From: Farysia itapuensis
Lineage: Eukaryota > Basidiomycota > Ustilaginomycetes > Ustilaginales > Ustilaginaceae
DNA length: 64,000 nt
Direction: 5' to 3'
NCBI GenBank assembly: GCA_023212645.1
Contig: JALBYC010000009.1
Location: forward strand, 62,001-126,000
A model generated the notes under the pieces. The model was not told the DNA's origin, made no database searches, and saw only the letters and a list, made by a program, of their open reading frames with translations. This document shows, one piece after another, positions 1-64,000 of the stretch (positions within the stretch are counted from its first letter, which is position 1; each line of letters starts with the position of its first letter). Made by a program: the position numbers and the translations under genes.

Positions 1-817
1 AGGCGTTCTTCGTCGCGCGCCTTGTCGAAACAAAGTACAATTTGGCGCATCGAGACCCTGACATGTTCAGGGCGAATCTTAAAATTTGTAATTATGGCGC
101 GTCGATCTGTGTGTCCACTTTCGGATATCTTGCATCTACTCCGAGGATCGAAGCATACGTCGGGTGCTGGATGTCGACGGGCGCTCTCTTTCGCTCTCTG
201 TCGCAGGAAACTCAGCTGCATAGCCGGTATCACTTCTCAATTTCATTCGCATTCAACAGCAATGCACAGATGCAGTCAAGGCTTGCCAGTAGGCACATGC
301 ACAAGCAAAGGCCATGAATCAGCCAGTTTAAGCCGGATGGCGGGTTTTGGTTTTAAGAAAATATGTCGAACTGCGCCAAGCAGGCTAAACGGGCCGGCTT
401 CGATTTGAGATTCCACCGCGATCGGTGGCCAGACTCACACCACTCAACGGCCTTATAGCCTGACAAACAGCTGCGACGTGTCATGGTTGACCGGCATTTG
501 CGCGGCTGCTTGACCCTGGCTGCATCTCAACATTTTCAATGCTCCTCCATACTCCAGCTGCCATAAGACGCGGTGGCACTTCCTCCACTACTTAGTACCA
601 TCGTTTCCATCTCTTCCCTTGTCTCTCTCCTCTAACCTAGTCATCACCGTTTCAAGTGCTCCTTTCAGCAGTCCTTTCCGTCAACCTGATCAAGTTCTCT
701 GTGCTCTTCTCAGCCAGCCTTCTAGATCACTCCTCTTTACGCGACTTTCTGCAACTTTGCATCCCCGCAGCTTTCTCACCGATACGCGTTACCGTGACAA
801 AACATTGCTTATCCACC
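1..817. other. Intergenic / leader region before the BLUF gene
   Basis: I see no supportable gene here; the short open frames have no recognisable domain and unconvincing composition. The last 276 bases (542-817) contain no ATG on the plus strand and are rich in C and T. This is the typical look of a transcribed 5' leader in this window, so transcription of the BLUF gene probably starts within about 300 bases of its ATG. Confidence 0.5.
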
Positions 818-1657
818 ATGGTTTTCGTACATCACCGAATCCCCTCCTCTGATCTGGTCAACGGCCACAACTCGACGGCTAGCCCAGTCCCATCCAATCC
901 GCTGACTGGCAAAGGTAGCAATATTTCAATTGCCACCGGATCCGTGTCACCACCTCGACCACCCGCGTCGTACAGTAGAAGTCCATCCAGTCGAAGCGTC
1001 AAAAGACCTATGTCTACTGCCTCTTCTCGCCAGTCCTCGTCGGATTCCATCAAATCTGTCAACACTGCCTCGAATACGACACCCCCCTCGTCTTCTAGTG
1101 AGACAGAGGAAGAAGACCTCATCCAGCTTGTCTACACATCCGCTGCAACTTCAAGGCATGTTTCCACAGACGAGATCCGAACGATCCTATCCGGTTCGCG
1201 CGACAGGAATGCCAGCAAGAACATCACCGGATTGCTTTTGTACCGTGATGGTTCTTTCGTGCAGTTCCTAGAAGGTCCAGCGGATGAAGTGGATGCACTG
1301 TACGATCTCATCGAACGCGATCCTCGTCATCGCCACCTCATTCGTGTTCTTCGCCAACCTATCGTCAGGCGAGATTTCCGTCAATGGAGCATGGCATTCC
1401 GGGACCTTGACATGATCAGGCCCAAACAATTCGTTTCGGCCTCTGGCGAAAGAGCTTTCTCCGGGGCTGACATTGACGAGGCTCGTGAGGGCTTCAGTCA
1501 GCTCATGAATGTCGGACTAAAAGTTGGCGATCACACCGATTTCGACTACAGGCCCGATGCCTTCGGAAACGCCAAGCTCGACCTTCCAAAGAAAATGTCA
1601 AGTTCCATGAAGACCATGATCACCACCTTCTACAAGCTTCTTGACCGATCTCTATAA
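818..1657 (+). CDS. BLUF-domain (blue light using FAD) protein
   Basis: Intronless 279-residue protein. Residues 1-99 are a Ser/Thr/Pro-rich, probably disordered extension ending in an acidic patch. Residues 101-200 form a BLUF domain, the flavin-binding blue-light sensor fold. The hallmark residues match the AppA pattern: Tyr106 (LVYTSAA), Asn131 (RNASKNITG), Gln149 (FVQFLEGP), Trp190 and Met192 (WSMAF). The spacing is the same as AppA for Asn to Gln (18) and Gln to Trp (41). The last 80 residues look helical and carry no recognised output domain, so this is a short BLUF type that would signal through a partner. The start was chosen at 818 because it has a strong CCACCATGG context and the frame upstream lacks an in-frame ATG. 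Light sensing is inferred from conserved flavin-site residues, not shown. Confidence 0.85.
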   Translation: MVFVHHRIPSSDLVNGHNSTASPVPSNPLTGKGSNISIATGSVSPPRPPASYSRSPSSRSVKRPMSTASSRQSSSDSIKSVNTASNTTPPSSSSETEEEDLIQLVYTSAATSRHVSTDEIRTILSGSRDRNASKNITGLLLYRDGSFVQFLEGPADEVDALYDLIERDPRHRHLIRVLRQPIVRRDFRQWSMAFRDLDMIRPKQFVSASGERAFSGADIDEAREGFSQLMNVGLKVGDHTDFDYRPDAFGNAKLDLPKKMSSSMKTMITTFYKLLDRSL

Positions 1658-2064
1658 GTGCTTCTCACCGGTCTACATAGTCACCACATTCTCCTTTGTA
1701 AACTTACCCTCCCTAAAGATACCCATTGCTCAGTTTGGTTTCCCGTTCCTTTACCGCTTGTGGATCCTGTGCTCCTCCGTGGATCTTCTAATTTACCATA
1801 AACTATTGTGGCTGCTCTTCGCTAGCCCTCTGTATATGTGAGACGATCGAGCATCGAGAAGTCTAGAAGCATCTACCCGCTACGCACCTGTACGAGTCGT
1901 GACTCATGGGTAGCGAAATGTCGAAATGACAAATCTCGGATTTCGGCCAAAGCCAAGATTTTTTTTTGGGGAAGCCGGCTTAGCTGGAAGAAGCTTCCGC
2001 TGCTGATTTCTCTACCTACACTGTCTCCTTCCAGACTGCAGCTGACCTGGCACAGTGCAACAAG
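1658..2064. other. Intergenic region, BLUF 3' end to ESF1 promoter
   Basis: No gene seen. It holds the BLUF gene 3' end and the ESF1 promoter. At 1941-1967 there is a TTTCGGCCAAA block followed by a long T run, about 100 bases before the ESF1 ATG. A similar GGCCAAA plus A/T-tract arrangement precedes other ribosome-production genes in the window. Confidence 0.4.
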
Positions 2065-4698
2065 ATGGCACGAAAGCAGAACGAGAAAGGCGAGCCGAAA
2101 GCTCAGTCGAGCTCCAGCGCCGTCACGAGCGACCCCCGTTTCGCCCGTTTACATACAGACCCGCGCTTCCTCAAGCCTCGACGTGATGACACTAAAGTGG
2201 TCGTTGATGACCGCTTCAAAGACATCTTCACCGATAGTAAGGACACGAAGAAGACGGACAAATACGGGCGGAAAGTGCGCAAAGGTCAAAGCGATGCGGA
2301 CCAGATGAAGCGATTCTATCGTCTCGCCGATGATGATCTGTCTGCTAACCAGGTAGACGGCAATGGCGCAGAGGCAGAGGAGGACCATGACACTGATTCA
2401 GACGCAGAGCAAGCTGTCGACTACGCTCGTGGAGAAGGCAAACTCGAAAGCAGCTCCGAAGAAGAAAGCAGCGATGAAGAAGAAGATGCTTCCGAGAGCA
2501 GCGAAGAAGAAGACAGCGACGACGAAGACGTTATGGTGGGACCATCAAATGTGACAACACGAGAGAAGAGGTTGCATGGCCTTTCTCGCTCGCAAGGAGC
2601 ATTTCAAGAACGTGAAGAAGACGACGACGACGAGGATGGTCTCGGCTCGGATCTGGGCGACATCGACTTGGATGAAGATGTGGATGAAGCTGTGTATGCG
2701 CAATTAGACGCCCAAGCAGAGCGAGCGATAGCCGACGGGGGAATCGAAGGCATCTCTGATGATGAGGCGGAAGCTTCTACGTCCACGTCCAAATTCAAGA
2801 GCAAGCGAAAAGAAAAGGAGGCTCGCAAAACGAAGTCTGCTGTCAACAGAATACCCAGAGGCGATGACACGAACCGTCTGGCTGTCGTGAATCTTGATTG
2901 GGACCACGTCCGGGCCAAAGATATCTTCAAGATCTTTTCCAGCATCGTCTCTCCTTTGGCCTCTGTCTCTGCCTCCGAAGCTTTGAAAATGAAACGCAGA
3001 TCCACCGGCAAAGACGCTCCCGCCATAGCCCAGGTACGCGGCAAAGTTGTCAACGTGCGTGTCTACCCCAGCGACTTTGGGAAAGAACGTATGGCCCGCG
3101 AGGACATTGAAGGTCCTCCACCCGAGATTTTCAAGGGTGCCAAAGGTGACGAAGATTCTGACGAAGAAGTGACGACGAAAAACATCGTTCAGGTTGATGA
3201 AGGAGGTGAATTTGACGAAGAAGCACTGCGAAAGTATCAACTTGATCGACTCCGGTACTTTTACGCCGTGGCCACTTTCGACGACAAGGACACTGCTCGA
3301 CACGTGTACAACGAAGTCGACGGAACAGAGATGGAGCGCACAGCTAACGTCTTTGACCTTCGCTTCGTGCCCGACGGAATGGAGCTTCCTGATGGCGAGG
3401 ACGGCCGCGACGCTGAATACCGCGACCAAGCAACCGAAGACGTAAGTAACTACAAAGGCCTCGACTTCAAAACGGACGCGTTGCGACATTCTCGCGTCAA
3501 GCTGACTTGGGACCAGGACGACCCGGAGCGGTCAAAGCTCACGAAGCTTGTTGCTCGGGGTGGGCTCAGCAAAGACCAGTTACGCGACGACGACTTCAAA
3601 GCCTATCTGGCGTCCGACACAGAGTCGGAGGGCGAGGAACAACGCGTTGATGGAAAAGCAGGTAAAGCCGGTCGGGAACGCCTCCGCGCATTACTGAGCA
3701 TGGACGATCTAGGAGGATATGGCGGCAAGGGAGGTAAAAGAAATGGTGGTGTCTTTGACGACCCTGCCCACGATGACGATGAACAGGGTGACATGCAGAT
3801 CACCTTCATGCCAGGACTGTCCGAACACGCTGCAAAGAAAGCTGGACACCAAAAGTCGACTGGCGAAGAGACGACGCTTGAGAAGTATCTCCGCAAGCAA
3901 AAAGAAAAAAAGGAGAGAAAAAGGTCCAAGCGTAACGAAGAAGGCATGGATGAAGACCACGAGGTCGAGAACGATGAAGAGGATGTTGTCGACAAAGAAG
4001 CAGATGGGGCTGGCTTTGATGACCCATTCTTCAACAGCGACAACGACCTGGACATGGACGCTGCGTTGGCTGAAGAGTATGGCGACAGCGCTCCGTCCAA
4101 GAACAAGGACAAAAAGAATCTCAAGGCAAAGTTGAAAGCCAAGGCTGCGGGATCGGACAAAGTCTCGCCAGAAGAGGATGCACGAGAGCGAGCTCAGTTG
4201 ACTGCTTTGATAGGTGACGCCAACGACGAAGTGACGCAGGATGGCAGACAACACTTTGACATGAAAGACATTCTTCGTGTCGAAAGCGGTAAAGACGCAA
4301 AGCGCGCAAAGATGCTCAGAAAGCTGTCTAAGAAGAAGCAAAAGGCGGAACAAGACTTCCAAGAGCGTAAAGGAAATCCATTGGTTCAAGACACGTTCGA
4401 GATCAACGCCAAAGACGACCGCTTCGGAGCACTCATGGATGATCATCGCTTTGCCATTGATCCAGCCCATCCAGGCTTCTCAAAGACCAAGGCCATGCAG
4501 AAAATCATGGACGAACGGCGCAAACAGCTGGACAGCCAAACTGGTGAAGAGAGTCGTGATAGAAGCGAGCGCCAGACAGCTGATGGCGATGGCGCCGAAG
4601 GCATCGACACGCTCGTGGCCAAGCTGAAACGCCAGCATGGAGGCGCCGAATTGCCGAAAAAGAAGAGGCAGAGAAAGAGCAAGATGTCCGCGCCTTGA
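2065..4698 (+). CDS. ESF1: Pre-rRNA processing protein Esf1
   Basis: Nucleolar factor for early 18S pre-rRNA processing in the small-subunit processome. The 877-residue intronless protein starts with the family's typical block of short DPRF repeats (DPRFARL, DPRFLKP, DDRFKDIF). It then has a long Glu/Asp/Ser-rich acidic tract (about residues 105-230), a central region starting with NRLAVVNLDWDHVRAKDIF that is typical of Esf1, and a second acidic/Lys-rich stretch. Near the C-terminus is a NUC153 motif (DDRFGALMDDHRFAIDP, then GFSKTKAMQKIMDERR) and a basic tail that could serve nucleolar localisation. It is longer than yeast Esf1 because of the charged spacers. It converges on LSM5 with about 100 bases between the stop codons. 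The long antisense open frames inside it come from repeated GAA/GAC codons. Confidence 0.93.
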   Translation: MARKQNEKGEPKAQSSSSAVTSDPRFARLHTDPRFLKPRRDDTKVVVDDRFKDIFTDSKDTKKTDKYGRKVRKGQSDADQMKRFYRLADDDLSANQVDGNGAEAEEDHDTDSDAEQAVDYARGEGKLESSSEEESSDEEEDASESSEEEDSDDEDVMVGPSNVTTREKRLHGLSRSQGAFQEREEDDDDEDGLGSDLGDIDLDEDVDEAVYAQLDAQAERAIADGGIEGISDDEAEASTSTSKFKSKRKEKEARKTKSAVNRIPRGDDTNRLAVVNLDWDHVRAKDIFKIFSSIVSPLASVSASEALKMKRRSTGKDAPAIAQVRGKVVNVRVYPSDFGKERMAREDIEGPPPEIFKGAKGDEDSDEEVTTKNIVQVDEGGEFDEEALRKYQLDRLRYFYAVATFDDKDTARHVYNEVDGTEMERTANVFDLRFVPDGMELPDGEDGRDAEYRDQATEDVSNYKGLDFKTDALRHSRVKLTWDQDDPERSKLTKLVARGGLSKDQLRDDDFKAYLASDTESEGEEQRVDGKAGKAGRERLRALLSMDDLGGYGGKGGKRNGGVFDDPAHDDDEQGDMQITFMPGLSEHAAKKAGHQKSTGEETTLEKYLRKQKEKKERKRSKRNEEGMDEDHEVENDEEDVVDKEADGAGFDDPFFNSDNDLDMDAALAEEYGDSAPSKNKDKKNLKAKLKAKAAGSDKVSPEEDARERAQLTALIGDANDEVTQDGRQHFDMKDILRVESGKDAKRAKMLRKLSKKKQKAEQDFQERKGNPLVQDTFEINAKDDRFGALMDDHRFAIDPAHPGFSKTKAMQKIMDERRKQLDSQTGEESRDRSERQTADGDGAEGIDTLVAKLKRQHGGAELPKKKRQRKSKMSAP

Positions 4699-4798
4699 AT
4701 GAGAAATCTTATATCCTCTTGCATACTATCCAGTAATCATTGACCGTCACAAGATGATGCAGTAGAGCTTTTGAGATTTGTGACAGGCGTGGTAAAGT

Positions 4799-5317
4799 CT
4801 ATACATCTGGTCCCTCAGATCCTGGAATGAGCTTGAGAACAGCAGGGTGATGAGAGACGTCAGCGCAGAGTTTTTGGACAAGCAAGCTTGCTGCATACTC
4901 ACCATGCAGATGTTGTTCCCATTGAGAAGCGTCTGGTTGATCTTGGTCTTTTGTCTCTTGCCGTCCGAATTTGTTGAGCTGTGCAGCGCAGATCAAAGAT
5001 CGGTTAGCATCTTCATGTAGGATAGTCGCCGTGTTGCTGTACTTACTATTCAGTAACGTCCTCAAGCACCATGTCTGCAGTAAAGAGCCAAAAGAATACC
5101 ATATAAGTATCAATTATGAAGCTAGGCTCTCCCGGTGGTACTCACTGACGTAGTCGTCAAAGCCAAGCAGCGTGCCGCTGATCTCTCGGTCTGACTTCAA
5201 GAGCACCCAAATGCGGGAACCAATGCACTTGTCTATCAGCTCCAGAGGCAAAATTGTAGGCAGAGCAGATGCAGCTGCTGCTGAGCCTGCTGGTGTTGGC
5301 TCTCCTGGTGGTGCCAT
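4799..5317 (-). CDS. LSM5: U6 snRNA-associated Sm-like protein Lsm5 (4 exons)
   Basis: Component of the Lsm2-8 ring that binds the U6 snRNA 3' end and of the cytoplasmic Lsm1-7 decay ring. Four exons join to a 102-residue protein: 5317-5146, 5074-5047 (28 nt), 4978-4903 and 4831-4799 (33 nt). The donors are GTGAGT, GTAAGT and GTGAGT, and all acceptors end in AG. The product has the Sm1 motif ([38 protein letters not shown] read in pieces) and ends with LLNGNNICM followed by [10 protein letters not shown], the classic Lsm5 Sm2 motif and tail. The first 20 residues are an Ala/Pro-rich extension. The splice joins preserve the frame and restore conserved residues at each junction, for example the Asn of DYVNM and the Tyr of VTEY. 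The gene shares a 316-bp divergent promoter with BUD13. Confidence 0.92.
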
Positions 5318-5633
5318 GTTTTCTGCGAGGCTAGAGCTGCTTGAAGAGCTTTAGGCTTCCTGACAGAGAGCTTGACGGTGGTGGCAGGAGCGGCATGTTG
5401 AGATTGGCCTTGAAATTATTGGCCGAGCGGAGATTTTGAGTTGTTAGGCTTGCTTTTACAGCTTTTCTCGTGATCTTGCGAGCTTATGCGCTTCTGCCCT
5501 TGGGATCTTGGGCGACCCGGGTGCGTGGATCGTTGCGGCCTTCAACACTTTACTGATTGAGCGTGGATATGTCGAACAAGCAAGCATAGCATAGGTCAGA
5601 AAGGTAGCATCACGCTCACAGCTACCCAGCAGA
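5318..5633. promoter_or_regulatory. Shared divergent promoter, LSM5 / BUD13
   Basis: These 316 bases separate the start codons of two splicing genes transcribed in opposite directions. There is no clear TATA box. A GGCC-flanked AT patch (5407-5424, around TGAAATTATTGGCC) lies near the middle. The promoter role follows from geometry only. Confidence 0.55.
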
Positions 5634-6680
5634 ATGCCCGATCCAAATCTGCAATCGTATCTCGCGCAACACTATCTCTCTGGACCAAAAGCAGACGCCA
5701 TCTTAGCACGAAGCGAGGATGGGCGCAAGAAGAAAAAGAAGAAGAGCCGGCAGCACGACGAGGCAGCAGGCAGTGGCGGTCTGATGTTTCGCGACGACTC
5801 CGATAGCTGGAAAAGCGCACCTGCGGAGCAAGATGACGAAGATGGCCTTGTGCCGCAAGTCGTTGCCAGCGGTTCTGGTTCAAACACAGGTGGATTCAAA
5901 AAGCTTTGGGCTAAAGAGGAGGAAGCCGAGGCAAGCGCACAAGCAGGAGGTGGCTCAACAGAGAAGGAGCCCGAGGACACGGAGGCTCCGTCTGTGATGA
6001 AGCCTGGTCTAAGGTCCAAAGAGGAAATGAAGGCCGCGAGACAAGCTAGAGAAGAGAGACGAAAGCGGGAAGAAGCAAAACAAGCAACAATATCACCTCT
6101 ATCTTCAAGTAACCGCAAGGGCGGAGTGCAGGATGAGGAGCTGGATCAACAGACTGTGTATCGAGACCGCTCTGGTCGACGAATCAACGTTGCAGAGGAG
6201 GATGCGGCACTCCGAGCTGAAGAGGAAGAAGCCCAACGACGCCGAAAGGAACGCGAGACGTGGGGTCAAGGTCTGGTTCAGCGTCAAGCTCGTGAGAAAG
6301 CAGCCAAGGAACTCGAAAACGTTCGTCAATCCAAGATCGAGCGAAGGGCCGACGACGCCGACTTGAATCGACACTTCCGGGAACAAGAACGCAGCGATGA
6401 CCCAGCTCTCGCTTTTGTTACCAAGAAGCGGACCCAAGGCCCACAAGCGCCAAAGTACAAAGGTCCCTTCCCGCCTAATCGGTTCAATATAGCACCCGGC
6501 TATCGTTGGGATGGTGTAGACAGAAGCAATGGGTTTGAAAAGCTGCTGTTCCAACGCAAGAACACCCTTGCCCGACAGGGCGCAGAGGCTCGAGGTATGT
6601 AGCTATTAACAATTCTTCTTCCGCTACAGTGTACTGACTTCACTGCTATGCTTCCAGCCTGGAGTCAATCAGACATGTAA
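5634..6680 (+). CDS. BUD13: Pre-mRNA-splicing factor Bud13 (Cwc26), RES complex
   Basis: Subunit of the RES (retention and splicing) complex that associates with the activated spliceosome. Exon 1 is 5634-6594 and exon 2 is only 23 nt (6658-6680), separated by a 63-bp intron with donor GTATGT and acceptor CAG; the spliced protein has 327 residues. The N-terminus begins PDPNLQSYLAQHYLSG. The middle is charged and coiled-coil-like with a QQTVYRDRSGRRIN motif. The C-terminus has GPFPPNRFNIAPGYRWDGVDRSNGFE, typical of Bud13. Without splicing the frame would end in ARGM; the second exon restores the conserved end AWSQSDM, which supports the intron. Confidence 0.93.
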
Positions 6681-6858
6681 AAGTTTCGGTCCGCCTGATC
6701 TGGCTTAGATGTAGACCAAAGCGTGGAACATTGCACAGACAGTGGAATACCATTGAGACTCGATACCCATTGCAAGAGAAGCTAAAAATACATGATGGTG
6801 ACGTGCACGCGCGACGAAAGAAGCAATAGTGTACAGAATGCAGAACAGCGCATAGTTG

Positions 6859-8448
6859 TCATGGGGTCGGCAGTTTTAAGGATGGAAGCGAGTCTGCCGG
6901 TGACTCTTCTTCTTCCCTCAGACCATCGCGCGGTAAAACAGAGCGGCTGGACCCCAGTCTTTGGAGCCAGCCGGTGCCTGCGCTCCCTGGTCGACTACCG
7001 GCTCGACTATTGCTGGGAGAAGACGATGAATTGCTGACTTTACGGGTGAGCCCGTCGCTCTTGTCTGCTGATGGTGTGGCGAACAAAGTTGCGTCCGAAG
7101 ATCGTCGAGTCTCGAGTTGAGGAAGCGAAACATATGACAAGTCCGGCAGCGATTGCGCAATTCCTGTGCTTGCAACAATATTGTCTTCTGATCTGCCATT
7201 TGAACCTCGCGTGCCACTCGTCTTGGGCGAAACGTCTCCGTGATTGGATGTAGAAAGATCATTCGCGCCACTGCGAGACGGGGAGCGGACAAGCTCTGAC
7301 GAACCTAGCGAAGGTGTGACCAATTCTGGATGTTTGCGTGATTCGTGGGAGACGAAAGGCATAGTCAGAAATTTTGGCCTTGCTGAAGGAATCTCGCTGA
7401 TGTTTGCCTCGACAGCAGGAGCGTGCTCAAACGGAGCATTCGCAGAGCCTTGCCGAGATTCTCTCATTCCAGGCATAACAGCATTGTCTGTGGCAAGAGC
7501 ATCGGTAAACATGTCTTCTCTCCATCTATAGGAACTTGAGAGGGTAGCCAAGACGGCGCCGAAGGCCTGCACGTATACATTGGCAACCAACATGAAGCCC
7601 ATGTCGACGGATGCAATGTCGAGAGCACTGGACACAACGAGCGCTAGAGCGTAAAGCGTTGGCAGAACGAAACCAAATGCGAGAGCAAAAAGGAATTGCT
7701 TGGTCCATCGAAACAGGAAATTTGACTTCTTGCTAACTAGGTTGTTGTCGCGACGTCGACCAAGACTCCAGTACCTCCATAGCAATAGCATGGATGCATA
7801 GGCGGTATCTACCAGCTGAAAGATGAGCGTCAACAGGTTGCTCTTGTCGTTTGCTGCTTGAGTAATGGCTTCACTGAAACCTGTACGATGGTATGTGGCA
7901 GTGGATCGTTGCAATGTGATGCTGATGGTGGTAAGGCGAGCAATCTTCATCGCGCTTGGTACAATGCTGATGGCAATTCGCTTGCGTCGACTTGCTAATG
8001 TTGCAGGATAGAAAGACATGAGGCGAATCTGAATTGCGATGTGGAACAGAAGGGGAACAATGTAGAGAGTCGCTGTGGATGATTCCCACAGCCGGAACAT
8101 GGTTGCGTCGGATGCGGTGCCGAAGAGCTGGTAGGCCCAAAAGACGGTGTTGAGTGTTGAACCGAGTAAGCCGCCAAGCATGGACAAGCCGAGTACCCAG
8201 ACCACGGGAAGTCTTCGCTTCTGAGGACTCAGACCGTTCTTGAACAGAACAGCGCATAATAGAACGAAGAGCAAAGTTGCAAACATCGAATAGAGAATGA
8301 TGTAGGTGACACCGTTCCTGACCAAGTCCACTGGGACATATTGGACGATCTTCTGCAATGGAATTGTGGCATTTTGAGGATCGACTGCGACATTGATCGT
8401 CAGGCGATGGCGCCAGTCATAGCTATTATAAGCTTGCGCTGCAGACAT
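6859..8448 (-). CDS. Orphan seven-transmembrane protein
   Basis: I do not recognise the family. The 529-residue intronless protein has seven hydrophobic segments at about residues 48-70, 80-108, 122-146, 156-178, 204-226, 250-275 and 282-304. They follow a ~45-residue N-terminal part with an N-glycosylation-type NAT site. A ~220-residue Ser-rich, probably cytosolic tail follows. The topology resembles a G-protein-coupled receptor with an extracellular N-terminus. However, I see no STE2/STE3, Pth11/CFEM or cAMP-receptor signature, so receptor function is only a possibility. Basic stretches (RRKR near 154-157, GRRRDN near 230-235) sit in predicted intracellular loops 2 and 3. The gene converges on BUD13 with 178 bases between stops. 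Confidence 0.7.
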   Translation of the reverse strand: MSAAQAYNSYDWRHRLTINVAVDPQNATIPLQKIVQYVPVDLVRNGVTYIILYSMFATLLFVLLCAVLFKNGLSPQKRRLPVVWVLGLSMLGGLLGSTLNTVFWAYQLFGTASDATMFRLWESSTATLYIVPLLFHIAIQIRLMSFYPATLASRRKRIAISIVPSAMKIARLTTISITLQRSTATYHRTGFSEAITQAANDKSNLLTLIFQLVDTAYASMLLLWRYWSLGRRRDNNLVSKKSNFLFRWTKQFLFALAFGFVLPTLYALALVVSSALDIASVDMGFMLVANVYVQAFGAVLATLSSSYRWREDMFTDALATDNAVMPGMRESRQGSANAPFEHAPAVEANISEIPSARPKFLTMPFVSHESRKHPELVTPSLGSSELVRSPSRSGANDLSTSNHGDVSPKTSGTRGSNGRSEDNIVASTGIAQSLPDLSYVSLPQLETRRSSDATLFATPSADKSDGLTRKVSNSSSSPSNSRAGSRPGSAGTGWLQRLGSSRSVLPRDGLREEEESPADSLPSLKLPTP

Positions 8449-9765
8449 ATTTCCCTAACCTCTGTGGCTACCTCCGCCTGATCGCTAGGCTTGGCATACA
8501 GATCAAAAGATGGAGCAAAGAGATGGCTGCGACGTGGATGGTGGAGGATAGGAGTTGAAGCTGCTGGCGGTTGGAAAGGAGGTGGGCGAGCACGAACCAG
8601 GGTCTCGCCGATGACTTTGTGGGGTGCTAAGCTTGAAGGAAACTAATCCATTCTTTGACGAAGCAGTCGGTCTCTGAAGGAGCTGATGAAGCTGAAAAAG
8701 TCGGCCAGGGATGCTCGGAACGCGAGCACGAGACGCGTTCGTAGCTGGCGTCTTTGGTCGGCGAACTAGGACAGGATGAGGTAGGAGGTCTAGGATAGCA
8801 CGGTGTGAGGGAGGTGTGGGCAGAGAGCCTTGGCTGATTGCGCGAAACGGACCAAGGGCAGAGCGGTCTAGTAAGGCCTCAAGCGAGATTTGTGATTTGA
8901 CTTCACCGTAGTGGAATGCAGTGCAAGCTTGCCGAGTTAGGATGAGGTGTACGACATGCTGGTGAGTTCACAAGGGGTCGGCTAGGGCGGTGTTTGGAAT
9001 AACTGGTGCCGCTTCTAGTTGGCAAGCGAACACACTACTTTCTCTGTCGCTTAGCAGATATCTCTGGATCATTTGTTGAAAACTGCGAAACGTAAGTCGA
9101 GCAATCTATGTTAAGGCTACCGCTAGATGCAGCTTGACAATTGACACTTGCAATACCGCTGATTGAGGGTCCGTCTCCGCTGTCCAGCTGATCGGCAGCA
9201 AGTGGGCGATGCTGACAATGGCTAAAAATTAGTGCGGGAATTTGAATCTTGCCTGCATTCATGCATATCGACGACACTGACGAAAAAACAAAAACAAGGC
9301 ACATTTCACACTCAGACCGCTCTGACGACCGAAATTTGGCCATACTCCAGATTGAGCGATAGATTGTTCCAGCATGCTTCAGGGTTTGACGGCGTCGACG
9401 GAATGGTAACGTCCTTGTCAGCATTGTGGCGTCGGGCAACACTGAATGATTCCAGTAAAACGTTGGTATCACTTCACCGAAGGCCAGTCAGGCGAAACCG
9501 TCGCCAGAGATCGGCAGGCGCTTAATTTCCCATACCGCTCCCCCACCTAGTCCTGCCTCAGGCACGGAATGAGATGGGCTCCGCCGTCGTCCTTACTGGG
9601 AAGAATTCCGATGCGGCAACAATGCTGGAGGTGGGAGCCGTGTTGGTTTCTCCGTCCGGATGGATATCTCTTTTGACATGGCACGAAGCGCTGTCAGCAA
9701 AGGATGACGGCGTCAGCTGCAGCCCACCTGCATGTCCGGAAACGAAGGTTATAGGTTCTATAGGT

Positions 9766-9820
9766 TCGTTAAATCGTTATATTCGTTATTCGTTATATTC
9801 GTTCGATTCGTTAATTCGTT
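9766..9820. repeat. Imperfect TTCGTTA microsatellite
   Basis: About seven imperfect copies of TTCGTTA / TTCGTTATA in a row, flanked on the left by GGTTATAGGTTCTATAGG. It is a simple-sequence repeat with no coding sense. Confidence 0.8.
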
Positions 9821-10107
9821 CTAGAGATTGATATGAGATTTAACATGCAACGATGCAACGCGCTGAGAAGCACAATGAAAAAGGAAAATCGGTAAAATCG
9901 TAGTCGGATTGGAGTTTGAAGTGTGCCCCACTAATTACGGACTGACCTCCAACTAGACTCCAATTGTCCTACAACGACCAAACGAGACTACGATCGTACT
10001 ACGATCAAACGACGATCAGACACACGCCTAGATGCCCCAAGATTGACGGGTCTGAATCAAGCTCATTGTAAGATTGTCACACGCAGTCGCAGTTCGATAT
10101 ACGGTCA

Positions 10108-11741
10108 ATTGTAGTCCAAGTGTAGTCCAATTGTAGGCACGATGTAGGTAAGATGAGCTCTAAAAGGCGAGGCATGGGCGTCTCAGCGATCCTGCCATTT
10201 TGGCAGTGCCATCGCTTTGTAGTCCCGTCGAGATGCATGACGTGAGGAACAATAAGATGCGGGTGTGGTATACGAAAGGCTGTTCCGCCTGCTCTGGGTG
10301 TCCGCGTGTCGGTCAATCCTTGCTTACCTGCTTTCTACTCGAGCTTCTGCTCTATGCTGGGTGTAGTCTTACTGCTGCTTTCCTTGCGCATTTCTTTCTG
10401 CTTGTGGCCCTTTCTGTACCACGCGAGGCAAGAACGAAATCGAAAGAGAAAGGAAGAGAATAGACAAAGTCCAAATAGCGAAGCAGCAGTGAACAGACGA
10501 AGTCGACGGATAGGAAGAATTGCTCTTTTCTTCTGTCTCACTCTTCTCGATCCCTTGAGCCCGCTTTGCACCACATGATGGCGAGAAGAAAGATCAGAAG
10601 GCAGAGAAGAGGATAGACAGAGTCCAGAAGCAGTGCTGTGTTCTTCTGCCTCCCTCTTTCCAACCCCCTTGGCCCTTTCTATACCACGAAATGGCAAGGA
10701 AGAGATCAGAAGACCGAAACAAGGATAGACAAAGTCCAGAAGCGTTGCTCTTTTCTGCTGTCTCACTCTTCCCGTTTTCCTGAGCCCTTTCTGCGCCACT
10801 TCGTGGATTGGAAGAGATCAGAAGACCGAAATGAGGATAGACAGAGTCCTGAAACAGTGCCCTATTCTGCTGTCTCACTCTTCCCAGTCTCCTTGGTCTT
10901 TTCTATTGCGCATAATGGCAAAGAAGAGATCAGAAGACCGAAAAAAGGATAGACAGAGTCCAGAAGCAATGCTCTATTCTGCTGTCTCACTCTTTCCGAC
11001 CTCCTTGGCCCTTTCTATACCACGCATGGCAAGGAAGAGATCAGGAGACAGGAAAGAGGATAGACAGAGTCCAGAAGCAGCAGGAAAGTCAGAGGCAAGA
11101 TGGGTAGAAAGTGAAAAGTGGAAGGGGACAGAGATAGTCTCTGAGGAGAAGTCAAGACACGCATACTTGCCGTGAACGAAAAAGAGCGTTGGTGGTAAGC
11201 CGTGAAACTGTACGAAAGGCTATCCCGCTCACTTGGACAGTGGCAGCTTGCCGAGGGTGACTGCTGAAGCAGTGGCAACTTGTGACCACGCTTCGGTGCA
11301 GAAGGAGGGTGCACAAGTAGAGACGTCTAAGAGTCCCGTCCCACTCCGCTATATGCTTGCAACTTTTTGCGACAAAGTGCAGCCTGCCTACCTTTGATGC
11401 CTTGACGGCCTTGATTCGAGCCACAAAGGTTGAATCAAGATCTTTTTCGAAGGCGCAGTTGGAGCCTCTCAAAAGTCATGGTGGTAGAAAAGGAAAGAGC
11501 GTCGCGCGCGTCACAGAGTTTATCACCAGAACTAAGTTTGCCTTTGGCTAAGTCACAGTGGGCTGAGTCGTCGTTGCGCGCGTTGCACGCTGTGGTGACT
11601 TTCTGATCTGACATCGCGTCTGCGCAAACAAATTTCGAGGTTTGTGAGTCGAGGTTGTGATGAGTTGAGATGGAGTTGAGAAGGAGTTGACGTGTAGTCC
11701 AGTCGTAGTCCACGTGGTTTTCACTACTTCTGGACTACAAT
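10108..11741. repeat. Possible decayed element bounded by short inverted GTAGTCCA repeats
   Basis: ATTGTAGTCCA occurs at 10108-10118 and its exact reverse complement at 11731-11741. Extra GTAGTCCA copies lie next to both. Inside, the 10-mer TACGAAAGGC is directly repeated at 10271 and 11211, bracketing the minisatellite, and 16 of 20 bases match when extended. This could be the outline of a non-autonomous DNA element or a segmental duplication. No transposase or target-site duplication was seen, so it stays tentative. Confidence 0.25.
10400..11090. repeat. Tandem minisatellite, ~112-bp unit, about six copies
   Basis: The phrase GGATAGACAGAGTCC recurs at 10611, 10723, 10835, 10947 and 11058, i.e. 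spacing 112, 112, 112 and 111. A diverged copy starts at 10458 and is followed by a ~40-bp insertion. Each unit also contains GAAGAGATCAGAAGACCGAAA, CTGCTGTCTCACTCTTCC and TGGCCCTTTCTATACCACG in the same order. The copies differ by point changes and small indels, so the array is not a recent perfect expansion. Nothing suggests it is translated. Confidence 0.92.
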
Positions 11742-12001
11742 CAGACTCAAATTTAAACGACTCACTTTGAACTACAATATTTTTTCACTGTGCTGAGAAG
11801 AGATTTCGTAAATGTTATATCTCGTAATTCACATTCAGCTTCGCGCTTCGCGGCTCGGATTAGTCGGGATAGGTTCTGGACTCTCTCGATGCCTGCGACA
11901 TGCGCGCGGGCAGGTTCGCGAATTCCAGACCTTTTTCCTTTTTTTTTGGCTGAGTCTTACTAGGTTTGTGGAGCCAAACTGGCGGCGTGCTCTCGGCTAT
12001 G

Positions 12002-12642
12002 CGGTCCTCGTTGCATTATTGGAGGTACGCTGCTTCTTCTCGTTCGTCATTCATATCTCTAGCCCATCCCTACGCCATTCTCGACAGCTGTCTGTACCAA
12101 GGCAACTACCCGTAATTGCCCACAAGAACCGCAACACACCTGTGCTGGTCTACACACCTCATCTCGGACTTTGTTCTCCTTTGTCAATCGATTCTAACTC
12201 AAAGTCGAGCTCGGCCGCCTTGTGAACCTTGTTCTGCTCTAGCAGACTGCTCTCTTCTCGCCAACTTCCAGTCGCCGGGTCAAAGTGTACTGATAGACTT
12301 GCTTGTCTGTACATCCTGCTCTTTGTCCGGCTTCATCTAGCTTATCTGTCGTCCTCGGCGCTCTCCCGCATCCACACGCGCAGCACTCGCACGCGTCGCT
12401 GACTCGCCCCAACCTTTTCCTTTCTAATTGTCTTCTAGTCGACCTCGGTCTTCTCCTCTCGGTCCTCCTTCTTTGACTTGCTCTGACAACCTCCTCAACA
12501 AGGCCGCTGTTGCCGATCAACACAGTCGTGCCCTTCATCGACGCGAGACTGCTGCTGCTCTAGCCCTATACCCAGCTGTCCTAACCTGCGCCGAATTTGT
12601 GTCGGCCTCTCTCAGCTTCACACAGAACAAAGATACCACACC
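12002..12642 (+). promoter_or_regulatory. Long ATG-free 5' leader of the Zn2Cys6 gene
   Basis: No ATG trinucleotide occurs on the plus strand for about 640 bases upstream of the start codon at 12643, although roughly ten would be expected by chance. The stretch is C/T-rich. Purging of upstream ATGs is what selection on a scanned mRNA leader produces, so I read this as a long 5' UTR, possibly with an intron. Confidence 0.5.
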
Positions 12643-15600
12643 ATGTCGATGCAATCTTTTCCCCCTGGGCCTCGACCAGTCAAGCAACCAGACAATCGTC
12701 AGCAGATGGTGTCTCAAGCACCGCTGACGTCTCCTATCTCTTCTTCCACCAGTCCAGCAGCTGAAAGCCCGCTCTATACCAGTAACCCTCGAATCGTCAA
12801 TGCATACGATCCAGTAGCTTTCGCGCCCCGCCCCACGTGGGAAACTCACGCAAGTGATCCGCTCTCTCATCGACACACTACTTATCAGCACCAGCGCCCC
12901 ATGCATCATCCATACGCTTCCTACGATGCCAGGCACATTGCCGATATGAACTCACTGCACAACGCATACTCTCATCAGCCTCATACATCCCAGACGCACG
13001 CCCCAGCTGCATCACCCATTACCCCAAGCCCTGGGCAGACGTCTACATCTCGACTAACAGACTCACAGCAGAGAATGGTGTCTCGCGCAGCTTGTCTTTC
13101 ATGCCGAACAGCCAAACGCAAATGCGATGGCTTCAGACCGATCTGCGGTCCATGCACCTTGAGAGGTGTCAAAGACGGTGTGCCCCACGAGGATGGTGGT
13201 TGCGTATTTGTTGCCAGTAAACGTGGAGGGCCCAGATTCAAAGGAGTCAAGGGGTCCGAAGCTACCAAGAAGAAGCTCGATGAGCGGGACAAAGCCGGCA
13301 AGGTCAAGGTACCCCGATCATCTTCCGGCGCTTACGGAACAGACGAGAGCTCACCAAACGACCATGGGTCCTATCCCGTCAGCTTGCCGCATCACCCTAC
13401 TCCCGGTAGTTCTGCATCAGAATTGACCAGCAATCATGGTCAGCAGCGAGCGGATACCATTTCCCCCAGAACTCCCGACACGCCGCTCAACCAACACCAT
13501 AATAACAGTTCTGGGGACGGCTTCGGCAGTGCCAATCGTTCCGCTGATGGGAATACCCGGGGCCCTACAGCGGTCGGGTTTCCATTCCATCATCAACACC
13601 AACCCTTTGCCTCCACCGACTCTTTACAACCTGTGGAAATGGCCCGTGGCGGCCTGTTTGATGACCTGCCTTTGTACAACGTAGACATGTATCACAAGCT
13701 ACATGACCACGAGTCTGGTTACGGCACATCTCTTGCCAGTTTCTATCAGAAGCTTGAGGATCTCCCCAAGGCCGGTACTATGGCACCATCTGGTCTTGAC
13801 GATCTCACAAATGTTGACATTGACATGCCTCAGGCGCTCCTGGATATCCAGACCGCCACTTTGTCAAGCGTTGCAATCAATTCAGAACAACAGTCTAGGG
13901 CTCTACTTTCTGACTATTACGAGCTTGTCTACCCGGGTTGCCCAGTCATGTTGCCCTCTGGACACCTGTCGTCGCTCGCCTTCCATCTGTCCGAAGACGA
14001 TTCTTCGGCTCTTCTCTCTGCGATATCGGCGTGCGTGGCCCTCCATCTACCACAGAGCGAGGTACGCCGCATCGTCAAAGGCGGCTTATCGTTCCAGGAT
14101 CCAGACGACCACGAAGCTAGAGCTGAGCTACTCGACCTGGAACATGCATCTCGTCAAGAGATCGCTGCCTATCTTGCAAAATCTGCTGAAAAGCTACTTC
14201 TGAAAAAGGTTGCTCTTCTAGCGCGATCTACATCATTCCCAGCTGATCAAAGCAAAGGAACCGATTCTCACCGTTACGCCGGTAATGACAAAGCCGCTGG
14301 TCTGGATCTCGAGCTCGTTCGTATCAAGCTCGTCGCTACCCACACATTGCTGGCTCACTACCACTATGGTACCTGCAACGCCAGGCGCGCCTTCCATTAT
14401 GCCACACAGGCTTGGCACCAAGCTCAAGCCCTAAACCTCGACACAGAAGATAGTCTCACCCCAGCACAGTCCTGGTTCAGCCACGAGCAGAAATGCGAGT
14501 GGGCGCGACGAGCGTACTGGGTCTCGTACACTGCTGCCACGGTCATGTCCTGCACCGGTGGCTTCAAACCACTCACGGTCACTCGAGACATGCCCTCCGA
14601 TCTCGGACTTTTGCCGAATCTGAGAGAAGATCGATCAAGTTGGAAAGTGCTTGTGCGAGGAGCGCAATTCGTGTCGCGTGCCTATGCGAGTCTATATGAC
14701 CTCGACTCGTTCAAGAAACGTCCCGAAGATCTCAGTGCTGACGGGAGCACTCATGGACCAGACAGGCGTAGAAAGTGGGAAGCAATCTTCGAGCGAATGC
14801 AGAAGTTGGATGGCGACGTCATGCAGTACGCAAGAAACGACGTCGCGTGGAACGATGAGAGCTGCTTTGCTGGGAACGTAGTCGTCTCGCGCCGAGTGGC
14901 GCTCTTCGAAGAAGAAAACGAGACTCGTCTCAGTCGCAGTTTGCGCGTAGCCGGCAAGCTTATGACGAGCGGTGCCTTAATCATCCTACATCGAGCACAG
15001 GCCTTTGCCAACGCCAAGATCTTTGTCGCACCGACTTGTGGTATTCCAGGTGCTTGCGAAGACCTCAGCGATACTGCGTCTGAGCACGGCACTCGATCCA
15101 GACGTGCCGTCGACCGGCTTTGGCACCGAGATATCGAGGCACGTCCGGCTTCGGGCAAAAGTTCTTTGAGCGGAGACTTTGTCGGCTCGACTGAAGACAG
15201 TGCAGAAGCAGACGAGCGAGATGCACGTTATGGTCGTGGCAGCAGTCTTGACAGCAGCGGCAGTGGTAGCCTTTCAAAAAGTGTTGTAAGCCCTTCGCTA
15301 TCTCATGTGCCCGGGAAGGCTTCGTCGACCGACTACGCCATTCCGTCCGGCTACACCGGCGGACCTTTTGAACCGTCTGACTCACTCAACCGATGCCGAT
15401 TCGCAGCGAGCGTCATGTTCGCGCAACTGGAGCACATCAATGCAAGTACTTTCATGCACGGTCGTCGAGAGTCTATGGCCGTCTTGCCCGTGGAAGGGAC
15501 GAACCATATTGTGGGCAAGGACCGTTCTCGAGAGCACTGGTCCGCCCCATCTCTTCCTCCCTTTTCGGCATGTTCTTTGGTCTTGGCTGCCTATGTCTTG

Positions 15601-15909
15601 CTCATGGAAACCCTGCATGCCCAAATAGCTGCCAGCTCACCCGGCAAAACTGACACGATGAATGCAACTGACAACGAGGACGTGTTACCCGAGGTCCTTC
15701 GTCCCGACCCCAATCGGTCGACACCCATCGTTCAAGCAACGGGCCAAAAAGCTGCACAAGTGGCTATCAAGCTACAGGACTGCATCATTGAGATCGAGAC
15801 AGCGCTCGATCGATTTTCTCGAGCGTGGGACATCGCCAAGGGCTACGCACAGGAGGTCAAGCTCCTGCTCGAGGTCAACCAAAGCTTGTTTGCAGACCCT
15901 GCGCCATAG
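12643..15909 (+). CDS. Zn2Cys6 fungal transcription factor (1088 aa)
   Basis: Binuclear zinc cluster regulator. After a Ser/Pro/His-rich, probably disordered N-terminus comes the cluster Cys151-x2-Cys154-x6-Cys161-x6-Cys168-x2-Cys171-x15-Cys187, with the basic RTAKRKC segment between the second and third Cys. The last loop (15 residues) is longer than the usual 6-8. A basic linker (KKKLDERDKAGKVKVPR) follows. Residues ~390-760 resemble the fungal-specific middle homology domain, including a WARRAYWVSYTAATVMSCTGG stretch and a TRDMP motif as in xylanolytic-regulator-type factors. The end of the protein is helical. Target genes cannot be read from the sequence. The neighbouring acetate transporter converges on it and is an obvious but unproven candidate. 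Single exon; ATG in an ACACCATG context. Confidence 0.85.
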   Translation: MSMQSFPPGPRPVKQPDNRQQMVSQAPLTSPISSSTSPAAESPLYTSNPRIVNAYDPVAFAPRPTWETHASDPLSHRHTTYQHQRPMHHPYASYDARHIADMNSLHNAYSHQPHTSQTHAPAASPITPSPGQTSTSRLTDSQQRMVSRAACLSCRTAKRKCDGFRPICGPCTLRGVKDGVPHEDGGCVFVASKRGGPRFKGVKGSEATKKKLDERDKAGKVKVPRSSSGAYGTDESSPNDHGSYPVSLPHHPTPGSSASELTSNHGQQRADTISPRTPDTPLNQHHNNSSGDGFGSANRSADGNTRGPTAVGFPFHHQHQPFASTDSLQPVEMARGGLFDDLPLYNVDMYHKLHDHESGYGTSLASFYQKLEDLPKAGTMAPSGLDDLTNVDIDMPQALLDIQTATLSSVAINSEQQSRALLSDYYELVYPGCPVMLPSGHLSSLAFHLSEDDSSALLSAISACVALHLPQSEVRRIVKGGLSFQDPDDHEARAELLDLEHASRQEIAAYLAKSAEKLLLKKVALLARSTSFPADQSKGTDSHRYAGNDKAAGLDLELVRIKLVATHTLLAHYHYGTCNARRAFHYATQAWHQAQALNLDTEDSLTPAQSWFSHEQKCEWARRAYWVSYTAATVMSCTGGFKPLTVTRDMPSDLGLLPNLREDRSSWKVLVRGAQFVSRAYASLYDLDSFKKRPEDLSADGSTHGPDRRRKWEAIFERMQKLDGDVMQYARNDVAWNDESCFAGNVVVSRRVALFEEENETRLSRSLRVAGKLMTSGALIILHRAQAFANAKIFVAPTCGIPGACEDLSDTASEHGTRSRRAVDRLWHRDIEARPASGKSSLSGDFVGSTEDSAEADERDARYGRGSSLDSSGSGSLSKSVVSPSLSHVPGKASSTDYAIPSGYTGGPFEPSDSLNRCRFAASVMFAQLEHINASTFMHGRRESMAVLPVEGTNHIVGKDRSREHWSAPSLPPFSACSLVLAAYVLLMETLHAQIAASSPGKTDTMNATDNEDVLPEVLRPDPNRSTPIVQATGQKAAQVAIKLQDCIIEIETALDRFSRAWDIAKGYAQEVKLLLEVNQSLFADPAP

Positions 15910-16078
15910 CAGGATTTCCGCTTTTCCCATCCCATTATCCCCGATGAAACAAACATTCAGAACAATACCCCAGCATCTAGCGCATCTATTGGTTTCACGT
16001 CATGACAATATTTCACAACTCCAAAAACTGACTTGATGCCCATCTGACATGCAGTGACTGAGCTCATTGTGCAGCGCG

Positions 16079-16851
16079 CTAATCTCGTCTGGAGAGTTCC
16101 ACAACAGGCAAGGTGAAGTAGCTTGTGGCGGGTGTGAGCAGACCGGCTGCTCCTACGTACCAGGCAATGGCCGAGGTGAAGATTCCCAATGCGCCGCTTG
16201 CCGTCTTTACACCCTCGGTGCCGGTAATCTCGGCGAGGATCTGGAGCAAGAACGTCACATCGAGGAAGAAGAACAGCGTGATCAGTCCGACCGATGAGCG
16301 GAAGGCAGCGAGAAGGAGGATGGTGGTAAAGATGAACCAGCTCGTCAAATAGATGGCGATGGCGCTGGCGAGTTCGTCTCGAGGCACGCCGTTTGGATTA
16401 TATGCTCCCTGAACAACGCCAAACCACGGGATCTGGATTACGGCGTAAGATATCCTGCAAGCGAACTCGCGTTAGCAAAAGGAGATGGGGTTATTTGAGA
16501 TGGAGAGACTTACCAGAAAGCGCCATAGGAGCAGAAGGCGGTAGCGCCGAACGTGTTTCCCGCAGCAAATTCCCACAGCCCGGCCAGGAGCTGCGCCAAT
16601 CCGCCATACGCCAGCGCAAGACCGACTACGACGTTGGGCGCAGAAATGCTACGCACCTGAAGCACATACATTGAAAACACGAAGGTGGTTCCCGCGAAAG
16701 CAAACAAACCGAGCGGGGCGGGGTTGCCAATTTCGCGGCGGTAGCGCGGAAAAGCAGGCTGCATCATATCGCTTGATTGTGGCCCTGCTGTGGGTGTACG
16801 GCTGACTTGCTGACCGCCGTCGTAGCCATTACTGTGCACTGTATCAGGCAT
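16079..16851 (-). CDS. GPR1/FUN34/YaaH (ATO) family acetate transporter, 2 exons
   Basis: Plasma-membrane acetate/monocarboxylate permease family, also called AceTr or Ato. Exon 1 is 16851-16514 and exon 2 is 16454-16079; the 59-bp intron has donor GTAAGT and acceptor CAG. The joined protein has 237 residues. The family signature NPAPLGL lies at the start of the first membrane segment (about residue 43). Six hydrophobic segments follow, typical of the family. The join reads GAFW then ISYAVIQIPWFGV, continuing a membrane segment without a break. The ~40-residue N-terminus is hydrophilic and may carry regulatory sites, as in yeast Ato proteins. Substrate is assigned by family only. Confidence 0.9.
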
Positions 16852-17105
16852 GTTCAGTCAGATCAGCAACTTGTTTGTGAGAAGCACAGGAGAGATCCTG
16901 AGCATGGCGCGAGACTCAGCCGTATCTCCTACAAAGACGCGTGTAGACATGCTCAAGCTTCAGAGGCAAGTTGGAAAAGTGGGTCAAACTACCGCCCCTG
17001 CTCTGCGTCATCCTCCATGTATCTTTCACTACGTTATACACATACACTGCATTCATCGAGAGCTATGTCACATTGTCCATAACATCAGGGAGAAAAATAC
17101 TGAGT

Positions 17106-20100
17106 TTATGCCTTGTCGTCCCATACGACTCGGCCACCACCAAAAATGTATGGATAGCTGGTCTGGTAATAATTGACAAACGTACGTCGGCCGGCGACAC
17201 TCGGGGCAGTCGCATAGCTTCCACCAATGACGACGCTATGCTTCTCGTCGAAAAAGTCAGAACTGTAGCCAGGATAGAGCTGCGAAGGCTGGAAACCATC
17301 GTAAGCTGCGAATGGAGTGCTGGTCCATTCCCACACACCTCCGTTGTGACCAGGCAGTAGCGTGCCGTCCGAGTCGTAGCGCGGCAGAGTAGCTGGGACC
17401 GGATGCCAGTTTCGGAATCCGACATTGGCGGAAGGAGCAGCTTGTGCCTGGGTAGGGTTGGTCGAGCTTCGGCGTCCATCGCGCGAGCCGGATTTGCTGT
17501 GACCATTGGGATGTTCGCCAGAGCCGTGCATGGATACGCCTGGGGGCTGAATGTTGGTCTTGAGCACTCGTCTCGCCTTAGACTGCGGGTTGGGCGCATT
17601 GGTGTTCTCGGTAATGTAGAAGCGGCGAAGCATCATAATGGCCTCATCGCGCAGATACCCACCTACTGATTCATAGCCGGGCGAGCTAAGGATAGCCTCG
17701 TCGTCGTGGAGACCGAGCACGCTACCGTTGCCGCCAAACCGCTCGTTACCCGCTCCAAAGACAACACGCTGGATGCCGACCTGTCTGAGTGCAGCGCCGC
17801 ACATTATACATGGCTCGATCGTGACGTAAAGAGTGGTGTCCTTGAACGGATTGTCTCCTGGCAGACACGAGTGCGGATCTAGCGCGAAATTGTCGCTCGA
17901 AGGTGGCAAAATCGACAGGATGTAGTCAATTGCTTCCAGCTCGGCATGTCGGGTTGCATTAAGCAATTCGTTAGTTCTGTTTCGGCCCCGGGCGATGACC
18001 TCACCGTTCCTGACGAAAACCCCTCCTACAGGTACCTCGTTGGCATCAAGAGCCTCCTGGGCCATAGCAAGAGCCTCTTGCATCCATTTCAGATCCTCGT
18101 CGGCTTGTTGCTCGCGAGGCACGTATTTTGCCGCCGAGCCACGTGCGGGCGGAGGTTGCAGACCGGGTGGATCTACGCCAGAATCTTGATGGTCATCTCT
18201 GCCGTCATCTTTGCCAAAGGGTGAGACGGTCAAGTCGAGAACGAGTGCCTCGGGTGGAGCATCAAAGAGACGGCGAAGCTCGGCGTGTGAAGGCAGACGA
18301 CCACCTTTGTGCGCCGCGTACGCTGCCAATTGTTTTCCAGAAGCCTGTACCGGCCAGTGTTTCGCCACGTCCATGCTGACCGGGCCGTAGAAGGTTCGAA
18401 TTCGATAGCTGTCGCCTTCTGACGACTTGACCCATGAGGAAGGTGCGTCAGTCAGACCAGTAGACCTCATGAAGTCGAGATACTGAGAATTCGAAATGGG
18501 AAGTGACGAAATCTTGAAGGCTCCAGTCTTGACTAGGCGTCGAGGATGCTCATTGTCCCAGCCAAATTCAGGCCTTCCGAGCTGGTCGTTGAGGTCGTCC
18601 GTGCTGTTGCTTGGCTTCGAAGCAACGATGTCGAAATCTTGGCTCTCATCGTCATCGTGGCCAAGCATAATGGGACCAGCCTCGAATCTGAAGACCTGAT
18701 CAAGAGCGAGGTCAGCGCCGCGCTTCGCGAATTCGCCATCCCAGACTCGAGATAGAGAGGCCCAGTCAGGAGCGGTGAATCCCGCAGGCGCCTGTACCTT
18801 TGGACTCTGGATAAGCATGTACAAAAGAGTCTCGAGATGGAGGTTGATGTGCTCCAAAGTCATCCAGAGCATTCGAGCCAAGCGTCGGTTCATGACAAGA
18901 TCACCTTTTGCAACGTCGTCGTAGATTTTCTCTACTCGTTGCTGGACACTACATTGGTATTGCAGGATCTCTTCCAGAGTGGGCCAGTCTTCGGGCCGAG
19001 TCGGCACCTCACTGTGAGGATTGCATTTAGTGATATCGTCCATGTGAGGATCAATACCACGTTCGAAAATGGCGGAGAAGTGATTGTTGGTGTGTGGCGC
19101 CTTGAGATTGTTGGAAATGTGAATGTCAATAAACGCGGGAATATGACCGAGGTAGAAGAGGCAGATGTGGCGTAGGTCGATAGGCTTCTCGTGCAGCAGG
19201 TCCCGAGGAATCATGGTCAGAGTGACACAATTCCAAGCGTCCCACATGATCTTCCAGTCACGAACATCTGGCAAACCCAGTGTGTGTGCTCTCTGCGCTC
19301 GTTCGTCGAGGTCACTGCCACCCCAGCCATTGTCGACTGTCGCCGTGTCCCTCTCACCATTGACATCGTCATTCGGCAAGCGCTGAGCGACTTCGTGTTC
19401 GCCCATCGAGTTGCTGAAGTGGAATGTCGGTTTCTCGACTAGCCATATGTCGTAGCGGTCCGATTTGTCGGTCCACTTCTGCACCACTCGAAGGCCGGCG
19501 AAATCAAAGAGGTTCAAGGTCTCGCGCTCGCTGGACTTGTAGCTCGCTTCCATATGGATCAGTTCGTCCTTTTCAATAGTGATGGGCGTGCTTTCGCCGG
19601 GAATTTGCAGAGTGTGTGCTTCCTTGGCACGGTAATAGGACTCATGTCGGCCCTCTCGACTGTTGTACCGATCGTGGTACTCGAACTTGGATCGATCCAG
19701 CACATTTCCGCCAAGCACACGGTCTACATGATCCAGGCCGTTCATGATAAAGTCTCGCGTCAGACCGGCCGGGTCGTTGTAGGCCAGACTGATTTCGACC
19801 GGTTTGTTGCGACGGTCGATCGAGATCAGCATGGTGTCCCCTGCCCTCATGCTGCTTTTGGCGGTCTTGCCGAGAAACTCGCCTGCAGATTTGCGATCAA
19901 AGTTACCAATACTAGATCCGAGCCAGAGGAAGCAACGCTTTCCTTCCTCCTTAGCGCCAGCCTTCGTTGAAAATTGCTCGAGTCCACCGTTGCCAATGTA
20001 GTCGAGACCCGCATCGTAGGTGGCCCACATACCATTCAGGCCGACTTTGCCGTCGTGGATAGTCCACTGGTTTGAGTCTTTTTGCGAGGCCTCTTGAGCA

Positions 20101-20879
20101 TGTAGGTCCTGAAGCGTTCGAACAAGCTCAGCCTTGTCAAGATCAAGCGCAAAGTAATTGACACTTGGGCCATTCTGGGTAAAAGATGGGAGCAACTTGA
20201 GTGCTCGCAGCAGATGGATTGTCTTCTTCAACGAGCCAGCGCCAAGTTCGACAAGAGAATGCGCTCCACAGGCGAGCACACCGTCGAACCCTTCTTCGCC
20301 GTTGACACCGCCATTGAATTCTCCAACTTTGTTGTCGCCCCAGCGTTCTTTGTCGGCCTGGTTGAGCGATTCCTGGCTTGGACCTTGACGCTCGTTCTTA
20401 TGCGGTTCTCGTTCCTTTTGGTAGTCGTTTCTCTTTTGGTGTGTTTGCAGGGTACTGTAGCCAAAGATCCTGAGAGCGATCTCTGAGCCGTGGTCTCTGA
20501 GAATCTGTAGCTCGGCGTTGTAAAGGTAGTATTCGGGCGCTGTTGTGAGCTTGTCGTACAAGAGCAGACCTTGTTCGTCGTACAATATAGTGGTGGGTAG
20601 AGTCTTTCTGTAGGCAAATGTCTGGTCTGTCGAGTTCGAGATCTGTCCGGGAATCACGAGCTTTTGTGAGCGAAGACCTGCAATGATCTCTTGTTTCAGC
20701 TTGTCATCTGCTGAGTCGCTCGACAGACTGTCGGCACCTCCAGAGTACAAATCTAGGAGTGGTGCCGGTCCTAGCGGCTTTGGCGAGATGGGTTGTACCA
20801 CCTTCCTGACTTTCTGCTCGCCCTCGTGAAGGACGGAGTCAAATGCAGCACCCGTGGTGCTAGTGGCAGAGGGGGTCAT
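17106..20879 (-). CDS. EGT1: Ergothioneine synthase Egt1 with an inserted Tad2-type tRNA deaminase
   Basis: One uninterrupted 1257-residue frame. Residues ~65-485 are the EgtD-type histidine N-alpha-methyltransferase, with SAM motif ELGAGSLKKT at 211-220 and FLWLGSSIGNFD at 317-328. Residues ~535-700 are the DinB-like part of the EgtB-type sulfoxide synthase; the likely iron ligands are His579 and the H-x3-H-x-E motif at His677/His681/Glu683. The formylglycine-generating-enzyme-like fold begins at ~776 and runs to ~873. It is then interrupted and resumes at ~1151 (ANVGFRNWHPV) to the end, including GGVWEWTSTPF. Together these modules make ergothioneine from histidine and cysteine, as in Neurospora and S. 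pombe Egt1 (about 800-900 residues). The extra ~270 residues are a complete adenosine deaminase, annotated separately. A possible TATA element on the minus strand (TATATAG, near 20988) lies about 110 bases upstream. Confidence 0.9.
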   Translation of the reverse strand: MTPSATSTTGAAFDSVLHEGEQKVRKVVQPISPKPLGPAPLLDLYSGGADSLSSDSADDKLKQEIIAGLRSQKLVIPGQISNSTDQTFAYRKTLPTTILYDEQGLLLYDKLTTAPEYYLYNAELQILRDHGSEIALRIFGYSTLQTHQKRNDYQKEREPHKNERQGPSQESLNQADKERWGDNKVGEFNGGVNGEEGFDGVLACGAHSLVELGAGSLKKTIHLLRALKLLPSFTQNGPSVNYFALDLDKAELVRTLQDLHAQEASQKDSNQWTIHDGKVGLNGMWATYDAGLDYIGNGGLEQFSTKAGAKEEGKRCFLWLGSSIGNFDRKSAGEFLGKTAKSSMRAGDTMLISIDRRNKPVEISLAYNDPAGLTRDFIMNGLDHVDRVLGGNVLDRSKFEYHDRYNSREGRHESYYRAKEAHTLQIPGESTPITIEKDELIHMEASYKSSERETLNLFDFAGLRVVQKWTDKSDRYDIWLVEKPTFHFSNSMGEHEVAQRLPNDDVNGERDTATVDNGWGGSDLDERAQRAHTLGLPDVRDWKIMWDAWNCVTLTMIPRDLLHEKPIDLRHICLFYLGHIPAFIDIHISNNLKAPHTNNHFSAIFERGIDPHMDDITKCNPHSEVPTRPEDWPTLEEILQYQCSVQQRVEKIYDDVAKGDLVMNRRLARMLWMTLEHINLHLETLLYMLIQSPKVQAPAGFTAPDWASLSRVWDGEFAKRGADLALDQVFRFEAGPIMLGHDDDESQDFDIVASKPSNSTDDLNDQLGRPEFGWDNEHPRRLVKTGAFKISSLPISNSQYLDFMRSTGLTDAPSSWVKSSEGDSYRIRTFYGPVSMDVAKHWPVQASGKQLAAYAAHKGGRLPSHAELRRLFDAPPEALVLDLTVSPFGKDDGRDDHQDSGVDPPGLQPPPARGSAAKYVPREQQADEDLKWMQEALAMAQEALDANEVPVGGVFVRNGEVIARGRNRTNELLNATRHAELEAIDYILSILPPSSDNFALDPHSCLPGDNPFKDTTLYVTIEPCIMCGAALRQVGIQRVVFGAGNERFGGNGSVLGLHDDEAILSSPGYESVGGYLRDEAIMMLRRFYITENTNAPNPQSKARRVLKTNIQPPGVSMHGSGEHPNGHSKSGSRDGRRSSTNPTQAQAAPSANVGFRNWHPVPATLPRYDSDGTLLPGHNGGVWEWTSTPFAAYDGFQPSQLYPGYSSDFFDEKHSVVIGGSYATAPSVAGRRTFVNYYQTSYPYIFGGGRVVWDDKA
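17559..18113 (-). other. Tad2/ADAT2-like adenosine deaminase domain nested in Egt1
   Basis: Residues ~923-1107 of the Egt1 frame form a whole cytidine/adenosine-deaminase-fold domain. It has EVPVGGVFVRNGEVIARG, the zinc/proton-shuttle motif HAE (His978, Glu980), and PCIMC (Cys1024, Cys1027). The sequence then reads NERFGGNGSVL and a Tad2-like end (GYESVGGYLRDEAIMMLRRFY, then SKARRVLK). In eukaryotes Tad2 pairs with Tad3 to convert A34 to inosine in tRNA anticodons. The domain is flanked by Gly/Pro/Ser/Asp-rich linkers (~885-922 and ~1110-1150), consistent with insertion into a surface loop of the host fold. There is no stop codon, frameshift or clear splice pair at the borders. Whether both activities come from one polypeptide is unknown. 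Confidence 0.88.
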
Positions 20880-21792
20880 TGTGATGTCTGAACTTCAACA
20901 CGCTTAAGCAAACCCGAGTGGTCAACGTCTTGAGCGACAAGGAGTGGGAAGAGAGTGTAATCTCTTTGGCTCTGCCCAGGAAACACTATATATGGATCTC
21001 AAAAGTACATTGCAGATCGTTCGACTGGCACCTGGCGCAATGTGTCAATCCGGCGTTGGCAACACGGGGAACCCTTAAAACCGTTGGTGGAGGTTACAAT
21101 TTCGGCGGACCATCCGACAATACAAACCGGAAGCAAGATGACAAGACACTTTGTGAAGAACAATACAAATGACGGGGTAATAGCTCGCCAAGGTTGGGTG
21201 GGTGACTGCCCGAAATGCTCTTATTCGCGATCCTCGACGGCATGCACGTCCACACAGGCACGGACCCAGAAACGCATGATTACTCTCAGACTCAGCACTG
21301 TGAACAAGTCAAGGCAAAGCAATGAGATGAAGCAGACTTTCCCTGTCAACTTTCGCGTCGGTTTGCCTGGATTTCTGCTCAGCATCGGACGCTTTCTTAA
21401 CGCTCCGCGGATTGCATGCATTTAGTCGTGGTTGACTTTCGGATCACCTTCTGCGCAGCAACACGTAGCAAAGTTACCTCAGGCTGCGCAGCTTCATCAC
21501 CTCATTTCAACCCGGGTCCAACCGTCTGACAAGCGGTACAACGTGGATGCAATCGTGAGATTATGTGAAATGCGAGCTTGTTTTTGATAGAGGTACAAAG
21601 GAGGGTTTGTCGATGGGACAACCCATCGCACGGAAAAAAGGGGACGGAATCAACGCAAGCTCGACGATGATACCGTCACAGTGCAAGGCCGCATGATGCT
21701 ATGGTAGCTGATGCGACAAGAGGAGAGACGATGACTGGTTGACAGCCGACCAAATGCATCAGTCGGACAAATCTAAGCAATGTGATGAGCAA
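20880..21792. other. Intergenic: EGT1 promoter and RPL31 3' flank
   Basis: No gene supported. The left part is the EGT1 promoter, with a TATATA-like sequence near 20988. The right part is the 3' flank of RPL31. Short open frames here have no recognisable content. Confidence 0.4.
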
Positions 21793-22173
21793 TTACTCCT
21801 GGTCGATGACCGTGGTCTGGAGGCCCTTGGCGTTGCCGAGTCCGAGAACGGGCATGGCGTAAGTGTAGAGCTTCTCCTTAGCACCTTCGTCATCGTTACG
21901 CTTGCGCTCGAGGCGCACGCGCAATCGGCGGGGGAAGTTCTTAACACCGTATTTCCACACCTCCTGGTTGAGCTTAGGGTCCAGACGGACATCCTTGGTG
22001 CCCATAGCCTTCTGGGCAAACACGACGACCTCCTTGATGGCCTTAGGTGCTCGCTTCTTGAACTGAGTGTCGTGGCATCGTCGGTGAAGGTTGACGGTGT
22101 ACTCGCGGGTCACGACATCGTTGAGCGCAGAGCGGGTCTTCTTGCCCTTTTGAGACTTGTCCTTGGGAGCCAT
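21793..22173 (-). CDS. RPL31: 60S ribosomal protein L31 (eL31)
   Basis: A 126-residue protein of the large ribosomal subunit located near the polypeptide exit tunnel. It contains [46 protein letters not shown], and [27 protein letters not shown], all family hallmarks, and is close to the usual length. The start at 22173 follows immediately after an AG. Upstream in the sense direction is TACTAAT and a pyrimidine tract, so the ATG probably sits at the 5' edge of an exon, with an intron in the 5' UTR (see separate entry). The upstream part of the open frame beyond this ATG is not coding. Confidence 0.95.
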
Positions 22174-22570
22174 CTGTGGACGTGGCAGAAGTGGAATGAT
22201 TAGTATCGCATATTTCTGAACAGATTCGCTGGCCAACGCCCGCGTCCTCATCCCTGTCATGTCAACAGCGCAGCGAAGACTGTTTGTTTCCATCAAACAC
22301 AAAGCAACAGCATGAGCTGTCGGCTGGACGAGCCTGATCTCTTCTTGCTGTCTGAGCAGGAGCGACACGAGCTATGTGGCACGGCTGAGTCTTCCACTGC
22401 TTTGACGCCGTAGAACATGAATATACGTGATACTAAAGTCGAAGCCTGATGCCTTTGGTCGAGCTTTCTACTGCGGACTGACGGCTATGCTGCTACACCA
22501 GTATCATGGCCGGTTCTGCGCTGGTACTGTGACATGGTGGCGTGGCGGTGGTCGATGCTGCAACACTTAC
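22174..22570 (-). other. Probable 5' UTR intron of RPL31
   Basis: In the sense direction the ATG is directly preceded by CCACAG, with a branch-site-like TACTAAT about 35 bases before it. The nearest strong donor is GTAAGT at 22570-22565. Together they define a 397-base intron whose removal places a short untranslated exon just downstream of the promoter elements near 22.7 kb. First introns in ribosomal-protein genes are common in fungi. Confidence 0.5.
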
Positions 22571-23014
22571 TGTTGATATCGGTCTGAAGGTGATGGGATA
22601 TGGGTAGAAGCAACGCTCACAGCTCAAGTTTCGAGATTGGCGGACGCAATTCGCGGTTCTTCGTTGGCGGGCGTTCGTGGGCCAAGCTCTCACACGCCGG
22701 CACCGAGGCCAAAATTCTTATCCTTCACGTGCTTGATTATAGTTTTTCAAGGCTGCTCACGTGACTTTCTCACTAAATCGTACGAGTGCTTCGTGGCGAA
22801 TTTCACTCTAACATTCGCACTACAAACAATTTTGCGATTTTGATCTTGCCCATTGCCCAGTTGCCTGGCAAGAGTGGCGGCTATGGGAACAGCTTACAGA
22901 CGGATGACTGCAGTTTGCAACGTGCTGGGATTCTGCTGGACTACATGTTGTAATGAGCAATGCTATGGGTAAAAGAGTAAGACAAGTTTACAGATGATGC
23001 GGTCGAGTGCTGTC
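22571..23014. promoter_or_regulatory. RPL31 promoter with paired CACGTG sites; eIF3h 3' flank
   Basis: Two CACGTG E-boxes lie at 22726-22731 and 22758-22763, 32 bp apart (about three helical turns). A GGCCAAAATTC element lies at 22707-22717, some 140 bases upstream of the proposed first exon boundary. Such E-boxes bind Cbf1-type bHLH factors, which regulate ribosomal-protein genes in some yeasts. The remainder up to 23014 is the 3' flank of the eIF3h gene. Confidence 0.45.
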
Positions 23015-24351
23015 CTAGATCGCACCGGTTTTGGCGGCGTTGAGTTGTACGACACCAATAGCGGCTGTCTCAGCCAGACGCTTGGCAGCGCTGTCAATTT
23101 GGCCGAGGAGCAGAGTGGATTCGAGACGCGAAGGTTCGGCAGGGATCTTGAACAGACGATTGACGTCCTCGATTGGCAAAGCGGAAAGACCTTGCGATTC
23201 TCGTACAGCGTTCTCGGCTTTCTTCCGTGCGAGGTATGCTTCGGCTTTCGCCTTCTCACGTCCGAGCTGGCGTGCCTGAAATCCGACATTGCCTGCTTCA
23301 GCAGCATGCTCTTCCATGATTTCGAGCGTCGACTCGAGCGAAGAGGCAAGAACTGGCTCGAGGGCGAGATTCAAGGATGTGTAAGAGGGACCGAGAGCTG
23401 CGGTGGGTGGGTCACGAAGCAATTCGGACATTTTGGGCTCTACGATCGACGGTCCAGCAGGGCTTGGTGTAGAGATGCTGCTGAGGAAGGCATCGAGAAG
23501 GGCGGTGTTTCGGAAAGTGACAGGGATCTCAACCAGGATGTTTGCAAAGGTGAGCTTGTGATCAATCAAGCTCTGGGTGTGGAATTTGCCCTTGCGGTGC
23601 GCATCGACAAAAGCGGGTGACAATCGGTAAGCCTTGACGGATGTGTTTCCTTGCGCAGACTGCGCCAAATCGTGCACAATGAGGACACCCTTGCCACGGC
23701 CGCTTGCGCCACCGCGCTCCATGAGCCCGGTAATCGCTGCCAAGCCTTCCACAACTGTTGAGTTCAAGAAAGCTCCGAGGAAGCATCCTTGATATAGACC
23801 AACGGGATTGGCATCGGCATTGACGTCTTGCAGCATGCGAACCATGTCGGCAGTGTACTTTGTGGCTGTCATGAAAGTAAAGCATACGGAAATGTTGTAA
23901 GCATCGCAGCCGTTGTTACGAAAGGCGGTACTGAGCACTGATTGTAGCGAGCTTGCCATTGTCATGGCGCCCTTTCAGTGTGTACGCATTCTTTGCTGTA
24001 CTTACCATTCCGGCTGCTGCGGTCTTCCTCCTCTTCACGGTCACCTCCACGGTTCGAGTTGGGCAGAGCAAACGCGTTCGAGACTTCTAGAGTACCTCCG
24101 AGGTCCATGCCCAGAAGCGCGCCGGCGGCAGAGTAGGGATGCGCATCGCGACAGTGCTTGACGATCTTTGTCAGAGCAAGACCGTCAAGACGAACCGAGG
24201 TGATAACGTCCGAGTCGAGCTCGAGTGCTTCGATCGCCGCGCGGTCAAGCTCGTTCTTCATGTCGAGCTTCGCCGGTGTCTTCGGCTCTACAGACGCAGC
24301 GGCGGCATTGTTGTTGGCTGCGGCCAGACCTGCTCTTGCGGCTGCTAACAT
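23015..24351 (-). CDS. Translation initiation factor eIF3 subunit h
   Basis: MPN-domain subunit of the eIF3 complex, which acts in 43S recruitment and scanning. Exon 1 is 24351-24006 (115 codons plus one base) and the preferred exon 2 is 23865-23015, giving 398 residues. The intron has donor GTAAGT and acceptor CATGACAG. The MPN fold starts about residue 48 (SVRLDGLALTKIVKHC). The family traits KYTADMVRMLQDVNADANPVGLYQG and AQGNTSVKAYRLSPAFVDA follow, and the C-terminal part is coiled-coil-like, ending near LLLGQIDSAAKRL. It lacks a JAMM metal site, as expected for subunit h. A second in-frame AG at 23938 would add 24 residues. The upstream extension of the frame starts at GTG, so the first true ATG (24351) was chosen. 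Confidence 0.9.
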
Positions 24352-26168
24352 TGCGCGAGTATGAGAGACTAAAAGCAGTTGGTGTCTGAGCACTTGTAAG
24401 CTTGATGAAGCAGCGACGAGATTGTGATTGTGGTTCGCAAATTCTCACTTCTTCTCACTTTCCCAGAGCCGAAGCGTAGAAGCGTACGAAGCGTGTTTCG
24501 CAATTTCTAAGTCTAACAAAATACCTCAAAAGGTTTGAAAGCGCGAAAGCATGGCGCAAATGGCACCGCAACGATCTGAGCCCTTGGTGGGGACACCAAG
24601 ACCTTCGCCTGAAGAAAGAGGCTCAGAGCATGCCAGGTCATGTATGGGCTCGACTCTCATGTCATGAAGGTCTTCTAACAGGTAGCTCGAGTTTGTTATG
24701 GACTTTTGAGAGCATTTCACATTTGTGGGGAGATTGGTGTCTGGAAGCAAATTGAGGCAAAATAATGGCATCAAAACTGTCCGAATAATTCAACCTCCTA
24801 GGTGCAGATCAAAACCATGTACAGTTTGCAGCCGCAGACCCGATGTGTCATACACGCAGACAAAGTGACTGATGACAACACAGGTACTTGATGAACACCG
24901 AGCAAGATGACAAGAACAGAGATAACAAAGCTTCATAAAGCACGTAGAGCGCTGCACACAAAGACCGAGGCTGGTCAAGCATGACAATAAAGGACGATGC
25001 ACTAGATTCGGTCGAGAGCATACTCTAATTGGAGCACTGCGACTTCAAGGCTCTTGCTTGCAAACGCAGGCTCTGCTGCATTGCTACATGCTTCTGCACA
25101 TCCAGCGAATTCGACATACTCTGGAGGAGACCTACTAAATTGCGGTAGGCTTGCGACAGCAACACTGCCGGATGTGGCAGGCCTTCGGCAATGCCAGCGT
25201 GACGCGTGACGCATGATTGATCGACATACCTTATCGACATGGTTTTGACACGGACCTCCGATACTAAGCGGAGTGTGTGAGAATCGGCGAGACCCATGCT
25301 TGCCGTTGCACAATTGTGGCATGCAAAGCTACACATCCGACAGTCAGGGTCCAGATGCCCTTGACGAGTGTTTAGACTTGTGCAGCAGCCGTGTACAACT
25401 TGCCAAACTCTTCGGAATGTCGGGCGTAAACAAAGGGAAGTATACCAAAGCGTCTTCCCAGAAAGCACCTCCGACGTGATGTCTCGCACATGCTCTCAAT
25501 TTAGCGTTCAGCTCGCCTATAGGCGCAGGCGCAGTGTGACATCCGTTCACTACAAACTCATACCTTACCGCGCCAATTTGGCTTGCGCGCTTATTGATCG
25601 TGCAGAAAGCACGGCTAGACGCTTGCCTGACGGACGAACGGTCTAATCGAGGGCAAATCTTTGCCTTTGTTCCGTCCGTGTCCGGCAGAGCAGCAGGTCT
25701 TTGAATCGAGCCCCGCGGCCATCAGTCACATTATGGCGCTCTGCTATGCAAGTTCGCATGTGGTCTTGCGCAGAAGCACTGCCCAATCTGTCTGCTTGCA
25801 AACCTATCAAAGTAGGCAGAGCTAGGATGGTAGTTTTTTGCATGTCCTAGAGAGTTAGGTTTGGGGGAACCGGCAACGGCACCTTCATCATTGAGTTGCA
25901 GAGCTTTCGTCTGTACCACCAGGCCCCCCTCTGTCCACTCACGTTACTATTGACCAAAGTCAGCTAGCTTCTTGCATCTCATAAACTGCCTCCGTCCCGC
26001 TGTCCTCCGCACAAGCCGTTTCAGGGCGCCCCGCCTTCATTCGCGCAAACCCTGCGGCATGACTGCCGATCTGCTGCAGACCAACTATATAGATTCACGA
26101 AGCTGCTATCCAGGCAATTCTCTGCTTCCCTCTCTCGACTCCGCAGGCCCGGATTGGAATCTCGAATC
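24352..26168. other. 1.8-kb intergenic region
   Basis: Promoters of two divergently transcribed genes (eIF3h and the TMEM198-like gene). I found no open frame with recognisable content and no tRNA-like B box. Near the right end are TATATAG (26088) and a 37-codon upstream open frame (annotated separately). A non-coding RNA cannot be excluded. Confidence 0.4.
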
Positions 26169-26172
26169 ATGA
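26059..26172 (+). promoter_or_regulatory. Upstream ORF overlapping a start codon as ATGA
   Basis: A 37-codon frame starting ATGACTGCC ends with TGA at 26170-26172. That stop overlaps the main ATG at 26169 in the ATGA arrangement seen in termination-reinitiation systems. A TATATAG sequence at 26088 lies inside it. If that is the functional TATA box, the uORF start would not be in the mRNA, so its role is uncertain. Confidence 0.3.
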
Positions 26173-28937
26173 TGCTGCTGCTGCTGGTCAAGGTGGTATG
26201 TGCTTTATGCATCGGTGTTGTCCATGCTCAGCAGCCGTCTGCGACGCAAAATACCACGTCCATCACCTCGAGTGCCAGGCTCTTGTCGACGCAGATCTCG
26301 ACCATCACAACGACACTCGCCTCTGGGCAGTCGCTTCCCACCAGTCTCACACTTGGGGCTACTCATAATGGAAGTGTCTACTTTGTGCCTGTTACGACCG
26401 TAGTCCCGGTGACCACGTGGTCAACTTCGAGTGCCTCGACCAGCGCCACCTCCGTGCCGCCTTCCTCTAGCACCTCAGCAGCTCCTACTAGTGCAAAGAC
26501 TCTGTCGACTCTTCCTCTGCACACGGTCATCGACCCTACCTTTGGCGTCCTGGGCGGCCTCTTCATCTTGGCCGGTCTGCCTATGACGTTCTATGGCCAC
26601 CGAAACAGATGGTCAAGCTATTTCTTATCTGGCTTCTTTGCCGCGTCACTCGTTTGTATTTCAATCATCCTTAAAGTCGGTGTCATACCTGCAGTTAATC
26701 CGCCATCAAAAGGTATACGGGGTCTCTTTCTAGTAGCTGCTGTGGTATCTGGAGCAATCGGTGGTGTCCTCTCCATCTTGTTCTGGAGAGGCGCAGGACT
26801 GTTCGCTTGCGGACTGGGCGGTTTCTTCTTCGCTCTTTTTCTCCAGGCCGTGAGACCTGGCGGCCTCATCGAATCAGTAGGGCTGCGGTATGTCCTTTAC
26901 ATCGGCCTGTTTGCGGCTTTCTTCTCCGTCAGCTGCATACAGAGGGTACACGCTCTCACTCTGGCTCTGGCTACGGCGATTATCGGAGCTACTGCACTCA
27001 CGCTCGGGGTCGATTGCTTCTCTACGCAAGGTTTGAAAGAGTTCTACATTCGCAATATTGGATTTGATGTGCTTTTTGCATCAAAGTATCCTCCAACGTT
27101 TCAAGATGGGCGTTTCCCGCTGGTGCAAGGGATGCAAATCGAACTAGGCGTGTTGGGGGCTCTCATCATCATGGGGGTCGCATTTCAGCTTCGTCTCTGG
27201 TCTGATCTTCGCCAGCAATTGGAGGTCTTGAGGCGTTCGGATCAGCGCCGAAACGTGCGATCCAAGGCGGAGCGGGCTGCCCGAGCTGTGGCGCACAGCG
27301 CCAAGCACGATCTTGCCATCTGGGAAGCCCGACACGGGTACATGAAGACAGCCAGCAATATCTCTCGGGATGAAGAAAACTTGGCTGATAGCCCCAACGA
27401 TGAGAAGCCACGAGGGAGGTCTTTCTCCTTTGCGACTCTGCCTCGATCCAATCTGAGTGTCACTCAACTGCAAGGGTCGTCACACTGGGACGAGAAACGC
27501 CTTGACTCACCCACGTCGCCCGAATTCGCCATTGACCCAGATCTTGCATTCCCGACTGCCAGATCGAGCGTTCGCAAGTCAAACTTTGTCGAATATCTGA
27601 AGAAAGGACCAGAGAAAGTCGAAAGTCCAAGTCCGCGTTTACAAGTCGACCTCAACGCAGACCCGTTACAGTTGGGTTTCGCGAACGATTCTTCCGCAGT
27701 GAGGACGACAATCGGGGTCTTCCCTATGCAAGACCGTCAGGAAAAGAGTTATCTTCATCTTACAGGTAGCTTGTTTCCATCTCCACCGGCGCAATCTCTA
27801 GACATCCAAAGGGTACCCGTCATTCCGCAGGCGCCAGTCTCGTTTCGCACCCGTTCGGCTTCGACTGCAGCTCTCATGGATAATTCTGCCGACTTTCTCA
27901 GTCTGCCCAAAGGTGCAGATTCCGTTCCACCGTCTGTGCCTGCCCCGAAGTTCTCAGTCAATTTGCCGACTTCAGATCGATGGACACTGGATCTCGGCAT
28001 GCCCACTGTATCGACGGCATTACCAGATCTTCCAGCTCCAACTGCTAGCAAAACGAGTCACACATACATTGCCGACAACCGCCTATTGTCGCATGAGCGA
28101 TCTCAGTCCATGCCGATGGGCGCTAGCTACGATCTTAGTTTTCGGTCACCAAAGACGCGGCCCGTGATGCAAGACATGAACATAGTTCATCGTCAAAAAG
28201 AAGGTCACGACAGAATGTCGACGGATGGTCGTCAGGTGAAAGTTTCAGCGACTCATCACTTTGTCAATGTGCGTCGTGACACGAAAACGGCAGAGCCATG
28301 GTCGGATCACGGAGCAGCCGAGGATGAGGTGACTCCACGTGTCAAGAGGAACAGCGCTGAGCCGCCATCACGCATTCGAACCATGTCTGTTGAGGAGCTA
28401 GGGGCGAGACATCGTGCTAAGCTGGCTGCTTTACAGAAGCCTGCAACTGCAACAGTGCAAGAAGCCGACTTGCTGCGCAAAGCAAAGGAAGCATGGGATC
28501 GAAAGCAAGCGATCGAAAGACAAAGGATGCAGCAACGAGAAACGAATAAAGCCGGCTCTGCATTATACGCAGATGATGCAACAAGACAGTCCAAGACTCT
28601 TAATGCCTCGCTGCTCGACGTCGTCGAAACGGAGAGCCGAAGATCGACGGGACTCGACCGAGCTGCAGAATGGAGCAAATCAATTTCTGGTACAAGGCAG
28701 CTAGATCCTCAAGTCGCGCTTCCCTCTATCCCTGCGTCTGCTCCGGGGACCCTGCCAACTTCGTCGACCGAAGACGTTGCGACCCACAATCCGAATTCCT
28801 TCTCAGTCCTACCGTCTTCACCCACCAACATGCTCACAGACACGGATCGACGACGCTTGAGTCAGGGAGCTGGCAAACGCACTCAGCAACGAAACAGTCG
28901 ACCGCTGCTCGACTTTAAGCTGCCAGTGACTAAGTAG
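26169..28937 (+). CDS. TM7S3/TMEM198-like multi-pass membrane protein
   Basis: A 922-residue intronless protein. It opens with a signal peptide (MMLLLLVKVVCALCIGVVHAQ), followed by a Ser/Thr-rich, likely glycosylated segment to ~residue 120. From about 125 to 330 there are roughly seven hydrophobic helices separated by short turns (FGVLGGLFILAGLPMTFYG and onward, many small residues). This matches the TM7S3/TM198-like domain (DUF4203) of fungal proteins. The remaining ~570 residues are charged and Ser-rich, with a predicted coiled coil near RAKLAALQKPA and EAWDRKQAIERQRMQQRE, and are presumably cytosolic. Molecular function is unknown. The frame extends upstream only through a TTG, so the ATG at 26169 was chosen. 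Confidence 0.75.
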   Translation: MMLLLLVKVVCALCIGVVHAQQPSATQNTTSITSSARLLSTQISTITTTLASGQSLPTSLTLGATHNGSVYFVPVTTVVPVTTWSTSSASTSATSVPPSSSTSAAPTSAKTLSTLPLHTVIDPTFGVLGGLFILAGLPMTFYGHRNRWSSYFLSGFFAASLVCISIILKVGVIPAVNPPSKGIRGLFLVAAVVSGAIGGVLSILFWRGAGLFACGLGGFFFALFLQAVRPGGLIESVGLRYVLYIGLFAAFFSVSCIQRVHALTLALATAIIGATALTLGVDCFSTQGLKEFYIRNIGFDVLFASKYPPTFQDGRFPLVQGMQIELGVLGALIIMGVAFQLRLWSDLRQQLEVLRRSDQRRNVRSKAERAARAVAHSAKHDLAIWEARHGYMKTASNISRDEENLADSPNDEKPRGRSFSFATLPRSNLSVTQLQGSSHWDEKRLDSPTSPEFAIDPDLAFPTARSSVRKSNFVEYLKKGPEKVESPSPRLQVDLNADPLQLGFANDSSAVRTTIGVFPMQDRQEKSYLHLTGSLFPSPPAQSLDIQRVPVIPQAPVSFRTRSASTAALMDNSADFLSLPKGADSVPPSVPAPKFSVNLPTSDRWTLDLGMPTVSTALPDLPAPTASKTSHTYIADNRLLSHERSQSMPMGASYDLSFRSPKTRPVMQDMNIVHRQKEGHDRMSTDGRQVKVSATHHFVNVRRDTKTAEPWSDHGAAEDEVTPRVKRNSAEPPSRIRTMSVEELGARHRAKLAALQKPATATVQEADLLRKAKEAWDRKQAIERQRMQQRETNKAGSALYADDATRQSKTLNASLLDVVETESRRSTGLDRAAEWSKSISGTRQLDPQVALPSIPASAPGTLPTSSTEDVATHNPNSFSVLPSSPTNMLTDTDRRRLSQGAGKRTQQRNSRPLLDFKLPVTK

Positions 28938-29324
28938 TCTGCACATCATGAATCGTATCTCCTAGTGTATTTACTTCCACTGCTGGCTGCTAGAAAGCGA
29001 ACGCACACATGCGAGCGATGATGATAGTGTACGTGTCAGAATATGCGGCAATTGAAAAACGTGCGGCGTGCCCGCAAAAGCCGCTTGTTGGGGACAATTT
29101 GGGATGCGGGAAAATGCTGCAATCAGCGGTTCGGCTACTCCGACAGATCTTGATGGTCAACTGAACGATCTCTCCTGTTGGAAGAATTTGACGAGTTCTT
29201 ATCTCGGCTCTTGGCGTGAAGTCTGATTACCATCTCTCTCTCGCACACACGACCGTAGGCACTTGTTGCTCTCAATTGAATCTCAACCTCTTCAAAAGGG
29301 CTCCTTGTCTTGCCTCTACGCTGA
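28938..29324. other. Intergenic between TMEM198-like gene and carbonic anhydrase
   Basis: Contains the 3' end of the upstream gene and the carbonic anhydrase promoter. No further gene or clear TATA box was seen. Confidence 0.4.
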
Positions 29325-30152
29325 ATGAGACCTAGTGTCGTTCGACACACGCTAGCCCTATCAGATCACCTTCATCTACGCCGCTCGCGCCAGGTTCTCC
29401 GCGCTTCGCAAGTCTTGGGACGATCAGCGCTGCTCTCTCCCTCACACGTCTATTTTCCACTTAGAGCCTACTGTGACTCGAAACGCAGTCCAACGCCCAC
29501 CATGTTTCAGGTCAGCGATTTGATCGAGAAGAACCAGGTCTGGAGCTCAGCGTTCGCTGAAAACAAGCCTGAGCTAGCTGCTAAGCTGGCTCAGACGCAG
29601 ACGCCAAAGATTCTCTGGATAGGATGCGCTGACTCTCGAGTACCGGAATCTGTGGTCTGCGATGCCAGCCCTGGCGATATCTTTGTCACCCGAAATATCG
29701 CCAACCAATTCCGCCTTGACGACGACAATGCGTTAAGTGTGCTAACCTTTGCCGTCCAAGCCCTGGGAGTGGAGCATATCGTCGTCGTCGGCCACACTGC
29801 GTGTGGAGGTGTCAATGCCGCTCTTGCTGGCGCCAGCTCTGCTCCGTCCCCCGAGGCGCTCAAGTCGAGCGCTCTTCTCCGTCATCTGCAACCTTTGACA
29901 CACATTGCCAAGCAAGTTGTGGAGGACAATCCTGGTCTCGACCAGCACTTGCTCGCAGACAAGGTCATCTACGAGTCTGTCAAAGCCCAGGTCAACAACA
30001 TTGCATCCACCGACATTATCAAAGACAACTGGGAAGGAGTCACTTCGCCGCTCTCGGGCAAGGTTATGAACAAAGTCTCAATTCACGGTCTTTGCTACGA
30101 CATTGCCTCTGCGAAACTCGAGGATCTCAACGTTACCAAAACCGCAGCGTAA
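29325..30152 (+). CDS. Beta-class carbonic anhydrase, two possible starts
   Basis: Interconverts CO2 and bicarbonate, supplying bicarbonate to carboxylases and to CO2 signalling. The 275-residue frame has the zinc ligands and catalytic dyad of beta-carbonic anhydrases: Cys101-x-Asp103-x-Arg105 (CADSR), then His157-x2-Cys160 (GHTACGG). The region before residue 60 is Arg/Leu/Ser-rich without acidic clusters and looks like a mitochondrial targeting peptide. A second in-frame ATG (Met60, at 29502) lies in a better context (CCCACCATG) and would give a 216-residue cytosolic enzyme matching Nce103-type length. Leaky scanning could thus yield two locations; this is inference. It converges on the P450 gene with 90 bases between stops. 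Confidence 0.92.
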   Translation: MRPSVVRHTLALSDHLHLRRSRQVLRASQVLGRSALLSPSHVYFPLRAYCDSKRSPTPTMFQVSDLIEKNQVWSSAFAENKPELAAKLAQTQTPKILWIGCADSRVPESVVCDASPGDIFVTRNIANQFRLDDDNALSVLTFAVQALGVEHIVVVGHTACGGVNAALAGASSAPSPEALKSSALLRHLQPLTHIAKQVVEDNPGLDQHLLADKVIYESVKAQVNNIASTDIIKDNWEGVTSPLSGKVMNKVSIHGLCYDIASAKLEDLNVTKTAA

Positions 30153-30242
30153 AGCGCGAATTGTCCCGCTGCTTGTATACGCAGCCAACTTTGCTTTAAT
30201 AGATGCTTTCCTTCCGTGTACCCTTGTGTGTCTATGTGTGTG

Positions 30243-32039
30243 TTACTTGAGCTCGTCCAAAACAAAGCGTAAGGGCAGCTGACTGCCTTCCTTCTCAAAT
30301 CCAATAACAGCAGGGCGCTGAACGACGGCTTCGACGCTCTTGTACTTGATGCCTTCGACTGGTTCGATGCGGTACTTGCATAGCACGCGGATTAAGATCA
30401 CTTTCATCTCTGTCATGGCGAATTTGTTGCCAATGCAGACTTTGGGCCCGCCGTTGAATACAAACGAGCCATAGGGCGAGGGGAGCTTGGACTTGGCGTG
30501 CAGCTCTGGCAGATTCTCCCACCGCTTTGGATTGAACGTGTGCGTGTCAGGTCCAAAGTACTTTTCGTCCATGTTGTTGCCGGTGACGGCGATAGCGATC
30601 TCTTTGCCAGCTGTGACAGGAATGGCGCTAAGTGTACGTCCATCCTTGGTCTTGAAGGGAGTCGTGACGGGGATCTGATCGTCCTTCTGCGAGTACCGGA
30701 AGGTGGTGGTGATGGGCGGACGCAGGCGGAGAGTCTCTTGGAAAATGTGATCGAGCGGCTTCATCTGATCGCTGTTTAGCTCAGTCCAGCTGAGTTGATC
30801 GATTGTCTCGCCATCTTTGCCAAATTCCTTGAGCGTCTTCGAAATGTGCTGTCTCAGCTCCTTTTGAACATCTGGCTTCAGTGCGAGGAAGTAGCTGCAC
30901 CATGCAAGCGTGTTTGCAGACGTCTCGTGCCCTGCGAAAATGAAGGTTACAATTTGACCCGCTAGCACTTCTGCTGACATGCGGTCCTCCTCCCTGATCT
31001 CGGGCGACATGTTGGCACGCATGAGAATGTGCAGAATATCCTTCTTGCCACGGAACATCTCCTTGGCATCTACACCGGCTTCAAGCTCCTTTCGGATCTG
31101 CGTAGCTTTGGCTTGGACGATTTTCTGGGAAACGGCAATCAAATCGGACCGCATCTCTCGGAGCTTCTTGATGTTATCCGTAAGAGGGAGGATATAGAGT
31201 AGCGATGGGACGACAAAGAACATGAAAGCGCCAACAAGGGCATCCAGAGCGCCGATGTTCATGGTCGAGGTCATGGCAGCGTGGAAGCTCGAACGCACAG
31301 CGAGACCATTCGGACCTTGTTCGACTGCACCAAACTCGTAGTCGAAACCAGCTCTTCCGATGATGTCGAGCGTCACTCTTCCGAACCACTTGACGGTATC
31401 GCGAACATCTGTGCCCCACCTCGACTCGAGCGAGGTGTCTTGTTCAAAGCGCACCATCATTTGGTCTGTAGCCTCGGTGAAGATCGGCACCAATGCTCTC
31501 AGCGAATCTACGCTAAATGCAGGCGCCAACATCTTGCGCTGTCGTTTATGCTCGTCACCGAATACGGCAACGACACCATCACCAATGATGATCTTGGTGG
31601 CTTTGGTTCCAGCCGCGCTGCGTTGATAGCCGAATGTGTCGTTGAGGATATGGTTCATGGCAGCCGCATCGCGCGTGATCAACAGTTCGCCACCTATGGG
31701 CCGCGGAAAGACCAGATGATCCACGCCGAATTCGTCAAATAAGCGAACGGTCGCCATCGCCGGAACATCTGTCATATCTTGTCCATCGTCACCCAACAGC
31801 GGCTTGCGGTCTGGTGCATTCGGGTTCTTCTGGCCAAGTTGCTTCTTCTGGTCTTTCGAGTAGCCGAGAGCCCAGGACGTGCGATTTGGACCCGGTAGAT
31901 TGGCCCAGACAGAGGGACCTTGCGAGCCAAGCTTGATCAACATGTAAACGAAGACGGCACTGCTTGCAGCAAATGCAAATGCAGCAATGGGGTGCTGCAA
32001 AGCCCATGAGCGCGCTTTGTCCACGAGCACAGTCGACAT
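30243..32039 (-). CDS. Cytochrome P450 monooxygenase
   Basis: A 598-residue membrane-anchored P450. The N-terminus has one hydrophobic helix (AAFAFAASSAVFVYMLI, about residues 18-34) followed by a Pro-rich hinge (NLPGP). The oxygen-binding I-helix reads FAGHETS, the K-helix is ETLRLRPP, and the heme-ligand loop is FNGGPKVCIGN with Cys as thiolate ligand. The overall form resembles CYP4/CYP52-like fungal P450s acting on fatty or other hydrophobic substrates, but I cannot assign a CYP family or substrate. The first ATG in frame is at 32039; the frame upstream begins at TTG. There are no other secondary-metabolism genes nearby, so a cluster role is unlikely. Confidence 0.9.
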   Translation of the reverse strand: MSTVLVDKARSWALQHPIAAFAFAASSAVFVYMLIKLGSQGPSVWANLPGPNRTSWALGYSKDQKKQLGQKNPNAPDRKPLLGDDGQDMTDVPAMATVRLFDEFGVDHLVFPRPIGGELLITRDAAAMNHILNDTFGYQRSAAGTKATKIIIGDGVVAVFGDEHKRQRKMLAPAFSVDSLRALVPIFTEATDQMMVRFEQDTSLESRWGTDVRDTVKWFGRVTLDIIGRAGFDYEFGAVEQGPNGLAVRSSFHAAMTSTMNIGALDALVGAFMFFVVPSLLYILPLTDNIKKLREMRSDLIAVSQKIVQAKATQIRKELEAGVDAKEMFRGKKDILHILMRANMSPEIREEDRMSAEVLAGQIVTFIFAGHETSANTLAWCSYFLALKPDVQKELRQHISKTLKEFGKDGETIDQLSWTELNSDQMKPLDHIFQETLRLRPPITTTFRYSQKDDQIPVTTPFKTKDGRTLSAIPVTAGKEIAIAVTGNNMDEKYFGPDTHTFNPKRWENLPELHAKSKLPSPYGSFVFNGGPKVCIGNKFAMTEMKVILIRVLCKYRIEPVEGIKYKSVEAVVQRPAVIGFEKEGSQLPLRFVLDELK

Positions 32040-32667
32040 GGCTGCCTTCAAGCAAATCTGAGATGCCGAGCTGAAAGAAGTGTTCGGGAGGTCGGTTGTG
32101 TCTGGAAGAAGGGCGCAAGTCTACGCAGCTCTTGATATGCCTAACACTGCGCGAGCGTTGCAATTGCAGAGACGGGTGCTTCTATGTTGCTGCTATGGAG
32201 GGGAACGGGTTCTACAAACGTCTGATGACTGCATTATGTACTCAGACCCTGTGTTGCTTAGAAATGCGGCGCCGCCACCAAAATCGTACGTTTCCGCCTA
32301 TTCTCACACCTGACAAGTTAGTGATATCTACACTCTTCTCAGTCCTTGTAGCAACGCGGAACAAGACATTTGGCCCAAGCTCGCACTTCACAGACCCGCT
32401 CAAGACATGAAATGAACGACGAGTTCGAGATTGCTGCTTCTCCTTGGGCCGTGACGGCCAGGGTAGTTCCGTCGGAATTTCGGCCACGAGGAAAATATTT
32501 CGAGTGCGTTTATAGATTGGGCGCATCGTGCATCGGCGTCGCGCCGGCGTCTGCCAACAACTTTGGTAACCTTCACATGTCATGCGCGTGAGAAGATGCT
32601 ATGGGTCTAATGCGCGTGTGAGAGGATCATTTTGGCCCGGACGACAACCCCCGATACGTGCACCGCT
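32040..32667. other. Intergenic, P450 promoter and 3' flank of the neighbouring gene
   Basis: No gene supported. It holds two GGCC/AT-rich patches (near 32469-32500 and 32628-32638) similar to the GGCCAAAA-type elements elsewhere in the window. Confidence 0.35.
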
Positions 32668-33949
32668 CTATGCTGGGAAGTAAGCTCGATAGTCTGCTTC
32701 TGTCAGTTCGTAGCCCCACTGCCAGAGCGTCTGTCGAACCACGGAATTGACAGTCGGGTCGTCCCAAGTCCCGCCTCTTCCTGTAATGTTCTGTGCAAGT
32801 GCCTTGCGGAAACGACCGGCTGGTCCACAAGCTTTGAGCCATCGGCTGATCTGCCTCGCATCATCCGCAGATCGTCGTCCAAGGTAAAAGCGATAGTACC
32901 ATTGGAACCAGCCTCGAGGATCTAGGGGACGTATCCAGCCATTTTTCTCCCAATCTTCGAGTGACTGGCCGGCCTTGACTTTGAACTTGTTCCTACCTGT
33001 TTCAGGATATGACGAACGCAACATGAGATCAACATCGAGACCTTCCAGCCAAGAAGGCGGCAGTTCAGCCAGCTCCGCCTCAACATCGATAGGTCGTTGT
33101 AATACTCTCGAATGATAGTCGCTGCAAAAAGATGTCAATTGAATGCTGCGTTGTGGTTTTTGCGGAAGTGTACTCACCGAAAAGCAGTACAACCAAACGC
33201 TCCGCCTCTGAACATTTCCTCTGGTGTCACGTTCGGAGCGAATTGAGGGTAATCTTCAAAGATCAACATGCCCCTACCGGTCCCTTCAGGCAATTCTTGA
33301 CGTTCGGGTAGCGGCTTTCTCTCTTCGTACACCTCGTCACCACCAGTAGTAGGCAACTCAGGCGCCAGCGGATTGGAAAGCTTTTTCAAAATAGGTCTAC
33401 CAGACAGGTCGAACGTCCCTGATGGTCGAGGGTCGTCATCGTCGTCGTCAGAGCCTCGACCATGAGTCTGAGAACTGGATCGACCGCGCCAAGCGGGCAC
33501 GTATGCATCCGAATCATCGTCTTCGTCCGAGTTCCAGTCTGTATATTTTCCTCTTGAGCCGGAAGAACGACTGCTTTTACGACTGCCTTGTCTGAATTTC
33601 TTTTCCTTCTTGATGCGCTCTCGCGCGATGGAGGGTAACAGATCTTTCTCGCGCATGGATCTGCGGCTGCCGCTTGCTAGACGAGAAGACTTGCGTACTG
33701 GCTCGAAGTCTTTGTTGTCGGAGACAGAAGGACTACGACGCTTCCTAGGAGCGGGCTTCTTTTGTTCTGGCAGGGGCCCAAGTCTCATCTCCTCCTGTCA
33801 CAGAGTGTCAACGTGAGAGAATGAGTATAGGCAGACGTGCAAGTATACGCGCTCAGACTTACATCCTTGAAGAGACTAAGCAAGAATTCCGCATTCTCGC
33901 GAATGTTCTTCTGGCGATATGCCTCATAGTCTTGACCGTCAGCATCCAT
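32668..33949 (-). CDS. Conserved fungal protein of unknown function (3 exons)
   Basis: Exons 33949-33863, 33794-33178 and 33121-32668 join to a 385-residue protein. The introns are 68 and 56 bp, with donors GTAAGT and GTGAGT and acceptors CAG. Residues ~30-160 are basic and Ser/Asp-rich with possible nuclear localisation signals (KKPAPRKRR). From ~200 on is a conserved block (GMLIFEDYPQFAPNVTPEEMFRGGAFG, WLEGLDVDLMLRS, KAGQSLEDWEKNGWI, DPRGWFQWYYRFYLGRR). I recall this block from many uncharacterised filamentous-fungal proteins. The splice joins (LFKD-EEMRLG and TAFR-DYHSR) keep that block intact. No catalytic motif was recognised. The charged N-terminus suggests a nuclear protein, as inference. 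Confidence 0.75.
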
Positions 33950-34737
33950 TATACTGGATGCAACGAGAGGTAGGAATGAAGACAGGGAGTAGCAAAAGAA
34001 CAGGTTTCCCTTTACCTCCACTTGCAGAGCAACACTTTTCGCGTGGCGCGAATCGCGTTCTACTAAAATCGGTAGCCCGATGCCGCGGAAGCTTCGAAAC
34101 CGCGATGCCAAGACATATCCATGGTGATTCTTTTCCGTTTGCCAAGCACAAACACGTAGCCAGCAGCCACTCTGCAACAGCTTATTCGGCCTACAATCTC
34201 AACCGGTCTGCAATGCCCAACGAGAGCAGCACCATCCTGCGAAGCCCTTCAGACTGCGCAATGTATCTGTGCGCGAGGTGAGGAAACCCGTAGGCTGAGC
34301 TATACGATCTGTCGATGATTCATAAAGAGGTGCACTGCTTCATGCTGCGAGACAGCTCGGATGCGAGAAATGCCAAGCAAAATCAGCCGTCATTCAGTGC
34401 AGCGTGTTCCGTCAGCCTGTGCAACCTGTGCACACTGCCTCAGAGTTTCTCTTGCCTGTCGCGCTCTGTGGCACCTTCGCAGTGTATCGCTTAGACTGCG
34501 AACCAGGTTCTGACGCAGCGGGCAATGGAGGACTCCCCCGCACATCCTGCGATAAGGAGCTTGGCAAGAGACCAAGTGCCTTGCCACTCGGACATATATA
34601 TATAGATCTTTGGCTGTCTGTATATTGCGGTTCCTTCCTTTTGCTTTTGACCGATAACTAGCGTATCGGTATACGTGAAAGTTCTTATCCACCGCAAGCT
34701 ATCGCGTGCATTTACTCTTTTGTCCCAACCCAAATCG
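33950..34737. promoter_or_regulatory. Divergent intergenic region with four PacC-type GCCAAG sites
   Basis: The core PacC/Rim101 hexamer GCCAAG occurs at 34107-34112, 34141-34146 and 34372-34377, and in reverse (CTTGGC) at 34560-34565. About 0.4 would be expected by chance in this length. A long TATA element (34593-34605) lies about 135 bases before the ENA start codon. ENA Na+ ATPases are alkaline-pH-induced through PacC/Rim101 in several fungi, so these are plausible operators. Confidence 0.5.
34593..34605 (+). promoter_or_regulatory. TATA box of the ENA ATPase gene
   Basis: An uninterrupted CATATATATATAGA-type sequence sits about 135 bases upstream of the ATG at 34738. It is the clearest TATA element in the window and fits a strongly inducible stress gene. 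Confidence 0.5.
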
Positions 34738-37700
34738 ATGGTTCAAGGTCATGTCTGTGATTCTTCTCCTGGCAAAGGACCTTCTCAGCCCCAGGGTCCT
34801 GGTAGCGAACAAGCGCGAGGCACTTCGGATGCTGAAGAACCCCCTTGTAGTGGCTACTCCCCACTCGCATCCCCTCATTACCCCAACGATGAACATCATC
34901 ATCAACAACAACTCGTTCTCGCAGAGAAAGTTCAGCTTCACCCTGTCGTCCATGTCGTCGGTCTTAGCCACAGCAGCAGCTCCGCTTCGTCTTCGACTAC
35001 CAGCGTCCGATCCTCCACCCTTGCCGGATCGATTGATCTGCATCAACCGCATTCCCTAAGTACCGAGGAAGCAATCGTCCAATTTCAAAGTAACCTCGAA
35101 CATGGCCTCACCGATGCAGAAGCTGCAACGCGGCTTCAGACCCAAGGGCTCAACCAGCTAAAGGAGAGCAACAAAGTCAGCGCCACTTCGATCCTGATCC
35201 GTCAGATGGCCAATGCTCTCACGCTCGTACTACTGGCTGCCATGGCGCTATCTTTTGGCGTCAAAGACTGGGTCGAGGGCGGCGTCGTCACTGCCGTAAT
35301 TGTCACCAACGTCCTCATTGGCTTTATCCAGGAATACAAGGCGGAAAGAATGATGGCCTCTCTTCGAACCTTGTCGTCACCCAGTGCCAATGTTCTTCGT
35401 TCCGAGTCGATCAAGAAGCTGCCTTCAAAGGAGCTGGTCACCGGAGACATTGTCCATTTTCGCGCTGGAGACCTCGTGCCCGCCGACATCCGACTCTTGT
35501 CCATCAGCAATCTTGAGATTGACGAGGCTCCACTGACTGGAGAATCGGTTCCTGCCATCAAGACCATCGCCGCTCTCACCCGTCCTCACCTTGGACCTGC
35601 CGATCGTACCAACCTAGCTTACGCCGGTACCACCGTCACCAAAGGTCGCGCTGTTGGCCTCGTCATCGCTACCGGTATGAACACTCAAATCGGACAGATC
35701 GCCGAAGCCCTAGCCAGCAAAAAAGGCAAGAGCTCGGATCTTCCGTGGCACAAACGCGCGTGGGGATCTATCGCCACCTTCCTCGGCGTTCGTGAAGGTA
35801 CCCCATTGCAAATCAAGCTGAACAAGTTTGCCTATGTTTTGCTTTTTCTAGCTATCATCTGCGCCATCATTGTCTTTGGTGTTGCAGAGTTTGACGTCAG
35901 CAATGAGGTCATTCTCTACGCAATCGCTCTTGGAATCGGTGTCATTCCTGAGTCTTTGGTTGCTGTGCTTACCATCACGTTTAGTGTTGGAGCCAAGCGA
36001 ATGGCACAAAGCAATGTCGTCGTTCGTCGTCTGGACGCTCTGGAAGCACTTGGTGGCGTCACGGACATCTGCAGTGACAAGACTGGCACACTGACTCAGG
36101 GCAAGATGATTGTCCGACGAGGTTGGACTATTAATGGTGACGAACAGCAAGACTTTGCGGTCGACCAAGCCGGTCAGACTGCATTCGATCCCTCAGGAAG
36201 TCTCGCCCTAGAAACAGACAAAGAAGTGTCAGAGGTTGTCAAGACTGATGACTTGCCACCTGCCATTCACAAGCTCGCAACTGCCGCCTCCCTGTGCAAC
36301 ATTGCGGAACTCGAACAACTCGGCGATGGGACCTGGACTGCTCGTGGCGACCCAACTGAGATCGCTCTTCAGGTCTTTGCTACCAAAGTCGACATGTCTC
36401 GTCCCTCTCTGACGGAGGGGGAAAAGGCTCAATTCACCCACGAGACAGAGTTCCCTTTCGACAGTACCCTCAAGAGGATGACGAGCGTGTACAGGGTCAA
36501 TGACGGAGACCATGATCGCATGTACCTGATGAAAGGTGCCGTGGAACAAGTCCTGGCTTGCTGTCCTTTCAAGCTAGCAGATCCCGGCACCCAAGACTTT
36601 GTCTCAATCGATGACGTCTCGCGCAAAGTGATCCTTGCGAAAGTCGAGACCATGGCATCCCAAGGTCTTCGGGTGCTCGCTTTTGCACATCGACGATTGA
36701 GCCTCACTCAACACAAACACGAAAGTGAACAGAAGGTCATCACAAAGGAAGCTGATTTGGATACAGTCTCTCTCAAAAAGGGTGAGGAAAAGCTGGAAGA
36801 AGGCAATGCTGGTCCTGTAATGGCACGAGCTATTGCCGAGAAAGACTTTGTCTTCTTGGGACTTCTCGGCATTTACGATCCTCCACGAGCAGAGACTCGA
36901 GACGCTGTTGAAGCGTGCAAACGAGCCGGTATAGTTGTTCACATGCTGACCGGTGATCATCCAGCCACGGCTCAGGCGATTGCTAAAGAAGTCAGCATTG
37001 TCGACGGCACTGAAGGGGCGTCCGCTGTCATGACTGCCACGCAATTCGATGGCATGACAGATGACGAAATTGACGCCCTCATTGATCTACCTCTGGTAGT
37101 TGCACGATGCTCACCCGCCACGAAAGTTCGAATGATTGCTGCCGGCAAGCGTCGGGGTCGATACTTGGCAATGACGGGTGATGGAATTAATGATGCACCT
37201 TCACTCAAGCAAGCCCCTGTGGGCATCGGCATGGGCACCGGCACTGATGTTGCCAAAGATAGCTCGGACCTCGTCCTCACCGACGACCGTTTTGATTCAA
37301 TCGTCAAAGGTATCAAGGAAGGTCGAGCGATTTTCGACAACATACAACGCTTTCTGATCGGTCTGTTGGTCGCCAACGTGGCAGAGGTACTGCTCCTTCT
37401 CTGTGGTCTTGGCGTGCGGGATGCAGACCAAGAATCTGTGTTTCCCCTTTCGCCTGTCGGTATCTTATGGGTCAACATGGTGACCGCCTCGCTTCCTGCT
37501 ATTGGACTTGGTCTCGAGCCTGGTGAAGAAGACATCATGGATCGACCTCCCCACGATCTCAAAGCGGGTGTGCTTAGTCGGGCGGTTGTCGTCGACACTC
37601 TTGTCTACGGAACATCTATGGGCGCGACGTGCTTGGCGGCTTTCTTGCTCATGATCTATCCTATTGGCGGAGGAAACATTGCGCTGGATTGCAATCACTC

Positions 37701-38124
37701 GTCATCTGCTTCCTGCGAGCCCATCTTTCAAGCGCGTTCGGCCGTCTTCACTACGCTCACTCTGCAACTCCTCCTCATCTGCTGGGAGCTGATCAGCATG
37801 GAGAAGTCTTTCTTCAGCATGTCACCAGCTAAGCACCTGTGGAAGAATCCAATGCTGCTGTGGTCAGTTGTGTTTGGCGTTGCTACTATTCCCATTGCAC
37901 TGTATGTGCCCAAGTTCAACACGGACGTCTTCCGTCATGCTGCTATGGACGGAGCTGGCTGGGGCATCTCGATTGCCATGACCACCTGTTTCATCGGCTC
38001 GGTCGAGCTGTGGAAAGCTCTGGCACGACGGGGTCGATGGCCCTGGCTCGCTCGCGTCACTGGTGGCCAGCGTGGTCTTGCCCGCCGCTTGGCCCAGCAG
38101 CAGAGCAAAGCCGAGGCTCTCTAA
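34738..38124 (+). CDS. ENA-type (P-type IID) sodium/potassium-exporting ATPase
   Basis: A 1128-residue intronless P-type ATPase that pumps Na+ (or K+) out of the cell at high salt or alkaline pH. A ~95-residue Ser/His-rich N-terminus precedes the actuator domain, which contains the LTGES loop. The phosphorylation site is Asp447 in DKTGTLTQGKM. Other motifs are KGAVEQVLACC (nucleotide domain), MLTGDHPATAQAIA, and the hinge TGDGINDAPSLKQAPVGI. Membrane segments include IALGIGVIPESLVAVLTITFSVG (M4) and several C-terminal helices. The M4 motif GVIPESL and the DICSDKTGTLTQGKM form resemble ENA rather than SERCA or PMR1 pumps. The frame upstream begins at GTG, so the ATG at 34738 was chosen. Na+ versus K+ preference cannot be read from sequence. 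Confidence 0.88.
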   Translation: MVQGHVCDSSPGKGPSQPQGPGSEQARGTSDAEEPPCSGYSPLASPHYPNDEHHHQQQLVLAEKVQLHPVVHVVGLSHSSSSASSSTTSVRSSTLAGSIDLHQPHSLSTEEAIVQFQSNLEHGLTDAEAATRLQTQGLNQLKESNKVSATSILIRQMANALTLVLLAAMALSFGVKDWVEGGVVTAVIVTNVLIGFIQEYKAERMMASLRTLSSPSANVLRSESIKKLPSKELVTGDIVHFRAGDLVPADIRLLSISNLEIDEAPLTGESVPAIKTIAALTRPHLGPADRTNLAYAGTTVTKGRAVGLVIATGMNTQIGQIAEALASKKGKSSDLPWHKRAWGSIATFLGVREGTPLQIKLNKFAYVLLFLAIICAIIVFGVAEFDVSNEVILYAIALGIGVIPESLVAVLTITFSVGAKRMAQSNVVVRRLDALEALGGVTDICSDKTGTLTQGKMIVRRGWTINGDEQQDFAVDQAGQTAFDPSGSLALETDKEVSEVVKTDDLPPAIHKLATAASLCNIAELEQLGDGTWTARGDPTEIALQVFATKVDMSRPSLTEGEKAQFTHETEFPFDSTLKRMTSVYRVNDGDHDRMYLMKGAVEQVLACCPFKLADPGTQDFVSIDDVSRKVILAKVETMASQGLRVLAFAHRRLSLTQHKHESEQKVITKEADLDTVSLKKGEEKLEEGNAGPVMARAIAEKDFVFLGLLGIYDPPRAETRDAVEACKRAGIVVHMLTGDHPATAQAIAKEVSIVDGTEGASAVMTATQFDGMTDDEIDALIDLPLVVARCSPATKVRMIAAGKRRGRYLAMTGDGINDAPSLKQAPVGIGMGTGTDVAKDSSDLVLTDDRFDSIVKGIKEGRAIFDNIQRFLIGLLVANVAEVLLLLCGLGVRDADQESVFPLSPVGILWVNMVTASLPAIGLGLEPGEEDIMDRPPHDLKAGVLSRAVVVDTLVYGTSMGATCLAAFLLMIYPIGGGNIALDCNHSSSASCEPIFQARSAVFTTLTLQLLLICWELISMEKSFFSMSPAKHLWKNPMLLWSVVFGVATIPIALYVPKFNTDVFRHAAMDGAGWGISIAMTTCFIGSVELWKALARRGRWPWLARVTGGQRGLARRLAQQQSKAEAL

Positions 38125-38481
38125 TCTCTTCCTCTTCCCCCACTTTTCAAAATCACACATCTATGCTCTCAATCTATTTCTCTTGTACATATGTAAGCAA
38201 GAACCGCATGTAGCACTTTCGCCAAGAGTGCTGAAATTGCATGATGGATGACCACTGTGGGCAGGGGACGTGGAAGTATGAGCGCGGGGGGTGGGCGTGG
38301 GCGTGGGGGAAAAATAGGTGCTCGAATTTTGACTGCGTGACGTTGGACAGGTCGGCTCGTCGGACCGACGAGATCGCCTGTGTCCACCCCCTCCCTGCCG
38401 TGCTATTAAAGCAGCTGGCACCAGTGTCGCTGCCCTACAAGCGAACCTTTTTTCTCTCTGATACACCAACAGAAACAAACA
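38125..38481. promoter_or_regulatory. Promoter with G-quadruplex-like tract and CreA-type sites
   Basis: At 38286-38309 four runs of three or more G are separated by 1-3 bases, meeting the simple G-quadruplex pattern. The same block contains two SYGGRG-type hexamers used by CreA/Mig1 repressors (GCGGGG at 38284, GTGGGG at 38303). A TATTAAA sequence at 38404-38410 is about 75 bases before the oxidoreductase ATG. Confidence 0.4.
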
Positions 38482-39792
38482 ATGAGCGCACACAAGAACG
38501 GGCTCCCTACCGTGCTTGCCGTGGGCACGGGCGAGTACACAACCGGGTTTGTAGGTTCTTCGGAATCGCCCTCGGACAAGAAACTCGGCGTTGTTGGGCT
38601 AGTCATGTTTGACCTGCGTCGACGAGGCCTCATTGCGCCCGAGATCAAGATGGTAGGCACGAACGGAGACAAATTCAGTGGCATCCGAGCGCATTTCAAG
38701 AAGAACATCCAGGACAAGTATCGTGAAATGGATACTGAGTTCACCGGCTTTCCGAAGCCAGGTGTTCGTGATGGCGATGCGTACAAGGAAGCCATTGACT
38801 CGCTCAGTCCTGGCGATGCTATTACCATCTTTACGCCAGACTCAACGCATTTCGACATTGCAATGTACGCAATTGAGCGCAGGATCCACGTCTTGGTCAC
38901 CAAGCCCGCGACACAAACGCTCGCACACCACCAGCAACTCGTCAGCGCTGCGGCGGAGCACGGCGTTCTCTGCATGGTTGAACATCACAAACGCTTCGAT
39001 CCTGCATATGCGGACAGTCGGCAACGAGCACGAGACGAATTAGGAGACCTGAACTTCTTCAGCTCCTACATGTCGCAACCCAAGAACCAGCTCGAGACCT
39101 TCAAAGCCTGGGCGGGACGGGACTCTGACATCTCCTACTATCTCAATAGCCATCATATTGATGTGTGTCTGTGGATGGTGCAGAACCGCGCTATTCCTAC
39201 CAAAGTCACGGCCAGTGCTTCTGAAGGTATCGCCACCGAAAAAGGCTGCATGAAGGGAACCGAAGACACCATTACCCTGCTCGTCGATTTTGCCATTCTT
39301 GACCAGACAGATAGCAGTGCGACGAAAATTGCCCCTGGCAAGCGGGCAACGGCTGTCTTTACCGCTTCATGGGCGGCTCCGCAAGGCGCTGGTGTCCACT
39401 CGGAGCAGTACTTCCACTACGTCGGCACGAAAGGTGAGACACGGGTCAACCAGGCTCGTCGTGGGTACCAGTATGTCCGCGAAGACGCAAGCCAGCAAGT
39501 GACAGGCGGCCAGAGCATCGATTACAACCCGTTCTACATGCGATACACTCCCGATGGCGAAGGCTACTTTGCCGGTCAGCACGGGTACGGTTACATCTCG
39601 CTCGAAAACTTTATCACTGGTTGCACGAAGATCAATCGTGGAGAACGAAAGGTGGAAGACTACGATGCTGTTCTGCCCACCATTCGCGACACAGTGCTTA
39701 CTACTGCTATCCTAGAAGCTGGAAGGCGCAGTCTGGACTCTAAGACATCTATCAACATCGTTCTCAAGGGAGGCCAGTGGACTCTCGAGTAG
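38482..39792 (+). CDS. Gfo/Idh/MocA-family NAD(P)-dependent oxidoreductase
   Basis: A 436-residue intronless protein. The N-terminal Rossmann part is recognisable from VLAVGTGEYTTGFVG, AITIFTPDSTHFDIAMYAIERRIHVLVTKPATQTLAHHQQLVSAA and EHHKRFDPAY. The middle EKP motif of the family appears as TKP, with the conserved Lys kept. The C-terminal half is the substrate-binding/dimerisation sheet (SYYLNSHHIDVCLWM carries the conserved His pair). The family oxidises or reduces sugars and inositols. I cannot name the substrate. CreA-type sites upstream would fit a sugar-repressed enzyme. It converges tightly (51 bp) on UTP7. Confidence 0.85.
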   Translation: MSAHKNGLPTVLAVGTGEYTTGFVGSSESPSDKKLGVVGLVMFDLRRRGLIAPEIKMVGTNGDKFSGIRAHFKKNIQDKYREMDTEFTGFPKPGVRDGDAYKEAIDSLSPGDAITIFTPDSTHFDIAMYAIERRIHVLVTKPATQTLAHHQQLVSAAAEHGVLCMVEHHKRFDPAYADSRQRARDELGDLNFFSSYMSQPKNQLETFKAWAGRDSDISYYLNSHHIDVCLWMVQNRAIPTKVTASASEGIATEKGCMKGTEDTITLLVDFAILDQTDSSATKIAPGKRATAVFTASWAAPQGAGVHSEQYFHYVGTKGETRVNQARRGYQYVREDASQQVTGGQSIDYNPFYMRYTPDGEGYFAGQHGYGYISLENFITGCTKINRGERKVEDYDAVLPTIRDTVLTTAILEAGRRSLDSKTSINIVLKGGQWTLE

Positions 39793-39843
39793 CTTTGCAC
39801 CATCAGAAATGCAGTCAAGTTTATTTGCAATGTATGAGCATGA

Positions 39844-41748
39844 CTACGCACGCTTTGTGAACATATCAAGGGCTGAAAAGGCTGTGTCATCAGCCTCGAT
39901 GCCGGCCGCAGCCTTGCGCTTCCGCTCGAGGTCTTCCTCCTTGCGCCGCCGTTCCATCTTCTCCTTGACCGCAATTCGATTGGGATCGATGACGTTTTCT
40001 TTCTTCTTGCGGAGGTAGCGCTTCATTGCCTTGTTCTTGCCTCGCATCTTGTTCTTCTCCTTGGTAGGTCCAGTGTTACGCCCTTCAGCACCGACAGTGG
40101 CAGTGGACGACTCATCGATGAGCTCTGAATATTGACTGTCATCCATAGGACTGTCGTTTGGATTGGAAAGTTCCAATTTTTCGACGCGGCTCAACTGAGA
40201 GTAAGCACGACCGTCGGCGCTGCGAACGACGGCCTTCGGATTGCGCTTAGCAATGTCGGAAAGAATCCGGTCTTGTTCGGCAGCTGAGACGTTTGTCTCG
40301 GTGACACGCAGAGAGCCCAAAATGGATGAGTCGACAGAGATAAGATCGGGCGAGATCTTGTCCAGCAGCTGATGCACCTCGCGCTCACGCCTGGCGTTCT
40401 TTGTCTCGAATGGATCGAGTTCTCGAGAGTCAAAGTTCGGCTCTCCTGCACCAGGCACGAGCAGGGAAGTGAATCCGCCGTTATGCCCGACCCCCAATAC
40501 ATCCTCAAAGGGGCAGAACTTGACTTGCAATGGCTCGGATCGTGGAAAGCCTTGTGTGATGTAGGGTCCCGGTGGCGCTCTTCCGACAGCTTTGCGTGTG
40601 TCGTAGACAGAGACATGCGGCCCCCATGCGACGCCAAGTAGCCCGCGTTGTGAATACTGGATGTCAGAAGCGGGCCGTCTCGACTGCCACTCCCTTCGAG
40701 GACCTTTTCCGAGCATTCTGCTGTCCCAGACTTTGATGGTGCCGTCCATACCGCACGTCGCCATCTCTCGTCCTCCGTTACGAGGATCGATTGAGATGCC
40801 GGTCACGGGTCCGCGATGCGCAAGAAGTTTGACGGCAGGCTCGGACAGATTGGGCGTCCACAGCGTGACAGTACCGTTAGAATGTCCAAGGTGCATCACT
40901 GCCGTGAGCGGATTTTGCGTCATGGTGTTACAGTTGCCCAGACCGGTTCTATGCTGGCTGACGAGGGTTCCAGTGGATGTGTCTTGATACTTTAGGTACC
41001 CATTCACGCCTATGGATGCCAGCAGAAAGTGATACGGCAGGAATTCGAGGCGATTGACCTCGGTGTGGTTCTTCAACTTGTGGATTTCGATGCCTGCGTC
41101 GTCATAGATGTAGACGTACTTCTTCTGCGCTGCTGCGAAGAAACTGTTGTTGTGAAGCCACTTGACGTCTCGTACTGTTTCGCGCACCTGGATCTCACAA
41201 CTAAGTTTGCCAGTCTGCCAGTCAAATGCCGCTAAATGCCCCTTTCGTCCTCCAATGACAAGGTGCCGCCCGTTTCGAGTGTAGTCGCACCGATAGGGAC
41301 CAAGTCCAACACCTTGCTTGCCGCCGTCCAGCTTGAGCTCGAATCCTTTAGTCGCTGTATCGACACCGACACTATCCTTGATCTGCGATTGGGTGACTTT
41401 GAATGTGCGTTCCAGATCGCCTTCTGTCTCTATTAAGCCGGCTTCTTCGCCCGGCGCTGATGTGTTGAGATATTCATTGGCGAGCCGTGCTGATTCTGCT
41501 GCTCTCTTCTGTGATACGTGCTGATGAGTCAATTTGCTCTTGAGCTTCTTGTCCTTGATACCAGTGAGTGCCTTTGGTAGCTTAGCGTCTCGAATAGCAT
41601 CTGGAAGACTCTGCTCGAAAGATCGTGGCAACCCAGTGGAAGCGGCAATGGATCGAGCCTGCTTCTCCAGCGCATCATCACGATGGATGGATTTACGAGT
41701 TGGCTTTCCCTTCCGCACTCCAGACTGATTCGACGGCCCTGGATCCAT
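39844..41748 (-). CDS. UTP7: U3 snoRNP / SSU processome WD-repeat protein Utp7 (WDR46)
   Basis: Nucleolar small-subunit processome component needed for 18S rRNA maturation. The 634-residue intronless protein has a basic N-terminal extension. A WD40 propeller runs from ~150 to ~430 (GPYRCDYTRNGRHLVIGGRKGHLAAFDWQ, LLAHRGPVTGISIDPRNGGREMATCGMDGTIKVWD). The BING4 C-terminal domain (LQVKFCPFEDVLGVGHNGGFTSLLVPGAGEPNFDS, close to the family consensus) comes next. The Lys/Arg-rich tail (KNKMRGKNKAMKRYLRKKKENVIDPNR) is also characteristic. Its start codon faces that of RRP36 across 187 bases. Confidence 0.93.
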   Translation of the reverse strand: MDPGPSNQSGVRKGKPTRKSIHRDDALEKQARSIAASTGLPRSFEQSLPDAIRDAKLPKALTGIKDKKLKSKLTHQHVSQKRAAESARLANEYLNTSAPGEEAGLIETEGDLERTFKVTQSQIKDSVGVDTATKGFELKLDGGKQGVGLGPYRCDYTRNGRHLVIGGRKGHLAAFDWQTGKLSCEIQVRETVRDVKWLHNNSFFAAAQKKYVYIYDDAGIEIHKLKNHTEVNRLEFLPYHFLLASIGVNGYLKYQDTSTGTLVSQHRTGLGNCNTMTQNPLTAVMHLGHSNGTVTLWTPNLSEPAVKLLAHRGPVTGISIDPRNGGREMATCGMDGTIKVWDSRMLGKGPRREWQSRRPASDIQYSQRGLLGVAWGPHVSVYDTRKAVGRAPPGPYITQGFPRSEPLQVKFCPFEDVLGVGHNGGFTSLLVPGAGEPNFDSRELDPFETKNARREREVHQLLDKISPDLISVDSSILGSLRVTETNVSAAEQDRILSDIAKRNPKAVVRSADGRAYSQLSRVEKLELSNPNDSPMDDSQYSELIDESSTATVGAEGRNTGPTKEKNKMRGKNKAMKRYLRKKKENVIDPNRIAVKEKMERRRKEEDLERKRKAAAGIEADDTAFSALDMFTKRA

Positions 41749-41935
41749 GTTTGAGAACGACGGTCGGTCAAAAGCCCGTTAGGAAGGTAGTTGGAAGAAA
41801 GCACCAAATTTTCTCTGTTTGCAGACCCTTGTCCCACCTTCAACTCTTTTTAGGCGAGAGAGAGAAAAAAAATTCGAGTTCCGGCCAAAATATATTTCTC
41901 CACTCCTCCGGCTTCTTGGCGCATACCACGACAGC
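41749..41935. promoter_or_regulatory. Bidirectional promoter UTP7 / RRP36
   Basis: Only 187 bases separate two SSU-processome genes. It contains CCAAATTTTC (41804-41813), which resembles the ribosomal RNA processing element (RRPE, AAAATTTT core). It also has an A8 run ending in ATTCG (41865-41875) and GGCCAAAATATATTT (41883-41897). Co-regulation of both genes from this short segment is a reasonable inference. Confidence 0.55.
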
Positions 41936-43243
41936 ATGCCGGCCAAAGCAACGCCATCAGCCGCACACAAGCCGTTCAAGCGCCAGCCGGCGTTCGAGCA
42001 AGAGTCGGACAACGATGTTGAGCTCGGATCCGAAGATGACAGTCAAGACGAATCGAACGAAGAGGAGGCAGAATCAGACAGCAACGCACCCAGATACGCG
42101 CAATTCATGGACGAGTCTGACCTGGAAGCTGCCTCAGACGACTCAGATGACGACGTAGAGAGCGAAGAGGAACAAGAGTCGGACGACGTATCCGATGGCG
42201 GAGAGGATGAAGCACACTTGCAAAGGCAGATGAAGAGAGTGCCGTTCTCCGCCTTGATGAAAGCTCGAGCTCAGATGGAGGAATATGGGGACGAAGAGCC
42301 AAGTCTAGCCGATCTCGAACCTGACGAATTCGAAGCAGATCGTGTTCGGCTGGCCAATTCTCGTTCGAAAGGCAAACACGAAGAAGAGACGCTGGAACAA
42401 CGGCGCAGCGAGGTCAAAGAACGTTTACGGCAATTGAGCGGTGCTGGGCCATCGGAATCTGCCACAAAGGGCGGCAGCGACTGGGAAGCTCGTCGCGCAC
42501 TCCGCGAGGAGAGACACAAGGAGGCACACGCTCGACAAGAGCTTGAGAAGCGAGCGCACAAGCACGCCCCCACGGAAATGTCCAGCAAAAAGCCTGTCTC
42601 TCGTCGTCGCAACGTTGTCGAGACCAGTGCAAAACAGATTCGCGACCCACGCTTCGAGTCTCTCTCCGGTAGCGAGAACAAAGACCTCTTTGCTAAATCA
42701 TATGATTTTCTGCCGGAGATGTTCAAGGACGAGCTAACGACGCTCAAAAAGACACTTGCCAAGCTCAAGAAGCAAGAAGCAGCCCAGGCCGGTCCTCGAG
42801 CTCGGTCAGACCAAGCTATGGCGCTTCGCGACGAACGCGCCAAGGTTGAGATTGCTCTGCGCAGAGCCGAAGGGCTTGCGGGAGAACGCGAGCGAAGACT
42901 GCGTGAGTCGGAGGTCAAGGGCAAGATCAAAGCCCAGAACAAAGAACGAGTCGAAAAAGGACAATTGCCTTTCTACCCGAAACGAACAGAGGTACGACAA
43001 ATGCTGTTGCGAGACAAGTACGATCGATTATCAGGAGGCAATCAAGATGGCAAACAAGCAACGGGCGCAGAGAAGAAGCAGCTCAAAAAAGCTCTGGAGC
43101 GACGCCGAAGGAAGAATGCACAGAAGGAAAAGAAGGACATGCCTGCTGGCATTGGCTACTCCGGATCTGGTGGTAATGCCAGTGTACCGAAGAGGAAGCG
43201 CGAATGGGGTGCTGCAGAACAGCTCAAGCGTCCGAGAGCCTAA
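41936..43243 (+). CDS. RRP36: rRNA biogenesis protein Rrp36
   Basis: SSU-processome factor acting in early cleavage of 35S pre-rRNA. The 435-residue intronless protein has an acidic Ser/Asp/Glu-rich N-terminus to about residue 90. Then comes VPFSALMKARAQ, the conserved RDPRFESLSG motif, and YDFLPEMFKDELTTLKKTL. The C-terminus is long, helical and Lys/Arg-rich, with GQLPFYPKRTEVRQMLLRDKYDRL and KKALERRRRKNAQKEKKDMP, typical of Rrp36. The open frame upstream of 41936 starts with TTG, so this ATG is taken. The divergent partner is UTP7. Confidence 0.9.
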   Translation: MPAKATPSAAHKPFKRQPAFEQESDNDVELGSEDDSQDESNEEEAESDSNAPRYAQFMDESDLEAASDDSDDDVESEEEQESDDVSDGGEDEAHLQRQMKRVPFSALMKARAQMEEYGDEEPSLADLEPDEFEADRVRLANSRSKGKHEEETLEQRRSEVKERLRQLSGAGPSESATKGGSDWEARRALREERHKEAHARQELEKRAHKHAPTEMSSKKPVSRRRNVVETSAKQIRDPRFESLSGSENKDLFAKSYDFLPEMFKDELTTLKKTLAKLKKQEAAQAGPRARSDQAMALRDERAKVEIALRRAEGLAGERERRLRESEVKGKIKAQNKERVEKGQLPFYPKRTEVRQMLLRDKYDRLSGGNQDGKQATGAEKKQLKKALERRRRKNAQKEKKDMPAGIGYSGSGGNASVPKRKREWGAAEQLKRPRA

Positions 43244-43617
43244 CTTCGCAGACTGGCTTTTCCACGTCCGACTAGCCGACTGTCAGCTTGCTCGAGCTGC
43301 ACGCTGCACGCTGCGTACGCTGCGCATGCGCTGCGCAGCTGCGCAGCTGCGCGAAAATAATCTGTTAAATTCATCAACGTTGTTGACGGCGTTATTTTCA
43401 GATAACGCGACGCGCCGTGCAACAACACCATACTTTTTCACACCCTCACCACCTTCTTCCTCCTACACCTAATCCTGCCGCCTTGTACAGTAGTCAGCCC
43501 CACCCTTTATACCCAGCATTCGACTTGCGCCTCAATTGCGTATCAGCATCATTTGTTGTGGTCTCTGCATGTTTTGATTAAGAAGGTGGAGGATCTCGGC
43601 GTTGTATATCGAACATC
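43244..43617. promoter_or_regulatory. Palindrome-rich intergenic segment with MCB-like sites
   Basis: From ~43297 to 43353 the sequence is a run of CTGCACGCTGCGC-type repeats that includes a perfect 16-bp palindrome (CTGCGCAGCTGCGCAG) and GCGCATGCGC. An imperfect stem follows (GAAAATAA ... TTATTTTC, 43353-43400). ACGCG is then repeated twice (43406-43415), resembling MluI-cell-cycle-box cores about 205 bases before the next ATG. It may combine the RRP36 3' end with the promoter of the downstream gene. Confidence 0.4.
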
Positions 43618-45267
43618 ATGTCGCACAGGAACTCGATAGCAACACCGCCGCGGCGACAGGCTGAACGTAATGCAGCAACACCCGGCTCAGCACGGTCTAC
43701 CACGACTCCGTCTGGCTCCACTCCTGCCGTCGATCGTGCGACCTTACAAGACCGACTCGACACAATAGAGCTTCAAGTTCGCGATCTCAAGCGAGAACTT
43801 GCCGCTGAGCGCCAACGGCGCGCAACATCCTCGCAACGCAGACGAGACAAGGAACGAGCGACGTTTGCAACGTCCCTCACTACTTCCCAAGGCGAGACAA
43901 TATCACCGCTGTTGCTGCTCGATATGAATGGTCGCACAGCAGTACAGATGAAGGAAATGCTCGTCGAACGACTCAAGAGTTTAGACGACAATGCGCTCAC
44001 AGCCCTCATCACTGCATCCACTGCCAACCTGGCAGCGCTTGTTGCAGGTCAAGGTGCAACGCAAATTGCATCTGCAACTTACTTGACCATCGACGCCGGT
44101 CTTGTACCCAGCAAATCAGTCGGCATCGAAGGTGTGGGTAGTGGAAGCGACGTAGACCGGCGCCTATTGCTAGCATCCGACGAAGAAGCATCGATTAAGC
44201 GACAGAAATCGACCGAGACAGAAGATGTCGCAGGTTCGCTACGTCGAGCACGACATGCCAGATCTGTGCACGAATGGCTCACAGATCGACACAGGAGGTC
44301 CACAGCACTGATGGAAGGTTTGGTGCAATTCACTTATCTCGATATCGAGAGCGTCAAACAGAGTGAGGCACGCAGCGCTTCCAGGACAGCATCCAGCGCC
44401 GACACGAGGAGAACCATTGTCATCAAGGGAAGCTTAGCTCGTCTATTTGTCATCGAAGTACGCTTCGACGTGATTGAAGCGACATACACGGCTACGTCGA
44501 CACCCTCAGGTAGCACAGCCGCGCCGACTAGCTCACCTGAGATTCAAAACCTCAAAGTCACGCTGCCTCCATGGCTCGAATCAACACTCGACGAGCACCA
44601 CAACCACTTCACTAAGCTCGTACGACGGAACGATCTACCTGCAGTGATGTTGACTCTTCGTACCCTTGTTCCGCTCATTTCCCTCCGTCGCAGCGTTTTC
44701 ACTGGCCTTATGGTGCGGCATACGGATCTGGTACGGGAGCACATTCGTGCATGGGAAGCGACTACGAAAGTCCACTTTCAGCCGTGGCAGCCCAACTCAT
44801 CCCGCAAGAAGACTGGGCCAGGTTCAGACAAGTTGACCGATGAGCTTCTCGCAAAATCCCTCATCGTGACGCAACACGCAGAGACTCTGACGCTCAAGAA
44901 CAACAAAGGCGCGCGACTAGACATCAAATTTAGAATACGGTGGAATCGTTTCGGTCACGCATCTCCCGAGCTGGCAATTGTACCGCACGTGCCTTCGCAT
45001 CTCGCCAATTCTACTGCCAAAGCTTTCCTCGCCACGGTCAATGACAATTTCCAGCACCTGGTCAGAGCTGCCATTCGTCAGACGGCCGAAGTCAGCCTGC
45101 CGGACATGGAGGAAGAGGAAGATTTCGATCCGAGTATCGGCAGGTTCGGTGTCTTGCCTGCTATCAATGCTACAGTTCAGGCGTTCTTTGGCCTACGTCC
45201 CTCCAAGCCTCGAGCACCCAACGTCGACGAAGACGAAGAGGAAGAGGAGGAAGAAGAAGACTTGTAG
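43618..45267 (+). CDS. Possible CENP-P/Ctf19-like kinetochore protein
   Basis: A 549-residue intronless protein, only tentatively recognised. Residues ~35-80 are a coiled coil (LQDRLDTIELQVRDLKRELAAERQRR). The middle and C-terminal parts fit two RWD-like units. The first has LVQFTYLDIESVK, then TIVIKGSLARLFVIEVRFDVIEA. The second has MLTLRTLVPLISLRRSVFTGLMVRH, then ETLTLKNNKGARLDIKFRIRW and LAIVPHVPSHL. The order of coiled coil, RWD, Arg/Ser-rich helix and RWD is what CENP-P/Ctf19 and CENP-O/Mcm21 show. The end is a pure Asp/Glu tail. If correct it would be an inner-kinetochore (COMA) subunit. A remote-homology search or structure model is needed before using the name. Confidence 0.45.
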   Translation: MSHRNSIATPPRRQAERNAATPGSARSTTTPSGSTPAVDRATLQDRLDTIELQVRDLKRELAAERQRRATSSQRRRDKERATFATSLTTSQGETISPLLLLDMNGRTAVQMKEMLVERLKSLDDNALTALITASTANLAALVAGQGATQIASATYLTIDAGLVPSKSVGIEGVGSGSDVDRRLLLASDEEASIKRQKSTETEDVAGSLRRARHARSVHEWLTDRHRRSTALMEGLVQFTYLDIESVKQSEARSASRTASSADTRRTIVIKGSLARLFVIEVRFDVIEATYTATSTPSGSTAAPTSSPEIQNLKVTLPPWLESTLDEHHNHFTKLVRRNDLPAVMLTLRTLVPLISLRRSVFTGLMVRHTDLVREHIRAWEATTKVHFQPWQPNSSRKKTGPGSDKLTDELLAKSLIVTQHAETLTLKNNKGARLDIKFRIRWNRFGHASPELAIVPHVPSHLANSTAKAFLATVNDNFQHLVRAAIRQTAEVSLPDMEEEEDFDPSIGRFGVLPAINATVQAFFGLRPSKPRAPNVDEDEEEEEEEEDL

Positions 45268-45355
45268 CTCATTAATCCTCTCACGCTGTAGACGGAATTA
45301 ACGCAGAGAGTGTCTTTAGTCAACACTCTGTACAGCGCAATGAGCCAAAAGTGTT

Positions 45356-48300
45356 TTAAGCAAGGTTTCTGAAATATGTTTCGGAGGAACGGTTCGGTGG
45401 GCGACATTCCGGTAGCGCAGGCTTCCAATCCCACGCCGACCAGATTGAGGACAATGTGTGGGCAGCATGGGACGTGTCGGGCAAGGTCGACGCGCACGTG
45501 GGCATCCGATCGCTCCAGCTTTGTCCGGCAACGAGGTTAGTAGGGCCAAAAACGAGGTTTTCGTTCGTGTCAGTGAGAGGATACAGTGGACAGCATAAAT
45601 TGCTGGCGAAGTCATCGCAATATTTTGAGGTGAGGATGGGAACAGTGTGCACATCGTGAGATCCTTGCGTGCGAGAAGATGACGTGGAAGCCAATTCGTA
45701 GTCGAGCTCCGGAATCGTGTTGTGCTCATAGGCAAAACTCGACCCTGTAGATGCTGGGATTTTGTCAAGTAAGGACGGGAACGTTGTACGCGAATACACC
45801 TCATTCGCAAGAGTAGCGTACGCGTTGCAGTCGTCGCTGTTGAATGCGCAAGCGAGTCCAGACGAATTCGTGGCGACGTGCTCGTGCATCTCCAAGCAAG
45901 ATGTTGAACGAATACTCTCAGGTCCGAATATACCCGGAACAGAAGCGGCAGGAGGTAAGTGCTGAAATGGGGGATTCGTAAGGTACGAATCGCTCTTTTC
46001 AGGAGCCACCGCATCCGTCGCTGTAGTGATCTTGTCGAAAGCGCGAGATGAATGGGCCGATTTGGACGCAGAGACTTGCCCTCGTACCAGGTTTGTGTTT
46101 GAGCCAGAGACATTCAGCTGCGACAGAGCTGATGACTGAGAACTTGACACAACTCTGACCTCGGCTTTGTACTGGCCAAGGTCTCGGGGACTCTGTACTT
46201 TGTCAAATTTTGCTGACTCGAGTTGTTCCGTAGCCTCTTCTCTACCATATTGTCTGCTCTCAGTCGCTTTTCCGACTTTGTGCCTGGAGATCGAGCTTTG
46301 AGCTTTCTGTTCAGGACCATCTACTAGCTCGAATGCGTGACTAGCAGCCATCTTTCGCACCAGCTCGGGTGTGTCGCAACCCATCTCTTCGACATAGGTC
46401 CGCAATTGCTTCTTGCACTTGCACAACTGTGGCGAATATGCAAGAAAACTCGGGATTCTGTACGTGTTCATTCGATCTTCCGCAGCACTCAATGTGCGCA
46501 ACAGAATTTCGAAAGTCCTTTGCAGCTTTTCCAAAGCAGGATTGGCGGTCGATACGTGCTCGATAGAAGCACTGGCCAGCGGAAAAGATATCTGCGAGGA
46601 ACGGAGCGACTGAATACAGTTCGTAGTCAATGCCAGGAGAGAAGGTGTAAAGTCGATTGCATCGGAACCCCAGAATTCTATGATCGAGAGGCGCAGCTCA
46701 ACAGCCGCCAGAATAGGTACTGCGAACAGCCCTGCCTGAAGATTCGGTCGAGCAGCCAAGCACGGCGTCAGTTCTTCTAGCTCGCCATTGCCGCTGTTCA
46801 GGTAACCGAAGCATCGTAATCTGGTCTGCGATACTGACGATATGCTGCTCAGAGCTTTGTTGATAGCTTCCGCGAAGGACAGACTGATGAGCAATGTCTT
46901 TGCCATCGAATCGTCGTTGCACGCCAAAACTGTCACTGCAGCCGACTTCCACGGAATCTCCTCTCGATGATATGGGTTTGTCATCCTCCGCCTCATGTCG
47001 CTAACGATTTCCTGATGATGCATAGACCCGAGTACGACCAGAACTGAGTCCGCTTCGGCGATTGAGAAAAGCAAATAGAAGCGGTGAAGATCCAGTCCGA
47101 GCGTGTCTGAGCTCAGAAGAGGAGTGATGGCGTGCATCTGCTCTCTGAATTGAGAACGCCACTCGGCGACGATCTTTTGATAGTCAGATAAATGTCCTTC
47201 GACTTCCGAGCTATGGAACCCAGACTTCCCTGGCTTTAGGTGGCGGAAGTCGCGCGCTGCAACAAACATCAGCGTCCTATGGATCATCCAGCAGCACATG
47301 CTTTGCTCTCTGGGGCTCAGAAAACGCCAAGGCGGAAGCAAAGCAGCTGCTAGACTTTCTGTGCCCAGCTCGAAGTTCTCGCACTCAAATTCGCTGAGGG
47401 AAGACCATTCGGCGCGATCCTCAGCAACGTCTATCGCGGTACGAGACTGAACAAGGCATAGCCACGTGTAGCTGACACTGAAAGCATGCACAAGATCATC
47501 ATGACTGCAGTCCGCTCGGTCGGTACCGGATTCGTAGCTTTTCCGTAAGGCTGGAAGACGTGCTGCGGTCGCATCATGGCCCAATCGACGAGCGATATTC
47601 ATAGCAGTGACGATGGCGGCTCTCGGGTTCAGGTCATGAGCGAATTCTAGGAGCCCGTCATTGACTCGGTCTGTGACCGAGAGTGGTCTGCGATCTTCCA
47701 CAAAGCCGTCAACTGGGAACAGGAGGAAGGTGGCACATGCATGCAAGGCGTAAATGGTAAAGATGTCACTCGTAGGAGTATGCATCGCTCTGCGCAAGGA
47801 AGCATCAACAACTCTACGAAGTGCCTGTGTTTCAGCGTAGAGGAGCTGAGGTGGCTTGATGTGCGGGATAGCCGTTAAGTACATCGTGCATAATGCAAAG
47901 GTCTGGGATTCTGATCGGCACGCTGCGAGCGTCAGTGACGTCAGAAGCGGGCAAGAGAGATAAGGGGAGAATGGCAGGTAGAAGCCTCGGAAGATCTTTC
48001 TCAGGAGGCTTTCGTACGAGGCCAAAAAGATCATTAGGCTGTCTAGATCATGCAGGGGGACAGGAGGACGACTGCAATGTTGCCCAAGCATTTTGACAGA
48101 TGCTTTTCCCACACATACACTCGGGGGAACAGGTACTGGGACATTTTCCGTGTTGCGCACTGCGCCTGATGTTTGCAGCAGGAATGCGTGAGCTCTCTTA
48201 TGCAAAGCAGGATTGTTTCCGATTAGCCTGGATAGCGTGCTGGCCACAAGCAGTGGTCGCTCAAGGCCATGCACGGATTGTTGCGAAGTAATATCTACAG

Positions 48301-48772
48301 ATCTGTATATACCGGTCGAAGCCGGGAACGTGATTGCTGCTTCGTAGAGAATTCGGTCTGCGCCCGCGCATTGAGTCAATGAGTTGATAGGCTCCTGATG
48401 CAGCTCATCCGTATTACTACTGGCTCTGATTCGCTTAGAAGCGCGGTGAGAATCTTGCAATTCGGATGAAGACCTTCGCGAGGGTGTTGCAGATGACATT
48501 GCTTCTCCTTGAAAAATCTTTCCAGCAGAATCCTCGTAGAGACAATCGATACGCAAAGTCTTGCAACGATGGCAGGTGACAAATCCAGCTGAGATTGAGC
48601 CAGTCTCCTCCGAAGAATTTGTGAGGGTGGTGCTGACGACAGACTCGCACCTCGCTTTCAGCTTTCGGCACGCCAGGCACGCCCTAGTTGTCTTTGGACG
48701 TTTGGTCCCCTTTGGCATTCGAGTGCTTACAAGGCGCTTCTTTGCTTCCGCCTTTCTCTCTTCGTCATGCAT
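45356..48772 (-). CDS. Zn2Cys6 fungal transcription factor (1138 aa) with extended zinc loop
   Basis: A binuclear zinc cluster lies near the N-terminus: Cys32-x2-Cys35-x6-Cys42-x24-Cys67-x2-Cys70-x6-Cys77, with RKLKARC as the basic recognition segment. The 24-residue Ser/Thr-rich spacer between Cys42 and Cys67 is far longer than the usual 5-12. Downstream, residues ~210-700 look like a fungal transcription factor regulatory region with helical segments (LSCPLLTSLTLAACR, MSMNIARRLGHDA-like parts). The last ~350 residues are Ser-rich. It has similarity in style to ARO80/LYS14-like factors, but I cannot assign an ortholog. A second in-frame ATG (Met19) is possible as start. A TTTTAAATA-like element lies about 120 bases upstream on the minus strand (near 48895). 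Confidence 0.8.
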   Translation of the reverse strand: MHDEERKAEAKKRLVSTRMPKGTKRPKTTRACLACRKLKARCESVVSTTLTNSSEETGSISAGFVTCHRCKTLRIDCLYEDSAGKIFQGEAMSSATPSRRSSSELQDSHRASKRIRASSNTDELHQEPINSLTQCAGADRILYEAAITFPASTGIYRSVDITSQQSVHGLERPLLVASTLSRLIGNNPALHKRAHAFLLQTSGAVRNTENVPVPVPPSVCVGKASVKMLGQHCSRPPVPLHDLDSLMIFLASYESLLRKIFRGFYLPFSPYLSCPLLTSLTLAACRSESQTFALCTMYLTAIPHIKPPQLLYAETQALRRVVDASLRRAMHTPTSDIFTIYALHACATFLLFPVDGFVEDRRPLSVTDRVNDGLLEFAHDLNPRAAIVTAMNIARRLGHDATAARLPALRKSYESGTDRADCSHDDLVHAFSVSYTWLCLVQSRTAIDVAEDRAEWSSLSEFECENFELGTESLAAALLPPWRFLSPREQSMCCWMIHRTLMFVAARDFRHLKPGKSGFHSSEVEGHLSDYQKIVAEWRSQFREQMHAITPLLSSDTLGLDLHRFYLLFSIAEADSVLVVLGSMHHQEIVSDMRRRMTNPYHREEIPWKSAAVTVLACNDDSMAKTLLISLSFAEAINKALSSISSVSQTRLRCFGYLNSGNGELEELTPCLAARPNLQAGLFAVPILAAVELRLSIIEFWGSDAIDFTPSLLALTTNCIQSLRSSQISFPLASASIEHVSTANPALEKLQRTFEILLRTLSAAEDRMNTYRIPSFLAYSPQLCKCKKQLRTYVEEMGCDTPELVRKMAASHAFELVDGPEQKAQSSISRHKVGKATESRQYGREEATEQLESAKFDKVQSPRDLGQYKAEVRVVSSSQSSALSQLNVSGSNTNLVRGQVSASKSAHSSRAFDKITTATDAVAPEKSDSYLTNPPFQHLPPAASVPGIFGPESIRSTSCLEMHEHVATNSSGLACAFNSDDCNAYATLANEVYSRTTFPSLLDKIPASTGSSFAYEHNTIPELDYELASTSSSRTQGSHDVHTVPILTSKYCDDFASNLCCPLYPLTDTNENLVFGPTNLVAGQSWSDRMPTCASTLPDTSHAAHTLSSIWSAWDWKPALPECRPPNRSSETYFRNLA

Positions 48773-49534
48773 AGCACGTAAGAAGCGGCGCAGGTTTTAC
48801 AAGCAAGCGTGAAAAGACACGAGAACTCTAGGATAGGCCAGGAACCAGAGGAGTGGCTGAATTCCTTTGAACAGGTAGAGCGGCTCCTGAAGTATTTAAA
48901 AGTAGCCGGCATGATACAAGTCGGTTTGGACCATCAAGAGTGACCGCCCAGATCCGAAGCTAGCCTGCCTGTCTTTGGTCGATCACACGACGTGGCGATT
49001 TCAGTGGTAGGCAGGGCCAAAGTGTCTTGGCGACCGGCGGTCCGTTCGACATGGCAACTCCGATGCCGCAAGGCGCCAAAGCTTCATGTCATATAACAAG
49101 CTCTGCGCAGTGCTTGCACCTTTAAGTTGAGGGGCGTACAGGCTTCTATGGTTGGCCGCAAGCTTGAACGATCAGACCATCGAGGGAAGGCGTGCACAGG
49201 GCAAGTTTCCGACAGCGAGCTTTGGGCACCATACAGCAAACCTCAGGAGTCACGACGTGTGTTGTCTTTCTTGCGTTCACGGATTGGAGAGAGGCGTTAT
49301 GAGCGCGTAACAAGATGCCCGAAAACAATCATAAGCTTGCCAGACTGAGAAGGTTTGTCTCCGTCCCTTGACGCCCGCCTTTTAGATGGTCGAAATCTTT
49401 TCATCTTTAGCAAATGAAGCGAGGACTATTTAGCCGCAAGCTCTGCTTCATCTTGGACGCGGCAGGCAGGAGGAGCACGTTTACCTGGCGACGCCAAAGG
49501 CTAGCACCGAGTTGTCTGAAGCGAATCGTTTCTA
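48773..49534. other. Intergenic, promoter of the second Zn2Cys6 gene
   Basis: No gene supported on either strand. It contains the promoter of the minus-strand transcription factor on the left and the 3' flank of the Swd1 gene on the right. Confidence 0.4.
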
Positions 49535-51241
49535 TTAAGGATGATCGTCCTGTAGATCGGAATAGTCCTCTTCTAATCGGGGCGGAATGGTGAAGTTCTC
49601 GTTTGTATCGTCGTCCAATAGCGTGAAAATGAGCTGCGTAGCCTGTGGATCGTTGACACCAGAGCCTGCAACTGTATCTTGGAAGTCAAGCGAAAGTAGT
49701 CTCAGGGCTTTGTACTGTGCGCTATCGCTGTCTTTCGCGGTCAGGCCGAGATGGGACTCTACTGCCTGCCACTGCACACGGCTTTCTTTTCGTTCAACTA
49801 GATTACGAACGCCAACGCCGCCCAGTTCAGCCCCGACTCGGACAAATGCTGCTTCTTCCTCCTCCTGCTTGCGACGATCCTTGTTGTCTTGGTCGTCGAT
49901 GAAGTCGAATTCATCTTCGTGTTCCTCGTATTCGACGTTCTCCTCCAGCTCTTCGAAGCCTGGTGCGTATGCACTCCAGATCTCTTCCGTTGGGGTGAAC
50001 CAGAGGTAAATGATACCCATGTTACTGACGGATGCCAGCATGGGTCTGTCCGGGTGCCAATCAACACCAATCAGCCAGTCTTTGGGTCCTTCGAGGATCT
50101 TGACCAACACACCCGAGCTTCTGTCCCAGATATACACATTGTGTGAGGCACGGTGTGCCGCACCCGCATATACATAGTCTGAATTGGGAGAGAAGCCGAG
50201 ATTGTTCCAAGCACTGCGTTGGATCATGTCTTGAATCTTGTGCAGTAGCGTGAGCTCGAGAGACGTCTTGCGACGCTTTGATCCTCTTGTCTCATCATCG
50301 TGAGAGCTAGTGGCACTTGTGGTCACGCTCAGCATACGTACTGCTCGATCGTTACAGTTGACGACCAAAAAGCGACCGGACGCATCAAAGGCAAGCTCTT
50401 TGACGCCGGAAGTAGAGCTCAACACTCTCTTTTCGTCCAGAAAGTCGCCAGTATTAGCGTCAAACACTAGTAGACTACCCTTTGAAGTCCCAGCAACAAC
50501 GTTCTTTGAGTCGGGAGTGAAGCGTGCTGCTGCAATGCTCAAGGCACTGGTTTGTGTCTCTTCTTCGTCGTCACTGTCGACGGTGGGTGGCTGGAGCAAG
50601 GTCAGGCTGGGAGCTTCCGGTAAGTCTTCTACCTCGATGCCCAAGTTGACAATCGTCGCGGTCGAGGGTTGCCTTCGCACACGCAGTCTCCGATTGATGT
50701 CCACTAGATAAGCCTGCTGTGTACTGAGAACTACGAGGAGTTTCTTGCTATTTCCGGGTAGGAACTGCACTGAGAGGACAGGCGCATCAAAGCGGATTGT
50801 TCTTTTGCGTTCCGAGCAGAACGGCAAGCCGGTCTCGCCTGTGCTGGTACTGCTGCCGACGGCAGTGTCCCCGTCGACCGACATGCTTGCTCTTTCGCTG
50901 CGCGAAGGGCGGCTAGTGACGGGTCCTGCTGTGCTCTTGGCAGATAGATCCCAGACAATGAGGTTACAGTCGCCGCTGCAGCTGGCAAGGTATCGGTTGT
51001 ACGAGCTCCAAGCCAGGTCTGTGACAGCACGAACGTGGCCGGGCAGTAGTCGGAGGACCGAACGCGTCTCTACGTCCCAGATTGTGATCCAGCCATCGCT
51101 CCTACCAACGGCGAGGTACTGTCCGTGAAACACGCCGTAGCCATCGTTGAAGCGGCAGACAGTGGATTCAGCCGTCTCCAGCGTACTCGATACCGAGTCT
51201 GGTATGTCGATAGTGAACGGATTCAACAGCTGAGAATTCAT
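49535..51241 (-). CDS. SWD1: COMPASS subunit Swd1 (RBBP5 homologue)
   Basis: WD40 subunit of the Set1/COMPASS histone H3K4 methyltransferase. A 568-residue intronless protein. It starts with the family-typical NPFTIDIPDSV, then CRFNDGYGVFHGQYLAVGRSDGWITIWDVETRSVLRLLPGH and repeated WD units up to ~residue 390 (VYIWDRSSGVLVKILEGPKDWLIGVDWHPDRPMLASVSNMGIIYLW). The acidic hinge after the propeller (AYAPGFEELEENVEYEEHEDEFD) is the RBBP5/Swd1 signature region that contacts the catalytic module. A 20-plus-residue Asp/Glu-rich patch there is conserved in orthologs. Confidence 0.92.
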   Translation of the reverse strand: MNSQLLNPFTIDIPDSVSSTLETAESTVCRFNDGYGVFHGQYLAVGRSDGWITIWDVETRSVLRLLPGHVRAVTDLAWSSYNRYLASCSGDCNLIVWDLSAKSTAGPVTSRPSRSERASMSVDGDTAVGSSTSTGETGLPFCSERKRTIRFDAPVLSVQFLPGNSKKLLVVLSTQQAYLVDINRRLRVRRQPSTATIVNLGIEVEDLPEAPSLTLLQPPTVDSDDEEETQTSALSIAAARFTPDSKNVVAGTSKGSLLVFDANTGDFLDEKRVLSSTSGVKELAFDASGRFLVVNCNDRAVRMLSVTTSATSSHDDETRGSKRRKTSLELTLLHKIQDMIQRSAWNNLGFSPNSDYVYAGAAHRASHNVYIWDRSSGVLVKILEGPKDWLIGVDWHPDRPMLASVSNMGIIYLWFTPTEEIWSAYAPGFEELEENVEYEEHEDEFDFIDDQDNKDRRKQEEEEAAFVRVGAELGGVGVRNLVERKESRVQWQAVESHLGLTAKDSDSAQYKALRLLSLDFQDTVAGSGVNDPQATQLIFTLLDDDTNENFTIPPRLEEDYSDLQDDHP

Positions 51242-51471
51242 TGCGGCTTCTTACGCCCGCTATTGCGAGAGACAGCAGGCAAAGCAGTCCACAGCAGCTA
51301 TCGAGTTGTGGAAGACAGCTTGCTTTCTTCTCAACACCCAACTTTGCCAAAAGGAACGCGCTCCACACTTTTTACTCCTCCTACAATTCCGGTCCAAGGG
51401 TTACAATTGCAGTTCTTCAACTCATGGGCATTCAAACGTGGTATCGGTCATGATGGAAACTTCATGGGTGA

Positions 51472-52803
51472 CTACAGGTAGAAGTTTCTGCGAGAGACAC
51501 TCATCTTGGGCTTCCACTGGAAGTCGAGGCCAGTGATGTCTTCTTCTCCTCTTGCACGCTTCTTCTTGTTTTTGTCGGGAGAAGGTGAAGAAGGGACGGT
51601 ATCTGATTTGGGCTTTGAAGTAATGTCCACCTGCTGAACATCGGCATGCGCTTCCGCTTCGTCTTTGCCGTTGGACGTCTCTGTAGGAGCAAGCTCGTCG
51701 TCCTCGCCGAGCTCTCTTTCGCCAGCGGCAACCGCTTCGTCGAGGTCATCAAGCTCGGCATATTCACCGGTATATTTGCCATCCCAGCCACCTGCTCCTT
51801 TTGGCAGACTGTCTTTGAGACTGTGCAGCTTAAGTGTGAACCTCGGTCCGATCTCTTGCAAGGCGGTCTTAGTGTCCGACTTGAACATGTACCGATGGCG
51901 ACGGAAGAAGATGTAATCTCGCTGGTTATGACACGTAACAGCTTGACGACCTTCCAATTGCGGGATCTTGGGGAACAGTGACTGCAGCACTTTGCCGACC
52001 CTGTGACCTAGTACGGTGGTGAAATTGTTCAAGATCAGTTCGGGTGTATGTGGCGTTGGTCTGGCTTTGCCATAAATGTCGGATCCGGTCAGAATAGAGG
52101 TAAGGCGGAAGAAGGCAGTCGGCCCATGTGGCAGCTGAATGAGGGTGATAGCGAAAGGCTCCTTGCGACTCTCGCCAACGACAAGGACAGCGCCATAACG
52201 ACGTTCACGAGCCCAGCCGCAGATCTTGCCCAGACTGACGCCTTGCGCTTTTGCTCGTGGACGATACTCTGCGCCCGGAAAGACGGACAAGAGCTCATCG
52301 ATGAATTCGCGTGTCTTTTCAGCCGGGTGACACCTCGCGTTCAGAGACTCGAGATGTGGAGATGTGGATGAGGAAGGCATAGACGTGGTAATCAAGATTG
52401 CAGGTGGTGCGGAAGGGTCCTCGTCGTCATCCATCTCTTCCGCGGCATCCTGCTCAACCTCTTCCACTTCCTCAGCATCGTCCGCTTTATTTTTGCCTTT
52501 GATTCTGCTTGAGCTGGGTCCTTCGTGGGTGTTGGGCGCATTGATAATGGTCGGGTTAAAGTCACGCGTGTTCTCTATAGTACGTGTCTTGTTGGCCGCT
52601 AAACGAGCCTTCTTCTTCTCTGCACCGTCAGCACCTCGCTCCTCCTTCGCCTGGGCTGTACGTCGAGCCATTTTCGACTTGTTCTTCTCGGCCTTATACT
52701 TGCGATAAAGCTCTGTCCGCTTCATCTTGTTGCCAATATGCTTTAAGGAGCCAGAAGCAGGCGTCTCATTGCCCGTAGAGGGCGGAGGTTTGGTACCCGG
52801 CAT
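51472..52803 (-). CDS. RPF1: Ribosome production factor 1, Brix domain (Rpf1)
   Basis: Nucleolar 60S assembly factor. The 443-residue intronless protein starts MPGTKPPPS, preceded by an in-frame upstream extension that lacks homology. Residues 20-90 are Lys-rich (HIGNKMKRTELYRKYKAEKNKSK). The Brix domain spans ~150-345: ILITTSMPSSSTSPHLESLNARC at the start, FAITLIQLPHGPTAFFRL, and YIFFRRHRYMF near the end. The protein ends FQWKPKMSVSRRNFYL, an ending typical of Rpf1. It sits head to head with a COX7C-like gene. The upstream region has GAAAAATTTC (52894-52903), close to an RRPE, and GCCAAAAAATTC (52856-52867). Confidence 0.93.
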   Translation of the reverse strand: MPGTKPPPSTGNETPASGSLKHIGNKMKRTELYRKYKAEKNKSKMARRTAQAKEERGADGAEKKKARLAANKTRTIENTRDFNPTIINAPNTHEGPSSSRIKGKNKADDAEEVEEVEQDAAEEMDDDEDPSAPPAILITTSMPSSSTSPHLESLNARCHPAEKTREFIDELLSVFPGAEYRPRAKAQGVSLGKICGWARERRYGAVLVVGESRKEPFAITLIQLPHGPTAFFRLTSILTGSDIYGKARPTPHTPELILNNFTTVLGHRVGKVLQSLFPKIPQLEGRQAVTCHNQRDYIFFRRHRYMFKSDTKTALQEIGPRFTLKLHSLKDSLPKGAGGWDGKYTGEYAELDDLDEAVAAGERELGEDDELAPTETSNGKDEAEAHADVQQVDITSKPKSDTVPSSPSPDKNKKKRARGEEDITGLDFQWKPKMSVSRRNFYL

Positions 52804-53051
52804 GCTGATATATCCTAGGGACCGGTGGGTATGAACGTCAAAACGGATCCAGCTTGCCAAAAAATTCCGAGCCAAATCACAATCTCGCTTCTCGAAAAAT
52901 TTCCAGAGAAGGAGTTCTAACAGGGAGCTTACGTAATGCGCTCCACGAACGGTTCCGATTCGGAGTAGATCGTCGCTGCCCATTTTGCTCTTGTCCACAC
53001 AACGTACACATCCTACCCTGATCACGTCCGACCATACATACAGCTTCAGCC
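52804..53051. promoter_or_regulatory. Divergent promoter RPF1 / COX7C-like gene
   Basis: 248 bases between start codons. It contains GCCAAAAAATTC (52856-52867) and the RRPE-like GAAAAATTTC (52894-52903), both closer to RPF1. Confidence 0.45.
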
Positions 53052-53520
53052 ATGTCTCTTATTGCACGACAGACTGTTCGATCTGCTCGAACTGCTCTCC
53101 GACAGCAGCAGGCTCCCGTTCTGCGTCGAAACGTTCACATTGACAACACAGTCGAAAACGTAAGGCTTACCACATCGCTGTCTCCCGTTACACAACACTG
53201 ACCCAACCTTCTTGTTTCATACATCGCTTTTTCGAATGCATAGTGCCGTAAGTACATCACTATGCCCGAATACATGTCAGTAGAGGCTGGAGCTGACTTC
53301 TTTGATGTTTCCGAACAGTTCCTTTCCCCACTGGCCCTACGCGCAAGGTCCCCGTCGCTATTGGCGTTGCCACTTTCTTCACTCTCGGATTCTCTCTGCC
53401 TTTCATTGCAGCCAGATTCCAAATGTAAGTAGTTTCTGTCAAGCCTCCCACGATAGGAAGCCCTGCTGACACTCGAACATGACATCTTCCGTTCACCTTA
53501 GTGCCAAAGCCACCTGGTAA
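53052..53520 (+). CDS. Cytochrome c oxidase subunit COX7C/Cox8-type, 4 exons incl. 4-nt microexon
   Basis: Small single-span subunit of respiratory complex IV. Exons 53052-53159, 53244-53247 (TGCC), 53319-53424 and 53502-53520 join to 78 residues. The first ~28 residues form an Arg/Gln/Ala-rich mitochondrial presequence (MSLIARQTVRSARTALRQ). The mature part has CLPFPTG (matching the NLPF motif of COX7C/Cox8), a hydrophobic span (VPVAIGVATFFTLGFSLPFIAA), and the end RFQIAKATW. The conserved LPF motif is only in frame if exactly one extra base (mod 3) is contributed between exons 1 and 3. The only AG...GT pair that supplies it is the four-base exon flanked by ATAG and GTAAGT. Skipping it gives an unconserved frame. 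Confidence 0.85.
53244..53247 (+). other. 4-nt microexon of the COX7C-like gene
   Basis: TGCC between acceptor GCATAG and donor GTAAGT. It encodes Cys plus the first base of the Leu codon. Introns on either side are 84 and 71 bp. Confidence 0.75.
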
Positions 53521-53664
53521 ACTCCTTGATGTACACTTCTACCTGTCATCCCTTTAATTAGACGCATATTTGCTTCAGATCTGTCTTGTTGGTCACACTT
53601 GTCAGCAGTGTTCAGAAGAAACGGGTATATATCTTATTATAGGGAGGTAGAGTCATAGCGAAGC

Positions 53665-56600
53665 TTAGCGAGCTGCTCTCCTGTTTGCGATTTTCGACTT
53701 GCTCGTTCTCCAGGCCCATCTGATGTACAGGCCGATGAAGAGCGGGACGGTGCACGCTACGCCGAGGAAGCCAAAGAACCAGTCGTGATCTGCACTTCCA
53801 TGTACATTCTGCGGCACGCCAACGTTGAAGGAGAAAAACGAGGTCAAAAAGATGGTGGCTACGACGGTGAGAGCGATTCCTGCGAGAATCAGGATAGCGC
53901 CATCGGTGCCTTGCCGCACCCGTCTGTTCTCGATAGTAATGTGAGACAGATACGCATGGTGAATCTCGGAGAGTCGGCTTTCGCCTGAACCGAGTTGGTT
54001 CAACATCGAGATAATGTGGTCGTGTACGTCGGACAGGTACATGGACACTTCGGTGCGAGCAAGCATGCTCCGACTTGTCGCGCCAATCTTGCCCGTCGTT
54101 GCCTCGTCACGCCTCTGCAGCTGCTGCATATCGGACAGACGCTTACGCAGGCCCTTGACAGCGTCATTCTTGGGTGCCAACAAACGTGAGAGGCCCGTGA
54201 CAATCTTGCGTGTGTCGGCAATGCGATGCAACATGATGCTTTGATCGGCCGCGGCCTGCGTGTCAAAGACAGAGTTGGACGCCTCGTCGATCTCGGCAGC
54301 GGTTCGGCGCATTTCCTCGTCCAGCGCATCCTTGAATTCCCACTCAGGAAGCCGATTGATGGTGACTGTCTGCTTCTGCTTAACCAGAAAGCGAGGTAAG
54401 CGGTCCAGCACAATGTTGCCCAATGGAAGTATGGGCAGCAAACGGAAAGCTCGTACGGTCTTAAGACGTCGAACCTCCAGCATCGGCATCTTCTTCTCCA
54501 CTTCAGACGAAGGTGAGGCAAAATTGGAGACCGGCTCTACGCTGATCAGGCGTCCTTCGGGACTCGATCCGATCAGGGCTCTTTGTCGACGGAGCTTGGG
54601 TGCAAAATTGTGCGACTTCTTGTGTCGGCGTGTAACGCTGATAGGCGTACTGGCAACTTCTTCCACCTCGACCACCTCGGACTGGACAAAGGAGAGTAGC
54701 GGGAAGAATGAGTCCACCACAGAATCGTACAGATCGTGCGAGATCCAGTCGGCTGTCAGCTCTACTGGCTGCGTGATCTCGAGCAAACGGGTCATGACTC
54801 TGTCAATGTGCTTGCCAACATCTTCGAAGGAGAACGAGATGACACCATGGACAAATACGAGGAGGTAGAGATTGTTGGCGCCGACACTGACACCCTCAAG
54901 TCCCTCTTTTCCGCCGATTCCCTCCACAATGTCTACGCGACCTTTGCCAATCCTTGCGGGTGCGGCTAGACGACCGTTGTGACCACTCGAATGAGGGGGC
55001 GTGTGGCCCTTTTCCTCGACCGTAGATCGTTGCTGCACCTCTGTCATCTCGATGCTTTCCTCGCCCGACCGCTTTGTTTCGCCATGGTCCACAGACACTG
55101 TATTACTTGAAGTCGAGCTCGCTTGGGCTGTGGGCGAGGCTGTTGGACTCTTTGTCGTGGCAGAGGTGTAGCGAAAGTATCGCTCATCGATAGCCCTGAT
55201 CACGACAAAGTAGTATCCAAGACGGTCAAAGACATCGACTTTTTCGCGGGGATCTTGTTGGAGTACGTCTTCGACAGTAAGAGGATGCATGGGAAACATT
55301 TTCGAGATTTCATGCATGTCTTTGTACGTCGGGCATTGGACGTGCAGCCACCAAGCACCTTGTTCGGATGGATCTGTGGCGCCCAGCGTGGCGGTCTTGT
55401 TCTGATTGCTCTCGGATGCTGCTTGAGGAGAGGCTTGCTTGCCCTTATTCGGAGGACCCTGTGTCCTACCAGATGACGGTGCGATGGAAGACGATGACTG
55501 CCCGGTAGTTCCGGAGCGATCACGATCTGAGTTCCCTTTCCGCCCAAATTGTGCGTCGTCCATCGAGAGGAAGTCGCGTGGGGTGCGACCAAAGTTGCTG
55601 CCAAAGGCTGACGAGAATGCTGGGCTCATCGGCATGTCTGACAAATGCCGGCCCGTCCTCGTTTCTTCTTCCTGATCTGCTGGTAGTCGATGTTCACGAT
55701 CCTGCGCGATGCTGTCGCGATCATCATCGCCCGGTTCCGATACTCGGAGTAAGGCGTCGTCTCCCAGTGGGGCAGTCTCTTCATCCAAATCAAGTGCGGG
55801 CGGAGGAAGTGCCAAGTCGCCGTCCAAGAATTCGAGGTCTTCTTCTGCGTCCTGTGTGGACAAGGCCGTCTTCTGTGGTGGGCGCGAGGAAGCACCTTTC
55901 GTCTTGCGATGATGGTGATACATGCTCGTATAGGCTGCTCCTGGAGGCAGTCCGACGTCGCCGCCATGCGAGTCAGATTGACGCAAGTGGTGTCGCAGAA
56001 CATGAAAGTGGTTGTGGACATCGTCCCACGATCGAGTTTTCATGGTCTTTTTGTACACCACCGGAGTACTAGAAGTTGGTTGAGGCGTAGGCTCCAATGT
56101 TGGAAGCTTGGTGCAAGCAATGTCCATGGGTAGACGCATTGGCGTGAACAGTTGATACTCGGTTACGCCTCCTGCCATCTCGCGTGCTCGCATTGCCTTA
56201 GCTCGAGCACTGCGACTTGGCTTCGGCGGCAGTCGACCTTGCTTGATCAGATCGGCTTCGCGCTTTTTTGCTCTTTTTGCCGCCTGTTTGGCCTTCTTTG
56301 TTTGTCTCTTCTCAATGGCTTTCTTGCCAAGTGGGAAGTCGGCCAGAGGTGCAAAGTAAGGTGTGAGAGTGCCCCTGCGACTCGAGATCGGCGAGCCGGG
56401 AATGTCGCTGGCTTCGGACTGATCGGCTCGCGAGCGTGTCTTGCCGCTGCGACGTGACTTGTCTCTGCGCCCGGCTGACGAAAGTCGGCGTGCAGAAGAA
56501 CGGCGTGAGCGTGCGCCGTCAGTAGTAGTAGAAACACTTTCGGAGCTGTCGGAAGAAGTAGTAGAAGAAGAATCGGTGCTGGACGAATCGGAGCTTGACG

Positions 56601-57804
56601 AGCTGGACGAATCTCCGAAGAAGGCTTTCAGCCTAGCAATAGTAAGACCATGCCCAGAGCCAGATGAGCTCGAGCTAGAAGAGCTAGAGGAGCCAGAGGA
56701 ATCTGACGAGCTGGAACTGCTGCTAGAACTTGCGCTGCTCACACGAGAGCTTCGGCTACCAGCACGACTTGAACGTGATCCTCGACGCGAGCGCCCTTGA
56801 CGTGACTGTGCGCTGCGACGTTGTATCCTTCGCCTGGTGCGCGAGGCAGAAACGTAGTCATCAAGGTGGCGATACGTGTCCTCGGGCTCGTAACTAGGTG
56901 GTAGATCGACTTTGTGCACTCTCTTTTGCTCAGGTGCGAATTGCAGCTTCCTTTTCGGCTTGCGACCAGCTTTGGAAGCCAGAGCAAGCGCATTGGCTGT
57001 CGGGCCGCTCGCCTCAGGAACATCGAGCGGCGGTTCGGCAGGCAGCTCGACAAATTCGTCTCCAAGTTGAGCAGACCGACTTTGATCACGTTTTGGAAAG
57101 CCAATTCCTGCCAAGCTATCATCTGGCCTTTCATCATCAGCAAGTCCCAGATTGCTTTGAGACTTGTTACGCTTCGACTGCCTGCTGTGTAGCTTTGCTT
57201 TTCGACGAGCTTCTCTACGTGCTTCCTTGGTCATTTGAATGGAAGCTGACGGTAAGGTACTAGGTCGTACAAAGGTGGTCTTGGGTGACATTTCAGCATT
57301 CAGGCGTGGACTGGTCGGATGCGCTAGCATACCGACCTTGCCCAACGCTGCACGAAAGCCAAAGTGGCGCTTGCCAGACGTTTGTGATCCGCTTGCTGTC
57401 GAAAGATTGCTACGAGCGCTGGCTCCGGTCGTGGTTCTATGAAGGGGCAAAGATGATGGTCCTGCTATACCGTTACTGGAAGGATCGTTGAATATACCGG
57501 TGTTGAACATGGATGAAACAGTAGCTGGCCCGCGATGTCTTTGAGCATCTCTTTGTGCTGCAGGCGGAAGTGACCTCAGCGCATCATCCATGAGCGCATC
57601 ATTGAGATGTGCTGGACGACGAGGTGGCTCAGGCACGTCAGGCGGTAGGCGGACGTGAGGTGGAAGTCGAGGCGATGGCGGCGCAAGTGGTGGTACCTGT
57701 GATTGAGAGCTTTCACCAGACACGAGCTGCGACAGTGGGTGGTCTTGCAGCTCTTCTTGGCGCGATTTCCCTGGAGGATGAGGTGCCGAGTCGTCTGGCG
57801 ACAT
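53665..57804 (-). CDS. CorA-superfamily cation transporter-like protein with altered GMN motif
   Basis: A 1379-residue intronless protein with a very long Ser/Arg/Pro-rich, mostly disordered N-terminus (to ~residue 800, including long poly-Ser tracts). The CorA fold follows from ~830: EQGAWWLHVQCPTYKDMHEISKMFPMHPLTVEDVLQQDPREKVD, FDRLGYYFVVIRAIDERYF, and a helical region to ~1300. Two membrane helices close it (~1306-1325 and ~1341-1362). Where CorA/Alr/Mnr transporters carry Gly-Met-Asn at the end of the first helix, this protein has Ser1325-Phe1326-Asn1327 followed by VGVPQNV; the Asn and the following Val-x-Val-Pro-like part are kept. Mg2+ or Mn2+ transport is the family expectation. The lost Gly-Met raises doubt about selectivity. 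It is head to head with the F-BAR gene. Confidence 0.8.
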   Translation of the reverse strand: MSPDDSAPHPPGKSRQEELQDHPLSQLVSGESSQSQVPPLAPPSPRLPPHVRLPPDVPEPPRRPAHLNDALMDDALRSLPPAAQRDAQRHRGPATVSSMFNTGIFNDPSSNGIAGPSSLPLHRTTTGASARSNLSTASGSQTSGKRHFGFRAALGKVGMLAHPTSPRLNAEMSPKTTFVRPSTLPSASIQMTKEARREARRKAKLHSRQSKRNKSQSNLGLADDERPDDSLAGIGFPKRDQSRSAQLGDEFVELPAEPPLDVPEASGPTANALALASKAGRKPKRKLQFAPEQKRVHKVDLPPSYEPEDTYRHLDDYVSASRTRRRIQRRSAQSRQGRSRRGSRSSRAGSRSSRVSSASSSSSSSSSDSSGSSSSSSSSSSGSGHGLTIARLKAFFGDSSSSSSSDSSSTDSSSTTSSDSSESVSTTTDGARSRRSSARRLSSAGRRDKSRRSGKTRSRADQSEASDIPGSPISSRRGTLTPYFAPLADFPLGKKAIEKRQTKKAKQAAKRAKKREADLIKQGRLPPKPSRSARAKAMRAREMAGGVTEYQLFTPMRLPMDIACTKLPTLEPTPQPTSSTPVVYKKTMKTRSWDDVHNHFHVLRHHLRQSDSHGGDVGLPPGAAYTSMYHHHRKTKGASSRPPQKTALSTQDAEEDLEFLDGDLALPPPALDLDEETAPLGDDALLRVSEPGDDDRDSIAQDREHRLPADQEEETRTGRHLSDMPMSPAFSSAFGSNFGRTPRDFLSMDDAQFGRKGNSDRDRSGTTGQSSSSIAPSSGRTQGPPNKGKQASPQAASESNQNKTATLGATDPSEQGAWWLHVQCPTYKDMHEISKMFPMHPLTVEDVLQQDPREKVDVFDRLGYYFVVIRAIDERYFRYTSATTKSPTASPTAQASSTSSNTVSVDHGETKRSGEESIEMTEVQQRSTVEEKGHTPPHSSGHNGRLAAPARIGKGRVDIVEGIGGKEGLEGVSVGANNLYLLVFVHGVISFSFEDVGKHIDRVMTRLLEITQPVELTADWISHDLYDSVVDSFFPLLSFVQSEVVEVEEVASTPISVTRRHKKSHNFAPKLRRQRALIGSSPEGRLISVEPVSNFASPSSEVEKKMPMLEVRRLKTVRAFRLLPILPLGNIVLDRLPRFLVKQKQTVTINRLPEWEFKDALDEEMRRTAAEIDEASNSVFDTQAAADQSIMLHRIADTRKIVTGLSRLLAPKNDAVKGLRKRLSDMQQLQRRDEATTGKIGATSRSMLARTEVSMYLSDVHDHIISMLNQLGSGESRLSEIHHAYLSHITIENRRVRQGTDGAILILAGIALTVVATIFLTSFFSFNVGVPQNVHGSADHDWFFGFLGVACTVPLFIGLYIRWAWRTSKSKIANRRAAR

Positions 57805-58145
57805 TCTCAGCGTGCGAGCGTGGTCTCTATGGACTAGAACAGGTCATGCAGACAATCATGTCGAGCATCCACGACGAGGAGAGAAGAGAGCAAACAGCCA
57901 AACACCACTAACCAAAGCCGCCAACGGGCAACAGGTCTCATGTCAAAACTTTAAAAAAAATAGCATAGAGATGTAAGATCGTTTGCGGTTGCGACAGGAC
58001 GCAAATGTTAGGCCACGAATTTAAAATGTGGCTATGCGCTATGCGCTATGCGGTATGCGGGCATCGCGTCGTGAAACGGTCTGTTTATTTCTCCATTCAC
58101 ATTCGTTGCCAGTCACAGTCGCACGAGGCTCTCCTGTTGCGCTCC
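57805..58145. promoter_or_regulatory. Divergent promoter CorA-like / F-BAR genes with CTATGCG repeat
   Basis: 341 bases. An A-rich stretch with AAAAAAAATAG at 57953 lies centrally. At about 58031-58058 there are four near-perfect CTATGCG heptamers (the last is GTATGCG), each introducing an ATG upstream of the F-BAR start. Confidence 0.45.
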
Positions 58146-61100
58146 ATGTCGTCCGATCGCAGGTCGCCCTCTGCTGGCTCGGGTCACAGCCATCGCTCCC
58201 GCTCGGAAAGAGCCAGTGGTAGCATGGGCCACGATGGCGGTGAAGTTGGTCGAAGGATGGCAGCCGAAGATGAATACATTCGACAAGAACTCACCGAGAC
58301 CACTGCATTCTGCAACGCCTTCTGGGGCAATGGCGACGCAGGCTTCGACACCATCTCAGCTCGTACAAAGTCCTCTCAGCGCGCTCTGGATGATCTTAAA
58401 TTCTTGTACAAAGAACGCGCAGATATCGAGGCCGAATATGCTAAGCGGCTAGCTAAGCTATCCAAACAAGCTCTGGGCCAAGGCGAGACGGGAGCTCTCA
58501 AAGCTGCCTTTGAGACTGTCAGGGTAGAGCTTGATACCACTTCACGCACTCACAACGACCTCGCCAACATGATCAAGAAGGATCTAGAAGGACAGGTCGC
58601 CGACTTTATCAATCGCCAAATGGCCTCGCACAAGACAGCCCAGGCCAACATTGAGAAGCTGCACAAGCATAAGCAGACACAAGAACAATACGTCCACAAG
58701 TCTAGGGACAAGTACGAGCAGGACTGCATCAAGATCAACGGTTACACCGCACAGAGCAGCTTAGTGCAAGGCAAGGATCTCGACAAAGTCGCGTACAAGC
58801 TTGACAAGGCTCAGGCCACCGTCAACCAAAACGACAGAGATTACCAAAACTTTGTCAGGGCTCTTCGCGATACCACTGTCAAGTGGAACGCCGAGTGGAA
58901 GGCCTACCTCGACCACTTCCAAGACCAGGAAGAAGAGCGAATCGACTTTTCCAAGAGCAATCTCTGGAACTTTGCCAATGCCGTTTCAGCTGTCTGTGTC
59001 GCTGACGACGAGTCTTGCGAGCGCATTCGAGTCAGTCTCGAGAATGTCGAGACGCCACGTGATGTTCAGCACTTTATACAAACTTATGGAACCGGATCGC
59101 TGATACCTGCTCCTCCGGAGTACATCAACTACGCTAAAGGTCAGGCACCACCAGCACGTCCTGTGTACCATACTGCTAAATTTCAGCGCAACACCATGCG
59201 GCCTACGCAGCTGCCAATCTCACAGCAACCGGCTGCTCCTATCGCGCAGCAGTCTACCTCTTCACCGGCGCAACAATTTCAGCCGCCGCAGCAACAGCCA
59301 GAGGCCGTACAGCCTCAGCCGCCTGCCAAGGATGCTGCACCAGTGCAAACTCCTCAGGCTCCACAACAGGCCTATAGCAACGTTGCACCAGATGCTCACC
59401 AAAGCAGTCAGCAATCACCCTCGAAAGCACCATTGGCAAGCTCGGCTCCGGACACCACAGTAGCCCCACCGGCTACTCAGAGCCAGGCTCAGCCGCCAAG
59501 GGCCGCTCCGGCCGCGACTGCACAGACTGGTGCTGGAGCTGCATCTTCTGCAGAAGACGACGAGGATCCAATAGCCAAAGCTCTTGCAAGTCTCAGAATG
59601 CGACCGGGCAGCAAATCGCCGGCACCTGGAGTCGCTTCACCGCCACAACAGAGCGCTCCGTTTGCGCAACCGGGCCAGATCGTGCAGAATATGCCACCGC
59701 AGCGTGCGCATTCGCCGTCACCAAGCGTAGCGTACACAGCACAGAATGTGCCTCCTCGTGCGCGGTCGCCTTCTGCTGCCTTTATGCAGGCACCTGCGCA
59801 TGCAGCCTCTCCCATGCCGGTGGAGGATGTGGTCGGACAGTACGGTCAGTCCTTCCCTGGGGAGCGCAAGTCACTTTCGCGACAGAACTCGATCGCTTCC
59901 CACGCCGGTGTGCAGTCCCCACAGCAAGGTCGGCCTAAGAGCCCAGTCAAGCAGGAGCAAGGATTTGCCGGCGTGGGTGCGCGTGGGCGTAGTCCAAGTC
60001 CACAGCCATGGGCTAAACCGACTCAACAACAGCAGCAACAGTACCAGGCATCGCCTGGCGGGCCACCCGCGGGTCCGGACCAGCCACGCACCGGTACGCT
60101 TTCCCGCCAACAGTCGCAGGCGCCTGTTCGCAGCTCGACACCGCTGGGCATTTCCCTAGACGCTACGGGATCCGTCACGCATGACCAAATGGCGGTGGAC
60201 TATATGCGGAGAACAGGCAGCGTTCCACCCCAGGCCCAGCCGCCACCGGTGCAGCAGGGCATGCCTCCCGCTGCTGTTCCCCAGACCCAAGCACAGCCGG
60301 GAAGACCACCCTCGATCGTGCACGGAAATTTCCCCACGCACCATAAACAGGCATCTGTCGCAAGTCACTACAGTCAAGCGCCGAGCCAGCAGCCAGCGGG
60401 CCTGCAGAGCCCATATGCGTATCAAGGCTCTGTTTCCAAAGCAGGACACCAGTCTTATCAGTCACAGCATGGTGCACAGGCGTCGGTGTACTCAAATGTT
60501 GGCCAAGTCGTGCCGCAGGCTCCCGCACAGTATGGTGGGTATGGTGCTCCGGCGTATGGGCAAAGCCCACAGCAGCCGCACCAGCAAGCGCCGCCGATGC
60601 AGCAGGGCGTTCCCGTGCATCTCCAGCACCAGCAGTTTGCGGCTTCCCCGGGGCCTGTGCAGCCAGCGTACCAGCAGCAACCGCAGCAGCAGCAGCAGCA
60701 GCAGCCACCGCCTGCAGTGGCTGGATACTATGGCCATCCTGCCGCTCCAGCTGGCGTGCCTGTGCATCCTCAACAGCAACAGCACCAAGATACTCCAGCG
60801 TCAGCCTATATGCAAGAGTACCTCCAGCAGCAGCAGAACGGCGCTCCAGCCAACGGAGGAGGTCGTCCAGCCAGTGTCATGGGCCCGCAATCTTCGCACC
60901 TGCAGCAACAGCAGTGGGGCCGAACCACGAGTCCAGCACCCGCACAGGCAGCCGCGGTTCCAGCCCCCACTACCGCCCCCCCGCCACACCACCAGCAACA
61001 ACAGCAGCAACAGACACACGCGCCTACAGGCCAGTACAGCGACGCAGGCCAACCCATCCTCTTCTACGTCAAAGCGTTGTACGATTACCAGGCGTCAAAT

Positions 61101-61250
61101 CCGGACGAATTCAGCTTCACCACAGGCGACATTATCGCAGTAACCCACACAGAGGCCGACGGATGGTGGCAGGGCGAACTACTGGATGAAGCACGTCGCA
61201 GTCCCGGCGCAACTACGTTCCCCAGCAACTTTGTCGCCCTTCTCATGTAG
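58146..61250 (+). CDS. Cdc15-type F-BAR and SH3 protein
   Basis: A 1034-residue intronless protein organising the cytokinetic ring or membrane-actin interface. After ~30 Ser-rich residues, the F-BAR domain spans ~40-300: FCNAFWGNGDAGFDTISARTKSSQRALDDLKFLYKERADIEAEYAKRLAKLSKQ, a long coiled coil, and the end FIQTYGTGSLIPAPPEYINY. The middle ~600 residues are a Gln/Pro/Ser/Ala-rich linker with many potential phosphosites. The C-terminal SH3 reads VKALYDYQASNPDEFSFTTGDIIAV, WWQGELL and FPSNFV. The plan matches Cdc15/Imp2/Hof1; it is the size expected for a Ustilago-type Cdc15. Other in-frame ATGs up to 58026 lie in the heptamer repeat and could extend the N-terminus by up to 40 residues, but the sequence there is not conserved. 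Confidence 0.88.
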   Translation: MSSDRRSPSAGSGHSHRSRSERASGSMGHDGGEVGRRMAAEDEYIRQELTETTAFCNAFWGNGDAGFDTISARTKSSQRALDDLKFLYKERADIEAEYAKRLAKLSKQALGQGETGALKAAFETVRVELDTTSRTHNDLANMIKKDLEGQVADFINRQMASHKTAQANIEKLHKHKQTQEQYVHKSRDKYEQDCIKINGYTAQSSLVQGKDLDKVAYKLDKAQATVNQNDRDYQNFVRALRDTTVKWNAEWKAYLDHFQDQEEERIDFSKSNLWNFANAVSAVCVADDESCERIRVSLENVETPRDVQHFIQTYGTGSLIPAPPEYINYAKGQAPPARPVYHTAKFQRNTMRPTQLPISQQPAAPIAQQSTSSPAQQFQPPQQQPEAVQPQPPAKDAAPVQTPQAPQQAYSNVAPDAHQSSQQSPSKAPLASSAPDTTVAPPATQSQAQPPRAAPAATAQTGAGAASSAEDDEDPIAKALASLRMRPGSKSPAPGVASPPQQSAPFAQPGQIVQNMPPQRAHSPSPSVAYTAQNVPPRARSPSAAFMQAPAHAASPMPVEDVVGQYGQSFPGERKSLSRQNSIASHAGVQSPQQGRPKSPVKQEQGFAGVGARGRSPSPQPWAKPTQQQQQQYQASPGGPPAGPDQPRTGTLSRQQSQAPVRSSTPLGISLDATGSVTHDQMAVDYMRRTGSVPPQAQPPPVQQGMPPAAVPQTQAQPGRPPSIVHGNFPTHHKQASVASHYSQAPSQQPAGLQSPYAYQGSVSKAGHQSYQSQHGAQASVYSNVGQVVPQAPAQYGGYGAPAYGQSPQQPHQQAPPMQQGVPVHLQHQQFAASPGPVQPAYQQQPQQQQQQQPPPAVAGYYGHPAAPAGVPVHPQQQQHQDTPASAYMQEYLQQQQNGAPANGGGRPASVMGPQSSHLQQQQWGRTTSPAPAQAAAVPAPTTAPPPHHQQQQQQQTHAPTGQYSDAGQPILFYVKALYDYQASNPDEFSFTTGDIIAVTHTEADGWWQGELLDEARRSPGATTFPSNFVALLM
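60684..60704 (+). repeat. CAG trinucleotide tract encoding glutamine
   Basis: Seven uninterrupted CAG triplets within the Gln-rich linker of the F-BAR protein, with more interrupted CAG/CAA codons around. The length may vary between strains. Confidence 0.85.
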
Positions 61251-61363
61251 TGTCTCCCTCCTCTGCGCCCTGCTCTTTTCAATCCTACTCGTGAGCTCAA
61301 CAACTTGTCTTCAAGACTGAAGGGAGGGTATCATAGATTGGCACATGCACGTGAGGGCTAGAT

Positions 61364-63259
61364 TCAGGAGGAGAGGAAGAGAAGGTAGACGAACCACGCA
61401 AACAGCATGACGTAGAGTACGACGGCCAGCTTGATCTTGGGTCCTGTCAGAGGAGCTTTTCTGCGCTGACGGTTGCGCAGAGCTTCCAGTTCGTCGTCCG
61501 AGAGGTTTTTGCAGCCTGATTGCTGGATGACCTGCTCGTAGCCGCGTACGGGAGCGTCCATAGCGTCCCACCACGTTTTGCGGGAAGCGTAGAGGACAGC
61601 GCGTTGGCCCATGACCGCTCTCGTCTGTCGGTCCAAAATCAGAGTCTCGAGCAGTTTCGAGTAGGCACGGGAGCACTGATAGAACCAGGGTGTGTTGAGA
61701 GTCATGCTCGCTTTGAAATCCAGTACACTGGGAATGGGCGAGGCCAGACCGACTTCGGGAGTCGGTTCGATGCTGTCATCTGAAGTTGATCCTGAGTTGG
61801 ACTGGGTAACGGCATTGACATCCAAGAGGTAGCCAGTCTTTCCGTGAGAGACAAGATCTGAAGTACCTTCAGCGTGGAGACCGACAACAGGCAAGCCAGA
61901 CGCCAGGGCCTCTAGCACGACCTGACCGAAAGTCTCGGTGAAGGAAGGAAAGGCAAAAACGCTGGCGGAGGCGTACATGGCGGCTAATCTAGAACCTTTC
62001 TGGTGACCCATGAAGGAGGCGTCGAGCTCCAGCTTGTTGCAAAGACGGGTCAAGTCTCCTCGCGCAGGTCCGTCTCCAACAAAGACGAGCTTGGCATTGC
62101 GGCGAACAGAGGTGGGAAGGAGCTTGAAAGCCTCGATGAGCAGTCTGAGATTCTTTTCCCACGATATGCGGCCAACGTATAGGATGACAGTCTTCGAGTC
62201 GTGCTCTTCGATACTGTCGTTTTGTAAGTCTACGGTCGTCTTTGGCACAACAGCTGAAGGAAGAGCTGGAGGAGGCAACGAAAAGAGGCCGGAAGGCAGA
62301 TCAGGAAGGCCGTCCAGGCTGTATGCTGGGGGAGGCGAGAACTCGGGCGAAAAAGACGGGTTGGTTGCCGGCGTTCGAATGTAGCTGTCATCTTCAGGCA
62401 ACTCGCAGTTGTCGCGAACGGCACCAGAGAGGGACCTTCGTACAGTGCGAGCCTTGGTCGAGCTGGGTACGATAGACACGCCCAACTTGCCGGCGAGACG
62501 TACAAAAGCAGCCTCATCTGCCATCAGCTGGGAGGCACCGTCAGCTGCTGCTACGGAAGGCGACAAGGGTTGTGTGAGGCGAGCAGGTTTAGGCGTGCAT
62601 CCCCAGCTTTCTCGTAGATTCTCGTCGCGTGCCTGAGGGTTGAAGAGCGTAACATCGACACCTCTTGACCAAATTTCGACATGACTGAAGCCTTTGCCCT
62701 CGAGCATGCGCCGAGTGCTATTGGAGGGGCAGAAGATGATTTCACATCTGTCATGAAGATTGCGGGTGAGACGCCACATGGTCTTTTCCAGCCAGGGCAT
62801 TCCGAACAGGGTTGCGTATGTGGGAAGGTTTGTGTGATAGGATGATACACATGGAACCTCGGGGAGCCATTTTTGAACAGTCGGCAACATCTGAGCTCCC
62901 AGCCAGATTGGGTCGACAAAGTGAATTACATCTGGCTTGAAGTGTTGCAATCTTCGGATGAAGCGTGGACGCATAAAGTTGAGCTTGAGACCAGGATAGA
63001 CAATCAGCGGTACACCGAATGTGCCTACCACCGGGTGCCCTGCATATTGACTGAGACCTGTTTCGGGTCCTAGGACGATTGCCTCGTGTCCTTCGTTGTT
63101 GAGATGCTCCAAAAGGCGAGCGAGTGTTCGAGTCACGCCATCAATCTTGGGCAAAAAGTTCTCGGTGACAATGGCGATACGCAATTTTGGTCGCTTGATA
63201 TCGATAGGGAAGGAGACGTTCATGTCTACCGCTGTAGGAGCGACCACTAGACTTGTCAT
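61364..63259 (-). CDS. GT4-family glycosyltransferase with C-terminal membrane anchor
   Basis: A 631-residue intronless protein. Residues ~25-200 are the N-terminal lobe of a GT-B glycosyltransferase (RIAIVTENFLPKIDGVTRTLARLLEHL, DVIHFVDPIWLGAQ, VSSYHTNLPTYATLFGM). The C-terminal lobe starts at ~345 (ILYVGRISWEKNLRLLIEAFKLL) and carries the EX7E motif at SFTETFGQVVLEAL and GLHAEGTSDLV. Between the lobes is an unusual ~120-residue Pro/Ser-rich insertion. A single hydrophobic helix ends the protein (AVVLYVMLFAWFVYLLFL). This type matches SQD2-like or alpha-mannosyltransferase enzymes using nucleotide sugars with a membrane lipid acceptor. The exact donor and acceptor cannot be read. Confidence 0.85.
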   Translation of the reverse strand: MTSLVVAPTAVDMNVSFPIDIKRPKLRIAIVTENFLPKIDGVTRTLARLLEHLNNEGHEAIVLGPETGLSQYAGHPVVGTFGVPLIVYPGLKLNFMRPRFIRRLQHFKPDVIHFVDPIWLGAQMLPTVQKWLPEVPCVSSYHTNLPTYATLFGMPWLEKTMWRLTRNLHDRCEIIFCPSNSTRRMLEGKGFSHVEIWSRGVDVTLFNPQARDENLRESWGCTPKPARLTQPLSPSVAAADGASQLMADEAAFVRLAGKLGVSIVPSSTKARTVRRSLSGAVRDNCELPEDDSYIRTPATNPSFSPEFSPPPAYSLDGLPDLPSGLFSLPPPALPSAVVPKTTVDLQNDSIEEHDSKTVILYVGRISWEKNLRLLIEAFKLLPTSVRRNAKLVFVGDGPARGDLTRLCNKLELDASFMGHQKGSRLAAMYASASVFAFPSFTETFGQVVLEALASGLPVVGLHAEGTSDLVSHGKTGYLLDVNAVTQSNSGSTSDDSIEPTPEVGLASPIPSVLDFKASMTLNTPWFYQCSRAYSKLLETLILDRQTRAVMGQRAVLYASRKTWWDAMDAPVRGYEQVIQQSGCKNLSDDELEALRNRQRRKAPLTGPKIKLAVVLYVMLFAWFVYLLFLSS

Positions 63260-64000
63260 CGTGTATAGTATAGAGGCTTGACTCTGTCAGACACGGATCG
63301 GGCGCAAGACAGGGACGGTGGTGGTTGTCGAGAAGGATGGAAGATGTGTTGGGGATCTGGTCCATGTACTCTGTGTCGCGCTGGATGCAGGTCGTGTTTA
63401 GCCGTAGGTTAATGCTTCACGGTCGGCAAAGCTCGGGTGGCGCCAGCGACGTGGATCGGCATTTCAGTCCCAAAAGAAGGGGCACTCGGACAAGGAAACG
63501 TTGCCTCCGCTGTCTGCGCTAAAGCTACGTAGGCCGATACTAGACAAGGGTCTTGATGAAAATATGCGCACGTTGACAGTTGACATTGCCCCAGTCGCAG
63601 CGTCAATGTGCAGAGATTCCCCCACATGCAAGCCATACCTGCTACCAGTTCACTCCGAGTCGTCGCCCACAGAGAGCCAAAGCTTATCGAACGATGTAGT
63701 CTCACGGAGGCCTACAGGGGCTGTCACGTCCAGAACGTGATCAATTGTCACGTATTATTATCGCGTTGAGCAGACAAAAGAGTCCCTGGTAGCACTTGTT
63801 GCTCAGAGATATGTGTCCTGGGTTCTGACCGCACGCGAATGACTTGGCTGCGCATATTTTGCCGGTTGCGAGCTACGTGTCTGCACAAGAGGAGCACGTT
63901 TGCTCGACTTTCGGCGCTAATTGAAGCACACGTGTCGAAGTCAAAATCTCGAACGTGCCGCATGCCGCGCCGGTGCAGGCACGCTTTCCAAAAAAAAAAA
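63260..64000. other. Upstream region of the glycosyltransferase, window edge
   Basis: No gene supported. It contains the promoter of the minus-strand glycosyltransferase; the window ends in an A10 run (63991-64000). Whether that is a contig edge or a natural homopolymer cannot be told. Confidence 0.4.

Follow-up and report, generated by a model that had tools for sequence, protein, structure and literature searches.

In a 64,000-nt stretch of Farysia itapuensis DNA, referred to here as the window, a single minus-strand frame encodes an Egt1 enzyme with a complete Tad2 tRNA deaminase inserted in one loop of its FGE-like domain. Sequence analysis confirmed the composition of the 1257-codon frame as a fungal Egt1 (histidine methyltransferase, EgtB-type iron site and FGE-like domain) plus a complete Tad2/ADAT2. 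Tad2/ADAT2 is the catalytic subunit of the eukaryotic tRNA A34 deaminase; it is reported to be essential in other eukaryotes and is normally encoded by a gene of its own. Judging from the sequence, two unrelated jobs, A34 inosine editing of tRNAs and synthesis of the antioxidant ergothioneine, seem to share one protein in this fungus. We consider it probable that the gene is expressed as one constitutive, bifunctional Egt1-Tad2 chain, in which the tethered Tad2 pairs with Tad3.

Table 1. Features of the Egt1-Tad2 frame. Coordinates are positions in the 64,000-nt window; residue numbers are those of the 1257-aa minus-strand frame.
Feature	Residues	Window position	Strand	Basis or remarks
Entire Egt1-Tad2 fusion frame		17106..20879	-	1257 aa + stop
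EgtD-like histidine methyltransferase region	91-485	19425..20609	-	EYY 116-118, IGN 324-326 and E444-x-S446 align with EgtD
Low-complexity insert within methyltransferase domain	about 136-202	20274..20474	-	Alignment and translation
EgtB-type iron-binding region	about 541-720	18720..19259	-	DinB_2-like via EgtB-IV alignment; H579 (YLGH) and H677-x3-H681-x-E683 retained
FGE-like domain, first half	770-893	18201..18572	-	Ends RLPSHAELRRL...SPFGKDDG
Linker A, polar, low-complexity	894-923	18111..18200	-	10-residue blocks at pLDDT 31-38 until the first Tad2 helix
Complete Tad2/ADAT2 domain	about 924-1113	17541..18110	-	Pfam, alignment, model and structure-chain matches
Tad2 catalytic H978-A-E980		17940..17948	-	Alignment and translation
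Tad2 zinc-binding P1023-C1024-x2-C1027		17799..17813	-	Alignment and translation
Linker B, polar, low-complexity	1114-1149	17433..17540	-	Blocks at pLDDT 30-38
FGE-like domain, second half	1150-1257	17109..17432	-	SANVGFRNWHP, GGVWEW, LYPGYS, to the C-terminus

The 1257 codons run from the ATG without interruption, and the open stretch in the same frame (1262 codons) extends about 5 codons upstream of it. The initial annotation had estimated the frame at about 1.5 times the usual length of Egt1; relative to S. pombe Egt1 (773 aa, PMC4020840), the factor is about 1.6. Across the insert and linkers (codons 869-1151), the Egt1 frame contains no stop codon, against 8 and 14 in the other two forward frames. 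The codon score of the Egt1 frame was the highest of the six frames in all 10 segments, by a very small margin in the second linker (0.09 versus 0.06). An assembly error joining two genes could be suspected, an enzyme inside the domain of another enzyme being rare a priori. Such an error would have had to create two in-frame junctions in one continuous frame with both halves of Egt1 intact; moreover, no EgtD-type or FGE locus other than the fusion locus was found in the assembly, and a long insert has been published for the same domain of U. maydis Egt1 (PMC4020840). We regard a misassembly as most improbable.

The Egt1 portions were recognized on both sides of the insert. The EgtD-type methyltransferase domain (PF10017, Methyltransf_33) matched at residues 205-482 with an E-value of 3.1e-72. 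The HX3HXE iron site of EgtB and the upstream histidine (H579, H677, H681 and E683) were aligned with EgtB-IV chains; Pfam DinB_2 was not reported on the fusion frame at E 0.001, and the iron-site region was recognized only via the solved EgtB-IV chains. Pfam FGE-sulfatase matched as two stretches, the better one at residues 770-868, and the second half of the domain was recovered in the genome scan at C53:79121-79393 (17121-17393 in the window). Among NCBIfam models, EasF scored above its cut-off, whereas EgtD, OvoA, SenA, EgtB and TadA matched with E-values of 1e-23 to 3e-46, yet under their equivalog cut-offs. The Egt1 parts are predicted to retain their usual product, hercynylcysteine sulfoxide.

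Yeast Tad2 is the closest match of the insert, which retains what distinguishes ADAT2 from bacterial TadA. Two Pfam deaminase models matched residues 928-1055, and His978-Ala-Glu980, Cys1024, Cys1027 and NERFGG (1045-1050) were found at the positions given in the initial annotation, so its claim of a complete Tad2-like deaminase within an otherwise intact Egt1 frame was borne out by the open frame, the domain matches and the motifs. HAE and PCxxC together supply the catalytic Glu and all three zinc ligands. In searches against solved structures, the insert matched yeast Tad2 (7bv5_A, 7.1e-44), human ADAT2 (3dh1_A, 6.3e-42) and mouse ADAT2 (7nz7_A, 4.2e-41), well outside what chance would give. 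Its identity was 51% to yeast Tad2, over residues 6-185 of the latter, 49% to human ADAT2 and 32% to E. coli TadA. A bacterial TadA origin was rejected: the best TadA match (1.1e-21) scored far below those of eukaryotic ADAT2. Counted along the T. brucei alignment, R1047 and Y1088 are equivalent to the RY-gate of TbADAT2 (R159 and Y205, PMC9643335). A basic stretch, K1101-A-R1103-R1104-V-L-K1107, lies beside yeast KSDRVLDKN; it is less compact than the KRKRK of T. brucei, so that the KR-motif is present in kind and not in its exact form. The deaminase fold was present in the model of the insert, a comparison that by itself is not specific for Tad2, as cytosine and guanosine deaminases also score about 18. 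The inserted domain is predicted to deaminate A34 of tRNAs.

The insert occupies one loop of the FGE-like domain and is flanked by two low-complexity linkers of about 30 (A) and 36 (B) residues. Two structure models were predicted for the fusion. Besides the query, the 51-row alignment for model 1 (A5) combined N-part and C-part rows (23 each, taken from the same 23 of 80 bacterial OvoA/EgtB loci) with 4 of 9 viral TadA loci. In model 1 (mean pLDDT 58), the core of Tad2 and a large part of the iron-site region were confident, although some 10-residue blocks within the Tad2 segment were also low (43-50); the FGE fold did not form with confidence. VIA-align rows cover only the deaminase part of this model, and the missing EgtB match there is uninformative. 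Model 2, built on an alignment (A6) of the query and 28 rows drawn from 14 loci, with placement correct save one stray residue in the N-part rows, was poor (mean pLDDT 46) and likewise lacked a confident FGE fold. MAFFT misplaces part of the rows in such mixed sets, and alignments A3 and A4 were discarded for that reason. Each FGE half, called intact in the initial annotation, is matched by sequence, but neither model shows the fold confidently. That the halves fold around the insert is suggested by the sequence motifs and the mapped loop: the two linkers would let them close round the loop, with the Tad2 domain hanging outside. Among 80 bacterial OvoA/EgtB loci retained out of at least 437 relatives in a contig scan, the motif distance was readable in 65, none of which had a long insert; residues 730-1257 run against viral contigs gave no match.

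The linkers also bear on whether the chain stays whole. Being polar, low-complexity and predicted to be disordered, they are probably accessible to proteases, and cleavage in both would yield a nicked Egt1 and a free Tad2. Plain tethers are equally expected to be disordered, however, and a chain cut twice would need its FGE halves to remain associated; we judge this processing rather unlikely.

Free Tad2 could also arise from an internal promoter in the FGE-coding region and an internal AUG such as M933, leaving the Tad2 of full-length Egt1 inert or spare. In F. graminearum, the short TAD2 transcript begins inside the long one and uses an internal AUG, giving a shorter Tad2 (PMC11087585), a precedent that counts against our preferred explanation. 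M933 corresponds to a position about ten residues into yeast Tad2, and M939, the following in-frame Met, carries a purine at -3. On the other hand, M933 has a pyrimidine at -3, and the stretch from M836 to M933 contains four out-of-frame ATGs, three of them with a purine at -3 and the last only 4 nt before M933. Starting at M933 would cost about nine residues, and a start at M939 would remove still more of the first helix. The C-terminal half of the FGE domain follows in frame, so a free Tad2 would need C-terminal shortening too. The internal start proposed in the initial annotation is disfavoured overall, and we consider it unlikely.

A spliced form had been proposed as well, in which the Tad2 segment is removed as an intron-like piece to give a normal Egt1 while the unspliced message provides Tad2. 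In-frame removal is possible, for example of the 729 nt that run from the GT at ORF nt 2704 to the AG closing at nt 3432, but with 11 GT and 12 AG candidates, chance alone predicts an in-frame pair. Even a relaxed pattern found no branch site plus acceptor in ORF nt 3101-3480, whereas a neighbouring gene carries a textbook GTAAGT...GCTAAC...CAG intron. The sole consensus intron-like match starting inside the frame (nt 3695) passes the stop codon and misses the insert, and the Tad2 segment has Egt1-like codon usage. Splicing is disfavoured and its likelihood very small.

The initial annotation had also noted that an essential tRNA enzyme would depend on the Egt1 message if this were the only Tad2 in the genome. 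A search of the assembly, in which all 29 core genes sought were present, found no second Tad2. Two candidates were rejected: by motif, C14 reads as a dCMP deaminase, and C34:678k reads as an unrelated small deaminase. The genome contains a Tad3 gene, with HAA replacing HAE, and A34 tRNA genes, the substrate type that would require editing (ARAGORN, introns allowed). These A34 calls hinge on the intron setting: with introns disallowed, ARAGORN reads the three Ala-AGC loci as Leu-TAG. A Tad2-Tad3 heterodimer is predicted. Tad3 itself shares one frame with a SET domain.

On our preferred explanation, a single bifunctional chain, the Tad2 coding sequence would have entered the loop of Egt1 in frame, and the fused gene would now be expressed as a single constitutive protein; its Tad2, still tethered, would act on A34 together with a Tad3 made from another gene. 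The fusion would require no coupling of the two reactions and could persist as a ratchet: nearly any frameshift or nonsense mutation across the first three quarters of egt1 would abolish Tad2 as well. Because Tad2 is reported to be essential elsewhere, only one copy was found and upstream lesions would hit Tad2 too, egt1 would not be easily lost in this way. Alternatively, the fusion may be functional and not neutral, which we consider improbable: a complex of Tad2-in-Egt1 with Tad3-SET would unite A34 editing with histidine trimethylation, the making of ergothioneine and a lysine-methyltransferase-like domain, and the redox or SAM state would thereby set the level of inosine-34. On this coupled reading, both subunits of the wobble deaminase sit in proteins with a SAM-dependent methyltransferase domain. 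At least two other deaminase-family genes of the genome share a frame with unrelated domains; such fusions may therefore be common here and without functional meaning.

If the single-chain reading is true, a step of protein synthesis that is reported to be essential in other eukaryotes hinges, in this fungus, on a metabolic enzyme: on its message, its reading frame and its folding. Some yeasts, S. cerevisiae among them, do without Egt1. Loss of egt1 in fungi with the fusion could, for reasons that have nothing to do with ergothioneine, be lethal or mimic a translation defect, and ergothioneine engineering with such genes would bring a tRNA editor along. As a clear example from nature of one entire enzyme housed in the loop of another, the fusion would be useful for asking how such arrangements become fixed, by ratchet or by coupling.

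Among the matches listed in the open PMC library, no Egt1-Tad2 fusion was described. The earlier statement that no described link between the two pathways is known needs one qualification: Pluskal et al. (2014, PMC4020840) reported that U. maydis UM00197 has long non-homologous inserts of unexplained function in its methyltransferase domain and its FGE domain. These are the same two domains as here, and section 7 of that paper gives the insert no identity. By analogy, the FGE insert of UM00197 may be Tad2, and the insertion was probably inherited, since long inserts are reported in the same two domains of U. maydis Egt1. The Egt1 parts otherwise follow N. crassa Egt-1 and S. pombe Egt1, fusions of EgtD and EgtB, in the order of methyltransferase, HX3HXE iron site and FGE-like domain (PMC4020840), but with a second complete enzyme in the FGE loop and a shorter methyltransferase insert. 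F. graminearum Tad2, with its unusually long N-terminal extension, is a fungal Tad2 that tolerates extra N-terminal sequence; the account in PMC11087585 is of that extension and of an internal start, with no host enzyme round the deaminase. The KR-motif of T. brucei ADAT2 is found at its C-terminus (PMC9643335), whereas here that end is tethered, a difference that counts against our explanation. The insert has HAE, PCxxC, NERFGG, RY-gate equivalents and a basic stretch in common with the Tad2/ADAT2 of yeast (7bv5), human (3dh1), mouse (7nz7) and T. brucei (8aw3), each a chain of its own, whereas both ends of the deaminase here run into another enzyme. Tad2 would be a specific identity for the insert left unexplained in 2014.

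The Egt1-Tad2 frame is open over 1257 codons on the minus strand. Pfam assigned to it a histidine methyltransferase domain, an FGE-sulfatase match in two parts and a deaminase domain lying between these parts; DinB_2 gave no match in the frame at E 0.001, and the iron-site region was located via alignment to solved EgtB-IV chains. Motifs aligning with solved EgtD, EgtB and EgtB-IV chains included the EgtD-type motifs, the YLGH histidine, HX3HXE (the EgtB iron site) and, in the FGE part, GGVWEW and LYPGYS. Judged by sequence, Egt1 is intact apart from its inserts. The open frame, the Pfam domains and the structure-chain matches agree on a complete deaminase within Egt1, as the initial annotation had proposed.

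Without the insert, Egt1 aligned across the junction with the EgtB chain 4x8b, presumably mycobacterial (RLPSHAELRR...SPFGKDDG...SANVGF vs RLPTEIEWEK...YPWGD...ANLGG), so the insert occupies one loop of the FGE-like domain, where it had initially been placed. This alignment, with GGVWEW and LYPGYS, likewise points, at the sequence level, to FGE halves kept on both sides. The spacing from RLPxExEW to GNVWQW is 311 residues in the fusion vs 39-50 in the 65 of 80 bacterial relatives in which it was readable (among the other 15, the pattern was absent from 12 and misplaced in 3).

Among all solved structures, the insert best matched yeast Tad2 (7.1e-44), human ADAT2 (6.3e-42) and mouse ADAT2 (4.2e-41), with bacterial TadA far behind (1.1e-21). 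The NCBIfam TadA model matched below its cut-off, as expected for a eukaryotic relative of TadA. The alignment spans residues 6-185 of yeast Tad2 and extends into the fungal C-terminal stretch (fusion SKARRVLKTNIQPP, yeast SKSDRVLDKNTFPP). His978-Ala-Glu980, Pro-Cys1024-x2-Cys1027 and NERFGG were all found where the initial annotation had named them. Two gate residues are described for eukaryotic ADAT2 (PMC9643335); their positions in the insert are R1047 and Y1088. By these sequence criteria, the inserted deaminase is Tad2.

In the assembly to which the window belongs (53 contigs, 13.7 Mb), PF14437 matched four times, at 3 loci, and PF00383 hit 6 loci. No second Tad2 was found among these loci; the fusion was the only copy seen, and the remaining loci read as other deaminases or Tad3. 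The deaminase part of Tad3 matched ADAT3/TAD3 chains at 3e-9 to 4e-6 and has HAA at the place of the Tad2 HAE, so it should not substitute for Tad2. Assembly completeness was checked with proteasome genes (17 matches merging to 14 loci), chaperonins (10 matches, giving 9 CCT/Hsp60 loci once one piece in a 2653-codon frame was set aside) and MCM genes (7 matches, 6 of them strong); a fungus is expected to show 14, 9 and 6 such loci, respectively. The single FGE locus and the single EgtD-type locus in the assembly are both the fusion gene.

Coordinates of the fusion gene, deaminase genes and associated features (C, contigs of the assembly; L, loci taken from it). Pfam was run on four of the five non-fusion deaminase genes, the exception being that on C23 (motif only).
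Feature	Location	Strand	Basis or remark
Egt1-Tad2 fusion frame	window 17106-20879	-	Pfam; structure chains
Second, shorter insert in the Egt1 methyltransferase domain	window 20274-20474 (~residues 136-202)		~67 residues, polar low-complexity
Gene adjoining egt1	window 16079-16851		split by consensus intron GTAAGT...GCTAAC...CAG; taken to resemble GPR1/FUN34/YaaH membrane protein
Presumed dCMP deaminase	C14		Pfam
Cytidine deaminase	C23		named from motif alone
PAP2-plus-deaminase frame (561 aa, deaminase C-terminal)	L008:421-2106, genome C2 ~439.3-440.9 kb	+	top Pfam name Inv-AAD; closest structure 7drz, which we take to be Rib2 (deaminase presumably Rib2-like)
Small deaminase	C34:678k		Pfam
Tad3	C34:138k; L154:3753-5873, genome C34 ~137.8-139.9 kb	-	Pfam; matches to ADAT3/TAD3 chains
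Partial chaperonin-like match in 2653-codon open frame	genome C12:293546-294322		presumably a Fab1-type kinase

RF00005 gave 61 tRNA matches, with 63 of 318 candidates scored. Eighteen of the 61 clustered in the first 28 kb of contig C43 (lengths 70-88 bases), which is probably the mitochondrial genome. Of the 43 matches off this contig, 38 (L015-L062) were read; with introns permitted, ARAGORN identified 37 tRNAs in them, six with A34 (Ala-AGC x3, Thr-AGT, Leu-AAG and Ser-AGA); a seventh A34 call, Phe-AAA, probably reflects a misread intron. These 37 tRNAs, a non-exhaustive list, included none with G34 for Ala-GCN, Thr-ACN, Leu-CTN or Ser-TCN. The A34 calls hinge on introns: when introns were disallowed, the three Ala loci became Leu-TAG and the Thr locus was unnamed. 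An intron was predicted in 32 of the 37 genes (7-42 bases, except a doubtful one of 104).

We favour a single constitutive chain in which tethered Tad2 would pair with Tad3. Across the insert segment, the other two forward frames contain 8 and 14 stops, and the Egt1 frame scored highest for codon usage among all six frames in 10/10 segments, though barely in linker B, downstream of the insert (0.09 vs 0.06). Splicing out of the Tad2 segment, suggested in the initial annotation, is unsupported: even by a relaxed pattern, ORF nt 3101-3480 contained no branch site with an acceptor after it, whereas the neighbouring gene at 16.1-16.9 kb carries a textbook intron. An in-frame GT-AG pair is present (ORF nt 2704 and 3432) but is expected by chance, given 11 GT and 12 AG, and a consensus intron-like match from ORF nt 3695 extends beyond the stop and spares the insert. 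Internal initiation, also suggested initially, is a less likely alternative with a precedent in F. graminearum, in which a transcript that begins internally yields a short Tad2 (PMC11087585). At M933 it looks poor: position -3 is a pyrimidine, and four out-of-frame ATGs follow M836 before M933 is reached. The context of M939 is better, although a start there would cost more of the first helix.

In T. brucei ADAT2, a C-terminal KR-motif is described as flexible until tRNA binds (PMC9643335), and the insert has a basic stretch at the corresponding place. In the favoured single chain, about 40 flexible residues would follow before the FGE domain resumes, so the tether would not necessarily prevent tRNA from binding; the Egt1 host would lie near the anticodon stem. 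For persistence a ratchet would suffice: egt1 truncations would also remove Tad2, because the only Tad2 lies downstream in the same frame. Functional coupling of Egt1 and Tad2 is a more speculative possibility.

Tad3 itself lies in an open frame of 706 codons whose N-terminal part holds a SET domain resembling that of SET domain-containing protein 7 (5h6z, 1.1e-9; query, a 595-aa part of the frame). That both subunits of one heterodimer share frames with SAM-dependent methyltransferase domains is noteworthy in itself. Another deaminase is joined in one frame to a PAP2 phosphatase-like domain. Such fusions may just be common in this genome, and a special Egt1-Tad2 logic would then carry less weight.

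The Tad2-in-Egt1 anatomy is well supported as real. It is a domain-insertion fusion of two known enzymes, and is notable in that no other copy was found of the inserted enzyme, which is reported to be essential elsewhere. Among the matches listed in the open-access literature, no paper named the insert. In U. maydis UM00197, Pluskal et al. 2014 (PMC4020840) describe long non-homologous inserts, of unexplained function, in both the methyltransferase and the FGE-sulfatase domain, and consider such inserts not unusual among species. The fusion gene likewise has an insert in each of these domains. Most economically, and in keeping with the smut origin implied in the initial annotation, the fusion gene would come from a relative of U. 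maydis, which would itself carry this Tad2 insertion.
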